From Sanderia malayensis (taxonomy: Eukaryota > Cnidaria > Scyphozoa > Semaeostomeae > Pelagiidae), in the NCBI GenBank assembly GCA_013076295.1, contig RQOL01000374.1, positions 868,001 through 932,000 on the forward strand: a DNA stretch of 64,000 bases, given 5' to 3'. Both the position numbers and the translations under genes were made by a program. The notes beneath the pieces are model-generated. The model made no database searches and was not told where the DNA came from. It saw only the letters and a program-made list of their open reading frames with translations. Numbering within the stretch: position 1 is the first letter of the stretch; each line of letters begins with the position of its first letter. Of the stretch, positions 1 to 64,000 are shown piece after piece.

Positions 1-1
1 A

Positions 2-1033
2 GAACATATAATAGAGAAAGGAAAAAGGGAAAATCTAGTTGATCCAGTTGAAATTCTGAGATTTTTGCAAGCAGAAATAGTACAAGGAAGAGCATTGGAG
101 ATATCTTCTCCTGATGAAGCATTGTTTGCTGGTGAAACAAACTTTATTACCGTTGATAGGGACCAAATCCTCAAGTCAACATTTAGTGAACTAGAATTTG
201 TGGAAAACTTGCGCTTAACATTTCAAGTGGATTTCATGGGAGAGGAGTGTATTGACCAAGGGGGGCCATGGAAGGAATGGTTAATGCTTGTGATGCAAGA
301 AATCAAGCAAAAATATTTTGATTTAGGACTGCGTTCTCATCTTCAGAAGGATTACTGCCATGTTGGGGTCATGTTTGCATTATCATTGCTTCAAAATGGT
401 AAAATTCCTTCATTCTTGGCAGAAAGCACCTTGCAGCATATAATTTCAACTGCATCATCAGATGTATGCATCAAGAATTTTCAAAAGGGTCTAGAGTCAC
501 TGGGGATGCTGTCTGCTATGAGAGAATTTCCAATGTTGGTGCATCTTTTGCGCCCCGGTTCACAACACAAATTGTCTGTGCAGAAACTTCTCCATCTCTT
601 GAAGCCAAGTTTTTCCGAAGAGGGATCAAATGCTTTCACCAAGGAGAAAGAAGCATATCAATGCCTTGTGAGATACATCAGGGAAGTCGCTGGCGGTAGA
701 AGATCATGTGGTGACATGACCTTGGATCTTGGTCACATTTTCAAATTTGCAACTGGCGCAACAGAAGAGCCTGTTCTTGGCTTTAAAATTCATCCAAGCA
801 TAGAGTTTCGTGTAGCAAATGAAGTGGAAATTGGCTTGAATCAATCAGCAACAAGAGATAGTGAGGCTGAACGTACAGCAAAAGTTGTTCCATGCTTCAC
901 ACCAACAGCTCACACACGCATAAATGCTTTGAAGATACCCATAGCCACACTTTCTATTCCTATGCCATGCTCAGAAAGACTTTACAACATTTACGACCTT
1001 GCATTTGCATCAGCATACTTTGGCAAACAGTAA
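2..1033 (+). CDS. HECT-domain-like protein, 3' part
   Basis: The reading frame is open from the window edge to a stop at 1031-1033, so the 5' part lies outside. The fragment has about 344 residues. It resembles the HECT ubiquitin-ligase fold: an N-lobe stretch with FMGEECIDQGGPWKEW and a C-terminal PCFTPTAHTRINALKIP followed by a short tail. HECT enzymes place a catalytic cysteine in a motif of the type HTCxNxLxLP; here the aligned position reads HTRINALKIP, so the cysteine appears to be arginine and the copy is probably inactive as a ligase. A convergent gene for a DDE integrase-like protein starts about 500 bp away on the other strand. HECT-like genes occur near transposase genes in animal genomes, so this may be element cargo rather than a host gene; that is inference. 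Confidence 0.6.
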   Translation, partial: EHIIEKGKRENLVDPVEILRFLQAEIVQGRALEISSPDEALFAGETNFITVDRDQILKSTFSELEFVENLRLTFQVDFMGEECIDQGGPWKEWLMLVMQEIKQKYFDLGLRSHLQKDYCHVGVMFALSLLQNGKIPSFLAESTLQHIISTASSDVCIKNFQKGLESLGMLSAMREFPMLVHLLRPGSQHKLSVQKLLHLLKPSFSEEGSNAFTKEKEAYQCLVRYIREVAGGRRSCGDMTLDLGHIFKFATGATEEPVLGFKIHPSIEFRVANEVEIGLNQSATRDSEAERTAKVVPCFTPTAHTRINALKIPIATLSIPMPCSERLYNIYDLAFASAYFGKQ

Positions 1034-1548
1034 ACTTTTTTTTATTTGATCAAATTTAGCTTAAACTTTTGAGTTTATTGTTGAACAGTTGGAGAAACTG
1101 AAAGTTTTTGTTGCTGTTGATTTTGCAAATATGAACAATAGTTATGTCATATTCAAGTTATGTTAAGTTATATTCCCTTAAGTTAATAGTAGGCAGTATG
1201 TAGGTATTGAACTGCAAGAGAAAGTGGTAGATAGACAAAACAATGATAATAAGGCTTACTCAATGTCAATTTTAAATGAAGATTGTTTCCATCACATGTT
1301 GTTTCTACGACCTGATTTAGCAAACAAGTGACACTGAGAAAAAATCCGGTAAGACCAGATTTCATTTTAAAAAATCCGGCAAATCTGGTTCTGGCTGGAT
1401 TTTGTAAACATGGATTTTAAGGTATGTGCCTCAAATATGGATCACAAATCAAATGTCCCTAGCAACCTATTACACTCTTGGTATAAATGTCTACCTCCTT
1501 CTCCATCATCCAGCATTGGATCTGGCAGTGATCTAAATTGATCATCAG
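1034..1548. other. Non-coding gap between convergent genes
   Basis: This stretch lies between the 3' ends of the HECT-like and integrase-like genes. It is AT-rich and has no convincing reading frame. Around 1340-1400 there is a short imperfect duplication containing AAAATCCGG. Nothing else is seen. Confidence 0.5.
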
Positions 1549-3065
1549 TCAAGTAAAAATTGGGTTCCGGAATTTTACTTGATAATCTTCTTCTTCCACG
1601 GAGAGGACACTGTCAGGACCAATACCAAACTCTTCAATGTCCAATTCATTCAAAGGTGGTTCTTCAGAATGGAAATTCTCTAGCATGCCACTCTCCCACA
1701 TCTGAAGTGGCGACAAGTTTCTTTCCGTGGAAACTGGTCTATGATTCATTTGATTTACAAACTCTTGTAAAGACCTTTCAACTCTTGGAATGAATATGTG
1801 ATGTAAACTGAACAAATGCACATCATTCAGCACATCCAGGAGACCTTCGTTCTCAAGGTCTTGAAACATGTTGTTATAGAAAACAAGGACACCTGAGTAA
1901 ACATCGCGATGCATCCTTTCAACTCTACAGTTATGGACAGAAGATCCAGTGATGATACTCCCATGGTTTAAACCGCGATGTTGAATCATATAACACCCTA
2001 CCAGGTAGTTCTCCATTCCATAATCGCTGCGAACATGGGAGGGGATTCCCCATCTCTGCACACCATCTTCGAACAGAGCAAGCACGGTTTCTGCCTTATT
2101 ATTGTTGCAGCATGATGCATAGATGATGGACCTTGTTTTACCGTCGACACAAACATGAATGATGATTTTGTATCTGATCAATTTGTGACACGAGTCTATG
2201 TGCCACAAACTGTTGGGATAGGGTACAAAATATTTCCTACGGTGAATGAGCATACGCCAACGAAGGGCTGTGCCAATAGGGTCCATTCGTCGAAGGCAGT
2301 CGCTGACACGCCATCTTTGCACTCGCAACCCTCTACTTCTCAGTGCACCTATGAATCTTCGTCTGCCAATGTTTGGGGTCAGTGGACCACCATCTGTCGT
2401 CATTGTTACTTGTCTGTAAATATCATCCAATTCATCGTCTGTTAACTCTGAATAGTTCTCAAAACTTGCTGCCATGCCAAACTCTATTCGACGAAGTTGC
2501 AGAGTTGATATACTCACACCAAGAAGCTTTGTGATCTTTGTCCAAGAAAAAAAAAAGAGACCGTAAATGCTCCAGTTGTTCTTGAGAAGTTTCCAAATGT
2601 TTACGACCGGCACCATGTGTTTCGATGTTAATTGGTGCAGCATATGCCGTCTCCACAGTGTCATGGTAATTTGCATCATCTCTTTGTTGAATCATTGTTG
2701 ATAAGTAGTTCTCTAACTTGATTATTCAAGTTCTCCAATATACGTTGGAATGGCAAAAGATTGATAACAGCTGCATTGGGTCTGTGATGCACAAGCAAGG
2801 CCAAAGTCCCTGAAGCATCCAACAGTCTATGCCTGACCTCTATCAAAGTTTGAGTTGATGAAGATTCAACATCAGGGGATACAAAAAGGTTTACCACACC
2901 TTTCAAATTTCGAAGAAACAGAGTGAAACCGCGCTCATTCCTTTCTCGTAGGATAGTTCTCCTCCCACCAGGCATTTCAACAGCACTGCTTCTCTTGCGA
3001 AAACTTTGAAAAGTGGGCGCGAAAAAACACCGCAAAGCATTGTGGGATAATTCACAAAACCACAC
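1549..3065 (-). pseudogene. DDE/integrase-core transposase (rve type), frameshifted
   Basis: The main open frame runs 2679 to 1549 on the minus strand. It carries a helix-turn-helix-like LLGVSISTLQLRRIEFGMA, then an integrase core. The likely acidic triad is D in WHIDSC, D in VRSDYGMEN and E in CRVERMHRD, with the typical spacing of an integrase fold. The N-terminal part (3065-2676, then 2695-2459) lies in other frames. The switch near 2540-2560 coincides with a run of ten adenines read as T on the coding strand, so a frameshift or sequencing slip there is likely. The family is the uncharacterised integrase-catalytic-domain group common in cnidarian and fish genomes, perhaps IS3EU or Ginger-like; I cannot decide which. 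It converges on the HECT-like gene, which suggests one two-gene element. Confidence 0.7.
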
Positions 3066-3168
3066 AAAAATAATTCACAAAACCACACAAAAATAATTCA
3101 CAAAATCACACAAAAATAATTCACAAAACCATACAAAAATAATTCACAAAACCATACAAAAATAATTC
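3047..3168. repeat. 23-bp tandem repeat, about 5 copies
   Basis: The unit ATAATTCACAAAACCACACA plus three A occurs about five times in a row, with a C-to-T change in some copies. It lies directly upstream of the integrase-like gene (minus strand) and may be a subterminal repeat of that element. Confidence 0.85.
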
Positions 3169-3172
3169 ATTG

Positions 3173-3930
3173 GACACAACCAACACATAAATAAACAAGC
3201 AACACAAAAAACATATTCAGGGACGTCGGGTACGCAAAAGTTATTTCAGACATGCAATGGAAATATAAAGATGGAAACATAAGAACTAATTATAACACGA
3301 GCATAAATAATCAAAAAGCAATACAAAATTATCTACCGTATTTTGACCAGAACGGGCCTCCATAGGAATGCACTGGAGAATGTCAAAAGAACTCCTTGTG
3401 ATATTTTGTTGGCTGACTATGAATTCACTTCAGATGAGAACAGGAACGCAGGTTATTGCCAGTATGTAATCTGCCAGCATGGAAAATTGAGAAGAGCAGA
3501 CGTGCTTTTTCATCCTGTCTAGTAATTGCTATCAAAAGGGCATACCCGTCAAGAGATGAAAAGTATATGAGATTCAAAAGATCATGAACGCAACACATAC
3601 AAAATAGTTTTTTAAGCCATTCGTAGGCATTCATACATATTTGTACCTTCTTCAATTCAGCCCTTTCCTACTTTATTTCCTGTCATGACATCAATGGCAA
3701 GCTGCCAACTGAACAGTCAATAGAGCCTGATGTTGATGTTCTTGATCTTGGTGAAAATTCTGCCACAGGCAATGAATTTGGTTCAAGAACACCCTCAACA
3801 TCTGCTGATTCTGGTACAAACTCAGCAAAAAGAAAAGCAGTATTTGTGCCAGTGCATTAAACTCCATAGAGGTGGAAAAAGTTAACAATTGAAAAGTTCA
3901 TCATGAATTTTTCAGTTGTTAACTTTTTTA
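3173..3930. other. Gap with a possible 57-residue plus-strand coding remnant
   Basis: Positions 3173-3683 show nothing convincing. On the plus strand, 3684-3860 is an open stretch without its own start codon, encoding an acidic, Ser/Thr-rich tail (contains DVDVLDLGENSATG and ends KRKAVFVPVH) before a stop. It could be a terminal exon or a remnant of a transposon ORF. Confidence 0.3.
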
Positions 3931-3931
3931 G

Positions 3932-6575
3932 GCTGCCATGTGTAGGGATTTCTACCTATTTTGGGGATTTTTAGAAGCTTGTGGGTTGTAGGGAAAACCT
4001 ACGGGATAATTCAGGGAAAGTAGGTGGAAATCTTAAAATTGTAGGGATTAAATTTGTTTGCGGCGAAAACAATTAAGTTGTTTGTTTTTTCGGCTTTGAC
4101 CATCAATTATTACAGACTTCCCGTGTGGCACTTTCCAAAAAGGGCACAATTAGACAAGTCACACCTTAAAAAGAGCTGTTAAAATTATTTTCAAAGTCAA
4201 CTTGTTTTTGTGGCTTCATTCCCCACTTCAGAGGATCTATTCTGCAGGTGTGGTTAGGTTAAAGACTTATAAGCTTGGAGGGCAACATCAATATCATTAC
4301 AAATTGGTTGATCTCTCACTATGTACATGCTTTCTTTCTAAAGAAGAGATTTAAAATGCCAAAAAACCTCAAAAAGAAGTATCGCGGACAAAAGTACAGA
4401 AAAGATTGGGAAAAAGAAAAATGGGCATATGGTTGGCTGTCAGTTTCAAAGAAAGGGTCTTATAAGGCAGATTGCAGTATTTGCGATAAAGATCTTGCCA
4501 TTGGTAAATCAGAATTGATTGCCCACACCAAAACTGGGTTGCAGAAGAGGTTGTCCAACAACGTCGGATCCAACCATTCGCTTACTGATTTCATGGAAGT
4601 CAACAGCTTCAGCAAGATAAATGCAGAACTGAACGCTGTTGCTTTAATAGCTAGACGAAATATATCTTTCAATTTTTGGAACAGTTGATGCAAACGCTTC
4701 ACTTGATAGCTGACAATTCAAAAACAGTAAAACAGATAGGACTTGCAATAGGACTAAAGGAACCTACCTTTTTACAGATTGTCTTGCTCCGTATGCTCAC
4801 AAGAAGCTGGTTGAAGAGATGAAAAGCTCAAGAGGATTTTCAATTCTCTGTGACAAGGCAACTGACAAGACCTTCTGTGTAAATGTACGGTATGTAAATG
4901 ATAAATGTGAGCCAACAACAAAACGTTATCGTTTGCTGCTAGTGGGGAAAGAAGGAGGTGCTGATGCATTGTTTGAGCTCTTGGCCACAACTTTTGCAGA
5001 AGACGAGATTGAGTGGAATGATGTAATTGGCTACGCATCTGATGGTGAGAATCTAATGCAAGGGAGGAACAATTCACTGTTAACACAAATGAAAGCTGCT
5101 GTGCCAGATTTGTACATTTTGAAATGCTACTGCCATTCATTTAATCTTGTAGCTGGTCATGCCTGTGAAACTCTTTCAAATACTGCTGAACAGCTTACCC
5201 ACGACATCTACAACTATTTTAAGGATTCACCAAACAGAAAAAAGATCTTCGAGGAATTTCAACATTTTTATGACTGCGAGCCACATAAGATCTTGAAATC
5301 CTGCCAGACTCGATGGCTGTCACTTTCGCAATGCCTCACAAGAATCATCAGCCAATGGCCAGCCCTGGAGTACTTCTTCACTGCAGAAATTTTTGAAACA
5401 AAATCACTTCAAGCTGAAAAAATTCTGCAGCATTTGAAATTGAATTACATCAAGGCAACGTTTGAATTCATTGATTTCGTACTTGGAGATCTCAAAGGAT
5501 TGAGTATTCTTTTTCAATCAAATGATTTCGAGCTGCATAGGTTTCTCCCTGAAATGGAGCGTGTTTTTTCGTATGTACTGTATCAACTTCATGAAAAGAA
5601 TTAAAGATGACTTGACAAAAGTCAACGTCGCCGATAAGGATAGCTGGTTGCCATTCAACAAAATATAACCAGGAGTTTTGGCACAGGAAACAGTCAACGC
5701 AAAGGTACCACATGAGAGAGAAAGATTTTCGACACGTTGCCGCAACTGGTACAGAGAAGCAGTCCATCAGATCTTAAATCGCATTGATATAACCGAGCCT
5801 GTTCTTAAAGCAGTACAGTCCATTCACCAAGCTGTCATTGTTGACAGAAAGGCTGCAACAGACGCCACAGGAGTACTTGCATTGAAGCGTCCTCGCCTTT
5901 TCCAAGTAAATTGTCAAATGATGTTCGAGAATGGAGATCTCTCCTGGTTGATTTCAGTATTGTCAATGAAGAATAAAGGACAGTAGCTTTATTGACTTTT
6001 GGAAATTTGTCAGCAAAGTAGAAGCTTACAAAGTTCTTGGTGAATTTATGATTCAGATTACAGCCCTTCCTCAGAGTACCACTTGTGTGGAAAGAACATT
6101 TTCGACAGTAAAAAACATAAAAACAAAACTGTGAAACAAACTCGCCATCAGCAGAACAGAAGGAATTGTCAAAGTCAGCGAACACTTTTCAACCAATTTC
6201 AAGGTTGACAACCGGCTGGCAAGTCTTCATACAAATGCAAGAGGTTCGTATGAAAAAAGATACTCACCAAACGAACGTGCAACTGTAACTTCGTTATCTT
6301 TAGTGTAATATTTTTGTAATACTTATGTCATTTATAAACTCTTTTGTTGATGTTGGCTAAGATTTTATGGTACTCAATATATACACTGTTTGATTTTAAA
6401 TGAACTTTCTCTGAAGAATTATGTTTAAGATCATGTGGGAACGTAGGTAGAAACGTAGGTATATTTTGAAAAACGTAGGGAATTTTGGGGAAAATGATGC
6501 CAACAAACATAGGTGGAAGTAGGTAGAAATGTCCTGCGCAGTAGGTAGAAATGACAGGTCAAGCATGGCAACACT
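3932..6575 (+). mobile_element. hAT-type DNA transposon, decayed
   Basis: Both edges carry similar sequence in opposite orientation: TGCCATG followed within about 25 bp by a TTTCTACCTA motif at 3934-3958, and the same pattern in reverse complement at about 6540-6570. The inner flanks also repeat GTAGGTAGAAA motifs. The enclosed plus-strand gene is a hAT transposase. No clean 8-bp target duplication could be seen, so the exact ends are uncertain. Confidence 0.55.
4356..6250 (+). pseudogene. hAT-family transposase, broken by stops and frameshifts
   Basis: The ATG at 4356 opens a basic segment followed by a BED-like zinc-binding region (YKADCSICDKDLAIGKSELIAH) up to 4688. After a break the catalytic region continues at 4819-5604: ILCDKATDKT, then GYASDGENLMQGRNNSL, LKCYCHSFNLVAGHACE and SCQTRWLSLSQCL, all typical of the hAT group that includes ZBED/ZNF862-like proteins. 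A further segment lies at 5678-5986. The C-terminal dimerisation motif, with LPQSTTCVERTFSTVKNIKT, is at about 6060-6125 and is followed by an in-frame TGA. Several frameshifts and stops show it is inactive. Confidence 0.8.
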
Positions 6576-6851
6576 AAGCAGCTCTGTGAAAGGGTTACAG
6601 AATTCTTTGCAAAATGACCGAATAAAAGAATTACTGAATCTTCTAAAAGAGGACAGTGAAAGACAGGCAAAGAGAGATGATGTGTTCATGAATCTCAAAT
6701 TTTCGTGCTAATGTGCAGCAGCAGTCATATGCAACACCTCAAAATCATATTTACAGCCATCATGGAGGGATTTTTCGCAATCCAGCTAACAACGCATTCA
6801 ATAACAACTTCTCGTTTTTAGCAACAACGTAAAAAATGAAAGTCGCCATGG

Positions 6852-6988
6852 TTTTGCACAAAGAGGGGGCGTTTAATCGAGGGGGGCGTTTAATCGAGGG
6901 GGGCGTTTATTGCAAAAGCTGGCAGCATAAGGGGGCGTTTATTCGAGGGGGGCTTTTAATAGAGGGGGGGCGTTTAATCGAGGAAATA
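6852..6988 (+). repeat. G-rich repeats of a GGGGGCGTTTAATCGA unit
   Basis: The motif GGGGGCGTTTAATCGA (with variants) recurs about six times with G runs of five to eight. The regular spacing of G runs could allow a G-quadruplex on the plus strand. It may be a terminal or subterminal repeat of an unidentified element. Confidence 0.7.
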
Positions 6989-6992
6989 CGGT

Positions 6993-7110
6993 ATTGATAT
7001 TGAATTGAACATATCGACATTGAATTGAACATATTGATATTGAATTGAATATACAAATGTATTTTGAAATGAATCAATACTGAAATTGAATTGCATATAT
7101 AAAAATATTG
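6993..7110. repeat. Degenerate ATTGAATTGAA-type simple repeat
   Basis: Short imperfect repeats of ATTGAATTGAACATAT and relatives. From 7110 to 7235 no further feature is seen. Confidence 0.6.
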
Positions 7111-7235
7111 AATATTGCTACATATGGGCTGGCATATGCCATCCAGGACCCTGGAGTTACAAGTTGAAGTATGGAGTGTATGCTTTCCATCCTAAAATGG
7201 GCATATTCAAGAATTGTATTTAATTTTTTCAAATT

Positions 7236-7560
7236 TTAAATAAGTCGTATTTTGCCCTCATTCTTTGGGACTGCAAAGATAGGGGAAATAAATTCTTGAA
7301 ACTCATGGTATGAGGGAACAATTACTTGTTTCACTAGCAATGATGCAATCTCCTTTTCAATCAATGGTGCATGTTCCTTAGAAAATGAATTATGTGGATA
7401 CGAGCTTTGGGAAGAGAATTTTTGTGGAAATTCAATAGAATCACCTTCCACAGCACTGAGCACAGTTTTATGAGAAGTAATTTCTTTCAAGGATTCAATA
7501 CAGGAAGCTATTTGTCCTGCGCTAAACCTCCTCACTTTTTGTTCCAAATATGGAATAAAA
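7236..7560 (-). pseudogene. Reverse transcriptase N-terminal fragment (DIRS-like or Gypsy-like)
   Basis: The minus-strand frame ends in EIASLLVKQVIVPS, then FISPIFAVPKNEGKIRLI, which is the entry motif of a reverse transcriptase (spacer before domain 1). Cnidarian DIRS-type elements carry this arrangement (SPIFAVPK, GKIRLI) after a long polar leader. The frame is lost after the RT start at 7236, so only a scrap is left. Upstream it runs without a stop into sequence of the neighbouring MULE transposase, so the joint near 7570 is an insertion or deletion scar, not a natural fusion. Confidence 0.55.
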
Positions 7561-8939
7561 TCAGCAATAGAAGCATTTAAAACCTTTAACTTTCTGCATG
7601 ATATTTTTCTTAATGTTTTTATCAACATGCCATGAACATATAAGCTCTCTTCTTGGAGCGGCAAAGTTTATAAACCATGCATTACAAAATGCATGAGCAT
7701 CATCACTCATGAAGTCTTTGACATTTATATCTCCAATTTGTTCTCTTAAGGCAGCAAAAATGGATCTAATGAGCAAATATCTTCAGAGTTGGTAATCAGC
7801 CATGCAACTGGTACACCCTCTCCAAATGACCTTTCACAAGAACAGTTACCAGAAGGAAGTCATATGCAGTTGTGCAATGAGTGGAATCTAGACACACAAC
7901 ATTATCAGCTTGCTCTAACATCAAATCCTTTAGGAACTCTGTTTGAATGCCCCATAAAAAATCGTTAGGTGGAGGACCATATTTCTGCTCTCCTTGTGGT
8001 TTGTAACAGAGAATGCTTTTATACTCTTGATTTTGCAGCTCAGCAACCCAACAGTGAACACTGGTAGCATCTTGTGAGTGCTTCTGAACAGCACTTATGT
8101 TGTACTGATTCATTATATTATAGACTCGCTTGCTGATCAGATCTTATATATAGATCTTGCTTGCTGATCAGATGATCTCTACTCAAATTCCCATCCATGT
8201 TGTCACGTAATTCGTCAAGAACAGCTTCAACTGTTATTTTTTTGGCTAGTTTTCCTGCAATTTTTTTGCTCAGATCATCAGATATCCTGAGGTGGCCCAA
8301 TTTACTTTTGTGTCCAACATGCTTAACGCAATACTCAACATAAACTTGTTTGCTTTCTTTCTCTTGCTTAGCTTTCATGAATGCGCTGCATGATCTATTC
8401 ATTTTCGATGAACCTTGTATTTTCATTGACCTTTTTCCGTTTCCAGTGGTCTTTACCTTTCCTGTCCTATTGCAGTAGTAATAGGACGTTGTATGATGTC
8501 ACTATTTTGCCTGTGCCGTGCAAACCAAGAACTTGTGTCTTTTTCAATTTGCTCTTTCCAGCACATGAATTCATCCATATCAGCAAACGTGGTTGTCTTC
8601 ATTTCAACATCCTTCTCATGAACATCATTTAGAAGTACCACAAGAGTGGCTGTACCTCGGCATCTAGAATATGAGATCTCTAGTTAGAGACATTCATTAA
8701 GTTAAGCATGTGATAATGCAAACATATTCGTACACAAAATGCAGTAATAGCAAACAAAATAGAAAGCGTAACTCACCTGTAGTCTTTGCATATATAGCAC
8801 TGTACATGTTCTTGTTCTTTACAGAGCTGATATTCACCAGTATGCTTATTTTTCTTGTGTTTATATAAGCCATTACGACGAGTGAACGTTTTACTGCATA
8901 AAGGACACTGATAAACTTTTGTCTTGTCCTGAATAACAA
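7561..8939 (-). pseudogene. MULE (Mutator-like) transposase with N-terminal C2H2 finger, broken
   Basis: Read from 8939 towards 7561. A C2H2-type finger region lies at about 8930-8770 (VYQCPLCSKTFTRRNGLYKH in one frame). Next comes FADMDEFMCWKEQIEKDTSSWF (8590-8525), then a segment with YCVKHVGHKSKLGHLRIS (8330-8270). The catalytic core contains NVVCLDSTHCTTAYDFLL (about 7910-7850), the first Asp of the MULE DDE domain. The second acidic site and the conserved WHVDK are in DFMSDDAHAFCNAW and LICSWHVDKN (7725-7620). The parts lie in different frames and the C-terminal third is missing, replaced by the RT scrap. Confidence 0.75.
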
Positions 8940-8943
8940 GATA

Positions 8944-9480
8944 TCTAATATATATATTCTACGGAGTCACGTGATGACGCACTTTCCTTGCCAAGATAAT
9001 AGATTCGACCCGAAACAATAGGTAGAACGCTCAAAAACAATGGGCCGAAACGGCGAACAAGGTATCCACAAAGGCTTTTTTGAGGCCGACTTAAAAGTTA
9101 GGAAATTCTTTGTTAAAGTACGCCTAATTGGCTATCACAAAAAAACGGCGGTTTACGCTGGGGAAACTTCCAAATTCGCATCGCGAACTCCAATTTCGAG
9201 CAAAGCATTCGCTCTTCACGTGACGCGTTTGCCTCTTGCTGCAATTTGATTGGCTCTTTTGCAACTTCAGATGAAAAGTCGCGCATTTTTCGTTATCATG
9301 CAAATGATAACTGGGATACAACACAAAGGATAACTGGGCGCCTTTCAAAGTGTTTTACGACCTGAATTATCTTTGTAAAGACTTGCTAATTGTTTGAGAG
9401 ACCTCTGGAAAATTAGAGGAAACCATTGAGAACACAGGTGATAGCTTTGTTTTGTTTCTTGAGTGAGATAGTTTTAGTTG
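8944..9480 (+). mobile_element. Helitron 5' end fragment (copy H1)
   Basis: The segment starts A|TCTAATATATATATTCTACGG and matches about 530 bp at the left ends of the copies at 47596, 54141 and (minus strand) 40207. The A|TC junction fits Helitron insertion between A and T. Similarity stops near 9480, just before the point where other copies enter their repeat array, so the 3' half is lost. No Rep/helicase gene is present. Confidence 0.65.
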
Positions 9481-9839
9481 TGGGAAATTATGTTAATTAA
9501 TGCAGATTATGTTTGGGCGTAGAAATAGACCACATGTGATTTTGAGGGAAGATTGATCTTAGATTGAGGAAAATTGAAACACGTTTTCTTGGTTTATTAC
9601 TGTGTGATCGAACTTACAACTCATTTGTGGGAACTTACAACTGTTCACCACAAAAGGGGTCCCTCCGACAGGACAGTAAATGTGATATGAAACGGTATAA
9701 ACAGACATTTCAAATTGTTTACCTATCTTGGGCCTAAGTGATGGCGACAACACGTGAAGAGCAAAGGAGGTGGTTGAAACCAAACCAAACGAAACAAGTG
9801 ATAACGATATTGACTCCAAAAAGCAACAATCAAAACGGT
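9481..9839. other. Gap, no gene seen
   Basis: No convincing coding or repeat structure. It may contain the unrecognised leader of the following BEL/Pao element; I could not find a matching LTR pair. Confidence 0.4.
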
Positions 9840-9956
9840 GATGAAGAAGCTCACATTCTTTGACAAATCAACGAAAGGCGTTTTGCAGACTGGAAATCGA
9901 GATCAAATGAGAAGACAGCGAAACACCCTGGAAGCAAGCTAGACGAGGCGTTCAGC

Positions 9957-10889
9957 TTGCTACAAGATGTACAAGAGCTATATATTGATGATGAACAACC
10001 CGAAGAGGAGATAGACGAGTGGACGGCAGCAACTAATGCTGGCCTACGACCATTTGAAGAGCCTATAGCTGATCTTGACTCGAAGTTGAAATACTATGAA
10101 AAAGAAGAGAAAGAAAAACAGACAAATGAACAACTGGAGTTTGAAGCTGAATTAGAGGGGAACAAAAGAAAGGAACAAAGTCAAGCAGAAGAAGCAAGAC
10201 AGGAGGAATTTGTTCTTGAACTTGAGAAGAAGAAACTTGAACTAACAGAAAAGAAAAGAATGCAGGCCAAGCTTCCAGATTTGCAGATATCTAAGTTTCA
10301 GCGAACACACCTTGCCTGGGTAAGATTTTGGAGCCTATTTAAGACTCAAATAGACAAAGCTCAAATAAGTGATGAGGCAAAGTTTTCATATCTGAGGCAA
10401 TTGGTTGTTCCAAAAGTTCGAGCTACCATTGAAAAGCTTCCGACTGACTCTCAGGGATATCAGAAAGCCAAAAGCATGTTAGAGGAAAGGTATGGAGATC
10501 CAGCTGAAGTGGTTAACGTGCACGTACAGAAGATCATCTCTCTACCAGCGATTCATGGCACACGCAAACAGAGAATTCATGACTTTTATGATCAACTTCT
10601 TGGCCATGTACAAGCTTTGAACACCCTGGGACGACTAAACCAAGTAAATGGAACTGTAAGACTAACTCTGGATAAACTTAAAGGGATTCGTGCAGATGTT
10701 ACCAGGACTGACTCAAACCGGAAACAGTGGAACTTTGAAAATCTTCTAGAAGCCCTTGGACAGTGGATTCAAAGAAATCCATTACAATCCGATCAAAGAG
10801 AAGGAAAACAACAAACAAGGGAAGTATGTAACATATCTTCCTTGGAAAGCTGGACACCCGGAGCTTCCTACAAACAAAGGTGTTGCTGA
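9957..10889 (+). pseudogene. BEL/Pao retrotransposon Gag-like part (DUF1759 type)
   Basis: About 310 residues. Residues 25-105 form a highly charged Glu/Lys-rich coiled coil. They are followed by LPDLQISKFQRTHLAWVRFW and DEAKFSYLRQLV, the signature of the DUF1759 Gag region of BEL/Pao elements, and a VNGTVRLTLDKL segment. In an intact element this is followed by a zinc knuckle and an aspartic protease. Here the frame runs directly into RT sequence in another frame, so the protease and nucleocapsid have been deleted. The start shown is the first in-frame start-like codon; the true start may be upstream. Confidence 0.75.
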
Positions 10890-11700
10890 AAGCAGGTTTC
10901 ATTCATTAATCAAAAGATTGGATAAACAACCAGAACTGTTCCAAGCTTATCATAAAATAATTGATGATCAGCTACAGCAAGGGATAGTTGAAATAGCACC
11001 AAAGATATCAAAGGGAAAAGAACACTACTTTTCACACAAGCCTGTCGTTGGAGAGAATGAAGAGTCCACAAAGGTCATGATCGTCTACGATGCCTCAGCA
11101 AAAGCTACACCAAAGTCCCCATCGCTCAATGATTGCCTAGATATAGGGCCACCACTGCAAGCAAAAATTTTGGACATCCTTTTGCGTGTTCATTTCAAAC
11201 CAGTACTCTTGGCCGGTGATATTCAACAAGCTTTCTTACAAATCATGATTAGAGAGCAGGAGAGAGATGCGCTGAGATTTATTTGGGTCAACAACACCGA
11301 GAGTAAGAAACCTATCATATATCAAGTCACACATGCACTCTGTGGACTAGGACCAAATCCTTTTCTGTTGGGAGGAACCCTGGAGGAATATCTGGGAAAG
11401 TTTGTTGAGAAGCACCAAGAGACTGTTCAAGAGATTAAAGATGGGCTGTACTTTGATGATATCAATCTAGGAAGTGAAAGCATTGAGAAAATGAAGATGA
11501 TGAAAGAAACTGTGACTGACATGTTCCAGCATGGTGGATTCAAGCTACATAAATTTCACTCAAACATCCGAGAGTTGGAAGGAGATTCTTCAAGAGATGA
11601 TGAATCAACTTTTGTGAAAGAGAGCCTGGGCACGAAGTCCACAGACATGAAACTCCTTGGACTGAATTGGGAAAAGAAGCTGACCCGTTATCAATCACAT
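10756..11700 (+). pseudogene. BEL/Pao reverse transcriptase, truncated
   Basis: The frame overlaps the Gag-like ORF. It shows the Pao RT leader (YVTYLPWKAGHPELPTNKGV), VMIVYDASAKA, LLAGDIQQAFLQIMI with the first catalytic Asp, and YFDDINLG, which stands for the YVDD box. The RT stops after about 310 residues at a stretch of AATTC repeats near 11708; RNase H, integrase and both LTRs are not visible. It is a 5'-internal deletion product of a longer element. Confidence 0.8.
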
Positions 11701-11703
11701 TTC

Positions 11704-11730
11704 CAGACAATTCAATTCAATTCAATTCAA
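11704..11730. repeat. (AATTC)n microsatellite at element junction
   Basis: About five copies of AATTC mark the point where BEL/Pao coding sequence ends. It may be an insertion or repair scar. Confidence 0.7.
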
Positions 11731-12429
11731 TTACATTCAACAACAAATTACTATATCAACCTTATACTAAAATCTGAGCGGTAAAGGTGTTGCGCTCAAA
11801 GGCTTCTCTTCGCCAGTTTTGTACCCACGGTTGCGAGAATCTGGCCGCTCTATTTATTTTCAAAACTACTCGGAGGTCTTCCCAGTAACGTGTATATTTG
11901 CAACGCCGTATTGCTTTTTCCAAATTCGTTTTGGTTTTCGAGATATTTCCAATTTTCGAACTCGAAAAATCTTCGTCCTTTGTTTTCCCGTAATCAGGCC
12001 TTTCTCTTTCGTGTGAGAGGATGGAGTGCGTGCTGTTCTTTCGCCTTTTGTTTTGCGTGCGGGGGGACGTGTCCAGAGCTTTGACGCGTACTGAAGCTTT
12101 TGAATCGAACAAAACGTGTTGTGCTCCGCGACCCCCTGACAATCACGGCGTCTGGATGATGTTATGTTTCTGCAAAAATCGATCGTGCGTTGTTTTGCGT
12201 TGCTAAGCCTTTTCGAAACAATGAAACCCTGTTACGTTTCGCACTTATTTGTTTGCGTCCTTTGTTACCGTGACTGTTGGTTGACAAGGAAAGTGTGCAA
12301 TTCATTTTTGATTTTCGAAGTTGGGGATGGGCTGGGCAGGCAAACCGAATGGATTTTTTTCTTTGGATGGCTGTTTTATTTTTGCTGCCGTTTTACTCGA
12401 GATTTCCAACTAAAAGCTTCAGGATTTAA

Positions 12430-13650
12430 CTGGTAAGTGGCTAAGTTGTTTCTGTTTGCCTTTACTAAATTTCTTTGTACCTTCTTATCTTGATTTCAAT
12501 ATATTCAGGTCAACTGGTTTTTAGAATTTTTTACGCGTTCTAAATTTCTAAATAATTCTTTGCTTTAGAAACCTCCACGTCCACTGTACTAAATCGAATA
12601 CTAAAATGATGAATTATCAAATTCTGCTTTTATAATTACAGGTCTGGATACAACGATCTAAATAAGGAATTTCAGAAACAGCAATTTCGTGATTTCACTC
12701 AACTGAAAGCCTTCAAAGCACGTGGTGCAGTTGTCTAAAAGCTATTTTACCCTAAATTGCCATCAACTGGAATTTTACTTGAATGTCACTCTCCAAAACT
12801 GTTACGAGTAGAACTCTACTGGTAAGTGGCTAAGTTGTTTCTGTTTGCCTTTACTAAATTTCTTTGTACCTTCTTATCTTGATTTCAATATGTTCAGGTC
12901 AACTGGTTTTTAGAAATTTTTACGCGTTCTAAATTTCTAAATAATTCTTTGTTTAGAAATCTCCACTGTACTAAATTGAATACTAAAACGATGAATGATC
13001 AAATTCTGCTTTTATATTTACAGGACTGGATACAACGATCTAAATAAGGAATTTCAGAAACAGCAATTTCGTGATTTCACTCAACTGAACTGAAAGCCTT
13101 CAAAGCACGTGGTGCAGTTGTCTAAAAGCTATTTTACCCTCCTTTGCCATCAACTGGAATTTTACTTGAATGTTACTCTTCAGAACTGTTACGAGGAGAA
13201 CTCTACTGGTAAGTGGCTAAGTTGTTTCTATTTGCCTTTACTAAACTTCTTTGTGTCCTTCTTATCGTGTTTTAAAGATATTCTGATGAGCTGGTTTATA
13301 GAAATTTTTACGCATTCTAAATTTCTAAATAATTCCTTGCTTTAGAAATCCCCGCTATACTAAATCGAATACTAAAACGATGAATTATCAAATTCTGCTT
13401 TTATAATTACAGGTCTGGATACAACGATCTAAATCACGAATTTCAGAAAGAGCAATTTCGGGATTTCACCGAAGGCGTTCTAAACCATTGTTCTAAACAG
13501 GTGGAGTTGCCTAAAAGCTATTTTGCTGAATTACTATTGCCGACTTGCCATCCGCCTGCTAACATAGTGGATTCGTCGTTCAAACACATCAATTTCTTTC
13601 TGGACCAGATAAACGCTGGAAAGGTTGCTTCAATTCCACTTGGATTCTAA
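12430..13650 (+). repeat. Three tandem 389-bp exon-intron-like units
   Basis: GGTAAGTGGCTAAGTTGTTT occurs at about 12431, 12820 and 13208. Each time it is followed by about 215 bp ending in a pyrimidine-rich TTTACAGG(T/A)CTGG, then by about 175 bp of exon-like sequence. This has the form of a GT-AG intron plus exon duplicated twice. In the first two copies the exon frame (SGYNDLNKEFQKQQFRDFTQ) is closed by a TAA. In the third copy it stays open for about 79 codons to a stop near 13650 (ends KVASIPLGF). It may be a captured gene fragment carried by the Helitron. The product is not recognised. Confidence 0.65.
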
Positions 13651-14449
13651 AAGTGCCTGTCACTGAGCATGATTCGCTATTCAAAACACGAAAGTTGTGG
13701 ATTTTGGCCTGTGAAAGATGTGAGTAAATTGTTTAAAAACTTTCATGATCTGCTGTATTTAAAAGCACTTACATTGAATCATTTTCGACTGGTACCTGGG
13801 TGTTCAGAAGCATTCAACTTTGGGGCCCCTCTAAATTTTTCATAATAGGCTTTCGTATTGCTTTCATGGAATTCATGTAGTTATAAACATGCGTTATTGA
13901 GTGCCAATTGGTGTATTAAAATTGTGTATTTATTAATCGAAATCTCGAATGAAATTGATAAATTCAGTCCGATTATGTACTCACAAATCTGATCCTTTGT
14001 TCACAAAGTTTCTCTGCATGGGGTTCGAGTTGAGGGGTTTCTGTCACACTGGCTAAAATAGCTGCTGAAAATAGTGCATGGGGAAAACATGGACCCGGAA
14101 CAACTTGGAATGGCAATCGGGGCTCGGGATTACATGCATCGTGTGCTCGGGAGAGATTTCATCTGTATTTTTTAAATTGTTTATTCTTTAATCAAAATCT
14201 CGAATCCAGTGGATCAATTCATTCGCAATGGTTCTGATGTATTGTTCACGGAGCTTCTTCTCTGCGTGGGATTTGAGTTGAGGCGTTTCTGCCACACTGA
14301 ATAAAGTGCTGGATTTCTCGCATCACGAGAAAACATAGACCTGGAACAACGTGGAATCAAAACCGGGGCTCGGGGGTTCCATGGACCGTGTGTTCGGGGA
14401 ATGGATGGAACTAATAAAACTTGCATAAGTTCAACTGAAAGTATATTAC

Positions 14450-14820
14450 TTTGCGTGTCCATCCCACTTTTTTGACGATCGCTGTTCCACTCAGACCGAA
14501 GGCCAAAACAACAGAAGCTCACACCACTTCTGTTTAAGATCACTGTCCCATTCAGGCCGAAGGCCAAAACAACATAAACCCACCCCACTTTTGTTCAAGA
14601 TCACTGTCCCACTCAGGTCGAAGGCCAAAACAACAGAAATTCACCCCACTTCTGTTTAAGATCGCTGTCCCACTCAGGTCAAAGGCCAAAACAACATAAC
14701 CCCACCCCATTTTCGTTGAAGATTGCTTTCCCACTCAGATCGAAGGCCAAAACAACTGAAACCCACCCCACTTTTTTTGAAGATTGCTGCTCCACTCACA
14801 TCGAAGGCCAACACACTAGG
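14450..14820 (-). repeat. 60-bp Helitron array, about 6 copies (H2)
   Basis: Units contain CCCACTCAGGTCGAAGGCC and CCACCCCACTTTTGTTCAAG. The array lies directly upstream of the 3' terminal hairpin, the same position as the larger array of H3. Confidence 0.85.
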
Positions 14821-14853
14821 GAGGTGGCGCGCGAAGCGCGCCAGCCTTCCTAG

Positions 14854-17027
14854 TCTATAATATATAAGAGCTGTCATCACGTGATGTGCTCTAAACAAAA
14901 GAAAACTCGCCCTCCGTTGTCAATGAACTCCTCCTACAGTTTTCGGTCAAGCGCCGCGAAAGACGCACCGATCTGCTCGACGTATCCTTGGGAAGTAAAA
15001 TGAGAATTGCTTTTCGTGAATTTCTCTTTCGTTTTCGAGATATTCAGCTTTTTCTGAATCGAAAACTTTCCCAGGAAGTCTATTGTTTTTTTCAAAAGAA
15101 TCGGCCTCACTTGGCACAGGAAGCAAATTTCCACCTCCATTCTCGAGTGGTTTTCTCCGGAATTATTCATAAATTCATTTCGAAAATTCCACATAACGTT
15201 AGCATGGAGCTCGCCCAGCAGCTCGGGTTTTTCGCTTTTCGATGTTCCAATTACTTCCAGAGATGTGCCCAAGTTAAACTAAACTACTGAGATCTCATCT
15301 CTACATGTTGTTTCCAGCGAAAGCCATTCTGCCCTCGAGTCAGGATTTACGTCACTATTTGAAATTTGATATATTTTGGTATTAGTCATTCCAACATCGG
15401 AGACAGCTATCTTTAAAACACCGAATCCGGAATCTGGAATCTGGAATACGGAATCGAAAATGAGGAAATCTAGAATAGCATACCAGATGTGATAAAGAGC
15501 AGCATAAAAATGGCTTCCTCTTGGCAAACAATCACAACATGGGCCGGGGAAGAATGCAATTGCAAGTTATGCTTTATATTGTAAATATCTTTACAGTATG
15601 TTAAATGTTTAAACAAGAATAACTATTATTATAGATTCAACATTTCGAATTCCGTATTCCGAAATTCGCATTCGGGAATTCGAATTCCATATTCCGCAAT
15701 CGGTGCTCTACAGATGGTCGATCTGAGACAATATGTTGAAACATCGAAGACATCGAGGAGGAAGGGACGGTTCCACTGGACCTGAGGAATGAAAATGTTC
15801 CGCTATTCCACTCACATCGAAGGCCAAAACAATAGAAACCCACCCCACTTTTCTTCAAGGTAACTGTCCCAGTCACATCGAAGGCCACAACAATAGAAAT
15901 CCACCCCACTTTTGTTGAAGATCACTGTCCCACTCACATCCAAGGCCAAAACAATAAAAACCCACCCCACGTTTGTTCAAGATCACTGTTCCACTCACAT
16001 CAAAGGCCAAAACAATATAAATCCACCCTACTTTTCTTCAAGATCACTGTCCCACTTACATCAAAGGCCAAAACAATGGAAATCCACCCCACTTTTGTTG
16101 AAGATCACTGTCCCATTCACATCGAAGGCCAAAACAATAGAAATCTACCCCATGTTTCTTCAAGATCACTGTCCCACTTACATCGAAGGCCAAGCAATAG
16201 AAATCCACCCCACTTTTGTTCAAGATCACTGTCCCACTCACATCAAAGGCCAAAGCAATAGAAATCCACCCCACTTTTGTTGAAGATCACTGTCCCACTC
16301 ACATCGAAGGCCAAAACAATAGAAATTCACCCCACTTTTGTTGAAGATCACTGTCCCACTCACATCAAAGGCCAAAACAATAAAAACCCACCCCACTTTT
16401 CTTCAAGATAACTGTCCCACTCACATGGAAGGCCAAAACAATAGAAATCCACCCCACTTTTGTTGAAGATCACTGTCCCACTCACATCGAAGGCCAAAAC
16501 AATAGAAATCCACTCCACTTTTGTTGAAGATCAGTGACCCACTCACATCGAAGGCCAAAACAACAGAAACCCACTCCACGTTTGTTGAATATCACTGTTA
16601 CACTCAGATCGAAGGCCAAAATAACAGAAACCCACCCCAATTTTCTTCAAGATCACTGTCCCACTCACATGGAAGGCCAAAACAATAGAAATGCACCCCA
16701 CTTTTCTTCAAGATCACTGTCCCACTCACATCGAAGGCCAAAACAATAGAAATTCACCCCACTTTTGTTGAAGATCGCTGTTCCACTCACATCGAAGGCC
16801 AAAACAAAAGAAACCCACCCCACCTTTGTTCAAGATCGCTGTTACACTCAGATCGAAGGCCAAAATAACAGAAACCCACCCCACTTTTGTTCAAGATCGC
16901 TGTTCCACTCAGATCGAAGGCCAAAATAACAGAAACCCACCCCACTTTTGTTCAAGATCGCTGTTCCACTCACATCGTAGGCCAAAACACTAGGGAGGTG
17001 GTGCGCGAAGCGCGCCAGCCTTCCTAG
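14854..17027 (+). mobile_element. Non-autonomous Helitron H3, complete, fused to H2
   Basis: The copy begins TCTATAATATATAAGAGC directly after the CTAG that ends H2. It finishes with the hairpin TGCGCGAAGCGCGCC and CTAG at 17024-17027, followed by T. The 2,174 bp carry no Rep/helicase gene. Two AT-rich stretches at 15410-15480 and 15640-15710 hold GGAATC/GATTCC-type short inverted repeats. The final 1.2 kb is a 60-bp tandem array. The ends match Helitron rules: 5' TC, 3' hairpin plus CTRR, A/T target. Confidence 0.75.
15800..16990. repeat. 60-61-bp tandem array, about 19 copies (H3)
   Basis: The consensus unit contains CACTGTCCCACTCACATCG, AAGGCCAAAACAATAGAAA and CCACCCCACTTTTGTTGAAG. Copies differ by a few substitutions. 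Open frames across the array on both strands are a by-product of the repeat. Confidence 0.9.
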
Positions 17028-17374
17028 TAATATATTATATTGTATGCATACTGTAGAAAAATTAATACGGATATAATAATTTTAAGTAAAATTCAAAAAT
17101 AACAGTACAATCAATTAATGTTGTTGTCTAGGACACTGAGATGAATCATAATGATTTTCGAGCCCAGTGCCCTAGGTTAAGGTAGATCAACAATTATTAT
17201 AATGCAATATTTTATCGTCTCGATGATGAATTTGAAAAAAATTTACGATTAATCATAACTAAACATAACAGAAAATACAGATAAAAGTTGAAGAAAAAAC
17301 AAAAGAGGAAAAGGAAAGAGGGGTAGGCGGCGGTTGACAAATTGGGTTACTTGTTTTTGGTGAGAAAATCAGGA
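17028..17374. other. Gap between Helitron H3 and the 12-kb element
   Basis: AT-rich, with no gene. A short imperfect inverted repeat built on CTAGGACACTG / CAGTGCCCTAG spans 17129-17195. Confidence 0.4.
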
Positions 17375-17455
17375 ATAAAAAGAGCCAAAATTTGGTTCTT
17401 CTCCAACCACTGTAACAATAGGCAATATAACAATTAAATGAAAACGAGGCAACTT
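17375..17455 (+). repeat. Left 81-bp terminal inverted repeat
   Basis: Starts ATAAAAAGAGCCAAAATTTG and ends CGAGGCAACTT. The reverse complement of 29429-29509 aligns over the full length; the difference seen is G versus C in AAATGAAAAC / AAATCAAAAC. Confidence 0.9.
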
Positions 17456-17481
17456 ACCATGGATACAACGTATCCATGGTA
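17455..17481. repeat. Perfect 12-bp hairpin at inner TIR edge
   Basis: TACCATGGATAC, loop AAC, GTATCCATGGTA. It directly follows the left terminal repeat, and TATCCATG is repeated once more at 17484-17491. It could be a transposase binding site or promoter element; the right end lacks an equivalent. Confidence 0.8.
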
Positions 17482-17600
17482 AGTATCCATGAAAATTTTT
17501 CAAATTTAATGGCCGCCATAAATTTCATTCCGCCATATAATTCGTTGGTCAATTTTGTTAATTTTAGCTCACTTTAAATTGCTATTTGAGCATTCCAGTT

Positions 17601-19989
17601 ATGGATAATGACAAGAACAACTCAAATAATGTGTTTCATGGGAACTTTCGTTCTGTTGCTGGAAGGCCAGACCTTGGTTTAAGCACTCAATCTCAGCACT
17701 TTGCCCCATTACGTGACCAAGAGGAAAACCTTTCGAACTTAAACAACGAACAAGAAGAACCAGTTGTAACTGGAATGCCTTTCAGCATTTTATCACCCAT
17801 GGATGGCCTGCCAGCTTATTCAATGTTTCCGACTTTACCCAAACTGGGACGACGAAAAAGACCGAAGATAAGGAAACGGATAGCGCAGGGGGAGGGAGGA
17901 GGATCACGAACAGAACTTGCAATTGGAGCAAATGCCGAACAACTAATCGGCATTGTAGATCTTGCTACGGCTTTAGGAAGAGAAGGTCTTGTGCTAAATT
18001 CTTGTCACTATTAATACTTTTTTATCAACATTTATTTTCATAGACATGTAGGTACTTGTAAATAAAACGAAATTACAGGCCTTCCTACATCCTAACAGCT
18101 TCAGAAAGACGCACTTGTAATTCCAAATGATATAAAGACAAAAAAATGCGTTTAACGTATCCGTCACAAGATTTGAATAAGTTCATTATACAGTCTGGTG
18201 GTTATACCAATGGAAGTTCATCTCATAATTGCCTATGGAATTACCTATAGAATTATTTTATTAAGCAATCATATTGTATGGAGTTTTATGCAAATGAACA
18301 GGAAGATGTTCATGCAGATTTTCAAGAAAGATATTGCAAACCCAACCCTATCTTAAAGGCCAGTTGGTGGTAAATTATGTGTGATAAATGTTTTATGTTC
18401 TCAGAATTTGAAGTGGCCAGTGAGGGTATGGACATGGATACTGATAATGACATTGAAGACAGCCAAGATGGTGGTGACAGTTTAGAATGTGTAGACAATG
18501 CCATTATGATTCCACAGGTATGTTCACTCATTTGATTTATTTGCACAATATTAATAAGTTTGTAAGAAATTGTTGCTTGAGCCAATGGAAACAATCAGCA
18601 AGTAGACCTTTATTATATCTGGCTTTTTACATAATTGTTTTGTTTTATGGGCATGGTTTTATTTTTGAAAACCTCTGATCTGCACTAATGTAATCTGAAA
18701 TTTTGAAACACAGTGTCTGCAGATAGAGTACTCCTTGGCATTTTGCTAAGCTGAGTCCTCTGCTTGAGATTGTGCCTTGGATTTATCGTAATTGCCAGGC
18801 TACTAATTGCAATTTTGACAGATAAAATATGTTCTATGAGAATATATGTGAACCATTTGTTTTGTAGTTTTCTTCATAGCCAAGGCTCTATCTCAAATTA
18901 TCTGTACTGATGAGACCTTAAAGGTCGAAACACTGTTTACCCACTAATTTTTTTCTACTTGTTTGATTATGTATTCAGTTGCTTGAGATTGGATTGTTTT
19001 CAGGTGGATACAGCAGAAAGCTACTTGTTTCAAGTTCTGAAGGCAAAATCAGTAATGATTCTAAATGCCAATTGTGATTATTTGATTCAGGATTTTGATA
19101 CTGAAAAGCAAATTCTCAAGGTATATATAGTTATTGGGGCAAGAATGGTGATACATATGTCATAATTATAGCTGTAAATGTAATTCCTTGCCATAGGTCA
19201 TCATTTTTGGTTTACTTCATCTGTGAAAATTCAACAGTTATGCAAGATATTCATTTTGTTTGGTACCAATGTGTAGTTTGTGTTTCCAGTTGATGCAACA
19301 ATAAACAACTAGACCTGTTGAGATGCAAAGTTTTGTTTTTTACTTCTTATAGCATCAACGGTATTGTATAGTATCCAGATCACCCATTAAGTTTGCAGAC
19401 TGTTCTGACTGGGTTTATTTTTGCACATGTGGCAATGGAAGAATGGAATTTGTTGAAGGTTTGAATAAGGAGATACACCAAAATGTTCAGGGTGGGTAAA
19501 CTAAACTACTTTTTATTTATGTGGTAAAATGTGTTTCCATTTGTCCTTACAAGTTGCAATATATTTCATAAAACTACAGTACTGTCAACTAATGAGAGGT
19601 TGGTAAAGAAACTTTATTTCAAGATTTCAGAGATATGATCAAAGAAAGTTTTCCTGATTGTCTACATATGCAGATTTGCAAGAAAGTTTCAGATGCTTGG
19701 GAGTCCATTAATGGGGTTTTGATGCAAAGAAACAACGGTTTGAACTGCAATTATTTTTATTTTATATAATGGTGTAGAACCCACCTTCAGACCTGTCATA
19801 TAAAGTGTGAGGAGAGAATTTGCCAGCTCTCTGTAATTCTAGGCAAAAAGGCAAAAGGAATCACGAGGTGTGGTCACATCGAGAGGAAGGACCAGGGTTG
19901 CACTGCTTCGATTAGTCTAGCTATTCAGTGGGCCCTTTGTGCTTAGCACATAAACCAATACCTTACGAAGATAGTAAGCGTATTTGCCT

Positions 19990-20023
<34 letters not shown>

Positions 20024-23000
20024 TGTGTAAGAGGTAGTCCAGTGTGAATATATGATATTTCAATCGTTGACCTCAAATTAATTACAAAATGTTTTTAATA
20101 ATTCGGTAGAGGATATCTATGTAAATAACATGTCAAAAATCGACATGGATGACAACGAGGAAACCCCCATTGTCCAGCCTTGAAGTTTTTTTTGCTCAAA
20201 CGATCTCTTTCTTCAAAAATCGACATTCCTTGGTCCTCGTTACTCGCTGAAATTATGGTTGGCATACAGTGTTTTCGTTGAAAAAGTTTGCATCTTTTCA
20301 TGAAAGCTTGAACACGTAAATTTTCAAAAACAATGAAATTGTGAAGCTCGAATGGAAAATATCATTGATTTTCTTTCACTTTTAGCCATAGACAGGAAAA
20401 TTCTTATAAAATCTAGCAATCAGGGTAACCGGAATTTTGTCTTTTGAAACATGTTGCTGGGGGTTTGGGTTTCAAAATCCGTCGGGGGTCAAAAGTGTTC
20501 GGCCGGGGGGTCATGCTACTACTTACGTCATGTCTGGAGGGTCAATGAATTTTTTTAAGCCAAACTTCTGCAAAATTGATAACAAACGGAAGAGAATTTT
20601 AAACTGAGCGAAAAACGTATAAGAATTGGGGCCATAAGTTTGGTATTAATTTTGCTGAGTTTTGATCAACCAAATTTCACCGATCCCCAGATATGATATG
20701 GGCAGTAACATGACCCTCGGGCAAAAATGTTTTTGTCCCCCCGGCGGATTGGATTTTGAAACCCAAACCCCCCAGCAACATGTTTCAAAAAATAGAATTC
20801 CGGTTACCTGGTTGCTAGATCCTTATAAGAATTTCCGTCTACCATAAATTCGATTTGTTGTCTTAAAAACCACCCACCTCTAATATACTCTAATATTTTG
20901 TTTTCAGCCACCGTGATTTGTGTGTTTCTTGCCAGATATTGTTGTCAACTCTTGATATCTTTAAAGATGTAAAACGTAGACATGCTTTGGGTTATCTAAC
21001 AATAGAAAAAGGAATTTTGGCAATTATTTTGAAGTATTTTGATACATTGACTGCACTAACAATTACTTTTTGCTTTACAGATGTATTGTTGGAACATTGG
21101 TACCACCAGGTGCTGTAATGGCATTAATGTTATATTTTGTTTTCATGATTCTTCAACAAATTAATTCTCATTCTTTTTGAGATAATTATTTTGCATTACG
21201 CATTTGTTTTTAAAGGATTTTCCCACTATTCTGGACTTACCCTTTTCCAAAAAATCACTTGCTTGTGTTCGACCACAGAGTGGTACTTATGGAGTAGTAG
21301 GTGTCGATCGAAAAGGATTCAGATGTTTAACTTGCAGCCATGGTCGTCATTCTTGTCCGCACGTGACATGCATAAAGTTTGAGCTTGAAAGGGATAGTGA
21401 AAATGTTCCCGAGTTCTTATACGAGTTGGTAGAAGAGCATAGCAGTCTGAAAGCTCTGATTAGACGTCCATATGTTCGCCACGCAATTTCAAAAAATCAA
21501 ATTCCTGCGCAAGTTGTTCAAACTCAAAAAAGCATTTTTAATGGCCACTTGAATTCATCGGTTGAAGAAATAACTACAGGGGATAACAAAGTGCTAAGGC
21601 TGATTCCCGATGATGATAAATTTTGCTTCTGTTCCCATGAGTTTGCTGTAGTTAAATGGAGCGAGGACAAAAAGAATCTCTTTACACTGAAGAATATTCT
21701 TGAGGTTTCAGGTTTGCGAATTTATATCAGTATACTCCCCATGTTTTTAATCACAAACAACTTTTACTTTACATTCCGACACTACAAGCACGAACAAAAC
21801 TCCCGATTGAGAATACAAAAAATGTAATGAATGTAACTTTTGCTGTGGGGGACTGTTGCCATTAAGGAATAACGTGCACGATGTGTGGTCTCAATCGAAC
21901 ACATTAAACTCTTATTCCAACCAGAGGCGCATTTATCCTTGATTACAACGGACATAAAACATTGCATTTTTTCTTAGAAAGGCAGTGCGTTGTTATTACT
22001 GAAATTGGGAAATAGCTAAGAAAGTTTGAGTGCTCAGTTTAACAAAATGAACAGTGCTTACGGAATTTGAGGAAAAGTTCTCAAAAAAGAGAGGGGACTG
22101 TTGCAAGATAATTGTACAGGGCTTAGAGCCTTTACAGAAGCCACATGTTTGATTTACATCATTTTCATTGTCACATTACTTTCTGCAGTACCATACAAGA
22201 TATGTGGAAATGTTTCATGCCGATCAATTCAAAATTATGATGGTTGCTCAAAAGGTATACTAAACATGGGAGATTATCTTGTTAGACACGACATTTTGAG
22301 AAGCTATATGAACAACTTTATTACCGGAAACAGGTGAGTGAATCACGAACTTCATCAACAAACTTTCCTAGTAGCTAAAGCATTAGTATAAATGAATTGA
22401 TATCTGATATACATAGCTTACCATGCATTCATGTTATTGCAGCCAAAGTCTTATCAGTTATCTTGAGGTTTTGAAGTTAAACTTGGAGGATTCTGGGCAA
22501 CTGAGACAATATTGCCTTAGTTATTATCAGCTTGGAAGTAGTTGGCTTGCCTATTTGCGTCTACTGGATATTGATTTCGGCACGTGTTTTGAATGTTCCA
22601 TTTGTGGACGCTATCCCAAAGTCATCCTTTGTGATGCAACATCGTTAGGGCATAGGCAGATATATGCCACTCAAATTGAAATGCAGCAGCAAGTCCAAGG
22701 AAATGTGATGCTAAAAGGAAGATAAGTATAGCTAGACAATGTTAAGTTTTACATGTATTTTAGAACACAATCCTGTTTTTGCACTGCATTCGTCCATTTA
22801 ATGCATCCCAGGTCTTATTGTCGATTTTTATTCATCTTTACTAGCTTTCAGGATCGTATTTTCATAAACGATTCTGCTACAAGAAAGTCATTTCGAAGTT
22901 TGGCCAAAACAAGGGAAATCGATCCAGAAGAACGCTTGAAATTGAACCAACTGCTTCAAAGCAAACATCCAAGCTTGTTCCGAGTGCTGTCCGAATGCGA

Positions 23001-24387
23001 AGAGCTCTACACTGGAATTGCACATGTACCAGATAGTGTTTGGGTGCTTTTCCAATGTTTGTCATCTAGTTCGCCTGTGGTGTCTTACTTTCCTCTTTCT
23101 GACACTCTTGATAAGCTAATGAGTGATCTGGCAAACGGTTTGATCATTCGAAAAGAACCCAAACGTCTTCTCGATCTGCAAACAATTGCCCCCATTATCT
23201 TTGGTGTTCTGAAAGGACTACCATCTAGTCGATTATCCAAGAATTGGCTTGATCTGTTCTCTTCACTAAGAGTAACATCAAAAGCATGCTTTTCCAACGA
23301 ACAGCATAATCTTGGATTGCCGACAGAGTCAAATTGTGAACTTTCGCATCCGTCTTTTTTCCCTGCATGGCCTGCTTTGTGTGATAGAGGTTTTTATGAA
23401 ATGGATTGCAGTAGGACAAATGCTAGAGAACGTTGCAATAAGCTGTAAACTGGCCATCCAAATCTTGTGTCAGGAATATTTACAGTTTACTGCGAACGCG
23501 GTAAGAAAAATCTCGCTACATCATCTTTCCATCTGGTGCCTAGTCCTATATATTTAAAATATGATGTAAACAAAAAACCGAAACAGCCAATCTAAGCAAT
23601 ATCTACAAAAGCATGTCATTATTTTTGTAGAAATATGTTACGGTTTTGAAGTGATGGATTCTCCAGAGTCGGTGAATGTGCCTTTCACTATTGTGCGTAC
23701 TCGATTTCCATCAGGTGAGATTAATAGCATTACCTTCGGGCTGAACATTGTGAAATTTGTCCATTTCCTTTATTATTCGAAGAAGTGGTAGCTTTTGAAG
23801 AATCAACTACAACACTTGCAAATGTTGTTTTTAAGTACAAAGTTACTTCTTCCTTTTCAGCTCCAGAACTGAGAGTATATGACAACTGCTGTCATCTTCA
23901 TGAATATTGTTTGAACAGGGATCCAGTATATTTCAAATCTTGTCTTTTCTTGGTAGACAGGTTTCACTGGAAAAACCACATTGGTTAGTTTTTATAAACT
24001 GTTCTGATACTGTTTAGACTTTAAACATGCATGCATTTTACTCCAGAGTAGAACGCATGTAATGCATGTTTATTTAAAATATGATGCACTGCTACAAATT
24101 GAAAGCAATCACAGCAACAAATATAAACAAAAAAGGCAACCATCAAATCCGATTATTTTTTTGAACAAAACTGCATCTTAATTTTCAATTTTGAATTTTC
24201 AGGTTGTGCAGAAAGCTATAATGTATGCAACTATCCGCAATACGAAAAGCTCAATACTCAAGTCAATGAACAACGAAATTCAACGTTAAAGATTTTGAGA
24301 AACCAATTATCTTACATGACGCCTGATAACTTCAAACGCCACTGCGCATTGTTCATGATGCACAGAAACAAAAAGAAGAATGCATAG
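17601..24387 (+). CDS. KDZ-superfamily (HMGXB3-like) transposase, multi-exon
   Basis: Exons inferred from GT-AG sites: 17601-about 18010, 18405-18517, 19004-19120, 19353-about 19491, 20908-20968, 21081-21109, 21216-21703, 22189-22333, 22443-about 22725, 22852-about 23500, 23631-23714, 23861-23983 and 24203-24387. Exon 1 encodes a basic GRRKRPKIRKR stretch. The 21216 exon has a SWIM/CxC4-like cluster, FRCLTCSHGRHSCPHV. Later exons give CFECSICGRYPKVILCDATS, YGFEVMDSPES, VYDNCCHLHEYCLNRDP and FLVDRFHWKNHIGCAESYN, hallmarks of KDZ transposases and of HMGXB3 with its CxC4 cluster. The Asp residues in ILCDATS and VYDNCC and a Glu in QVNEQRNS are candidate catalytic residues (inference). There may be a frameshift near 23410 and the exon-9 donor is not canonical. 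It reads out from the left TIR of the 12-kb element. Confidence 0.75.
19990..20023. repeat. (TCAA)n microsatellite, possible SINE/LINE tail
   Basis: Eight or so TCAA units in an intron. The 150 bp before it show no coding sense, and the abrupt simple-repeat tail resembles the 3' end of a short retroelement. Confidence 0.7.
20388..20845. repeat. Fold-back element (MITE-like) in intron
   Basis: The arms are inverted copies of about 110 bp or more: the left arm includes GGTAACCGGAATT, GAAACATGTTGCTGGGGG and TTTGGGTTTCAAAATCC; the right arm is its reverse complement with about 10-15 percent differences. Arms join through about 230 bp of less conserved sequence. It sits between the 19353 and 20908 exons of the KDZ-like gene. 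No target duplication could be fixed. Confidence 0.75.
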
Positions 24388-24420
24388 GTAAAAATGCTTA
24401 ATTTTATTCTGATATAACTG

Positions 24421-25204
24421 GGAAATAGTAAACGATTGAACACTGGAGTACCAAAATTTGGCACTTTAGTATCCCTCTACAAAAATCATTTCAAAGCGTA
24501 AAATTGATATAAAGACGAGGAAATAGTAAATGATTGAACACTGGAGTACCAAAATTTGGCACTTTAGTATCCCTCTACAAAAATCATTTTAAAGCGTAAA
24601 ATTGACATAAAGACGAGGAAATAGTAAATGATTGAACACTGGAGTACCAAAATTTGGCACTTTAGTATCCCTCTACAAAAATCATTTCAAAGCGTAAAAT
24701 TGACATAAAGACGAGGAAATAGTAAATGATTGAACACTGGGGTACCAAAATTTGGCACTTTAGTATCCCTCTACAAAAATCATTTCAAAGCGTAAAATTG
24801 ATATAAAGACGAGGAAATAGTAAATGATTGAACACTGGGGTACCAAAATTGGGCACTTTAGTATCCCTCTACAAAAATCATTTCAAAGCGTAAAATTGAC
24901 ATAAAGACGAGGAAATAGTAAACGATTGAACACTGGAGTACCAAAATTTGGCACTTTAGTATCCCTCTACAAAAATCATTTCAAAGCGTAAAATTGATAT
25001 AAAGACGAGGAAATAGTAAACGATTGAACACTGGAGTACCAAAATTTGGCACTTTAGTATCCCTCTACAAAAATCATTTCAAAGCGTAAAATTGACATAA
25101 AGACGAGGAAATAGTAAACGATTGAACACTGGAGTACCAAAATTTGGCACTTTAGTATTCCTCTATCAAAATCATCTCAAAGCGTCAAATTGAAATTTGG
25201 CACT
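24421..25204. repeat. 98-bp minisatellite, 8 copies
   Basis: GGAAATAGTAAA(C/T)GATTG recurs at 24421, 24519, 24617, 24715, 24813, 24911, 25009 and 25107, a constant 98-bp step with very few differences. Part of the unit reappears at 25358-25510 after an AT-rich spacer. The array fills the space between the two converging gene ends. Confidence 0.95.
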
Positions 25205-25698
25205 TCAGTGTCCTTGCACACAGTCTAAATTAAATTAATTAAACAATTTCTACCAAATAATAGCGGCAATTCTTCTTGTTGATATAATATAAACAAACAA
25301 ATATATATAAACAAATATAAACGAAACAAAAAGTAAAAATCACAAATCACAAATACAAAAATCATCTCAAAGCGTAAAATTGACATAAAGACGAGGAAAT
25401 AGTAAATGATTGAACACTGGAGTACCAAAATTTGGCACTTTAGTATCCCTCTATCAAAATCATTTCAAAGCGTAAAATTGAAATTTGGCACTTCAGTGTC
25501 CTTGCACACGGTCTAAGTTAAATTAATTAAACAATGTCTACAAAACAATAGTGGCAATTCTTCTTGCTGATGTAATATAAACGCAATGATCTAAACAAAT
25601 GTGGAGAGTAGATTATCTTTAAATGTTGAAAGTAAATTAAATATGAATTTATAACCGAAATATTAAGTGCATAAAAGAATGTTTGACTGGACTTACCT

Positions 25699-28600
25699 CC
25701 GGGACAAGTACGTTTAGGTTCAGTGTAATACGCAGTGTAAGATCAATTTTGGCGTATTTCCTTATGCGGCCACTGCGCCTTAAAACATAATTGGATAGCT
25801 CTTCTTCCTGATAACGAGGAATAGCTAACGGTTATGATCTCCTCTAAAATAATTTGAGATAAACAGGACAATTGTACAGAAAAATACATTGGCAAAATTA
25901 ATTTTAAAAACATACCGCATCTTCTTTCAGAAACCAAGAGTTTTCAGCCATATCACGCAATTTCACGAATGCCTTGTCCTCGAAAAGTTTAACCCGTGGA
26001 GAGTATATTCTCCCTGCCACAATATCAGCTAAATACTTCTGCAATGAATATTGATACCAGAATGAATTATATGTGATACGTCAATTCGAAATACACTCTT
26101 CCAAATTAATACGCATAAAGAGAACACTTCCTCCAATCGTTAGCTGTCAAATATTTGTTTACCATAATGGCTTTATCCATAGTTTGCAACAGCGTACGTA
26201 ATGTATGTTTGGAGGCAAATGCTGGCAGGCTGGAAAATAATTGTTATTTGTGGTAATGAACTAAATTATGCTGTAAATGAAAGTTGTATGTAGCTAGCTA
26301 GGAAATACAATTTTAGAAGCGGTATTGAAGATACATGTAATATTATAAAATTGTGTAAGTGTACCTTGTGATTGGATCTACTCTTATGTGGCAAAAACAC
26401 GACCAATCTGTTGGAGTCTCTTTTGCACTATCTAGTGATGCACAATAAATGTGATACTGGCGTAGGCAGTACTTACATTTAATTAGATTGTGCTTGGTCT
26501 TTATTCCAAAACGGAAGGAGCACAGATCACCGAGAGCGCAATGACCATTTTCTAACTCGTGTGTTTCCTCCGTAGGCTGCAAAAGTGGCACAGTATGGTT
26601 GAAATTGCCATCGGGTGATGATGGCACCCAAAGAATATCAACATGGCCTGCGCTATGGTTTGCATTAATTTTATGATTTAAGCTTCCGAGTCTTCTGGGA
26701 TCAATGGAATTGATATTAATGTCCATTGCCAACGCCACAAGGACCAAATGCAAAAATGCTGAAAAGAATTACATTTTCCATGACTTTTCCATGCCATGAC
26801 TCTTAGTGTCAATAGCAAAAGAATGAAGTTTAGAACAAATTTCCAGCTTAAAACATACGTACATGAGTATCTGTAACATTGCAAACTCTCCATCACCTCA
26901 CCGCGTACAACATGCCTCAACCTATTATCCTCATCTTCTATCGCTTGAAATGCTCTTGTCACATTGTCTGTTGTTATCAACGTGATAAGACATGGGACAT
27001 TGCTGATTATATCTGTAAGCTAAATGAAATATTTTCTCATTACATATACCTTCCCAATTTCACTTTCCAATAATTTTATTAATTTTAAAGTTATACCAGT
27101 TTTAAAACTTTATCCTCATTCAAAATGGCATAACGAAGAGCAGACAATTTTACAATGGGCCACATTTCTTCTTCTCCCAAAATAGCAAGGGAAATAGACC
27201 TGTAAAAACAGTTTCCATCTCCTTTCACTGCTATTGGCTCCTTTCCCATTGCAGCAGCATATTGGGGCACTAAATGGCGATACCTAAAAAATAACTTTCA
27301 TTGGCACTTTTCTAAACTTTTCTGATTTGTTGAGCAACAATGAATGTCAACAGCATTGTGGGACTTGAACCCACAGTACATTTCTCATTGTAGAAATGTG
27401 TGTTTCATTACACCAAATGCTGATGGCTAGTGACATCAATGTTGCGAGTGGTAAAAAAGCACAATCATTGCATTAACATACCAATGCTCTACCATATCTA
27501 AGCTAATGTTCAATTGTGCTGGTCGTTTTGGAGCAATGTATGGAAGGGCAGAAAATATTCCCCTCAATACCAAAAAATTTGGAATTTTGCTTGGATCGTT
27601 GAAAAATTCCAAGCATTCGTCTGGAGTCCATGTAAAACTCTAAAATAAATATTAAGTGGTGAAATAATAATATTCATTCGGAACCATCTTCTGAATCTGT
27701 TGATTCTCTGGAACATAGATACAAACCTCATATCCAATCCCATCCAAGAAGCGATTAATTGTGGTATCGTTTTCACCTAACTCGCAGGAACTTTCATCCA
27801 ATGCTCCCTTAAAATTATTGCCTATACCCTCTGTACCACCATCCAAAACACCCAGCTCACCATCATCATTTACATCCTGCATATCGTCCTGCACAACCAC
27901 ATTGCCATCACAAATACCATCTGAATTCACCTCTACAACACCACCTTCTTCTATCTCATTTTCAAAATTCTCACAATCCTCCACATTATCACTATGAACA
28001 TTATCATCATTATCATCACCGTCACCCTCCTCAACATAATCTCCCTCTACTCCATTAACCAATCCACCATCCTCTCTAGCTCTGACTTCTTCAACAGCTA
28101 CACGCCGAAAATATTCCTGTGCAACTGTGAGCAATTCATCAAGGATCTCAACACTGGGTCTTGGAAATTTGTTTGGTGAAGCAAAAGTTATACTTTGTGG
28201 CCACCAAATTGGACAGGAAGCCAACTGCCACTTGTTGCATTTTAACAAATCTGAAAAAAATATAGTATCACTGAAACAGATGAATAGAAATATATAGAAA
28301 GACATAAACATTGCAAAAACTAATGGTACTTGATTTGCACTTGCAACACAATGCATCTAAACCACAGATCACAGTGTGAATGTAATAAATACCATTTCCC
28401 AGAACCAGTTGACAAATTCACTTTCGCTTGTCATCAACATGATAATCTATAACATCCCCTTGCATGATGGTTCTCAAGAGGAGTTCATCAATTCCTATAA
28501 CAAAATTTTATATATAGCTTTCATAAACGTCACATGCATATACACAACACACATATATACAGCTTAATCAGCACATACTTCTAACCCTTCCCTCTTGTTC

Positions 28601-29285
28601 TTCCACTGGGGCAGCAGTATTCATTGCTTTTAAGGCTACTCTTGTGAATTCTTTTGCAACAATTCGATTTTCTGCAAATTCCGCAAATGCTTGATCTCCT
28701 GAATGAAAAATATCAAAAGTCTGAAAACTTGAAGCTTGAGGGTCTTTAACAAAACACAACTTTATAAAACCATCTACTGTACTACAAACCCAAAAATTTC
28801 ATATGCAGATTCCCATTTTTGTCTTTATGCAGTGTCAGTGTTACTGCTGGCATCCCGGTTTTCAATTTCCAATCTTTCATCTGCAAATTCATTTTAATTT
28901 TAATCTAAACTATAAATTCAAAATTTGCATGCAATGCAAGTGAAAAATTAAATATTGGAGTGAGTGTGAGCGGTGAGCCCGACTCTGGAAATCTGAAATT
29001 TATGTAAGTAATCACCAACACATACCAATCTATCTACTCTCTTCATCATTCTTCCATCAGTTCTGGTCCTTTGTTTTTTTTCTTTCAAAAATTCTTTTTT
29101 AGATGGACCACGAAAACGCTACAAAACAATACGTTGTTTTATTGCAACATGACCTTAAAATAAATTTGGTTTAGTTCAGCATGATACGAAGTGTACAGTA
29201 CAGTACTCACTGTTGGAGGTAATCTAGCAGCCCCATTGTTTGATTCGGTTGGCTCGGTATCCTGCATATCTTCTTCGAATTCCAT
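25699..29285 (-). CDS. OTU-type cysteine protease with WWP motif and PHD-like finger, multi-exon
   Basis: Exons on the minus strand with consistent phase: 29285-29211 (ATG at 29285), 29118-29026, 28880-28790, 28698-28586, an unresolved exon near 28494, 28250-27727, 27639-27482, 27283-27097, about 27012-26895, 26758-about 26364, 26231-26164, 26040-25918 and 25813-25699. The 3' end is not fixed. The 28250 exon has CPIWWPQSITFASPNKF, then a long acidic stretch. The 27283 exon holds the OTU active site AVKGDGNCFYRSISLAILG with catalytic Asp and Cys. The 26758 exon supplies HLVLVALAMDININSI and the probable catalytic His in NFNHTVPLL, then a Cys/His cluster CKYCLRQYHIYC with WSCFCH. OTU proteases cleave ubiquitin chains. 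The transposon location implies a role in protecting the transposase or countering host control; that is inference. The splice from 27097 to 27012 is one base out of phase. Confidence 0.7.
27351..27422 (-). tRNA. tRNA-like sequence in intron (degenerate)
   Basis: Exactly 72 nt on the minus strand. A perfect 7-bp acceptor stem CAGCATT/AATGCTG, a 4-bp D stem GTGT/ACAC and a canonical T arm GTGGGTTCAAGTCCCAC are present, giving intact A- and B-box-like motifs. The anticodon arm is abnormal: a 7-8-bp stem with a six-base loop ACAATG. It is more likely a decayed tRNA or tRNA-derived SINE head than a working tRNA. It lies between the 27482 and 27283 exons of the OTU gene. Confidence 0.4.
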
Positions 29286-29428
29286 TTTCAATAGACAGAT
29301 CAAAATATAATATTCAAACACACTAAATTAAAAGATTACTTTCTCAACCTCAAAACCTTTTTCTCTGGTCGGTTCTGGCCACGTGTACCTGTGCTATATT
29401 GCGTAATTTGTTTATCATCCTCAAGTGC

Positions 29429-29509
29429 AAGTTGCCTCGTTTTGATTTAATTGTTATATTGCCTATTGTTACAGTGGTTGGAGAAGAACCAAATTTTGGC
29501 TCTTTTTAT
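29429..29509 (-). repeat. Right 81-bp terminal inverted repeat
   Basis: Inverted partner of 17375-17455. It lies 144 bp upstream of the ATG of the OTU-type gene, so both terminal repeats sit at the 5' side of a gene and could carry the promoters. Confidence 0.9.
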
Positions 29510-30290
29510 AACTCCTGAAATATAAACAAACACCTCCTGATTTGGTATTACTTGGATGATCACTACGATGTATTTCTTTGCTAAATCCTTCTATCATAAT
29601 GTCTTCTTTGCTTATTGTGTTATCAAGCATAGTCTCAGAAAAAGCTATCACGTCAAAATGATGGACAGAATTGTTTGCTTCAATCAAAGGGATTTTTATA
29701 CCCTCTCTTGCACATATACTATTTAAATTCCAATGAAAGAATTTCAGAAAATTTCCAACTCGTGGCCCTTGGTTTGTTTCAATCTCTCCAGAAAGTAAAA
29801 GGAAGTCTAAGGGTTGGTGTTGTCTATAACAGACGCATTCTAGGTAACTGCTGATCAATAACTCGTATAGCACTGAATGGAATTTCGCTAACAAGTGTAC
29901 CCGATGGATTTTAACACTAGAAAAGAGTCTTATAGTATGGGCTGGAGCATCAGGAGTAAACACAGTTACGAAACAGATCGTCCCCACTACTGCAGTCCGT
30001 AATGTTTCAACTACCAGAAAGAGTTTCTGATTTTGTAGACTTGTTAGGGTCTTAGGCGAAAAGAGTTCTGAAAATAGCACCAATTGACAAATGATTAACA
30101 AGAACGATGCAGCCAGCACGGAGAGTAGAGATTTCATTATAAACAATGTCATGATGTGGGACAACCAGGCAAAATAGCAGAGCAAAAAGTTAGACAAATT
30201 GATGGAAGAGAAGCCAACGAGCAGCCTTTTCAAAATCATTTTGTGATTAAGGTCGATTCCTGCACGCCACTGTTCAGTTCCTATGGGCAT
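29510..30290 (-). pseudogene. LINE N-terminal part: hydrophobic leader, 2A-like peptide, endonuclease start
   Basis: Read from 30290 down. A hydrophobic leader of about 170 residues contains several membrane-like segments (IICQLVLFSELF and similar). It ends in LLLSGEIETNQGP, which matches the 2A ribosome-skipping motif (D/E-x-E-x-N-P-G-P) except that the first Pro is Gln. The endonuclease domain starts directly after it: FFHWNLNSICAREG, VIAFSETMLD and SGGVCLYF, as in APE endonucleases of CR1/L2/Rex-type LINEs. It is cut off by the right end of the 12-kb element after about 75 endonuclease residues. Confidence 0.7.
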
Positions 30291-31245
30291 TTGACGATTG
30301 AAAAGACCTCTTCAGTCAAGCGCAAAGGCACGTGAGGTTTAGCATTGAGAGTGTTGCAGCAGCGATTGCATGGGGAATCGGAATAAAATAACGAATCAAA
30401 AGAACGTAAAAAATCTTTGAAAAACATAAAAGAAAGCAACGCTTTCAACAGAATAATTTTTGGCATTTTGAAGCCATGCATGAAGTTAAAGGTTTTTTGG
30501 AAAATTTTTGATAACGTTTTGACGAGCCAAAGGGGTTTCAAATTTTCAGCAGAAGGAAAATTATCAAGAAAAGAGCTCAGAAAAGAGGAGGTTCCCTAGA
30601 GCATTAACTACAAACATAATTCCGTTTGTGACATGGCAACCACAGGTTAAGGTTCAGGGTTGTAAACAAAGTTTGGCTTTGATAAAATAATTGAGTACAA
30701 TTTTACCAGAAAAATTTATCTTTCCATGAAAGAAGAAAAACTTGTATCAAAGAAAATTTAGCTCAACGATTGCCTTGGCAACAAACGAAACCATACATTT
30801 TATTTTATGATACTAACTCAACAAGAGGGAAGAGCAAAAATAATCTTTCCCTAGCACACAGATGGTGTCACTCTGACTTTGAAGAAATTATTATAATCAC
30901 ATGAAAATGTTAATGGAGCTAGCCAGGGTCACCATAATATGCTACAGAAAGATAACTCGCTCTTCCTAAATTAGGTAACTCGCTCTTCCTAAATTAGGTA
31001 ATTAAATTATAAATCATCTAATATGTTTTGTAGTTTCTCGACTGAGTGAAAGAAAAGAAAATTTCCATTTTTCAATTTGGCTATCAAATGGCAGTTTATG
31101 TCTGCAAAAACAAATTCCAGGATGTTTGCCTTACCTAACTTCGTTAGCCTATTTTTGGTTAAATCCAATCTTATACGAACCGTTTGGAGCTTCTTCCTGC
31201 TTCGATAAACCGTTGTGCGATCCCCGAATGATTTGAACTTTGCAA
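30291..31245. other. Gap with LINE leader sequence and short duplications
   Basis: 30541-30281 is open on the minus strand and may be the 5' leader of the preceding LINE. TAACTCGCTCTTCCTAAATT is repeated directly at about 30952-31000. No gene is recognised. Confidence 0.4.
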
Positions 31246-31640
31246 TTAGTTGTTCTCTTTTTTCTCCATTTTTTCTCTATCCACCGAGTCTAATCCAACG
31301 CCGCCGTCCAAATCCTCAAGAACTTTTCCAATTTTTACCATGCAGTCTTCTTTTCTGCCATTTTCAGGTAACTCAATGTTGTCAAACCTTAAACAGGTGC
31401 GTCTGCTGTACAGCTCAGTTTCTTCGAGCTTAGCTTCAAGTTTTTCCATGAGAACCCAATTGTTTTCAAGGATTTCAATGCGTTCTTCTAGGGACTTGAT
31501 CTTTACTCGTTCTCCTTCAAGTTTCTCTTCAAACTTTTCTTCGATTTTTCTCGTGGCTTTCTCCAGGGCCTCTTCTATGAAGGCTTTGTTAGGTAACTTT
31601 GCTATTTCTGCTTGCAATTGAGCCAACACCCTCTGGAATT
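31246..31640 (-). pseudogene. LINE ORF1-like fragment, coiled coil plus RRM-like start
   Basis: About 127 residues: a Glu/Lys-rich coiled coil (KATRKIEEKFEEKLEGERVK) followed by LYSRRTCLRFDNIELPENG, the entry to the RRM-like domain of L1-type ORF1 (Transposase_22 family). It ends within that domain. It faces a second ORF1 of the same general type on the plus strand 130 bp away. Confidence 0.65.
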
Positions 31641-31773
31641 CTTCCTGTCTGCCAGGCGGTATACAGTATACAGTATCTCAACGGTATGGCTGGCTGGTGA
31701 GAGGACGCACGTTTGCTCGCTCTGAGGTGGACACTCAAATTCTGTTACCAGAACTACTAAAATCGTTAAAAAT

Positions 31774-32418
31774 ATGCCACCGAAGCAGAAAACCTCTCGT
31801 GCACGCTCGGAAAAAGATGCAGAACCTAATAAAGCTGATGAAAACGAAGCCACTTTGAAGAATGACTCAAATGCTTACAAGGAGGAAGAAGTCAGACCGC
31901 CATCTTGGGTGAACGCCTTCAAGGCTGTCCTGCTTCAAGAATTAGACCACAAGTTTTCAGTAAGGCTTAGTGTTTATGAAGACAAAATTCAAAACTCTCT
32001 GATGACTCTGTAGAGCTCCGTAACGAATATCCAAGAAAAAGAAAACGAAATATGTTCTAAAATTGATGGATTCGAGTCGAATATGGCTGAAGTTGAAATC
32101 GTGATTTCCAAACTCAAACATGATCTGGAAAGCAGCACTTCCCAAATTGCCAACCTTGAAAATCAAATAGATGACTTGACTAACCGACAATGTCGGAAAA
32201 CACTGATCTTTAAAGGTTTTCCAGAAAAATGCGAAGAAGAAGACACCTGCGATAGCTGTCGCTCGTTCTTAACTGAATTTATTGGCCAAAAATTCGATCA
32301 GAATGTCGAAATTGAAAGGGCCCATCGAACCAAGAAAAAATTTAGGCCTAGTAATGTCAATGACTCCAACCCTCCTCGTTTGATATTTGCTGAATTCTTA
32401 AGCTGGAGATTTGTCTGA
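31774..32418 (+). pseudogene. LINE ORF1 (coiled-coil/RRM type), one stop
   Basis: ATG at 31774 starts MPPKQKTSRARSEKDAEPNK. A TAG at 32011-32013 interrupts the frame, which then continues through a coiled coil (ISKLKHDLESSTSQIANLEN) and an RRM-like segment (CRKTLIFKGFPEKCEEEDT, VEIERAHRTKKK). This is the nucleic-acid chaperone type of ORF1 found in L1 and some CR1-like LINEs. It ends abruptly where endonuclease sequence begins. Confidence 0.7.
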
Positions 32419-35185
32419 AAGAAAGGCTACAGTTGGCGCTCAAAATAAGATAAATATTGAGCTTCCAGGATACAAATTTCACGAATCTCCCTCTCACAGT
32501 TCTGCTGGTGGTGTTGGAATTTATGTCAAGTCAAATCTCACAGCTAACAAAAGAGATGATCTCTGTATTGGTGATAAAGACTTTGAAATTGTATGGATTG
32601 AGGTTGAAAATCCAAAAGCCCATAATATCCTTTTCTGTTGTGCCTACAGACATCCTAATTCCGAAATTTCTAAATTTACCAACTATTTTCAGGAGACACT
32701 CAAGAACATTGCAAAGGAAAATAAACTGATTGCTATTATGGGTGATTTTAACATTGATTTGCTCAAATATGATAATAATACCCCTACCAATGATTTTGTC
32801 AATATGATGTTTTCTTACCATTTCCAACCATCCATACTTCATCCAACTCATATTACTGAATCCTCTTCAACAATTATTGATAACATTTATGTTAACAATG
32901 CAACTGAAAGTGATATTTTTGCTGGTAACATTCTATCTCTAATCTCAGATCACCTGCCACAATTTGCTATCTTGAGTGAGAATGCACCTGACTACAAAAA
33001 TTCTTCTTATTTTGTTTATGATTGCAGGAACTTTGACAGCACTAAATTTCTTGCTGATTACAAAGAAATTGAAACTTCTTTCCTTGAAGATGTCAGTTTG
33101 GACCTTAACAATAAATTTGATAATTTTCTATCTAATATTAACATCCTCATTAAAAAACATTGTCCCATGAAAAAGTTAAACAAAAAGTCACTTAAGCTTA
33201 GGAATAGACCATGGATTAACGTGAAAATACGAAGAATGATGATAATTAGAGACAATTTATTTAAGTTATTTAAGTCAACTAAATCAGTATATGATCTAAA
33301 AGCCTACAAACAATTTCGAAATCACATCGTGAATGAATTGCGAGAGAGTAAGAAGGCATATTATCATCAGTATTTTGATGAACATAGAAATAACATGAAG
33401 ATGCTGTGGAATGGCATTAAAAGTATAATAAGCATAAAACCTGGAAATTTTGATACTGTTTCCTATTTGAAGGATGAGAATGGTACAGAAACCTCAGACC
33501 CAAAGAAGATAGCTAATGAATTTAATAATTATTTTACTAATATTGCCAGTAATATCACAAAGAAAATTCCCAGAACACCAAAATCTCCATTAGATTACTT
33601 ATCCAATCCTACAATGGAATCATTTTTTATATCTCCTAGCACACCAGAAGAGATTTCATCTCTGAATCAATCTTTGAAAAATGGTAAATCCAGTGGACCG
33701 AAGAGTATACCAGTGAAACTTCTAAAAATCCTTGATATGCCCATCTCAAAGGACCTCTCTAGATTGGTCAATGAATCCTTTATTATGGGGATCTTTCCTG
33801 AAAAGCTTAAAATTGCTAAGGTTATTCCTGTCTTTAAAAAGGGACTTCCCACAAGTAAATCTAATTACAGACCGATTTCTCTGCTTTCTATCTTTAGCAA
33901 AATTTTTGAAAAATTAATGCACAAGCGTCTTTACAGTTTCCTTGAATTCTATGAGGCATTATATGGCATGCAATTTGGTTTTCGAACAGGCCACTCAACT
34001 GATCATGCACTAATTAGTTTAACTGAAACTATTAAATCTTCTTTAGACAATAAAAGGTTTGGTTGTGGAATCTTTATGGACTTACAGAAGGCTTTTGACA
34101 CAGTAAATCATGAAATTCTTATAAAAAAGTTAGAACATTATGGAATCAGGGGCACTGCTTTAAATTGGTTCCAATCTTACCTTGGTAACCGCAAACAATA
34201 TGTCTCAATTAATGGCCATTCTTCTTCTCTTTTGGACATACCCTGTGGTGTTCCCCAAGGCTCAGTCCTTGGCCCATTGCTATTTATAATCTACATAAAT
34301 GATTTGCCAAACTCATCAAAGTTTCTCTCATTCTTTCTCTTTGCTGACGATACTAACATTTACTGCGAGTCAGATGATCTTCAACTTCTCACCAAAAGAG
34401 TTAATAGAGAACTTAAAAAAGTTAAGCTTTGGCTGGATTCGAATAAACTCTCTCTTAATGTTGAAAAGACAAATTTTGTGCTGTTCCATAGCCCAAGGAA
34501 ACGGATAACTGACCTTTGCAACCTTAAAGTTGGCAAACAGAACATTAAAAGGTCACGATACGTCAAATTTTTAGGTATTCTTATGGATGAGCATCTATCC
34601 TGGAAAATTCATACAACTGAACTTTGTAAAAAACTTTCCAGAACTGCTGGTATCTTCTTTAAATTGAGACATTATCTTCCCGTGCCTGCACTTCTATCTC
34701 TCTATAACTCGATATTTCAATCTTTCCTCAGCTATGGGATTTCTGTATGGGGTTTGACCTATGATTCTTACTTGGATCCACTCTTTCGTCTTCAGAAGAA
34801 AATTGTGCGGTGTATTAAGTTTGAGCCCTCCACATCCCCAAGAACACCCATTTTCCACACATTGAAAATTTTGAAACTTGAGGATATTCTGCACCTAAAT
34901 ATTCTAAACTTTGTTTATAAATCCATCAACAAAATAGCTCCATCTTGCTTTCACAATTATTTTCAACCTAATGCAGCTATCCATAAAATTGGGACTCGTC
35001 AGGCTTCTAGAGGTGATATCTTCCAAACAGTTAGAAATACTTCCTTGTATGGTCTTAAAACAATTCAATATTTTGGTTCAAAAATTTGGAACACTATTCC
35101 ACTCTTCTTACGTGTTTCTAGTTCCGTTTCTGCATTTCGTTCACACTTGAAAACTTTTTTTCTTACAAATTACTGCCAGAACTAA
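32411..35185 (+). CDS. LINE ORF2: APE endonuclease (N-truncated) and reverse transcriptase
   Basis: An uninterrupted frame of about 924 codons. The endonuclease lacks its first 60-100 residues and starts near SAGGVGIYVKSN; GDFNIDLL (residue about 111) and the catalytic ISDHLPQFAI (about 178) are present. The RT domain runs from NYRPISLLSIFSKIFEK (about 484) through FMDLQKAFDTVNH, GVPQGSVLGPLLF (about 613) and FADDTNIY (about 643), where the two catalytic Asp are intact. A C-terminal region with WGLTYDSYLDPLFRLQKKIV follows. The absence of stops over 2.8 kb suggests recent activity of the family, although this copy lacks a full endonuclease. The listed start is the first start-like codon in the open frame, not a proven one. 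Confidence 0.8.
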   Translation: MSERKATVGAQNKINIELPGYKFHESPSHSSAGGVGIYVKSNLTANKRDDLCIGDKDFEIVWIEVENPKAHNILFCCAYRHPNSEISKFTNYFQETLKNIAKENKLIAIMGDFNIDLLKYDNNTPTNDFVNMMFSYHFQPSILHPTHITESSSTIIDNIYVNNATESDIFAGNILSLISDHLPQFAILSENAPDYKNSSYFVYDCRNFDSTKFLADYKEIETSFLEDVSLDLNNKFDNFLSNINILIKKHCPMKKLNKKSLKLRNRPWINVKIRRMMIIRDNLFKLFKSTKSVYDLKAYKQFRNHIVNELRESKKAYYHQYFDEHRNNMKMLWNGIKSIISIKPGNFDTVSYLKDENGTETSDPKKIANEFNNYFTNIASNITKKIPRTPKSPLDYLSNPTMESFFISPSTPEEISSLNQSLKNGKSSGPKSIPVKLLKILDMPISKDLSRLVNESFIMGIFPEKLKIAKVIPVFKKGLPTSKSNYRPISLLSIFSKIFEKLMHKRLYSFLEFYEALYGMQFGFRTGHSTDHALISLTETIKSSLDNKRFGCGIFMDLQKAFDTVNHEILIKKLEHYGIRGTALNWFQSYLGNRKQYVSINGHSSSLLDIPCGVPQGSVLGPLLFIIYINDLPNSSKFLSFFLFADDTNIYCESDDLQLLTKRVNRELKKVKLWLDSNKLSLNVEKTNFVLFHSPRKRITDLCNLKVGKQNIKRSRYVKFLGILMDEHLSWKIHTTELCKKLSRTAGIFFKLRHYLPVPALLSLYNSIFQSFLSYGISVWGLTYDSYLDPLFRLQKKIVRCIKFEPSTSPRTPIFHTLKILKLEDILHLNILNFVYKSINKIAPSCFHNYFQPNAAIHKIGTRQASRGDIFQTVRNTSLYGLKTIQYFGSKIWNTIPLFLRVSSSVSAFRSHLKTFFLTNYCQN

Positions 35186-35397
35186 TATTACAATGAGGTT
35201 CATCTGGTTATCATTTTCTTATCATTTTCTTATCATTTTCTTTTTATTTTCTTCTTATTTTAGAATAATTCTAGTTTTTTTTGTTTTTATATGGGGGGGC
35301 TCTCTCTCGATTAGTCTATCTACTTAGAGAGCTCCTCCTTAGTCTCTCAGTCTTAAATACAATTTTGCTTGTTATCATATATGTACTTTGTATTGTT

Positions 35398-37403
35398 AAG
35401 GTGGATGTATACCTTGAAAAGTTGACAGTTTGAGCTCAGTGCTCAAAAATTACTTTTTAAGCTACTTCTGGGTAGAATTTATCAGCGAAAGCGTCTGTGG
35501 TAATTTCGCTCAAAAAACATTTATCGATTTTTCATAAATCGCTTTTTTCTACACCCCAGTCAAAATTTTTTCCCTAACAACATCAAAAAATTTGGTTGCT
35601 ATGGTCAGTACACTCCCAAAAAGGGGGTTTTGAGAGGCTTTTGCCCCGCATCTTCTGACCAAGGTCTGCCCCTGTGAAGGAGCCATATTTTGCCCTTGTT
35701 CTTGTTAATACTGGCAACACAACAACCAGAACAACACAAAGATCGATGTGAAATCCAGTTTTCAGAATTTTTCGTGTGAAAGTTGTTATGGATTCTGAAA
35801 CTGATTTTGTAGAGGAAGAAGAAAGTTGTAGACCTAAGACTGAAGTAGTCCATCAACGCAAGTTTCGTTCCGTGAAAAGAAAAAAGAGAAAAGGTTTCTT
35901 TGGGAAAACCAAGAAAGAATTGACAGATGCCACTGAAGAGCAGGACAGCCATAGCGGAACAAGGCCTAGGCCTAGAACTGAACAAAATGCAGAATTATTA
36001 TGGTAATGCAATCAGAAGCAACAAAGGTAACTTAGAAGGCATGAAAACATCCATACAAGCAATTTTGAAGCACATGGTTCAAGATGATATTTTATCATTG
36101 GAAGACCAGCATTCCCTTTGCCCCAAAGAAACATCAACTTGGTGCAAGTTTTGGAAAGAAAAGCTTTACAAAACTGCCACATATTCAGGCAAGAATAGGT
36201 TGCCCAGTGTTTTCAGGAATTTGGTTCAGCCACTTTTTGACAGACTTTCTGCAGATGATTTGCTGCTGAGATGCCTGATGGGCAAAACCCAAAATCAAAA
36301 TGAGGCACTGCATGGCACTCTCTGGAAGATTTGCCCAAAGACCATTTTTTGCGGAAAGCGAAGGATCAACATTGCAACCTGTCAGGCATTTTCTAAGTTT
36401 AATGCTGGTCAATCAGGCATATCCTTAGAAAATGTGATGTGTTGCCTGGTCAGCATGCTCTTAAAGCATTCAGAAGTTTTGATGCTAAGCGACTGCATGA
36501 TAGTTTGGTGAAGGCAAAAGACAAATTTAAGGCTCGAAGACGCAACCTCAGGGCAATGAGGAAAAAATATCACAGTGCAGATAAAGATGAATACATTGCT
36601 GGTGGATTTGGGCTGACTTCAACACCTGAAATATTAGTTGGAAAGGAATGCAGAAAGCAGAAAAAGAAGAAGCAGCAAGAGGATGATTTTGCACAAACAC
36701 CTAAATCATCCAAAACGGTTAGGCGCAAAAGAAAAAGAAAGGAAACAGAGGAAATAATATATCCTTTGGATGAAGTTCTGGTAAAAGAGACTGCAAATGA
36801 GCCAGAAATCACATATGTAGAGCCTTTGCAGGAGTTCTTTGGTTAAAAACTTTGGTTAGTTGCTGAGATGTAGTGTGAAAACATTCAAAAACTTTAACTG
36901 CGATTTTCTCCATTTAGCATTTTCGTATAATGTTCTTTTTGTGGCAAGGATATAATTCTTCAGCAGCAAGCTATGGCAACCAAATTTGGCCAATATATGT
37001 ATTTTTGGCTGCTCTGTGCAATGAGTGATTTAGATTTTTGATTTGAGCTTTGAACAAAAATATGTTTTGAAAAATAATGTTTTGAGGAAAAACAAAAATT
37101 TCAGGTCACCTAAGAGAAATCTGTTCATTCATTGCATAGATCTTGGCAAGATACATGCTCACTGAAAAAATAAGGAAAATATCTCTTGTGGTTTAGGAGA
37201 AATTAATTCCACAAGGGTGCTAATCGTGACCGCTTTTGTCTCGATATTCAGGGCACGCCCATGTCACGCCCAATTTAGATTGTATTTTATGAACCCTGCC
37301 CCAATTATTATTCTTTTTGGAAAGTTTGGTGCCACTCCCAGTTGTAGTTTTTGAATTATTGCATGTTTTCAGTTTTTGCTTGATCAAGGTATACATCCAC
37401 CTT
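35398..37403 (+). mobile_element. 2.0-kb Mutator-type DNA transposon nested in the LINE 3' UTR
   Basis: Terminal inverted repeats AAGGTGGATGTATACCTT (35398-35415) and AAGGTATACATCCACCTT (37386-37403) are exact. The flanks share ATTGTT on both sides, a possible part of the target duplication. It carries one transposase gene fragment. Confidence 0.8.
35788..36846 (+). pseudogene. Mutator-like transposase, C-terminal half, frameshifted
   Basis: The ATG at 35788 starts an acidic/basic leader (MDSETDFVEEEES, then KRKKRKGFFGKTKKE). After a frame change near 35990 the core continues at 36000-36470: YYGNAIRSNKGNLEGMKTSI, HSLCPKETSTWCKFWKEKL, CLMGKTQNQNEALHGTLWKI and CPKTIFCGKRRINIATCQAF. These match the C-terminal part of the Mutator-like transposase domain family of Hydra and arthropods. 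A second frame change near 36440 leads to a basic tail ending at 36846. The catalytic N-terminal half is missing, so the copy is non-autonomous. Confidence 0.75.
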
Positions 37404-37541
37404 AAATTGTTAATTGTAAAATTAGGTAATCTCGTAAATTGTTTAATGTTGTATTTTAATTCTATTTATTGTAGCTATTAAATTGTATTTAGGATTGATT
37501 GATAAAATGAAAAAACTGAAACTGAAACTGAAACAGGCATG

Positions 37542-37949
37542 CTGATGTATTAGGCCCTTCGCCAGAACTTTTATTTCGTAGAAAAAGAGATATAAAACTT
37601 AAAAACTGATTTACCAATTTCTATGTTGTCATTAGCTAACAAAATTAGTACAATTTGTGCAGCATTTACTAGTTTAAAGTCATCTCTTTTGTCACAATAA
37701 ATTTGGAAGTTTAAACTTAGTAATAAAAACTGTAGAAACAAATGTTGCATACAAGTTGCCGAATATCCAACATTATTTAAATTATTTAATACACCATTAA
37801 AATGTTATCAATATCTGGAGCAAGAGCAATGCTCAAGCAACATTTACAAATCCATTCTGTACTACTTGCATTTTGATTTATACCTGCACATGGCCAAGGA
37901 TTCAAAAGTAATCACTAGGAGCATTCTATACTATGTTCGTTCATATTTT
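37542..37949. other. Gap, no gene seen
   Basis: AT-rich, downstream of the LINE tail. No repeat or coding structure recognised. Confidence 0.4.
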
Positions 37950-38346
37950 TAATTTATCACCTTTTAAGCAGACTTTATTACAAGCTGGACAGTAAAATAC
38001 ATCCCTCAGCTTCAAAAGAATTAACAATATGTGTTTCAAAGAAAATAATGGCATTCCTTTTGACTTCAACCCAGTGGTCGTCATTAAACGCAATTTCCTT
38101 GAATGCTGGTGGACCATGCCGAGTCCAGGTCACAAAGTAGCTTTTTCTAGCTCCAGCCAATGCCATTTGTGTTATTACCTGACTGAAATACTTATGATTA
38201 CGACTGCTGACGCCATTTATAAGAACCAGATTGAGCACAGGTTGTTTTTCTAATTCATTTAATTCTTTCTCATTAAAAGAAAGCTTTTCCATGAAGGCAA
38301 GTATCAAAGTTTGCTGGTCACCTGTCGGATTTTGACTTATCGTCAT
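37950..38346 (-). pseudogene. YqaJ-like nuclease, C-terminal remnant
   Basis: Minus-strand frame from 38346: KSYFVTWTRHGPPAFKEIAF, then NDDHWVEVKRNAIIFFETHIV, which fits the C-terminal part of YqaJ-type exonuclease-like proteins found in cnidarian mobile DNA (pattern YFVVWT-G-E-IxFDEEFW-LE-FY). Just after, one frame away, the sequence reads YCPACNKVC, the zinc knuckle that usually follows, so there is a frameshift near 37990. The catalytic part is absent. Confidence 0.55.
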
Positions 38347-38462
38347 TTCGGCAAGCTATACTATGGGCATTGCAGCGTTGGTGGGCAATTATGTTCTTTC
38401 GGTGGCATTATTGAACACAAGGCAACTGTTGAGGTTTGTACACTTTGGAGATTATCCATAAA

Positions 38463-40207
38463 CTAGGGGTCATCACTCGCTTCGCTCGTTCGCCCCAGCC
38501 CGTCAAGTAAAAAAGGCTTAATCTGGTTGGCGCACTTCGTGCGCTGCATTCGCTCACGCTCATGCCCCTTTCTACCCCACTTACAATGGGTTAGCTCGCT
38601 GCGCTCGCCTATCGTTGGCGCACTTCGTGCGCTGCACTCGCTAACGCTCATGCCCCTGTCAACACCACTTACAATGGGTTAGCTCGCTGCGCTCGCCTAT
38701 AGTTGGCGCACTTCGTGCGCTGCATTCGCTAACGCTCATGCCCCTTTCTACCCCACTACAATGGGTTAGCTCGCTGCGCTCGCCTATGGTTGGCGCACTT
38801 CGTGCGCTACATTCGCTAACGCTCATGCCCCTTTCAACCCCACTTACAATGGGTTAGCTCGCTGCGCTCGCCTGTCTATCTATTATCAAGAAACATTGAC
38901 TAATAGGGCGCACTTCGTGCGCTGCATTCGCTTCGCTCATGCCTCTTTCAACCCCACGTACAATGGGTTAGCTCGCTGCGCTCGCCTGTCTATCTATTAT
39001 CAAGAAACATTGACTGATAGGGCGCACTTCGTGCGCTGCATTCGCTAACGCTCATGCCCCTTTCAACCCCACTTACAATGGGTTAGCTCGCTGCGCTCGC
39101 CTGTCTATCTATTATCAAGAAACATTGACTGATAGGGCGCACTTCGTGCGCTGCATTCGCTTCGCTCATGCCTCTATCAACCCCACGTACAGTGGGTTAG
39201 CTCGCTGCGCTCGCCTGTCTATATATTATCAAGAAACATTGACTGATAGGGCGCACTTCGTGCGCTGCATTCGCTTCGCTCATGCCTCTTTCAACCCCAC
39301 GTACAATGGTTAGCTCGCTGCGCTCGCCTGTCTATCTATTATCAAGAAACATTGACTGATAGTGCGCACTTCGTGCGCTGCATTCGCTTCGCTCATGCCT
39401 CTGCCTACTCCTCTTGCAACAGTTTGGCTCGCTTCGCTCGCCTGATAACCCCTTATCATAATTTGTTTATTAAAACCTTGGGCTTGTTTACATTAGGCCC
39501 AAGCGTCGCAAGCATGCCGAAGCAACAATGGCGGTCGCCTTATACCTAAACTACAACTATCTCACTCGAAAAACAAAACAAAGCTATCACCTGTGTTCTC
39601 AATTGTTTCCTGTAATTTTCCAGAGGTCTCTCAAACAATTAGCAAGTCTTTACAAAGATAATTCAGGTCGTAAAACACTTTGAAAGGCGCCCAGTTATCC
39701 TTTGTGTTGAAAACAAAAACACGCGTCTTCTCCAAAAGTACCTGCTGTTCAACCCGAGGGCTAATTTGCATGATAACGAAAAACGCGTGACTTTTCACGT
39801 GAAGTCACGAAAGAGCCAATCAAATTGCAGGTATAGGCGAAACGGGTCACGTGAAGAGCGAACACTTTGTTCGAAAATGGAGTTCGGGACGCGAATTTGG
39901 AAGTTTCGCCAGCGTAAACCGTAGTTTTTTCGTGAGAGCACAATTAGCAGAATAATTAGTGGAATAATTCAAAATTTCAGGAGAAAATCGAAAAACAAAA
40001 TCCATTACCCTGGTTAAATTAATAAAGTAAACATTCAGTGTGAATTTCAGTGCCATATATCCACATACAAAAAAGCCTTTGTGATCACACGGTTCGCCGT
40101 TTCGGCCCATTGTTTTCGGGCGTTGGACCTATTGTTTCGGGTCGAATCTATTGTTTTTGGCAGGGAAAATGCGTTATCACGTGACTCCGTAGAATATATA
40201 TATTAGA
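38463..40207 (-). mobile_element. Non-autonomous Helitron H4, complete
   Basis: On the minus strand it starts TCTAATATATATATTCTACGG (at 40207, preceded by A). It ends with a hairpin CGAGCGAAGCGAG, then TGATGACCCCTAG (CTAG at 38466-38463), followed by T. Its 1,745 bp have the same layout as H5-H7: a unique 750-bp left part, a 114-bp repeat array and a short conserved 3' end. No coding capacity for Rep/helicase. Confidence 0.8.
38525..39440 (-). repeat. 114-bp Helitron array in H4, about 8 divergent units
   Basis: Units of the family described for 48400-51320. The part nearest the 3' end (38600-38860) consists of shortened units lacking the TATTATCAAGAAACATTGAC segment, so two unit lengths coexist. 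Confidence 0.85.
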
Positions 40208-41626
40208 TGCTTCCATTCTTTTTCCAACAGTTTCACGAACAGACTGTTGCCGCACGTCAAATGATATCTTGAAATCTCTTTGCAAAGTTCTATTTTGCGT
40301 TGCAGTGCTTTTTTCATGCTTCCGTATTTTTCTTTTATCCTCTTTGGTATAACTTATGTGTTTGTGCTTTTATTCCACACGAAAGCTTACGAAGTGCCTG
40401 CCAGATCAAAAAGGCCTTTTGAGTTAGCAAATTCTATTTTATACTTGTTGGAGATATGAACCGTAGTAAGTCTTTGAAATTTGGCATGACGTCGTTTTTG
40501 AATCATTTGAGCATGCGTAGTAGGGCTTTACAAAGCGAAATTTCCAAATTGCGAAGTACAGAAGTGAAAGTTTAATGGCGGCGAGCAACAGGGGAGCTGC
40601 GGTGCAAGATTAAAATGTTAAAGTACACAAACAGAAAAAGGGATTGTATGAGAACTGCGTATGTATTCATTTCACTACCAAAGTGTTGACTTGATATTAA
40701 TGAACTATACCTCGAATTATCAACAATACTTCGAGGGGAGGAATGAGGCCATCAAGTTGCATTTATGTATGCTTGCATGTGAATAATAATATGCATCAAG
40801 TGACAAAGTAAAAATGAAATTACGATTTGTAAGAGCTCTCATCCACTATAAAGAATATGCTCCTCAGAAATGAATTTGACCAAGTACAGAGGTTTCTCAA
40901 CTTTTCATTGATGAGAGTTGAATTTCTTACAAATATTTTGTTAATTAAAAATTTGTAAAGCGGACTCGGACTGATTTTGTCGGAACTCTAATCATTGATC
41001 TGCCTAGCAAGGGTAGCCCTACAAAAGAGTAGGTAGTGCTCCAGCTAGTAAAGCTCTAATGGGTTGAAGAGCTACACAAGCATCTTCGCCACGTCAAGTT
41101 CACAGTCCATGAAGATGTCTATTTACAAACTGAACCAAACAAAACCACCAGGTCAACAAAACAGAATGTGAACAAACATTTATTTACAAACTGAACCAAA
41201 CAGAACCACCAAGTCAACAAAACAGATTCTTAAGAAACATTTATGTACAACAGTATTTACCATTTATTCACATTTGACAAGTCCATGTGATTTCACCCAA
41301 CTATATTTTGTACAGACACCCACTCTTCAAATGTGAGAAGGTTTGACACTGCTTCACTATTATCAGCATGGTAAGAAAGGGTACTTTTATGATGGTACTT
41401 TTAGTTACCTTTATTAAATTTTCATCTTTTTTTCTTTTTAAACTTTTATTTAAATTTAAACAAGAGTAAAACAATTCTTTACTCTTACCATAGTCAATAA
41501 AAAATAACTGGCCTGGAGGGCTGGCAAACATCAAAGGAATATGTTATTGTTACGCTTTTAGAATGTCACATGATATTATCCGTGCACGCGATTTTTGGGC
41601 TTCCTGATAATGGTCATGATTCAATC
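40208..41626. other. Gap with a 65-bp direct repeat
   Basis: No gene is recognised. CATTTATTTACAAACTGAACC with its surroundings is present twice, at about 41118-41175 and 41178-41240, as an imperfect direct repeat containing AACCACCAGGTCAACAAAAC. Confidence 0.45.
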
Positions 41627-44404
41627 ATGCCCGGTGATAATTGTGCTGTTTTTAACTGTGGAACCTGCCGTAGACAGAAAGGTATTGGTATATTTAAACT
41701 TCCAGCACCAAATAATGACGAAAAAAGAAATGGAGGAAAGATCTTTTGAACGAAATAACGAAAAACAGAGTAGTAGACATGGCCTTCAAAGAGAGACTAA
41801 AAAACAACAGTTTCATCTGCGAGAAGCATTTCCTTCCAGAACAAATAGAAATTTGTAAGTATACAATACTATTCCATTTACTATATAAATACGTAAGGGT
41901 ATAATGTATTTTCATTTTTGTTTGCAATAATTTACTTGCGCCTCCCTTCATTTTAGACGCCAAGAAAGTAAAATAATTGCCATTAAAGTTGTTTTTTTTT
42001 CACAGTCGATTCAAAAAAGAAGGTTTGAAGCATGGAGCCCTGCCAAGCATCAATATGCCAATAAAAGCTTTTCAAAAGGTTACAGAAAAACGAAGACATA
42101 TTAATATAGTCATTGAACATCTAGCAGAACCATCCAAAAAAAATTTACAAATCTTTTGATGAGTTGTGTCATATAATAGTAAAGGCACAAAAATTTGATG
42201 GGATGTGGTCATGTGACATCACTGGTGATATGGCAAGATTAAAGAAATTTGATTTCCCTTTCCACTGCCTGTACACTGGGGTTCTAAACGTATTGCAACG
42301 CCTGATAAAAAATGGCATCTAAAAGTGGCCCGAGGTCTAAGCTAGAAAATTTACATAACAATATATATATACCAAACGGGTTTCAATAGCGAATTTCTTT
42401 AGCAGAAATATCCTCAAAATTTCATACATTTGCAAATGAAAATATAATTTAACCTATATCATATTTTTTTACAATAATATTGAAAGAAAAATGCAAAGAG
42501 GTCCGTCAAAAAATGTTTATGAAAATTTATCGATATGGAGTAATTAAAACGCCAATAATTATACTTTGTTTCACTCAAAGCCACGCAAATTCTCTCTCAT
42601 TTAAAAGAGAATGCTTTAAAACTTTGAAAAATATAAGAATTATTTAGGTAACTGTCTTGACCTTTTACAATTCACGGTTTTATAAGTTTTATATATCTTC
42701 AGCTCAAAAAGATAAACTACTAACTATCCCCGCAAAACTAAAAGCGCCAATTTCTAAAACCAATCCACATAGAGTTTTGTTGTCACTACGTGAGCAGAGA
42801 TTGAAAAGTGCACAATTGGAGAAGCAAAATCAAGAGATGAAAGTTGAGCTTGAAAAGTCATCATTTCAGGTTGATCAAGATTTGGAAATGGATTTCCTCA
42901 ATATTATTGACAATTCATCTGAGAAATGACACCTTTCTTTGAATTGTTCTGGGAGCAGCAAACCAAAATGAGAGAAACATCCAGTTGTGGAGCCAGGCTT
43001 CACCTAATGATTATTAGATTCTGTCTGTCAATATCACAGAAGTCTGCATCAGCATATGATCAGCTTATGGATACTTTTGGGGATGTTATTAAACTCCCAA
43101 GTAGAAGAACATTGCGGGACTACAAAAACTGGATACGTCCAAAAACAGGTTTCCAGAAAGAGGTTGTAGTAGAGCTCACAAGACTGAGTGATAGTCATTT
43201 TGATATTCAACGATATGTTGTCATTTTGATTGATGAAATGAAGGTAAAATCCAATCTTGTTTTTGATAAGCACAGTGGACAGTTAATTGGCTTTGTGGAT
43301 CTTGGCAGTGAAGAACATAATTTTGCCACACTTGAAAAAGAAGATGAACTGGCTACACATGTACTTGTAATTATTGTAAAAGGACTGTGTACTGATTTGA
43401 ATTTTTGCCTTGCATATTTTGCAACCACAAATGTAACAAGTGTACAGTTAATGCCTATTTTCTGGGAAGCAGTTGGAATATTAGAAATGACATGTAATTT
43501 GTGGCTGGTAGCGATCACTGCTGATGGTGCATCTTCAAATAGATCCTTCTTCAAAATGCACAAAGCACTACATAGAGACTCTGGAAAAAATGCTTGCTAT
43601 CGCACTGTGAATTTGTATGCCAGAGATAGGTTCATCTACTTCTTCAGTGATGCCCGTCACCTGGTAAAGACAGCAAGAAATTGTTTGTTCCACTCAGGTC
43701 AAGGGAAACATTCACGGTTGATGTGGAATGATGGAGAGTATTTGATGTGGGAGCACATTTCCAAGCTTTATTTCAAAGACTTAGAGAGGGACATCAAATT
43801 ACTACCACGCCTGTCTTATGACCATATAAAGTTGACTCCCTTTTCAGTGATGAGAGTGAACCTAGCAGCTCAAGTGCTCAGTAAAACAACAAGTCTTATT
43901 TTGAAAAATTATGGCTCAAAAGATGCTGTTGGTACTGCAGTCTATTGCGAAATGTTTGATACATTCTATGATTGTTTCAATGTTAGAAGTCAACTTGAAC
44001 ATATAAAAAAAATCAAGCCCTTTCTTGCACCATACACTAGCCCAGATGATCCAAGATTCGAGTGGCTAGAAAATTGCATGCTTGGTTACTTGCATTCATG
44101 GAAAGAAAGCATTGAAAAACGTCCTGGTGATTTCTCAAAAAGTGACCACAGTAAGATGTTTATTTCATGGCAGACTATGGAGGGAATTGAGATGAATGTT
44201 GCTGCCCTTCCAGAATGCATCAAATTCCTCCTGTCTGAAGGCTTTGAATATGTGATGACTGACAAATTGTGCCAAGATGCAGTTGAAGAATATTTTGGAG
44301 GGCAACGGAAATTAGGGAGAAGAAGTGATAATCCAGACATATACATATTTGGGTATAACAACAATGCCCTGCATAATCAATGCCCTGCATGGTGTTCAAA
44401 CTAA
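41627..44404 (+). pseudogene. P-element (THAP9-like) transposase
   Basis: The first exon (ATG 41627) encodes a THAP zinc finger: [20 protein letters not shown], then FICEKHFLPEQIEIC after small frame shifts, ending at a GTAAGT near 41855. The next exon, after CACAG at about 42005, reads SRFKKEGLKHGALPSINMPI. A third segment at 42143-42320 reads SFDELCHIIVKAQKFDGMWS. A leucine-zipper-like coiled coil (QRLKSAQLEKQNQEMKVELE) lies at 42800-42860. It joins the catalytic region at 42926 through an overlapping ATGA, that is a one-base frameshift. The 492-residue main part has LIDEMKVKSNLVFDKHSGQL, FFSDARHLVKTARNCL and KLCQDAVEEYFGGQRKLG, conserved in P transposases. Breaks near 41735, 42315 and 42926 suggest inactivity. 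Confidence 0.8.
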
Positions 44405-45389
44405 GAATACAAATTGAAGACTAATAAATAAATGAAATAAATGCATGAAATGTCTATTGATAAATGTAACTTAATTGAACGAAGAATGAAAGTCGAAAAC
44501 TGAATCAGAGAAAAGCTACGTAAATCTAATTGAAAAATATAAGTTAATATTGATATATCAATACCTAATCTATACGAGTGAGTGGGTGAGAAAACAACAA
44601 GCTAGCCTAGGCCTAGAGTGATGCCATGAGACACGCCTAGAAACCAAACACCAAAAACAAAATGACAGAAAAAAGTAGCTTATCAGCTGCCATACAGAGG
44701 CTTGAGTTTAGTGTTTGAACTAGTAGAGTTAACCTGAATTGAGTTATTTAACTTCTTGAATTATACTTGACTTGAATCAACATAAAATGAAAACCTTAAT
44801 TGAATAACTATGTTACAGTTGACATCCTGACTTGACCATGGTGAGGCCAACTAAAAAAATAGCAGCACTTGTTTCCTGAATATAATGGTCAGATGGCCTA
44901 ATGTAAAAATGTCACCAAATTGTGATGATGTCATCAAAAATGGCTGACATGAAAACAAAAACAAATATGGCTACCAATACACAAAAATCCTATGAAACTG
45001 AAAATAATTTATAAAATAAATGAATCATGTTACAGCTTTCTACGTTTTCAAGCAAGTCAAGTTCGCAAGTAAAGTTGGGTGAGATTGTTTTAAATTCCTT
45101 TTGTTTATTGTATGTGTTAGTAACACTGGCTTTCTACCTGCTGCTAAATTGTGACCACGATGTGATACATAAGGGAATTTGAAAATATTTTCTGATTGTC
45201 CAAAGTATTGTTTGTATCGTCCTTGTCCAACAAGCATTACTTCGGAACTAGCAAACACCATGTACATTTTCGCATTGTTCTTTACATTTTCGTTGATGCA
45301 TTTCCGATTTACAATCGAACCTGTTCGGTCTGGCTCATTTTCTTCTTGCAAATTACTGTTGTCCAAAGTAAATTTATCGTAGCCATATC
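44405..45389. other. Gap, no recognised gene
   Basis: A minus-strand open frame at 45366-45040 (108 codons, contains MVFASSEVMLVGQGRYKQYF) has no family I recognise. The rest is AT-rich and featureless. Confidence 0.35.
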
Positions 45390-47045
45390 GTTAGCAAATT
45401 GAGTACAGATTCTACGGTTTCTGTTCCAACCGGTACCAGTGCTTCATCCAACCAGCCCCAAAACCCACCATCTCCGCCACAAGCAATCGTTTCTGCTGCC
45501 AGTATAAAAATCCCACCATTCTGGCCTAATGACCCAACAGTCTGGTTTGCCCAAGTAGAAGCACAGTTTTTCACCAGAAACATCAGTACCCAAGCCACAA
45601 AATTTGCTTACGTGGTCGGAGCAATGCGTCCTGAAATTGCCCAAGAAATCCGAGCTATTTTGATACTCACAATTTGTACAATTATTTGAAAGAGGAACTC
45701 ATGAAGCGCACCTCCGTCTGCGAAGAAAAACGTCTCCACCAATTGCTTCCATCGGAAGAATTGGGAGACCGAAACCTTTCCAACTGCTCCAACATATGCA
45801 CCAACTCTTGGGCGATAACTGCCTCGACGAGCGCATCTTAAAGCAGCTTTTTCTGCAACGATTGCCATCCAACGCTCAACTGATCTTGGCCTCAACTGTA
45901 GATGACGTAACCATCACACAGCTAGCCTCGCTCACAGACAAATTTCTGGCTGTTGTTTTGCCCCCCACAACCAATATCCGCCATTCAGCCTTCCGCAACC
46001 ATCCAACTCAGTGGACATCAAGAACCTCCTATTGCAAATTAACCAGCTCACAACACAAATGCAAGCCTTGACAGGCCATTTCCAAAGCCAGTCTCACTCC
46101 CGCAGTCCCTATTGTTCGCGTTCACCATTCCCAAGAAAACAATTTTCCCGCTCGCCCAACCGTTGTACTGTGGACCCCAGTGGATCCCTCTGTTGGTACC
46201 ATTACAAGTTTGGTGCAAATGCCCAGCGGTGTACTTTACCTTGCACCTTTTCAAGTGCCACCAACCAACAACAACAACAGCCTCATACAACAGCACCGCA
46301 TTCTGAAAACTACAACGCCAGAGACTAATGACAACTAGCTCATCTGGCACATCAACACAAAGTCGTCTCTTCTATCTTACCGACCGACACTCCGGTACGC
46401 GCTTCTTGGTGGATACAGGAGCTGACGTCAGTGTCATCCCTCCAACTCTTGCTGAAAAAAATTGCCCGTCTTTGTCTCGATCTTTGCAAGCCGTCAATAA
46501 AACATCTATTACAACATACGGGGAAAAGTCTCTCACTTTAGACATTGGTCTTTGTCGCACGTTCAGATGGATATTCATTATCGCAGATCTTCCTCTTCCC
46601 ACTCTCGGAGCTGATTTTCTTGCTCATTTTAGACTGAAAGTGGACATCACGCACCGTCTACTCATAGATCGAACAACCAACCTGCATATCAATGGTGTTC
46701 AGGCAATCACGGTACACCGATTCTTCACCACACTCAATCTATGCTCTACCCGACGCCTCGTCTCCGTACATCGTAACTTGTAACTCTCGTAACTTGCGCA
46801 CCAGAATTACAAGGATAGTGCCATCAAGCATGACGTCACACACCATATTGACACTACTGGACCTCCTGCCTTTTGTCGGCCGCGTCGCCTGGGACCAGAT
46901 CGCTTGAAAATTTCTCTAGATGAATTTGAACATATGCTCCAACTTGGCATCATTCGCCCTTCCAATAGCAACTGGTCTTCCCACTTCACATGGTTCCAAA
47001 GTCTACACCCGGTGATTGGCGTCCCTGTGGTGATTATATTGAAAC
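45390..47045 (+). pseudogene. Ty3/Gypsy retrotransposon remnant: gag, protease, RT start
   Basis: Gag-like sequence starts near 45396 (IKIPPFWPNDPTVWFAQVEA). It changes frame near 45660 and 45790, continuing with HQLLGDNCLDERILKQLFLQ and LASLTDKFLAVVLP, as in Gypsy gag of invertebrates. A cysteine-bearing tail, LCWYHYKFGANAQRCTLPC, lies at 46185-46245. The aspartic protease at 46328-46783 has LVDTGADVSVIPP with the catalytic Asp. The RT begins at about 46880 (RRLGPDRLKISLDEFEHMLQ, LGIIRPSNSNWSS) and is cut off at about 47040. LTRs, RNase H and integrase are missing. At least three frameshifts. Confidence 0.75.
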
Positions 47046-47387
47046 AATAGAACAAGGGAACTAATATTCATGAGCGAAAATAATAGATAATAGCTGAACA
47101 CTGATTGGTTAAATTCAGAACATTCGATTTTGCTTTTTTGCACATGTTTTGTTGTTGTTCGTTGAAATGTAGACTCGACTAGATTCATATCGATATTTGC
47201 TTGCGTTATACTTTAACTTGGTTTATTTATCTCGTCGGATAAAGTGGATAGTATTCGATAAATTCTACAGGTTATGGGCCCAGACACTGGCCTAGAGACG
47301 GTGTTGGAAAATAAATAAACAAGAAGAGAAATGATTTGAAAAGACTTAGGCCCAGACTTTGGAAGTCTGTGTTTTTGTCAGTTCGCA
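47046..47387. other. Gap, possible Copia leader
   Basis: No coding sequence. GGTTATGGGCCCAGACACTGG at about 47271-47291 lies upstream of the Copia-like gag and could be a primer-binding region; not certain. Confidence 0.3.
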
Positions 47388-47549
47388 ATGGCTTTGGCTG
47401 AGGATTTTGCATCGTTGAAAATTGATAAATTCGGGGGTAAAATTTTCACCTGTGGAAATTTAAAATGCAAATGGTTTTGGAGGAGCCAGATTTATGGGGA
47501 ATTGTTAGTGGCGAGGAGATAGAGCCCGTAGTAGGAAACGGGACTTGAA
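47388..47549 (+). pseudogene. Copia-type gag, N-terminal fragment
   Basis: ATG at 47388: MALAEDFASLKIDKFGG. After a frameshift near 47450 the frame gives KFKMQMVLEEPDLWGIVSGE, the typical Copia gag start (KFDG-N-WKFKMQ-L-LW-IV-G). It stops where the 50-bp flank and Helitron H5 begin. Confidence 0.65.
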
Positions 47550-47595
47550 TTTTAAAATTAAAGTATAATTCAATGAAATATTAACTTTTCAAACA
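47546..47595 (+). repeat. 50-bp flank shared with Helitron H6
   Basis: TGAATTTTAAAATTAAAGTA and the following 30 bases up to TTTTCAAACA recur before H6 at 54091-54140 with one difference noticed. Confidence 0.85.
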
Positions 47596-48399
47596 TCTAA
47601 TATATATATTTTGCGGAGTCACGTGAAGACGCATTTTCCTTCCCAAAAACAATAGATTCGACCCGAAACAATAGGTCGAACGCCCAAAAACAATGGCCGA
47701 AACGGCGAACCGTGTAATCACAAAGGCTTTTTTGTATGTGGATATATGGCAATGAAATTCACACAGAATGTTTACTTTATTAATTTAACCAGGGTAATGG
47801 ATTTTGTATTTCGATTTTCTCCTGAAATTTTGAGTTATTCCACTAATTATTCTGCTAATTGTGCTATCACGAAAAAACTACGGTTTACGCTGGCGAAACT
47901 TCCAAGTTCGCGTCCCGAACTCCAGTTTCGAACAGAGTATTCGCTCTTCACTTGACCCGTTTCGCCTTTTGCTGTAATTTGATTGGCTCTTTCGCGACTT
48001 CACGTGAACTGTCACGCGTATTTCGTTATCATGCAAATTTGCCCTCGGTTGAACAGCAGGTACTTTTGGAGAAGAGGACGCGTGTTTTTGTTTTGAACAC
48101 AAAGGATAACTGGGCACCTTTCAAAGTGTTTTACGACCTGAATTTTCTTTGTAAAGACTTGCTAATTGTTTGAGAGACCTCTGGAAAATTACAGGAAACA
48201 ATTGAGAACACAGGTGATAGCTTTGTTTTGTTTTTTGAGTGAGATAGTTGTAGTTTAGGTAGTGGGCGACCGCCATTGTTGCTTCGGCATGCTTGCGACG
48301 CTTAGTCCTAATGTAAGCAAGCCCAAAGTTTTAACAAAAAATTATGATAAGGGGTTATCAGGCGAGCGAAGCGAGCCAAACTGTTGCCAGAGGCAGAGG

Positions 48400-51320
48400 C
48401 ATGAGCGAAGCGAATGCAGCGCACGAAGTGCGCCCTATCAGACAATGTTTCTTGATAATAGATAGACAGGCGAGCGCAGTGAGCTAACCCATTGTACGTT
48501 GGGTTGAAAGAGGCATGAGCGAAGCGAATGCAGCGCATGAAGTGCGCCCTATCAGACAATGTTTCTTGATAATAGATAGACAGGCGAGCGCAGCGAGCTA
48601 ACCCATTGTACGTGGGGTTGAAAGAGGCATGAGCGAAGCGAATGCAGCGCACGAAGTGCGCCCTATCAGACATGTTTCTTGATAATAGATAGACAGGCGA
48701 GCGCAGCGAGCTAACCCATTGTACGTGGGGTTGAAAGAGGCATGAGCGACGCGAATGCAGCGCACGAAGTGCGCCCTATCAGACAACGTTTCTTGATAAT
48801 AGATAGACAGGCGAGCGCAGCGAGCTAACCCATTGTACGTGGGGTTGAAAGAGGCATGAGCAAAGCGAATGCAGCGCACGAAGTGCGCCCTATCAGACTA
48901 TGTTTCTTGATAATAGATAGACAGGCGAGCGCAGCGAGCTAACCCATTGTACGTGGGGTTGAAAGAGGCATGAGCAAGCGAATGCAGCGCACGAAGTGCG
49001 CCCTATCAGACAATGTTTCTTGATAATAGATAGACAGGCGAGCGCAGCGAGCTAACCCATTGTACGTGGGGTTGAAAGAGGCATGAGCAAGCGAATGCAG
49101 CGCACGAAGTGCGCCCTATCAGACTATGTTTCTTGATAATAGATAGACAGGCGAGCGGCAGCGAGCTAACCCATTGTACGTGGGTTTGAAAGAGGCATGA
49201 GCAAAGCGAATGCAGCGCACGAAGTGCGCCCTATCAGACAATGTTTCTTGATAATAGATAGACAGGCGAGCGCAGCGAGCTAACCCATTGTACGTGGGTT
49301 GAAAGAGGCATGAGCGAAGCGAATGCCGCGCACGAAGTGCGCCCTATCAGACAATGTTTCTTGATAATAGATAGACAGGCGAGCGCAGCGAGCTAACCCA
49401 TTGTACGTGGGTTGAAAGAGGCATGAGCGAAGCGAATGCAGCGCACGAAGTGCGCCCTATCAGACATGTTTCTTGATAATAGATAGACAGGCGAGCGCAG
49501 CGAGCTAACCCATTGTACGTGGGGTTGAAAGAGGCATGAGCAAAGCGAATGCAGCGCACAAGTGCGCCCTATCAGACTATGTTTCTTGATAATAGATAGA
49601 CAGGCGAGCGCAGCGAGCTAACCCATTGTACGTGGGGTTGAAAGAGCATGAGCAAAGCGAATGCAGCGCACGAAGTGCGCCCTATCAGACATGTTTCTTG
49701 ATAATAGATAGACAGGCGAGCGCAGCGAGCTAACCCATTGTACGTGGGTTGAAAGAGGCATGAGCAAGCGAATGCAGCGCACGAAGTGCGCCCTATCAGA
49801 CAATGTTTCTTGATAATAGATAGACAGGCGAGCGCAGCGAGCTAACCCATTGTACGTGGGTTGAAAGAGGCATGAGCGAAGCGAATGCAGCGCACGAAGT
49901 GCGCCCTATCAGACAATGTTTCTTGATAATAGATAGACAGGCGAGCGCAGCGAGCTAACCCATTGTACGTGGGGTTGAAAGAGGCATGAGCGAAGCGAAT
50001 GCAGCGCACGAAGTGCGCCCTATCAGACAATGTTTCTTGATAATAGATAGACAGGCGAGCGCAGCGAGCTAACCCATTGTACGTGGGGTTGAAAGAGGCA
50101 TGAGCAAGCGAATGCAGCGCACGAAGTGCGCCCTATCAGACAATGTTTCTTGATAATAGATAGACAGGCGAGCGCAGCGAGCTAACCCATTGTACGTGGG
50201 TTGAAAGAGGCATGAGCGAAGCGAATGCAGCGCACGAAGTGCGCCCTATCAGACATGTTTCTTGATAATAGATAGACAGGCGAGCGCAGCGAGCTAACCC
50301 ATTGTACGTGGGGTTGAAAGAGGCATGAGCGAAGCGAATGCAGCGCACGAAGTGCGCCCTATCAGACAAGTTTCTTGATAATAGATAGACAGGCGAGCGC
50401 AGCGAGCTAACCCATTGTACGTGGGGTTGAAAGAGGCATGAGCGAAGCGAATGCAGCGCACGAAGTGCGCCCTATCAGACAATGTTTCTTGATAATAGAT
50501 AGACAGGCGAGCGCAGCGAGCTAACCCATTGTACGTGGGGTTGAAAGAGGCATGAGCGAAGCGAATGCAGCGCACGAAGTGCGCCCTATCAGACAATGTT
50601 TCTTGATAATAGATAGACAGGCGAGCGCAGCGAGCTAACCCATTGTACGTGGGGTTGAAAGAGGCATGAGCGAAGCGAATGCAGCGCACGAAGTGCGCCC
50701 TATCAGACAATGTTTCTTGATAATAGATAGACAGGCGAGCGCAGCGAGCTAACCCATTGTACGTGGGGTTGAAAGAGGCATGAGCGAAGCGAATGCAGCG
50801 CACGAAGTGCGCCCTATCAGACAATGTTTCTTGATAATAGATAGACAGGCGAGCGCAGCGAGCTAACCCATTGTACGTGGGTTGAAAGAGGCATGAGCGA
50901 AGCGAATGCAGCGCACGAAGTGCGCCCTATCAGACAATGTTTCTTGATAATAGATAGACAGGCGAGCGCAGCGAGCTAACCCATTGTACGTGGGGTTGAA
51001 AGAGGCATGAGCGAAGCGAATGCAGCGCACGAAGTGCGCCCTATCAGACAATGTTTCTTGATAATAGATAGACAGGCGAGCGCAGCGAGCTAACCCATTG
51101 TACGTGGGGTTGAAAGAGGCATGAGCGAAGCGAATGCAGCGCACGAAGTGCGCCCTATCAGACAGTTTCTTGATAATAGATAGACAGGCGAGCGCAGCGA
51201 GCTAACCCATTGTACGTGGGGTTGAAAGAGGCATGAGCAAGCGAATGCAGCGCACGAAGTGCGCCCTATCAGACATGTTTCTTGATAATAGATAGACAGG
51301 CGAGCGCAGCGAGCTAACCC
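48400..51320. repeat. 114-bp tandem array, about 25 copies
   Basis: CAGGCGAGCGCAGCGAGCTA recurs at a 114-bp step (48467, 48581 and so on) with occasional one-base indels. Each unit holds three short palindromes: GCGAGCGCAGCGAGC-like, GCATGAGCGAAGCGAATGC-like and GCGCACGAAGTGCGC. 114 is divisible by three, so a 38-residue repeat stays open on the minus strand (SDRAHFVRCIRFAHAS); this is not evidence of a protein. Confidence 0.95.
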
Positions 51321-52611
51321 CATTGTACGCGATCACAGTAAAGCTTTCCGCTAATTTCTACTCCAAACGGTTCGGGAGTTATGGCCCATTTTGTGTTCCG
51401 ACTTTCTAGAAAATTCCGCCGACCGAGTTAATGAGATGGAAAACGAGCAGGGAGAAGCACGTTTTTTTTAGTTGAAGGGCGGCAAGTTGCTCTGGTTTAA
51501 ACGGGAATACGTGCCGGAAATCAATTGTAAAGACGTGTCAATTATTGTCAAGACCTGTGGAGACAATTGGTGGACAATTATTTCAAGGTATTTCCTTTAT
51601 TTCATTGTTTTTGGCTGAAAATAGCACGAGTTTTGTTTTGTTTAACCTCACGTTTTTCTTTCGGCTTGAGGGCCTAACCAAAACACGAAGACAACTTTGA
51701 TTTTCTTGGGTCGTTCTGGGTCGATTTTCTCCATTTAAACTTTCGATAACTGTTTATTTACACGAGAACTAAAGTTATCTGGCTTTGTTTTTTTTGTTTT
51801 GTCGATTTTCCTCTGTTTTTGGACAGTTTTAGCCGAGTTTGGCTTTTGCTGGAAAACACGAAATTTTCAAGCAACATGCGGTGTGTTTTGCATTTGCGAA
51901 AATTATTTTTAGCCTGCCAAAACTTTGTTTTTTTCACACAAATCCTTTCGATAAATGTTCGCCAAGCTATTAGCTTCATGTTGATATTTTCGTGGGTTCT
52001 GTAGGACAAAAATTGGCCACGTTAATTTAATTTGAAAGTTGGTGAATCGTGTTTAAATTGCTATTTTTTGCAGGGGTTTGATTTCAAGGCTATTTTTGAT
52101 CAAGAAAATGATGTCTTGGACTTCAAAAATGTACAACTAAAATTGCGAAAAGCATTCCAAATGCACCCAATTACTTTCGATACTTATTCGCCAAGGTATC
52201 AGCTTCATGTTGATGTAATTGAGTTGAAATAGACAAATTTTGACCAAGTTAGGGGAATTTTTGTGTTTTTAAAGTTGGCTGATGAATAAATTTTTTCACG
52301 GTTTTTGTGTTGGGCTCCACTAAATACTCTCTTAAAATTCAAAACAATACTGTTAAGAAATGTTAATATTTTTATCGGATTCGCTGTTTCCTCAGCTACA
52401 GTTTGATATATTTTTTATTACAGATTGAGTTTAAATTTTTCAGGATTGATTAAATTTTTGAAGGCAACTTTTTTTTCAAACTTCACACCGAAGCTATCAA
52501 TTTTCAGAAGCGGCTTTCAGGGGGGCGGCAGGGCGGGCGCTGGGTGGCCGCTTGCCAGGGGGAAGATTCGACCTCCCACCTTTACTTTCTTTAGAAATGT
52601 GGCGTCGTGTG
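51321..52611. other. Spacer in H5 with a duplicated module and possible exon
   Basis: Two related stretches, about 51945-51990 and 52165-52215, share TTCGCCAAG(C/G)TAT(T/C)AGCTTCATG. The second is an open plus-strand segment after TTTTTGCAGG at 52072 (KNVQLKLRKAFQMHPITFDT) ending in a stop at 52232; it may be a captured exon. Otherwise no gene. Confidence 0.35.
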
Positions 52612-53450
52612 TATTGTAGGGTATGTATGGTAGGGTATGTATTGTAGGTTATGTATTGTAGGGTATTATGTAGTGTAGTGGTTGTATTGTAGGGTATGTA
52701 TTGTAGGGTATGTATTGTAGGGTATGTATTGTAGGGTATGTATCGTAGGTTATGTAGTGTAAGGTATGTATTGTAGGGTATGTATTGCAAGGTATGTATT
52801 GTAGGGTATGTATTGTAGGGTATGTATTGTAAGGTATGTATTGTAGGGTATGTATTGTAAGGTATGTATCATAGGGTTTGTATCGTAGGGTATGTAGTGT
52901 AAGGTATGTATTGTAGGGTATGTATTGTAAGGTATGTATTGTAGGGTATGTATTGTAGGGTATGTATTGTAAGGTATGTATTGTGGGGTATGTATTGTAA
53001 GGTATGTGTTGTAGGGTTTGTATTGTAAGGTATGTATGGTAGGGTATGTATTGTAGGGTATGTATTGTAGGGTATGTATTTGTAGGGTATGTATCGTAGG
53101 GTATGTATTGTAGGGTATGTATTGTAAGGTATGTATCGTAGGTATGTATCGTAGGGTATGTATCCTGGTGGGTATATATTGTAAGTATGTATTGTAGGGT
53201 ATGTATTGTAAGGTATGTATCATAAGGTTTGTATCGTAGGGTTTGTATTATAGGGTTGTATTGTAGGGTATGTATTGTAGGGTATATTATGTAGGGTATG
53301 TATTGTAGGTATGTATTGTAGGGTATGTATTGTAGGGTATGTATTGTAGGTATGTATTGTAGGGTTTGTATTGTAAGGTATTGTATGGTAGGTATGTATT
53401 GTAGGGGTATGTATTGTAGGGTATTGTAGGGTATGTATGTATGTATGTAT
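52612..53450. repeat. 15-bp satellite (GTATGTATTGTAGGG)n
   Basis: About 55 units with GGG/AGG variation, ending in pure GTAT repeats (53433-53452) directly before GGGCATGAG. Long minus-strand frames (TIHTLQYIPYN) are repeat artefacts. Confidence 0.95.
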
Positions 53451-53550
53451 GTATGGGCATGAGCGCCAGCGAATGCAGTGTGCGAAGCGCGCCAACCAGA
53501 TTAAGCTTTTTGAGTTTGATGGGCTGCGGGGAGGGAGCGTAGCGACCGGG

Positions 53551-54030
53551 CCCCCGGCTGTAATTGTGCATGATGGGTCGTTCTTCATTGGCACGATTCT
53601 ATCTTCATCCAGACTGTCAAACATGGTTGAAGCTGTAATAATCAGGAATAAATTATATTAATAAACACTTTTACAATTACTATGATGCAAATGTATTTCA
53701 CTGTCTTTTGAATAACAATGAACTAGCACATTAAAAACAAAATCATCTACCTAACTTCTGCAAGTCAATCTCTAAGAGTTTTACTTGAAACTAGATTTAG
53801 ACAGTTGAGATACTATAATAAGATAATAACAAGCAAGTATGTTGATTACCCAATTCATGTTCGACTCCATATACTTTTGTATGTGTGTTTCCGGAAAGCC
53901 TTATTGCTGCTGTGATGCCAGCCAGAAAACCACCTCCACCACAACAGACAAGAACTATATCAACAGTTGGCATTTGCTCAAGGACCTCAGAAATCCTTGA
54001 AGGAGCATTGAAAGCATTTTGGGCGATAAT
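53551..54030 (-). pseudogene. PLP-dependent serine/threonine dehydratase, two exons only
   Basis: Upstream exon, about 54026-53851: PSRISEVLEQMPTVDIVLVC, then CGGGGFLAGITAAIRLSG and THTKVYGVEHELG, ending at a GTAATC donor. The CGGGG-LAG motif is the phosphate-binding glycine loop of fold-type II PLP enzymes such as serine racemase and threonine/hydroxyaspartate dehydratase. The next exon starts after TATTACAG near 53637: MFDSLDEDRIVPMKND, PSCTITA, and then breaks off at Helitron-like sequence near 53560, in the middle of the exon. The other exons are not in the window. It is either a host gene cut by Helitrons or a gene fragment carried by one. Confidence 0.7.
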
Positions 54031-54090
54031 AACAATAAAAGTAAGGTATGTATAATTAATTTTTTTATTTCTTTGTGAGTGAAATTTCCA

Positions 54091-54140
54091 TGAATTTTGA
54101 AATTAAAGTATAATTCAATGAAATATTAACTTTTCAAACA
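54091..54140 (+). repeat. 50-bp flank shared with Helitron H5
   Basis: Second copy of the segment at 47546-47595, ending at the same base next to the Helitron 5' end. Confidence 0.85.
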
Positions 54141-55941
54141 TCTAATATATATATTCTGCGGAGTCTTGTGAAGACGCATTTTCCTTCCCAAAAACAATAG
54201 ATTCGACCCGAAACAATAGGTCGAACGCCCAAAAACAATGGGCCGAAACGGCGAACCGTGTAATCACAAAGGCTTTTTGTATGTGGATATATGGCAATGA
54301 AATTCACACAGAATGTTTACTTTATTAATTTAACCAGGGTAATGGATTTTGTATTTCGATTTTCTCCTGAAATTTTGAGTTATTCCACTAATTATTCTGC
54401 TAATTGTGCTATCACGAAAAAACTACGGTTTACGCTGGCGAAACTTCCAAGTTCGCGTCCCGAACTCCAGTTTCGAACAGAGTATTCGCTCTTCACGTGA
54501 CCCGTTTCGCCTTTTGCTGTAATTTGATTGGCTCTTTCGCGACTTCACGTGAACTGTCACGCGTATTTCGTTCTCATGCAAATTTGCCCTCGGGTTGAAC
54601 AGCAGGTACTTTTGGAGAAGAGGACGCGTGTTTTTGTTTTGAACACAAAGGATAACTGGGCGCCTTTCAAAGTGTTTTACGACCTGAATTGTCTTTGTAA
54701 AGACTTGCTAATTGTTTGAGAGACCTCTGGAAAATTACAGGAAACAATTGAGAACACAGGTGATAGCTTTGTTTTGTTTTTTGAGTGAGATAGTTGTAGT
54801 TTAGGTAGTGGGCGACCGCCATTGTTGCTTCGGCATGCTTGCAACGCTTAGTCCTAATGTAAACAAGCCCAAAGTTTTAACAAACAAATTATGATAAGGG
54901 GTTATCAGGCGAGCGAAGCGAGCCAAACTGTTGCCAGAGGCAGAGGCATGAGCAAAGCGAATGCAGCGCACGAAGTGCGCCCTATCAGACAATGTTTCTT
55001 GATAATAGATAGACAGGCGAGCGCAGCGAGCTAACCCATTGTACGTGGGGTTGAAAGAGGCATGAGCAGAGCGAATGCAGCGCACGAAGTGCGCCCTATC
55101 AGACTATGTTTCTTGATAATAGATAGACAGGCGAGCGCAGCGAGCTAACCCATTGTACGTGGGGTTGAAAGAGGCATGAGCGAAGCGAATGCAGCGCACG
55201 AAGTGCGCCCTATCAGACAATGTTTCTTGATAATAGATAGACAGGCGAGCGCAGCGAGCTAACCCATTGTACGTGGGGTTGAAAGAGGCATGAGCGAAGC
55301 GAATGCAGCGCGCGAAGTGCGCCCTATCAGACTATGTTTCTTGATAATAGATAGACAGGCGAGCGCAGCGAGCTAACCCATTGTACGTGGGGTTGAAAGA
55401 GGCATGAGCGACGCGAATGCAGCGCACGAAGTGCGCCCTATCAGACAACGTTTCTTGATAATAGATAGACAGGCGAGCGCAGCGAGCTAACCCATTGTAC
55501 GTGGGGTTGAAAGAGGCATGAGCAAGCGAATGCAGCGCACGAAGTGCGCCCTATCAGACTATGTTTCTTGATAATAGATAGACAGGCGAGCGCAGCGAGC
55601 TAACCCATTGTACGTGGGGTTGAAAGAGGCATGAGCGAAGCGAATGCAGCGCACGAAGTGCGCCCTATCAGACAATGTTTCTTGATAATAGATAGACAGG
55701 CGAGCGCAGCGAGCTAACCCATTGTACGTGGGGTTGAAAGAGGCATGAGCGAAGCGAATGCAGCGCACGAAGTGCGCCCTACAGACAAGTTCTTGTATGA
55801 TGACGGCGAGCGAGCGAGCTAACCCATGTACTGGGTTAAAGAGCATGAGCAAAGCGAATGCAGCGCACGAAGTGCGCCAACCAGATTAAGCTTCTTCTAC
55901 TTGACGGCTGGGCGAACGAGCGAAGCGAGTGATGACCCTAG
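54141..55941 (+). mobile_element. Helitron H6, complete
   Basis: Starts A|TCTAATATATATATTCTGCGG. A left part of about 800 bp is nearly identical to H5. An array of about 8 units of 114 bp spans 54950-55850, the last unit degraded. It ends with the hairpin CGAGCGAAGCGAG and GATGACCCTAG (CTAG 55938-55941). It is joined directly to H7. No coding capacity. Confidence 0.8.
54950..55860. repeat. 114-bp array in H6, about 8 copies
   Basis: Same unit as the 48400-51320 array. The last copy (55780-55850) has lost many single bases. Confidence 0.9.
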
Positions 55942-57433
55942 CTAATATATATTTCTGATGTCACTGACGGTGGCGAAACTTGCTAAAACATAGATTGACC
56001 CGAACAATAGGTTGAACGCTCAAAACAATAGGACAAACGGCGAATCAGTGATCAATAAGGCTTTTTTCAATGGGGTTGCAAAAGGTTGACACTTGCATGG
56101 AAAGGCTCCGTTTCTAGAGTAGGCAAAACTTATCTATTTTTTGAAGCCTATTTTAAAATACTACTTCATTTTGGAACAGAGTGTTCGCTCTTCACGTGTT
56201 GTGTTTCGCCTTTTGCTGCAATTTCATTGGCTCTTTTCGTGCGACCCACGTGGGTTGTCGATCAATTTTCGTTTCTCGCCCTCAGTTGCGGGCGACGCAT
56301 GCGAATTTTCGGTCGTTTTTCGTTATTCGCCCTCGGTTGCAGCAGGTACTTTTGGAGAAGACACGTGTTTTTGTTTTGCACACAAAAAAGGGGCCTTTCA
56401 AAGTGTTTTACGAGCTGAATTGTCTTTGTAAAGAGCTGCTAATTGTTTCAAATACCCTGGAGAGGTGCAGGAAACAATTGGGAACACAGGTGATAGCTTT
56501 GTTTTGTATTTTGAGTTGTCGAAATAGTTATAGTTTTCGTAGTAGGGGTTGCTTCGGCATGCTTGCAATGCTTAGGCCCAATGAAAACAAAGTGAAAGTT
56601 ATGAATTTTTCAGGCGCTATTTGCACGATTTTCCTATTTTAAATGTTCGACAAGTGTTTGTATAGTAGGTATAGTATGTTTTTATAGTAGGTATAGTATG
56701 TATAGTATGTTTTTATATTAGGTATAGTATGTTTGTATAGTAGGTATAGTATGTTTGTAAAGTAGGTATAGTAGGTATAGTATGTTTTTATAGTAGGTAG
56801 TAGGTATAGTATATTTTCATAGTAGGTATAGCATGTTTGTAAAGTAGGTATAGTAGGCTTTTATAGTAGGTATAGTATGTATAGTAAGTTTTTATAGTAG
56901 GTATAATATGTTTTTATAGTAGGTATAGTATGTATAGTATGTGTTTATATTAGGTATAGTATGTTTGTATAGTAGGTATAGTATGTTTGTAAAGTAGGTA
57001 TGGTATGTTTGTATAGTAGATATAGTAGGTATAGTATGTTTGTGAAGTAGGTATAGTAGGTATAGTATGTTTGTATAGTAGGTATAGTATGCTTTTATAG
57101 TAGGTATAGTATGTTTTTATAGTAGGTATAGGAGGTATAGTATGTTTGTATAGAAAGTATAGTATGTTTTTATAGTAGGTATAGTAGGTATAGTATGTTG
57201 GTATAGTATGTAGGTATAGTATGTCGGTATAGTAGGTATAGTAAGTGTAGTATGTGTTTATAGAAGGTATAGTATGTTGGTATGGTATCTAGGTATGTAT
57301 GTATGTATGTATGTATATATGTATGTATGGGCATGAGTGATAGCGAATGCAGCGCGCGAAGCGTGCCAACCAGGTTAAGCTTTGTATACTTGACAGGCTG
57401 GGGCGAACGAGCGAAGCGCGTGATGACCCCTAG
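55942..57433 (+). mobile_element. Helitron H7, diverged, joined to H6
   Basis: Begins CTAATATATATTTCTGATG, which is the family 5' end lacking its first T, immediately after the CTAG of H6. The left part is a diverged relative of H5/H6 (AATAGGTTGAACGCTC, TTTTGGAGAAGACACGTGTT). A satellite fills 56655-57330 in place of the 114-bp array. It ends with a CGAGCGAAGCGCG hairpin and GATGACCCCTAG (57430-57433), followed by T. Confidence 0.75.
56655..57330. repeat. GTATAGTAGGTATAGTATGTTT-type satellite
   Basis: Degenerate units of 10 and 20-22 bp built on TATAGTAGG and TATAGTATG. They finish in (GTAT)n directly before GGGCATGAG, as does the satellite of H5. Confidence 0.9.
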
Positions 57434-57604
57434 TATAAGTATATGATATGAAATGGCTAGTGAAAAAAAGTATCAGAAGTTGTGTAATTGTGTTGAACTC
57501 TATGGAATTGCTTGACGGAGAAGGGGAAATGTTGAGAAGTATATGCAGAACAGAAGATGAAAGTACAGATTTGAAAAGCGCGTTCATTTTTTTAAAAAAC
57601 CTGT

Positions 57605-57949
57605 TTGGAGTATAAAAAATGGATAGACGTAGATATGATAAAAGAATTGCATGCGTATGTGATGGTAAATGAAACGAGTTCGGAGTTGTCACGGAATGAA
57701 CGATGTGCTTTATTTGAAGGGGAAGAGATAGTGTACTGTCATCCAGATCAAATTGAGTTAGAATTGCAAAGTCTCGCAGGACAACAGAAAGTGATACGAC
57801 CGTTGGATTCACCCTTTCGCAGACGGCAATGGACTAGTAGCAAAATCAATATATTTTTCCTGTCAGAAGAAGTGAAAATTTGGCATGATCAAAAAGAGTT
57901 TATTAGTGTATGTAGAGAGTATCAAAAAGGTGGGTGGGAGAGAAAATAA
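57605..57949 (+). CDS. Unrecognised small ORF
   Basis: About 114 codons, with an internal Met about 10 residues in (MIKELHAYVMVNETSS). It contains RNERCALFEGEEIVYCHPDQ and LDSPFRRRQWTSSKINIFFL and is charged, without membrane segments. I recognise no family; a remnant of a retroelement gag or a host exon are both possible. Nothing is seen at 57434-57604 or 57950-58097. Confidence 0.3.
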   Translation: MEYKKWIDVDMIKELHAYVMVNETSSELSRNERCALFEGEEIVYCHPDQIELELQSLAGQQKVIRPLDSPFRRRQWTSSKINIFFLSEEVKIWHDQKEFISVCREYQKGGWERK

Positions 57950-58097
57950 GTAAGTGATTGATAGTGAAAACGAATAATATGTCACATACAGTATAAAGAA
58001 GCTAGAGTATAAAAAGAAGAAGAATAGAATCAGATCACCATGCTTGCAAACGGGTGTTGTTTGAAAGGAGAGAAACTCGCTGGAGAATTATTGTATG

Positions 58098-58370
58098 CTA
58101 TCGTCTAGAAAAATTCCAGCCAAAACGAGATTTCAAGTAATTATCACACCAAACTACATGGTGTTTTTCACATGACAAATGATTTCCACTTATACGGTTT
58201 GCAGTTGCCATTACAGATACCCAATGTAGGTCCACATTTTGGTTTTCCTCTGAGGTTTGATGTGGTTGGATGTACATGTCAAGATTATCGAAGACTATTT
58301 TTCTACCAGCATCATCACCATCGTCATAAACATTGTCAATATTTTCTAATTCTGAAACATAATTAAGCAA
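58098..58370 (-). pseudogene. DUF6589-like fragment
   Basis: Minus-strand frame from 58370 reads KIVFDNLDMYIQPHQTSEEN and QNVDLHWVSVMATANRISGN. The pattern FDNLD-(x)n-NQNxDxHWxxxMxxxNRI resembles DUF6589 proteins, an uncharacterised metazoan family often found in multicopy. An AATTAAGCAAAA-type boundary at the 5' side and a possible donor after HW suggest it is one exon of a longer gene. Assignment is tentative. Confidence 0.4.
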
Positions 58371-59143
58371 AATAAAAATCAGTTCAAATTTGGTTATATT
58401 ACATTTGGTAAGACTACATTTACAATAGAATTACACATTTTAATATAATGCCCAAATAACCCTCACTACACGATTCAGGACAAATGCATGTGTATGTTGC
58501 AAACAACTTCACTTTTTGACTGCGTTTTTTTTCATCACATTAAATGCAAAAGCAGACCAAATTACCCACATTAAGTTCTATTAAATTGCTTTCTTTCGAA
58601 ATGTATTCAGTGGCATGCTGCAGCCACAAAAGGAAAATGTAAGCATGTATGCGGGCAAAATAACTGTTTTAAATCTCTCTCTCAAAAATGAACCAAATCC
58701 TGAAGAGAGCACAAGGGAGCTTCTGTACAGTACAAGTTCTTCTAGCATTGAAGATTCCAGGGATAGATGATAATTATCGGTGAGATGGGTAAGATGATAA
58801 TTTTTCAGAGAATTAAAGCACCAATTTGTCTTTGAATGCGAGGCTCAATGCTCTCACTACTGAACTTGAGTGTTTGTGATTCAGAAGGAAAATAGGAAAA
58901 TGTGGTAAAAAGTAAAAAAATTGTAAAAACATGGTTAATATATTTTGTTAAACCATTTTTAATAGCATTATGAGCCAATAGGTTTTTTTCTCATTTAAAG
59001 TCCATATACTCTATAAACTGTTTTATTTAACAAATGAGTTTTCTTTCTACTTTGTAACCCCACCACTTTTACAATTCCTCAGTAAGCTGCTTTTATCTAC
59101 AATAAATTTTATTTAATTAATGAAATTTTGTTGATCATTCTAG
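58371..59143. other. Gap, no gene seen
   Basis: AT-rich unique-looking sequence without a convincing frame or repeat. Confidence 0.4.
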
Positions 59144-60369
59144 AAATACCAACAAATTACCAATCCAATATCGAGTGAGTATTCTTCCTTTAAAGGGTGT
59201 CTTCGTTTCTTAAAACTCATTGGCTTTGAATTCCACCTGCTGAAACTATAATTCATTCTGAAACTATAATTTATTCCCTTAGATATGTAAACATCTTCAG
59301 AGGAAGACAACATCTTTGCATTTTTAAGGAGACCAAAGCAAAGGAGAAGTAAGTTTAGCGGTAATTTTTATATCAAAGCATGAACTGACCTTTTATAGTT
59401 TCTAATTATATTGTCTTCTTTCCTACAGTAAGACCTACTACACAACCTAGAGGTGGTGCGATCTTTGGTGCTGGGGATGAGAAGCGGGAGGATGCTGGGG
59501 CTCCACTCCACGCACCTAGTAAGTAATGAAGAATTTTTTAATAAATACACACGTTAGGTAAGTTGAAAATAAATTTCATTGTACTCTAATCATATGAAAT
59601 TAATTTTAAAAGCTTTCCTTATAGTCCAAAGAGGACTCGTATACAGGAGGCGGCGGCGTAGGATGCTGCTCAGCCCCACCTCCTCCTCATCTCGTAAGTT
59701 CATCATTATTATTAATATAAATTGATTGGGATTCTTTTCTAGTTCTCATTTTTTAATAAAATTACTTTTCTTTCATAGATCCCAGAACACCACCGCCACC
59801 CCCAGTGTTTTTGATACATTGTCACGATTCATAGTACTTACTCCTAGCTTGAGCGTTTCTAAATCAACTGAAATTTATTTTTTAGCTTCGCGTTGTGAAG
59901 GGACCCAGACAGAGTGTAAGTAACTTTACTCTATCTTTAGCTTTCATCACTCTCACACCTACTCTCTAATAGTTATATGAATTAATGAACATTCTCCTTT
60001 CTTTTTAGCGATTGAGCAACAACAAAGTAGACTCTTTGCACGGGAGCTAGCCCCGGGGAGGCTCCCAATCCTGAAATGCGAAGATGCCCCTCTTGTATGG
60101 GTATCTTCCATACCCCATGTATTTTTCGCTGGCTAGAGTCAGCAATGAGGCCAATTTGCCCTAACTGTAGGGTGGAGTTGGAGGCCATTGAGGTGGTGGC
60201 CCCAATTACCACAGAGGGGGTATTGGGGAGGGAAGTAATCTTCTCCCCTGAGATATTCATCGCAAACGCTCCTTCTGGAGATGAGCTGGAGGGTCTCTCG
60301 CCAGAGCATTGTTGGGCTCTTTGGTGGGAGATCTTCGACTCGGCCATGTTGAGATTATTGATCCTATAG
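59144..60369 (+). CDS. Small multi-exon gene with RING-like finger
   Basis: A run of short exons bounded by good acceptors and GTAAGT/GTGAGT donors: 59144-59174, 59283-59348 (66 nt), 59429-59518 (90 nt), 59625-59693 (69 nt), 59779-about 59915, and a last exon from about 60009 to the stop at 60369. Three middle exons are multiples of three. The last exon encodes MRRCPSCMGIFHTPCIFRWL and PICPNCRVELE, the second half of a RING-type cross-brace (C-x2-C, FH-x2-C, WL, CPxCR), then an acidic tail. The first cysteine pair is not seen. The frame at the start of the last exon is unclear: the RING frame has TGA and TAG before 60030, so the true acceptor may be the AG at 60029. The 5' end of the gene is unknown. 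Confidence 0.45.
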
Positions 60370-60691
60370 AGAGAGTGTGGGCAATGAATCACCCCTCATA
60401 AAAACATTCACTTTGAATGTGATAATTTGAAAAGGATTTATTGCAGTGGTAATTGAAGCCTCCCATCTCAGTGTTTAAGTCTTCTATCTTGAACTCCCTT
60501 CTACAGTTAGTATATTTACTTTTTAAAATCTTTCTGGCCTTTCTCCCCATCTCAAATACCTGATTACCCCGCATTTCAGTTGATTACTTTTTAAAACAAA
60601 AAATCTTTCTGGTCTCATTATTGGCTCTAGCTTAAATGTTTAATTATTAGTTTAATTGTTTAATTATTGTTGTTTAATTCCGAATTGTTGT
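60370..60691. other. Gap, no gene seen
   Basis: Includes two copies of AAAATCTTTCTGG(C/T)CT (about 60527-60545 and 60602-60616); otherwise nothing. Confidence 0.4.
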
Positions 60692-60817
60692 AAATGTTGT
60701 ATATATTTTAATTGTTGAAAATTGAATGATAAATGTTGTACATATTTTAATTGTTGAAAATTGAATGACAAATGTTGTGTATATTTTAATTGTTGAAAAT
60801 TGAATGATAAATGTTGT
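60692..60817. repeat. 39-bp tandem repeat, 3.2 copies
   Basis: AAATGTTGTATATATTTTAA is the start of each unit, at 60692, 60731, 60770 and 60809. Very few differences. Confidence 0.95.
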
Positions 60818-60916
60818 CAGGTTAATGACAGTGGGCCAGCACCCCACGTTTAAACTCTACTAACAATTCACTTCAGACGTGATCATTTCATTTCAGACGT
60901 GATGATTTCATTTCAG

Positions 60917-61185
60917 ACATCATCTGTTGCTTCGTATATCCCAAAAGAACTGCAGTCCCTAAACCATACTTTTTGTTCTGCATGGAAGAAGCCGCAGAGC
61001 GAGGATGTACAGCAGCAGACTTATCGCAAACCTATGTGATCGATGACATGTGGAAAGACGAAGAAAACAAAAACAAATGTCATAAAAAATTCGTTCATTT
61101 AGGACACAAGATAAAGACCAATGCAAAAGTTAAACTCATCGTTCCAGCACCACCCGGTAGAAAATTGATCAGCGCTGGTCAATAA
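60917..61185 (+). CDS. HMG-box-like exon
   Basis: After a TTTCAG acceptor at about 60911-60916 the frame is open to 61185: VYPKRTAVPKPYFLFCMEEA, AERGCTAADLSQTYV and IDDMWKDEENKNKCHKKFVH. The spacing of Pro, Phe, Trp-Lys and Lys/His-rich helix fits a divergent HMG box (KPxxFxxF, LSxxxxxxWK, ExxKxxxxKK). It may be a single exon of a longer gene or a decayed copy. No partner exon was identified. Confidence 0.35.
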
Positions 61186-61830
61186 TTTCCTGAGTAAAAG
61201 GCAACCATTCGGTGGATCAATCCTCAAGGCAATTCAGATGAGGCCGACACAACAATTAATTTGTTCTGGTATGGTTGACAATCAACAATTCTAATTTACT
61301 TTTTTACCTTATACATTTATACTTTACATTTAGCACTATATTGAATCAGCCTTATTTCGATCGCATTGTCCTATTCTATTATACACTACATACATTCGGT
61401 CTTCTGCAATAAACTCTGGTTGCTGTTTTAAGTGTGTCAATGAAAACATTAAAGGTAAGCCTGACAGAACATTTCTATCTCATATCGGTTTATGAAACGA
61501 TGCACTCCCACAACTTGTTCTGAACGAATGTCTTACATCTTTCGATCTATGATCCTAAACTTGACAGATTTAATCATAGGCGATTCCCCGACATCATCAT
61601 ACTCTCCTTTATGTACAACAACAAATAAGCTGATGTACTTATTCTTTCCCGAACCATCCCCGTTAAGATGCAACCTCAGTCCTAATTTATAACCGTATTT
61701 ATCTGTTAAAAACTTGGGACTAAACAATGATGTACAGCATCACATCAAGTGTTTTTTCTTCTCTTCAAAATGATCAATTCTCCAAATTAAAAGACCGTTC
61801 TCTGATACACTACTTTCTAATTTACTTCTT
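61186..61830. other. Gap, no gene seen
   Basis: No convincing feature; short frames on both strands lack family features. Confidence 0.4.
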
Positions 61831-62004
61831 TGTCAAAATTTAATGGCTTTCTGTGAAAATGACAAGTTGGAAAACACACGTTTTCCCAAATCATGAAGGT
61901 TACTTGCTGACTTGGCAAAAAACTCGGGTTCCAAAAAACTCTGTTTCTGATAAAGAACTTAATTACACGAAGCTTGAGAGGAATTATGGATCTGAGCAAT
62001 CTCC
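61831..62004 (+). repeat. Direct repeat, copy 1 (170 bp)
   Basis: Begins TGTCAAAATTTAATGGCTTT. Aligned copy at 62299-62466, a 468-bp step, with about 10 percent differences and a 10-bp deletion. Confidence 0.85.
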
Positions 62005-62298
62005 ATACAGTTTGCTGAACCAGTCTTGTAACAGTTTGTTGTTCTCAGATAAATATAGTGCATAGTGGCAAAAAAAGCAGTGCTCTCATCAACAAAAGCC
62101 TAGGGGAAAGGTGGATCAGTTTAAGAGAATTTACATCTTATGAAAAAAAAATTGTAATAGACAACTTGGCAACCCGTCATGACCCAAGCTCTAGAAACTG
62201 GAAAAGCTACCGGTTTTCAATTAAACATAATGAGTACTGACAAAAAACCAGAGTTTGCTGAACCAGCACAAATGAAAAGAATACATTAAAATTTGACT

Positions 62299-62466
62299 GT
62301 CAAAATTTAATGGCTTTCTGTGAAAATGACAAGTTGGAAAGCACACGTTTTTTTATGAAGGTTACTTGCTGACTTGGCAAAAAACTAGCGTTCCACAAAA
62401 ACTCTGTTTCTGATAAAGGACTTAATTACAGGATGCTTGACAGCAATTTAGGATCTGAGCTCCAAA
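62299..62466 (+). repeat. Direct repeat, copy 2 (170 bp)
   Basis: See copy 1. It ends just before the Harbinger terminal sequence at 62475. Confidence 0.85.
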
Positions 62467-62659
62467 CTTTGTAAAGGCCGGGTTACACTATCGCTTTCTG
62501 CCATCACTTTTTTGGATATTGGACCAACGTGATAAAAAGTGATCGTGTAACATGCAAAAATGATGGATTTTCGCAGCAGATTTTAATGCTCTTACAAGGT
62601 GTTAATCCTCCATCATTGAAAATTTTACTCTGAACAAAAGCAGAGTAAAATCAAGTCCA

Positions 62660-63957
62660 TCACTTTTTTTCAAAGATGGCGACAAATTCTTACGCCATGT
62701 AGTGTCTTGGTAAAGGACGAAACTCTCGGTGGCAATGGTTCAAGTAACGTGCCAGCATTGCCTTCTCTCAACTGACCATCTACAATGGCCTCACCGAACA
62801 CCTCATCAGCGAATCCTGCAGGAGTGTAGGATTGTGGTGAATCTGATCACAGTAAATTGTGCAGTAAATTGTGCAGGACAAGTGCTGCTTTGACGATTGC
62901 AATAACTTTGCGGCGATGGAGGTTCATTTTTGTACCAAACACTCTGAATATGGATGTGAGGATTCCGAATAGATTTTCAGAAATTCGACGAAACCGTGAC
63001 CAAGATAGTTGAAAATTCGTTGTCTGTCATCCAAGCCTTTCTCGGGGAAGGGCTTCATGCAATGCTTGGATAAAGGGAAGGCACTGCCACGCTGAATTTT
63101 TAGATTTTGGTAAAGGCCTGGCTGCTGGCAAATTTAGCTCCGTGGATGAAAGCTGCTGTGCAAATGACGAGTTTCTATATACTCCTCCATCACTTATTCT
63201 TCCCTGGCAGCCAACATCTGCATATAGGAACTTATAATCATTTGTTTGGTGTATGAGAAATCAACGCACCAAACCAGTAATATTCATGAAGCAAGAACTG
63301 ATACAACTCCAGGTATACTTATCATTACATGGTGCAGTGCTTCAAGATTTAGCAGATGCTTATAGTTCATCGGAGGACGAGTATATTATTCATAGAAGGT
63401 TACAGAAAAAGAAAAAACAAATTTTCCAGGACACCCAACACTGCCATCTCAAGTGCAGGTACTGATCGTATTTCTCAATCGAGTCTGAAATTTCATCTAT
63501 TTTCTTTGGTAGCAAGAGAGAAGCAAGTTTTTGCACTTTTTGGTTCCTTTTAAGAATTTTGAATCCGTTGCAACATGAACCAACTCTTATAAAACAAGTC
63601 AACCAAAGCCAATAACACAATGCTATAAAAACCTTTATAGTTATAGAAGGTGCCACCTGAATCATGTGAATGGAAAAGGGCTATATGTTTGCCATCTGCA
63701 GCTGTAAATGCGTTTGGAAACTGCCATTTCTGCTCAGTTGCATTTGCTAAATCAATCCATTCCTGCTCTGTTGTTGGGATTGAGAAGTATTCCTGCTCAA
63801 GAACTTCATAGATGACTTTACAGACTTTTGGAATGAATAAGCCTATAGTGCTTCTGTGGATTCTAAATTGAAATTGTAAGCTCTGGTTTGACTCTCCAGT
63901 AGCTAAGAACCTTAATGTGACTACCAGCTTTTCTTGAGCACTAATAGGCGGTCTCAT
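62660..63957 (-). pseudogene. HARBI1-like transposase, split by about 340 bp
   Basis: Part 1, 63957-63550: MRPPISAQEKLVVTLRFLAT, HRSTIGLFIPKVCKVIYEVL, then FTAADGKHIALFHSHDSGGT with the first catalytic Asp, and FYNYKGFYSIVLLALVDLFY. Part 2, about 63235-62690: FLYADVGCQGRISDGGVYRN with the second Asp, then a C-terminal region with RFRRISENLFGILTSIFRVF and KVIAIVKAALVLHNLLHNLL. The two parts should adjoin at ALVDxxYKFLYADVG, but 63236-63600 intervenes, with the YK-F region present on both sides. A TGA and other breaks occur in part 2. HARBI1-type proteins act with a Myb-like partner, which is not seen here. Confidence 0.75.
63236..63549 (+). other. Insertion inside the HARBI1-like gene
   Basis: Contains a plus-strand open frame (63253-63465) with DLADAYSSSEDEYIIHRRLQ and a lysine run. 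The sequence is foreign to the transposase frame. It could be an intron or a short insertion from another Harbinger-like element's leader; unresolved. Confidence 0.35.
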
Positions 63958-64000
63958 GTTCGTTGACTGCCCTTGTATATGTGGTCAAATTTTAAACAGC

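Follow-up and report, generated by a model that had tools for sequence, protein, structure and literature searches.

A Sanderia malayensis transposon with terminal inverted repeats, a KDZ-type transposase gene and a convergent gene for a predicted OTU protease

Introduction

Among the KDZ (Kyakuja-Dileera-Zisupton) transposons, Zisupton elements generate 8-bp target duplications and Kyakuja elements, which are devoid of terminal inverted repeats (TIRs), duplications of 7 bp; fungal KDZ elements carry TET genes, which are treated there alongside transposon silencing (PMC12730594). A multi-exon Zisupton is described from a nematode (PMC9297572). Ubiquitin-related proteases occur in two further groups. 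Ginger1 transposons, which have TIRs and occur in Hydra and elsewhere, bear OTU or Ulp1 domains and, in one family, a PHD (PMC2836005), and Helentrons contain an ORF for an OTU cysteine protease as an accessory function (PMC4067079, PMC9741609). For deubiquitinases of another class in Helitrons, protection from proteasomal degradation has been suggested, and their OTU counterparts are called untested there (PMC9741609).

Here we analyse a stretch of 64,000 nucleotides from Sanderia malayensis (the window), which contains a 12-kb TIR element with two convergent (tail-to-tail) multi-exon genes between its inverted repeats. Coordinates of the element and its genes are positions within the window, and loci labelled C plus a number lie elsewhere in the same genome. 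The element resembles Zisupton and other KDZ elements in its KDZ/CxC4-homologous transposase, its many exons, its TIRs and its 8-bp duplications, but differs in its second gene, which is convergent and encodes an OTU-PHD protein, whereas the KDZ accessory genes known to us from the literature are TET/JBP dioxygenases in fungi. With Ginger1 it has in common the combination of TIRs and OTU and, for one Ginger1 family, also the PHD; in Ginger1, however, a Gypsy-integrase-like transposase bears OTU or Ulp1 as its C-terminal part, while in the window a separate OTU gene lies beside a KDZ transposase. A membership in Ginger1 was rejected, as the OTU domain resides in its own convergent gene and the transposase homologs are KDZ proteins. 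Helentrons share the accessory OTU cysteine protease but are presented as Rep/helicase rolling-circle elements, in contrast to the TIRs, target duplications and KDZ transposase found here; an assignment to Helentrons or Helitrons was dismissed since neither gene has a Rep/helicase match in Pfam.

A preliminary description of the locus could not name any element with this gene pair. A report of a KDZ transposon paired with OTU was likewise not found among the papers listed by the literature searches, the founding KDZ paper and the Repbase reports being beyond their reach. The novelty concerns the pair and not its components, as OTU proteases are already known in Ginger1 and Helentrons (PMC2836005, PMC4067079) and TET genes in fungal KDZ elements.

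Element ends, genomic copies and insertion sites

The inverted-repeat search, performed between 14000 and 33000, revealed 23 inverted pairs, the longest of which consists of two 81-nt arms (17375-17455 and 29429-29509) with 99% complementarity and 11,973 nt between them. The preliminary description considered these arms as the ends of the element, which is correct except for a few bases, because copies with clean target duplications fix the true ends slightly outside, at 17370 (5'-CAGGAATAAAAAG) and 29514 (5'-GAGTTATAAAAAG). All features are compiled in Table 1.

Searched against the 184-Mb genome, the 81-nt repeat yielded 16 matches, which are distributed over four insertion sites of the window family, a diverged family (C686) and a single fragment (C756). 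Being multi-copy, the repeat is not the single occurrence that the preliminary description had named as speaking against a transposon, and it is accompanied by the gene pair. The four sites are represented by the window copy and C475, by C350 and C771, by C876, and by C303:4.87 Mb and C900. Both flanks are common to the window copy and C475 and to C350 and C771, and C900 shares its one end with C303:4.87 Mb, so that the three pairs look like alleles or uncollapsed haplotypes. In each of the five further copies retrieved with two ends (C475, C771, C350, C876 and C303:4.87 Mb) the repeats enclose both genes, and the diverged element C686:5168809-5190814 also carries both. The CAGG end of this C686 element is on the OTU side, opposite to the window element.

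Perfect 8-bp target duplications flank two of the four family insertions (CGTAGATT at C350/C771 and TTAAAAAC at C876), so that 81-nt TIRs together with eight of eight identical bases at these sites correspond to the Zisupton type; the C686 duplication is alike in 7/8 bases. The direct duplication envisaged in the preliminary description thus exists in the family, but the window copy itself has none (4/8 bases alike), and the C303:4.87 Mb copy has no clean one (2/8). The C876 copy is inserted inside a repeated element. When its flanks were joined with one 8-bp copy, this query gave a total of 33 matches, including the two halves at C876 itself; it matched other loci in one piece, three times over the full length with 88-92% identity and eight times with 70-81%, and these loci are taken as paralogous empty sites. 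Because gene pair and repeats move together and such apparent empty sites exist for one insertion, the reading as ordinary host genes was rejected. The window element is a member of a real TIR transposon family with a KDZ transposase and an OTU gene.

With a two-unit query, 48 matches to the 98-bp minisatellite of the element were listed, all within copies of the window family or the C756 fragment; in the C303:4.87 Mb copy this array is far longer. Immediately left of the element a 61-bp tandem repeat forms a long array (14360-17077). In the right flank, an open frame of 280 aa (29469-30311, minus strand) resembles by eye the beginning of an ORF from a non-LTR retrotransposon.

Table 1. Features of the element in the window
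Feature	Position	Strand	Remarks
Left terminal inverted repeat, transposase side	17370..17455	+	end 5'-CAGGAATAAAAAGAGCC
KDZ-type transposase gene (predicted model)	17601..24387	+	14 exons, about 971 codons; model, other copies, homologs
Transposase exons 1-7	17601-17985, 18405-18517, 19004-19120, 19353-19495, 19631-19737, 20908-20968, 21081-21099	+	
Transposase exons 8-14	21216-21711, 22189-22333, 22443-22721, 22842-23500, 23631-23714, 23861-23983, 24203-24387	+	
385-bp inverted-repeat unit, MITE-like	20424..20808	.	in transposase intron 5; also in other copies
Predicted first catalytic Asp	22633..22635	+	CDATSLG
Transposase intron 10 (AT-AC type)	22722..22841	+	ATAAGT donor, AC acceptor
Predicted second catalytic Asp	23881..23883	+	YDNCC
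Predicted catalytic Glu	24268..24270	+	NEQRN
98-bp minisatellite and longer repeats	24410..25582	.	separate the 3' ends of both genes; contain last OTU exon
OTU-PHD gene (predicted model)	25177..29285	-	13 exons, 704 aa; last exon from deposited gene model P0013
OTU exons 1-7	29285-29211, 29118-29026, 28880-28845, 28720-28579, 28250-27727, 27639-27482, 27283-27097	-	
OTU exons 8-13	27019-26863, 26758-26365, 26229-26163, 26038-25916, 25807-25697, 25224-25177	-	
Exon with predicted catalytic His and PHD-like zinc finger	26365..26758	-	His codon 26597, NHTVPLL
Exon with OTU Asp and Cys	27097..27283	-	KGDGNC; Asp codon 27219, Cys codon 27210
Basic N-terminal exon	29026..29118	-	RFRGPSKKEFLKEKKQRTRTDGRMMKRVDRL; 78% identical in C686 family, 32 aligned residues
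Right terminal inverted repeat, OTU side	29429..29514	-	end 5'-GAGTTATAAAAAGAGCC

The transposase gene

The two converging spliced genes that the preliminary description followed over at least 10 exons each were recovered with 14 exons for the transposase and 12 plus a last exon for the OTU gene. The transposase frame holds over all its exons with consistent phases (exon 11 starts at 22845 in an alternative model) and is interrupted in the window copy by one in-frame stop near 23446. Among the other copies, C876 has one stop and C303:4.87 Mb two, whereas the only defects of C350 are small insertions in its first exon. Many small indels, which may reflect decay or sequencing error, occur in the haplotype contigs C475 and C771.

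Twelve homologs were found at E <= 0.001, from Rhopilema (49% identity), Clytia, Mytilus, Pecten and Branchiostoma and including two metagenome proteins. At E <= 0.01 six of the 12 match Pfam KDZ (PF18758) and seven match Pfam CxC4 (PF18717), the latter putatively linked to human HMGXB3; to cnidarian and mollusc proteins bearing KDZ and/or CxC4 the window transposase aligns at 34-37%. The alignment with P0004 (37%, E 7e-112) covers the KDZ stretch of this protein (545-666), which passes the Pfam cut-off, and the CxC4 stretch of P0004 (178-278) aligns with the window transposase from about residue 457. The read-through window protein itself matches no Pfam family at E <= 10, and its nearest homolog P0001 matches none either. 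P0002, although listed with KDZ, is placed just below the cut-off (26.2 vs 26.6 bits), and the Pfam KDZ model therefore appears to be insensitive near the lineage of the window transposase. The Pfam search proposed in the preliminary description detects KDZ and CxC4 in the homologs, but the window proteins pass no cut-off. Its classification of gene 1 is retained: judged by homology, it is a KDZ-superfamily transposase with a CxC4-type cluster upstream of the core, because the window protein aligns with P0004, whose KDZ stretch passes the cut-off.

The D, D and E residues of a predicted RNase-H-type core are preserved, within a weak fold model (mean pLDDT 57.8). Foldseek with this model gave no match at E <= 0.001, and a transposase profile no match to solved sequences at E <= 1. 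Intron 10 is of the AT-AC type, which we take to be U2-like. Its ATAAGT donor is common to the C405/C598/C591 loci and C483, and for this reason a donor broken by mutation was rejected; the same reading is also ruled out by the AC acceptor, which restores the residue spacing of the homologs.

The OTU-PHD gene

OTU exons 1-12 (29285-25697) are in consistent phase, and the last exon (25224-25177) lies inside the minisatellite. The 12-exon frame is open at all four insertion sites (window, C350, C876 and C303:4.87 Mb) and broken in the second haplotype contigs, by one stop in C475 and a frameshift in C771. Exon models and profile matches agree with the OTU gene with a WWP motif and a PHD-like finger recognised in the preliminary description. 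Like the OTU deubiquitinases, e.g. OTUD5, the window protein contains a Cys in a DGxC motif (KGDGNC) and a downstream His (NHTVPL), and a family profile from seven families matches OTUD5 (E 2.5e-5) and, weakly, PHD fingers of known structure. It differs from them in a basic N-terminal exon, a WWP exon and the PHD-like finger, in single sequences that fall under the Pfam cut-off (for the window protein PHD, C65 and OTU are all below) and in an activity that is predicted only. We regard the OTU-PHD protein as a predicted deubiquitinase. As catalytic residue, the His of GHVDILW was rejected since other lineages lack it; the [ND]HxxPL strand a few residues further on is preferred, its His being kept in 8/8 lineages read.

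The C686 family possesses the same exon series, i.e. the basic N-terminus, WWP exon, OTU, finger and a C-terminal RRSGRIRKY-type exon, and large parts of the series are also found in C781, C303:5.75 Mb, C598 and C405. The Cys motif is DGNC in the window copy, DGTC in C405, C771, C453, C686:4.52 Mb, C850, C686:3.94 Mb, C747 and C483 (followed by a stop in that copy) and NGTC in C686:5.17 Mb, C781:3.83 Mb and C303:5.75 Mb. The decayed copy C303:3.54 Mb has GGTC, C303:2.14 Mb and C686:4.74 Mb have the Cys-less DGNG, and no Cys exon was seen in the C631 lineage. Altogether, six of the seven lineages read retain the Cys and one has Gly in its place, the Asp is replaced by Asn in another one, and the His and the finger cysteines persist in all eight lineages read, including the Cys-less one. 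No OTU relatives were found in another named species, the searches returning only five EukProt gene models; four of these are close (72-99%) and one distant (34%), and all five are without the Cys exon.

Recurrence of the gene pair and selection

For the genome-wide comparison, 87 exon-match rows minus 11 second pieces of the same gene gave 76 transposase loci, including six contigs of the window family, and 57 merged OTU loci plus six from further searches gave 63 OTU loci; the six further loci were compared with only the five transposase loci near them. An OTU locus is located within 15 kb of 29 of the 76 transposase loci, in all 29 cases downstream and on the opposite strand, with 0.78 such loci expected by chance. 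No OTU gene was found within 15 kb of the other 47, although remote OTU genes may be missed because of the single-protein searches, and no transposase-exon match within 15 kb of 34 of the 63 OTU loci, some of which are probably unrelated OTU genes. With a limit of 25 kb and the first OTU hit set alone, 23 of 24 pairs were convergent, the remaining one being 19 kb apart and on the same strand.

As copies or alleles of one family are not independent, the number of lineages outweighs that of pairs. A tree was calculated for 34 of the 76 transposase loci and seven outside proteins from a single exon with at most 186 residues; in it, the OTU-bearing loci are spread over eight diverged lineages (by our own grouping of a tree with many weakly supported deep nodes), which reach down to about 30% transposase identity. 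Fifteen loci in the tree are without OTU, seven inside OTU-bearing lineages and eight in clades where none was found. The Rhopilema protein P0001 groups with the OTU-bearing C453 family with a support of 0.99.

Between families, where dS is near or at saturation, pN and pS for C686 are 0.29 and 0.60 for the OTU gene (568 codons) and 0.18 and 0.66 for the transposase (633 codons); for C405 they amount to 0.43/0.72 and 0.28/0.89. Pooled over the four insertions, dN/dS is 0.65 for OTU and 0.69 for the transposase, as expected for copies drifting after insertion.

Possible function of the OTU-PHD protein

The KDZ transposase likely cuts and pastes the element, making 8-bp target duplications, and would use D/D/E chemistry for this reaction. 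The OTU domain is expected to cleave ubiquitin, and the PHD-like finger and the basic N-terminus could bring the protein to chromatin or the transpososome. The benefit might consist of protecting the transposase or of handling ubiquitin signals at the break. Because the two-gene arrangement recurs across eight diverged lineages, the OTU protease is likely a working partner in the movement or survival of the element. The more specific scenario that the KDZ transposase and the OTU-PHD protein act at chromatin or the transposition complex, and thereby aid movement or persistence, has in our estimation about an even chance of being correct. Local action at the DNA site, be it the transposition complex or chromatin, appears to be the most likely of the conceivable roles, because the finger is kept in 8/8 lineages, even in the one without the protease Cys, and because Ginger1 fuses the same kind of protease to its transposase.

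Alternatively, the OTU protein might shield the transposase or other transposition proteins from proteasomal degradation with no special role at chromatin, as suggested for Helitron deubiquitinases of another class (PMC9741609). The conservation of Cys (6/7) and His (8/8) would fit such a shield, but that of the finger in every lineage read, including the Cys-less one, argues against it, and we consider this explanation rather unlikely. Slightly less probable still is a role of the OTU-PHD protein against host silencing, e.g. the removal of ubiquitin from histones at copies of the element, with no direct part in transposition; this accords with the weak match of the finger profile to PHD fingers and with the TET genes of fungal KDZ elements, discussed beside transposon silencing (PMC12730594). 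The loss of Asp or Cys in some lineages and the similar dN/dS of both genes, indicating little constraint on recent copies, might point to a decaying passenger gene that a founder element had acquired a single time. This is very improbable in view of OTU genes in eight lineages with transposase identities as low as about 30%, of pN below pS between families (C686 and C405) and of a frame open at 4/4 insertion sites, albeit broken in C475 and C771.

Ubiquitin-family proteases thus stand beside unrelated transposition enzymes in three settings, fused in Ginger1, carried in Helentrons and as a second gene in KDZ. Their repeated acquisition suggests a ubiquitin-based obstacle which DNA transposons commonly encounter and for which a family with an OTU frame open at all four sites offers a natural test system. 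The KDZ superfamily moreover gains an animal accessory gene, those known to us from the literature being TET genes in fungi. Going further, the pair may define an old and distinct animal KDZ lineage ('KDZ-OTU') with a chromatin-reading deubiquitinase as its standing second gene, which would bring a ubiquitin eraser to the transpososome or to silenced copies; this view is tentative, and we rate it somewhat below an even chance. If it is true, the pair is expected in other jellyfish, because the Rhopilema protein falls inside an OTU-bearing clade.

Two arrangements deviate from the usual one. At C303, a piece of the OTU finger (1119853-1120130) and a Pfam KDZ match (1120360-1120698) share one strand and are separated by ca. 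230 bp, in contrast to the convergent pairs. On C859, two OTU genes (6080484 and 6098155) face each other over 18 kb, and none of the listed transposase-exon matches falls into this interval.
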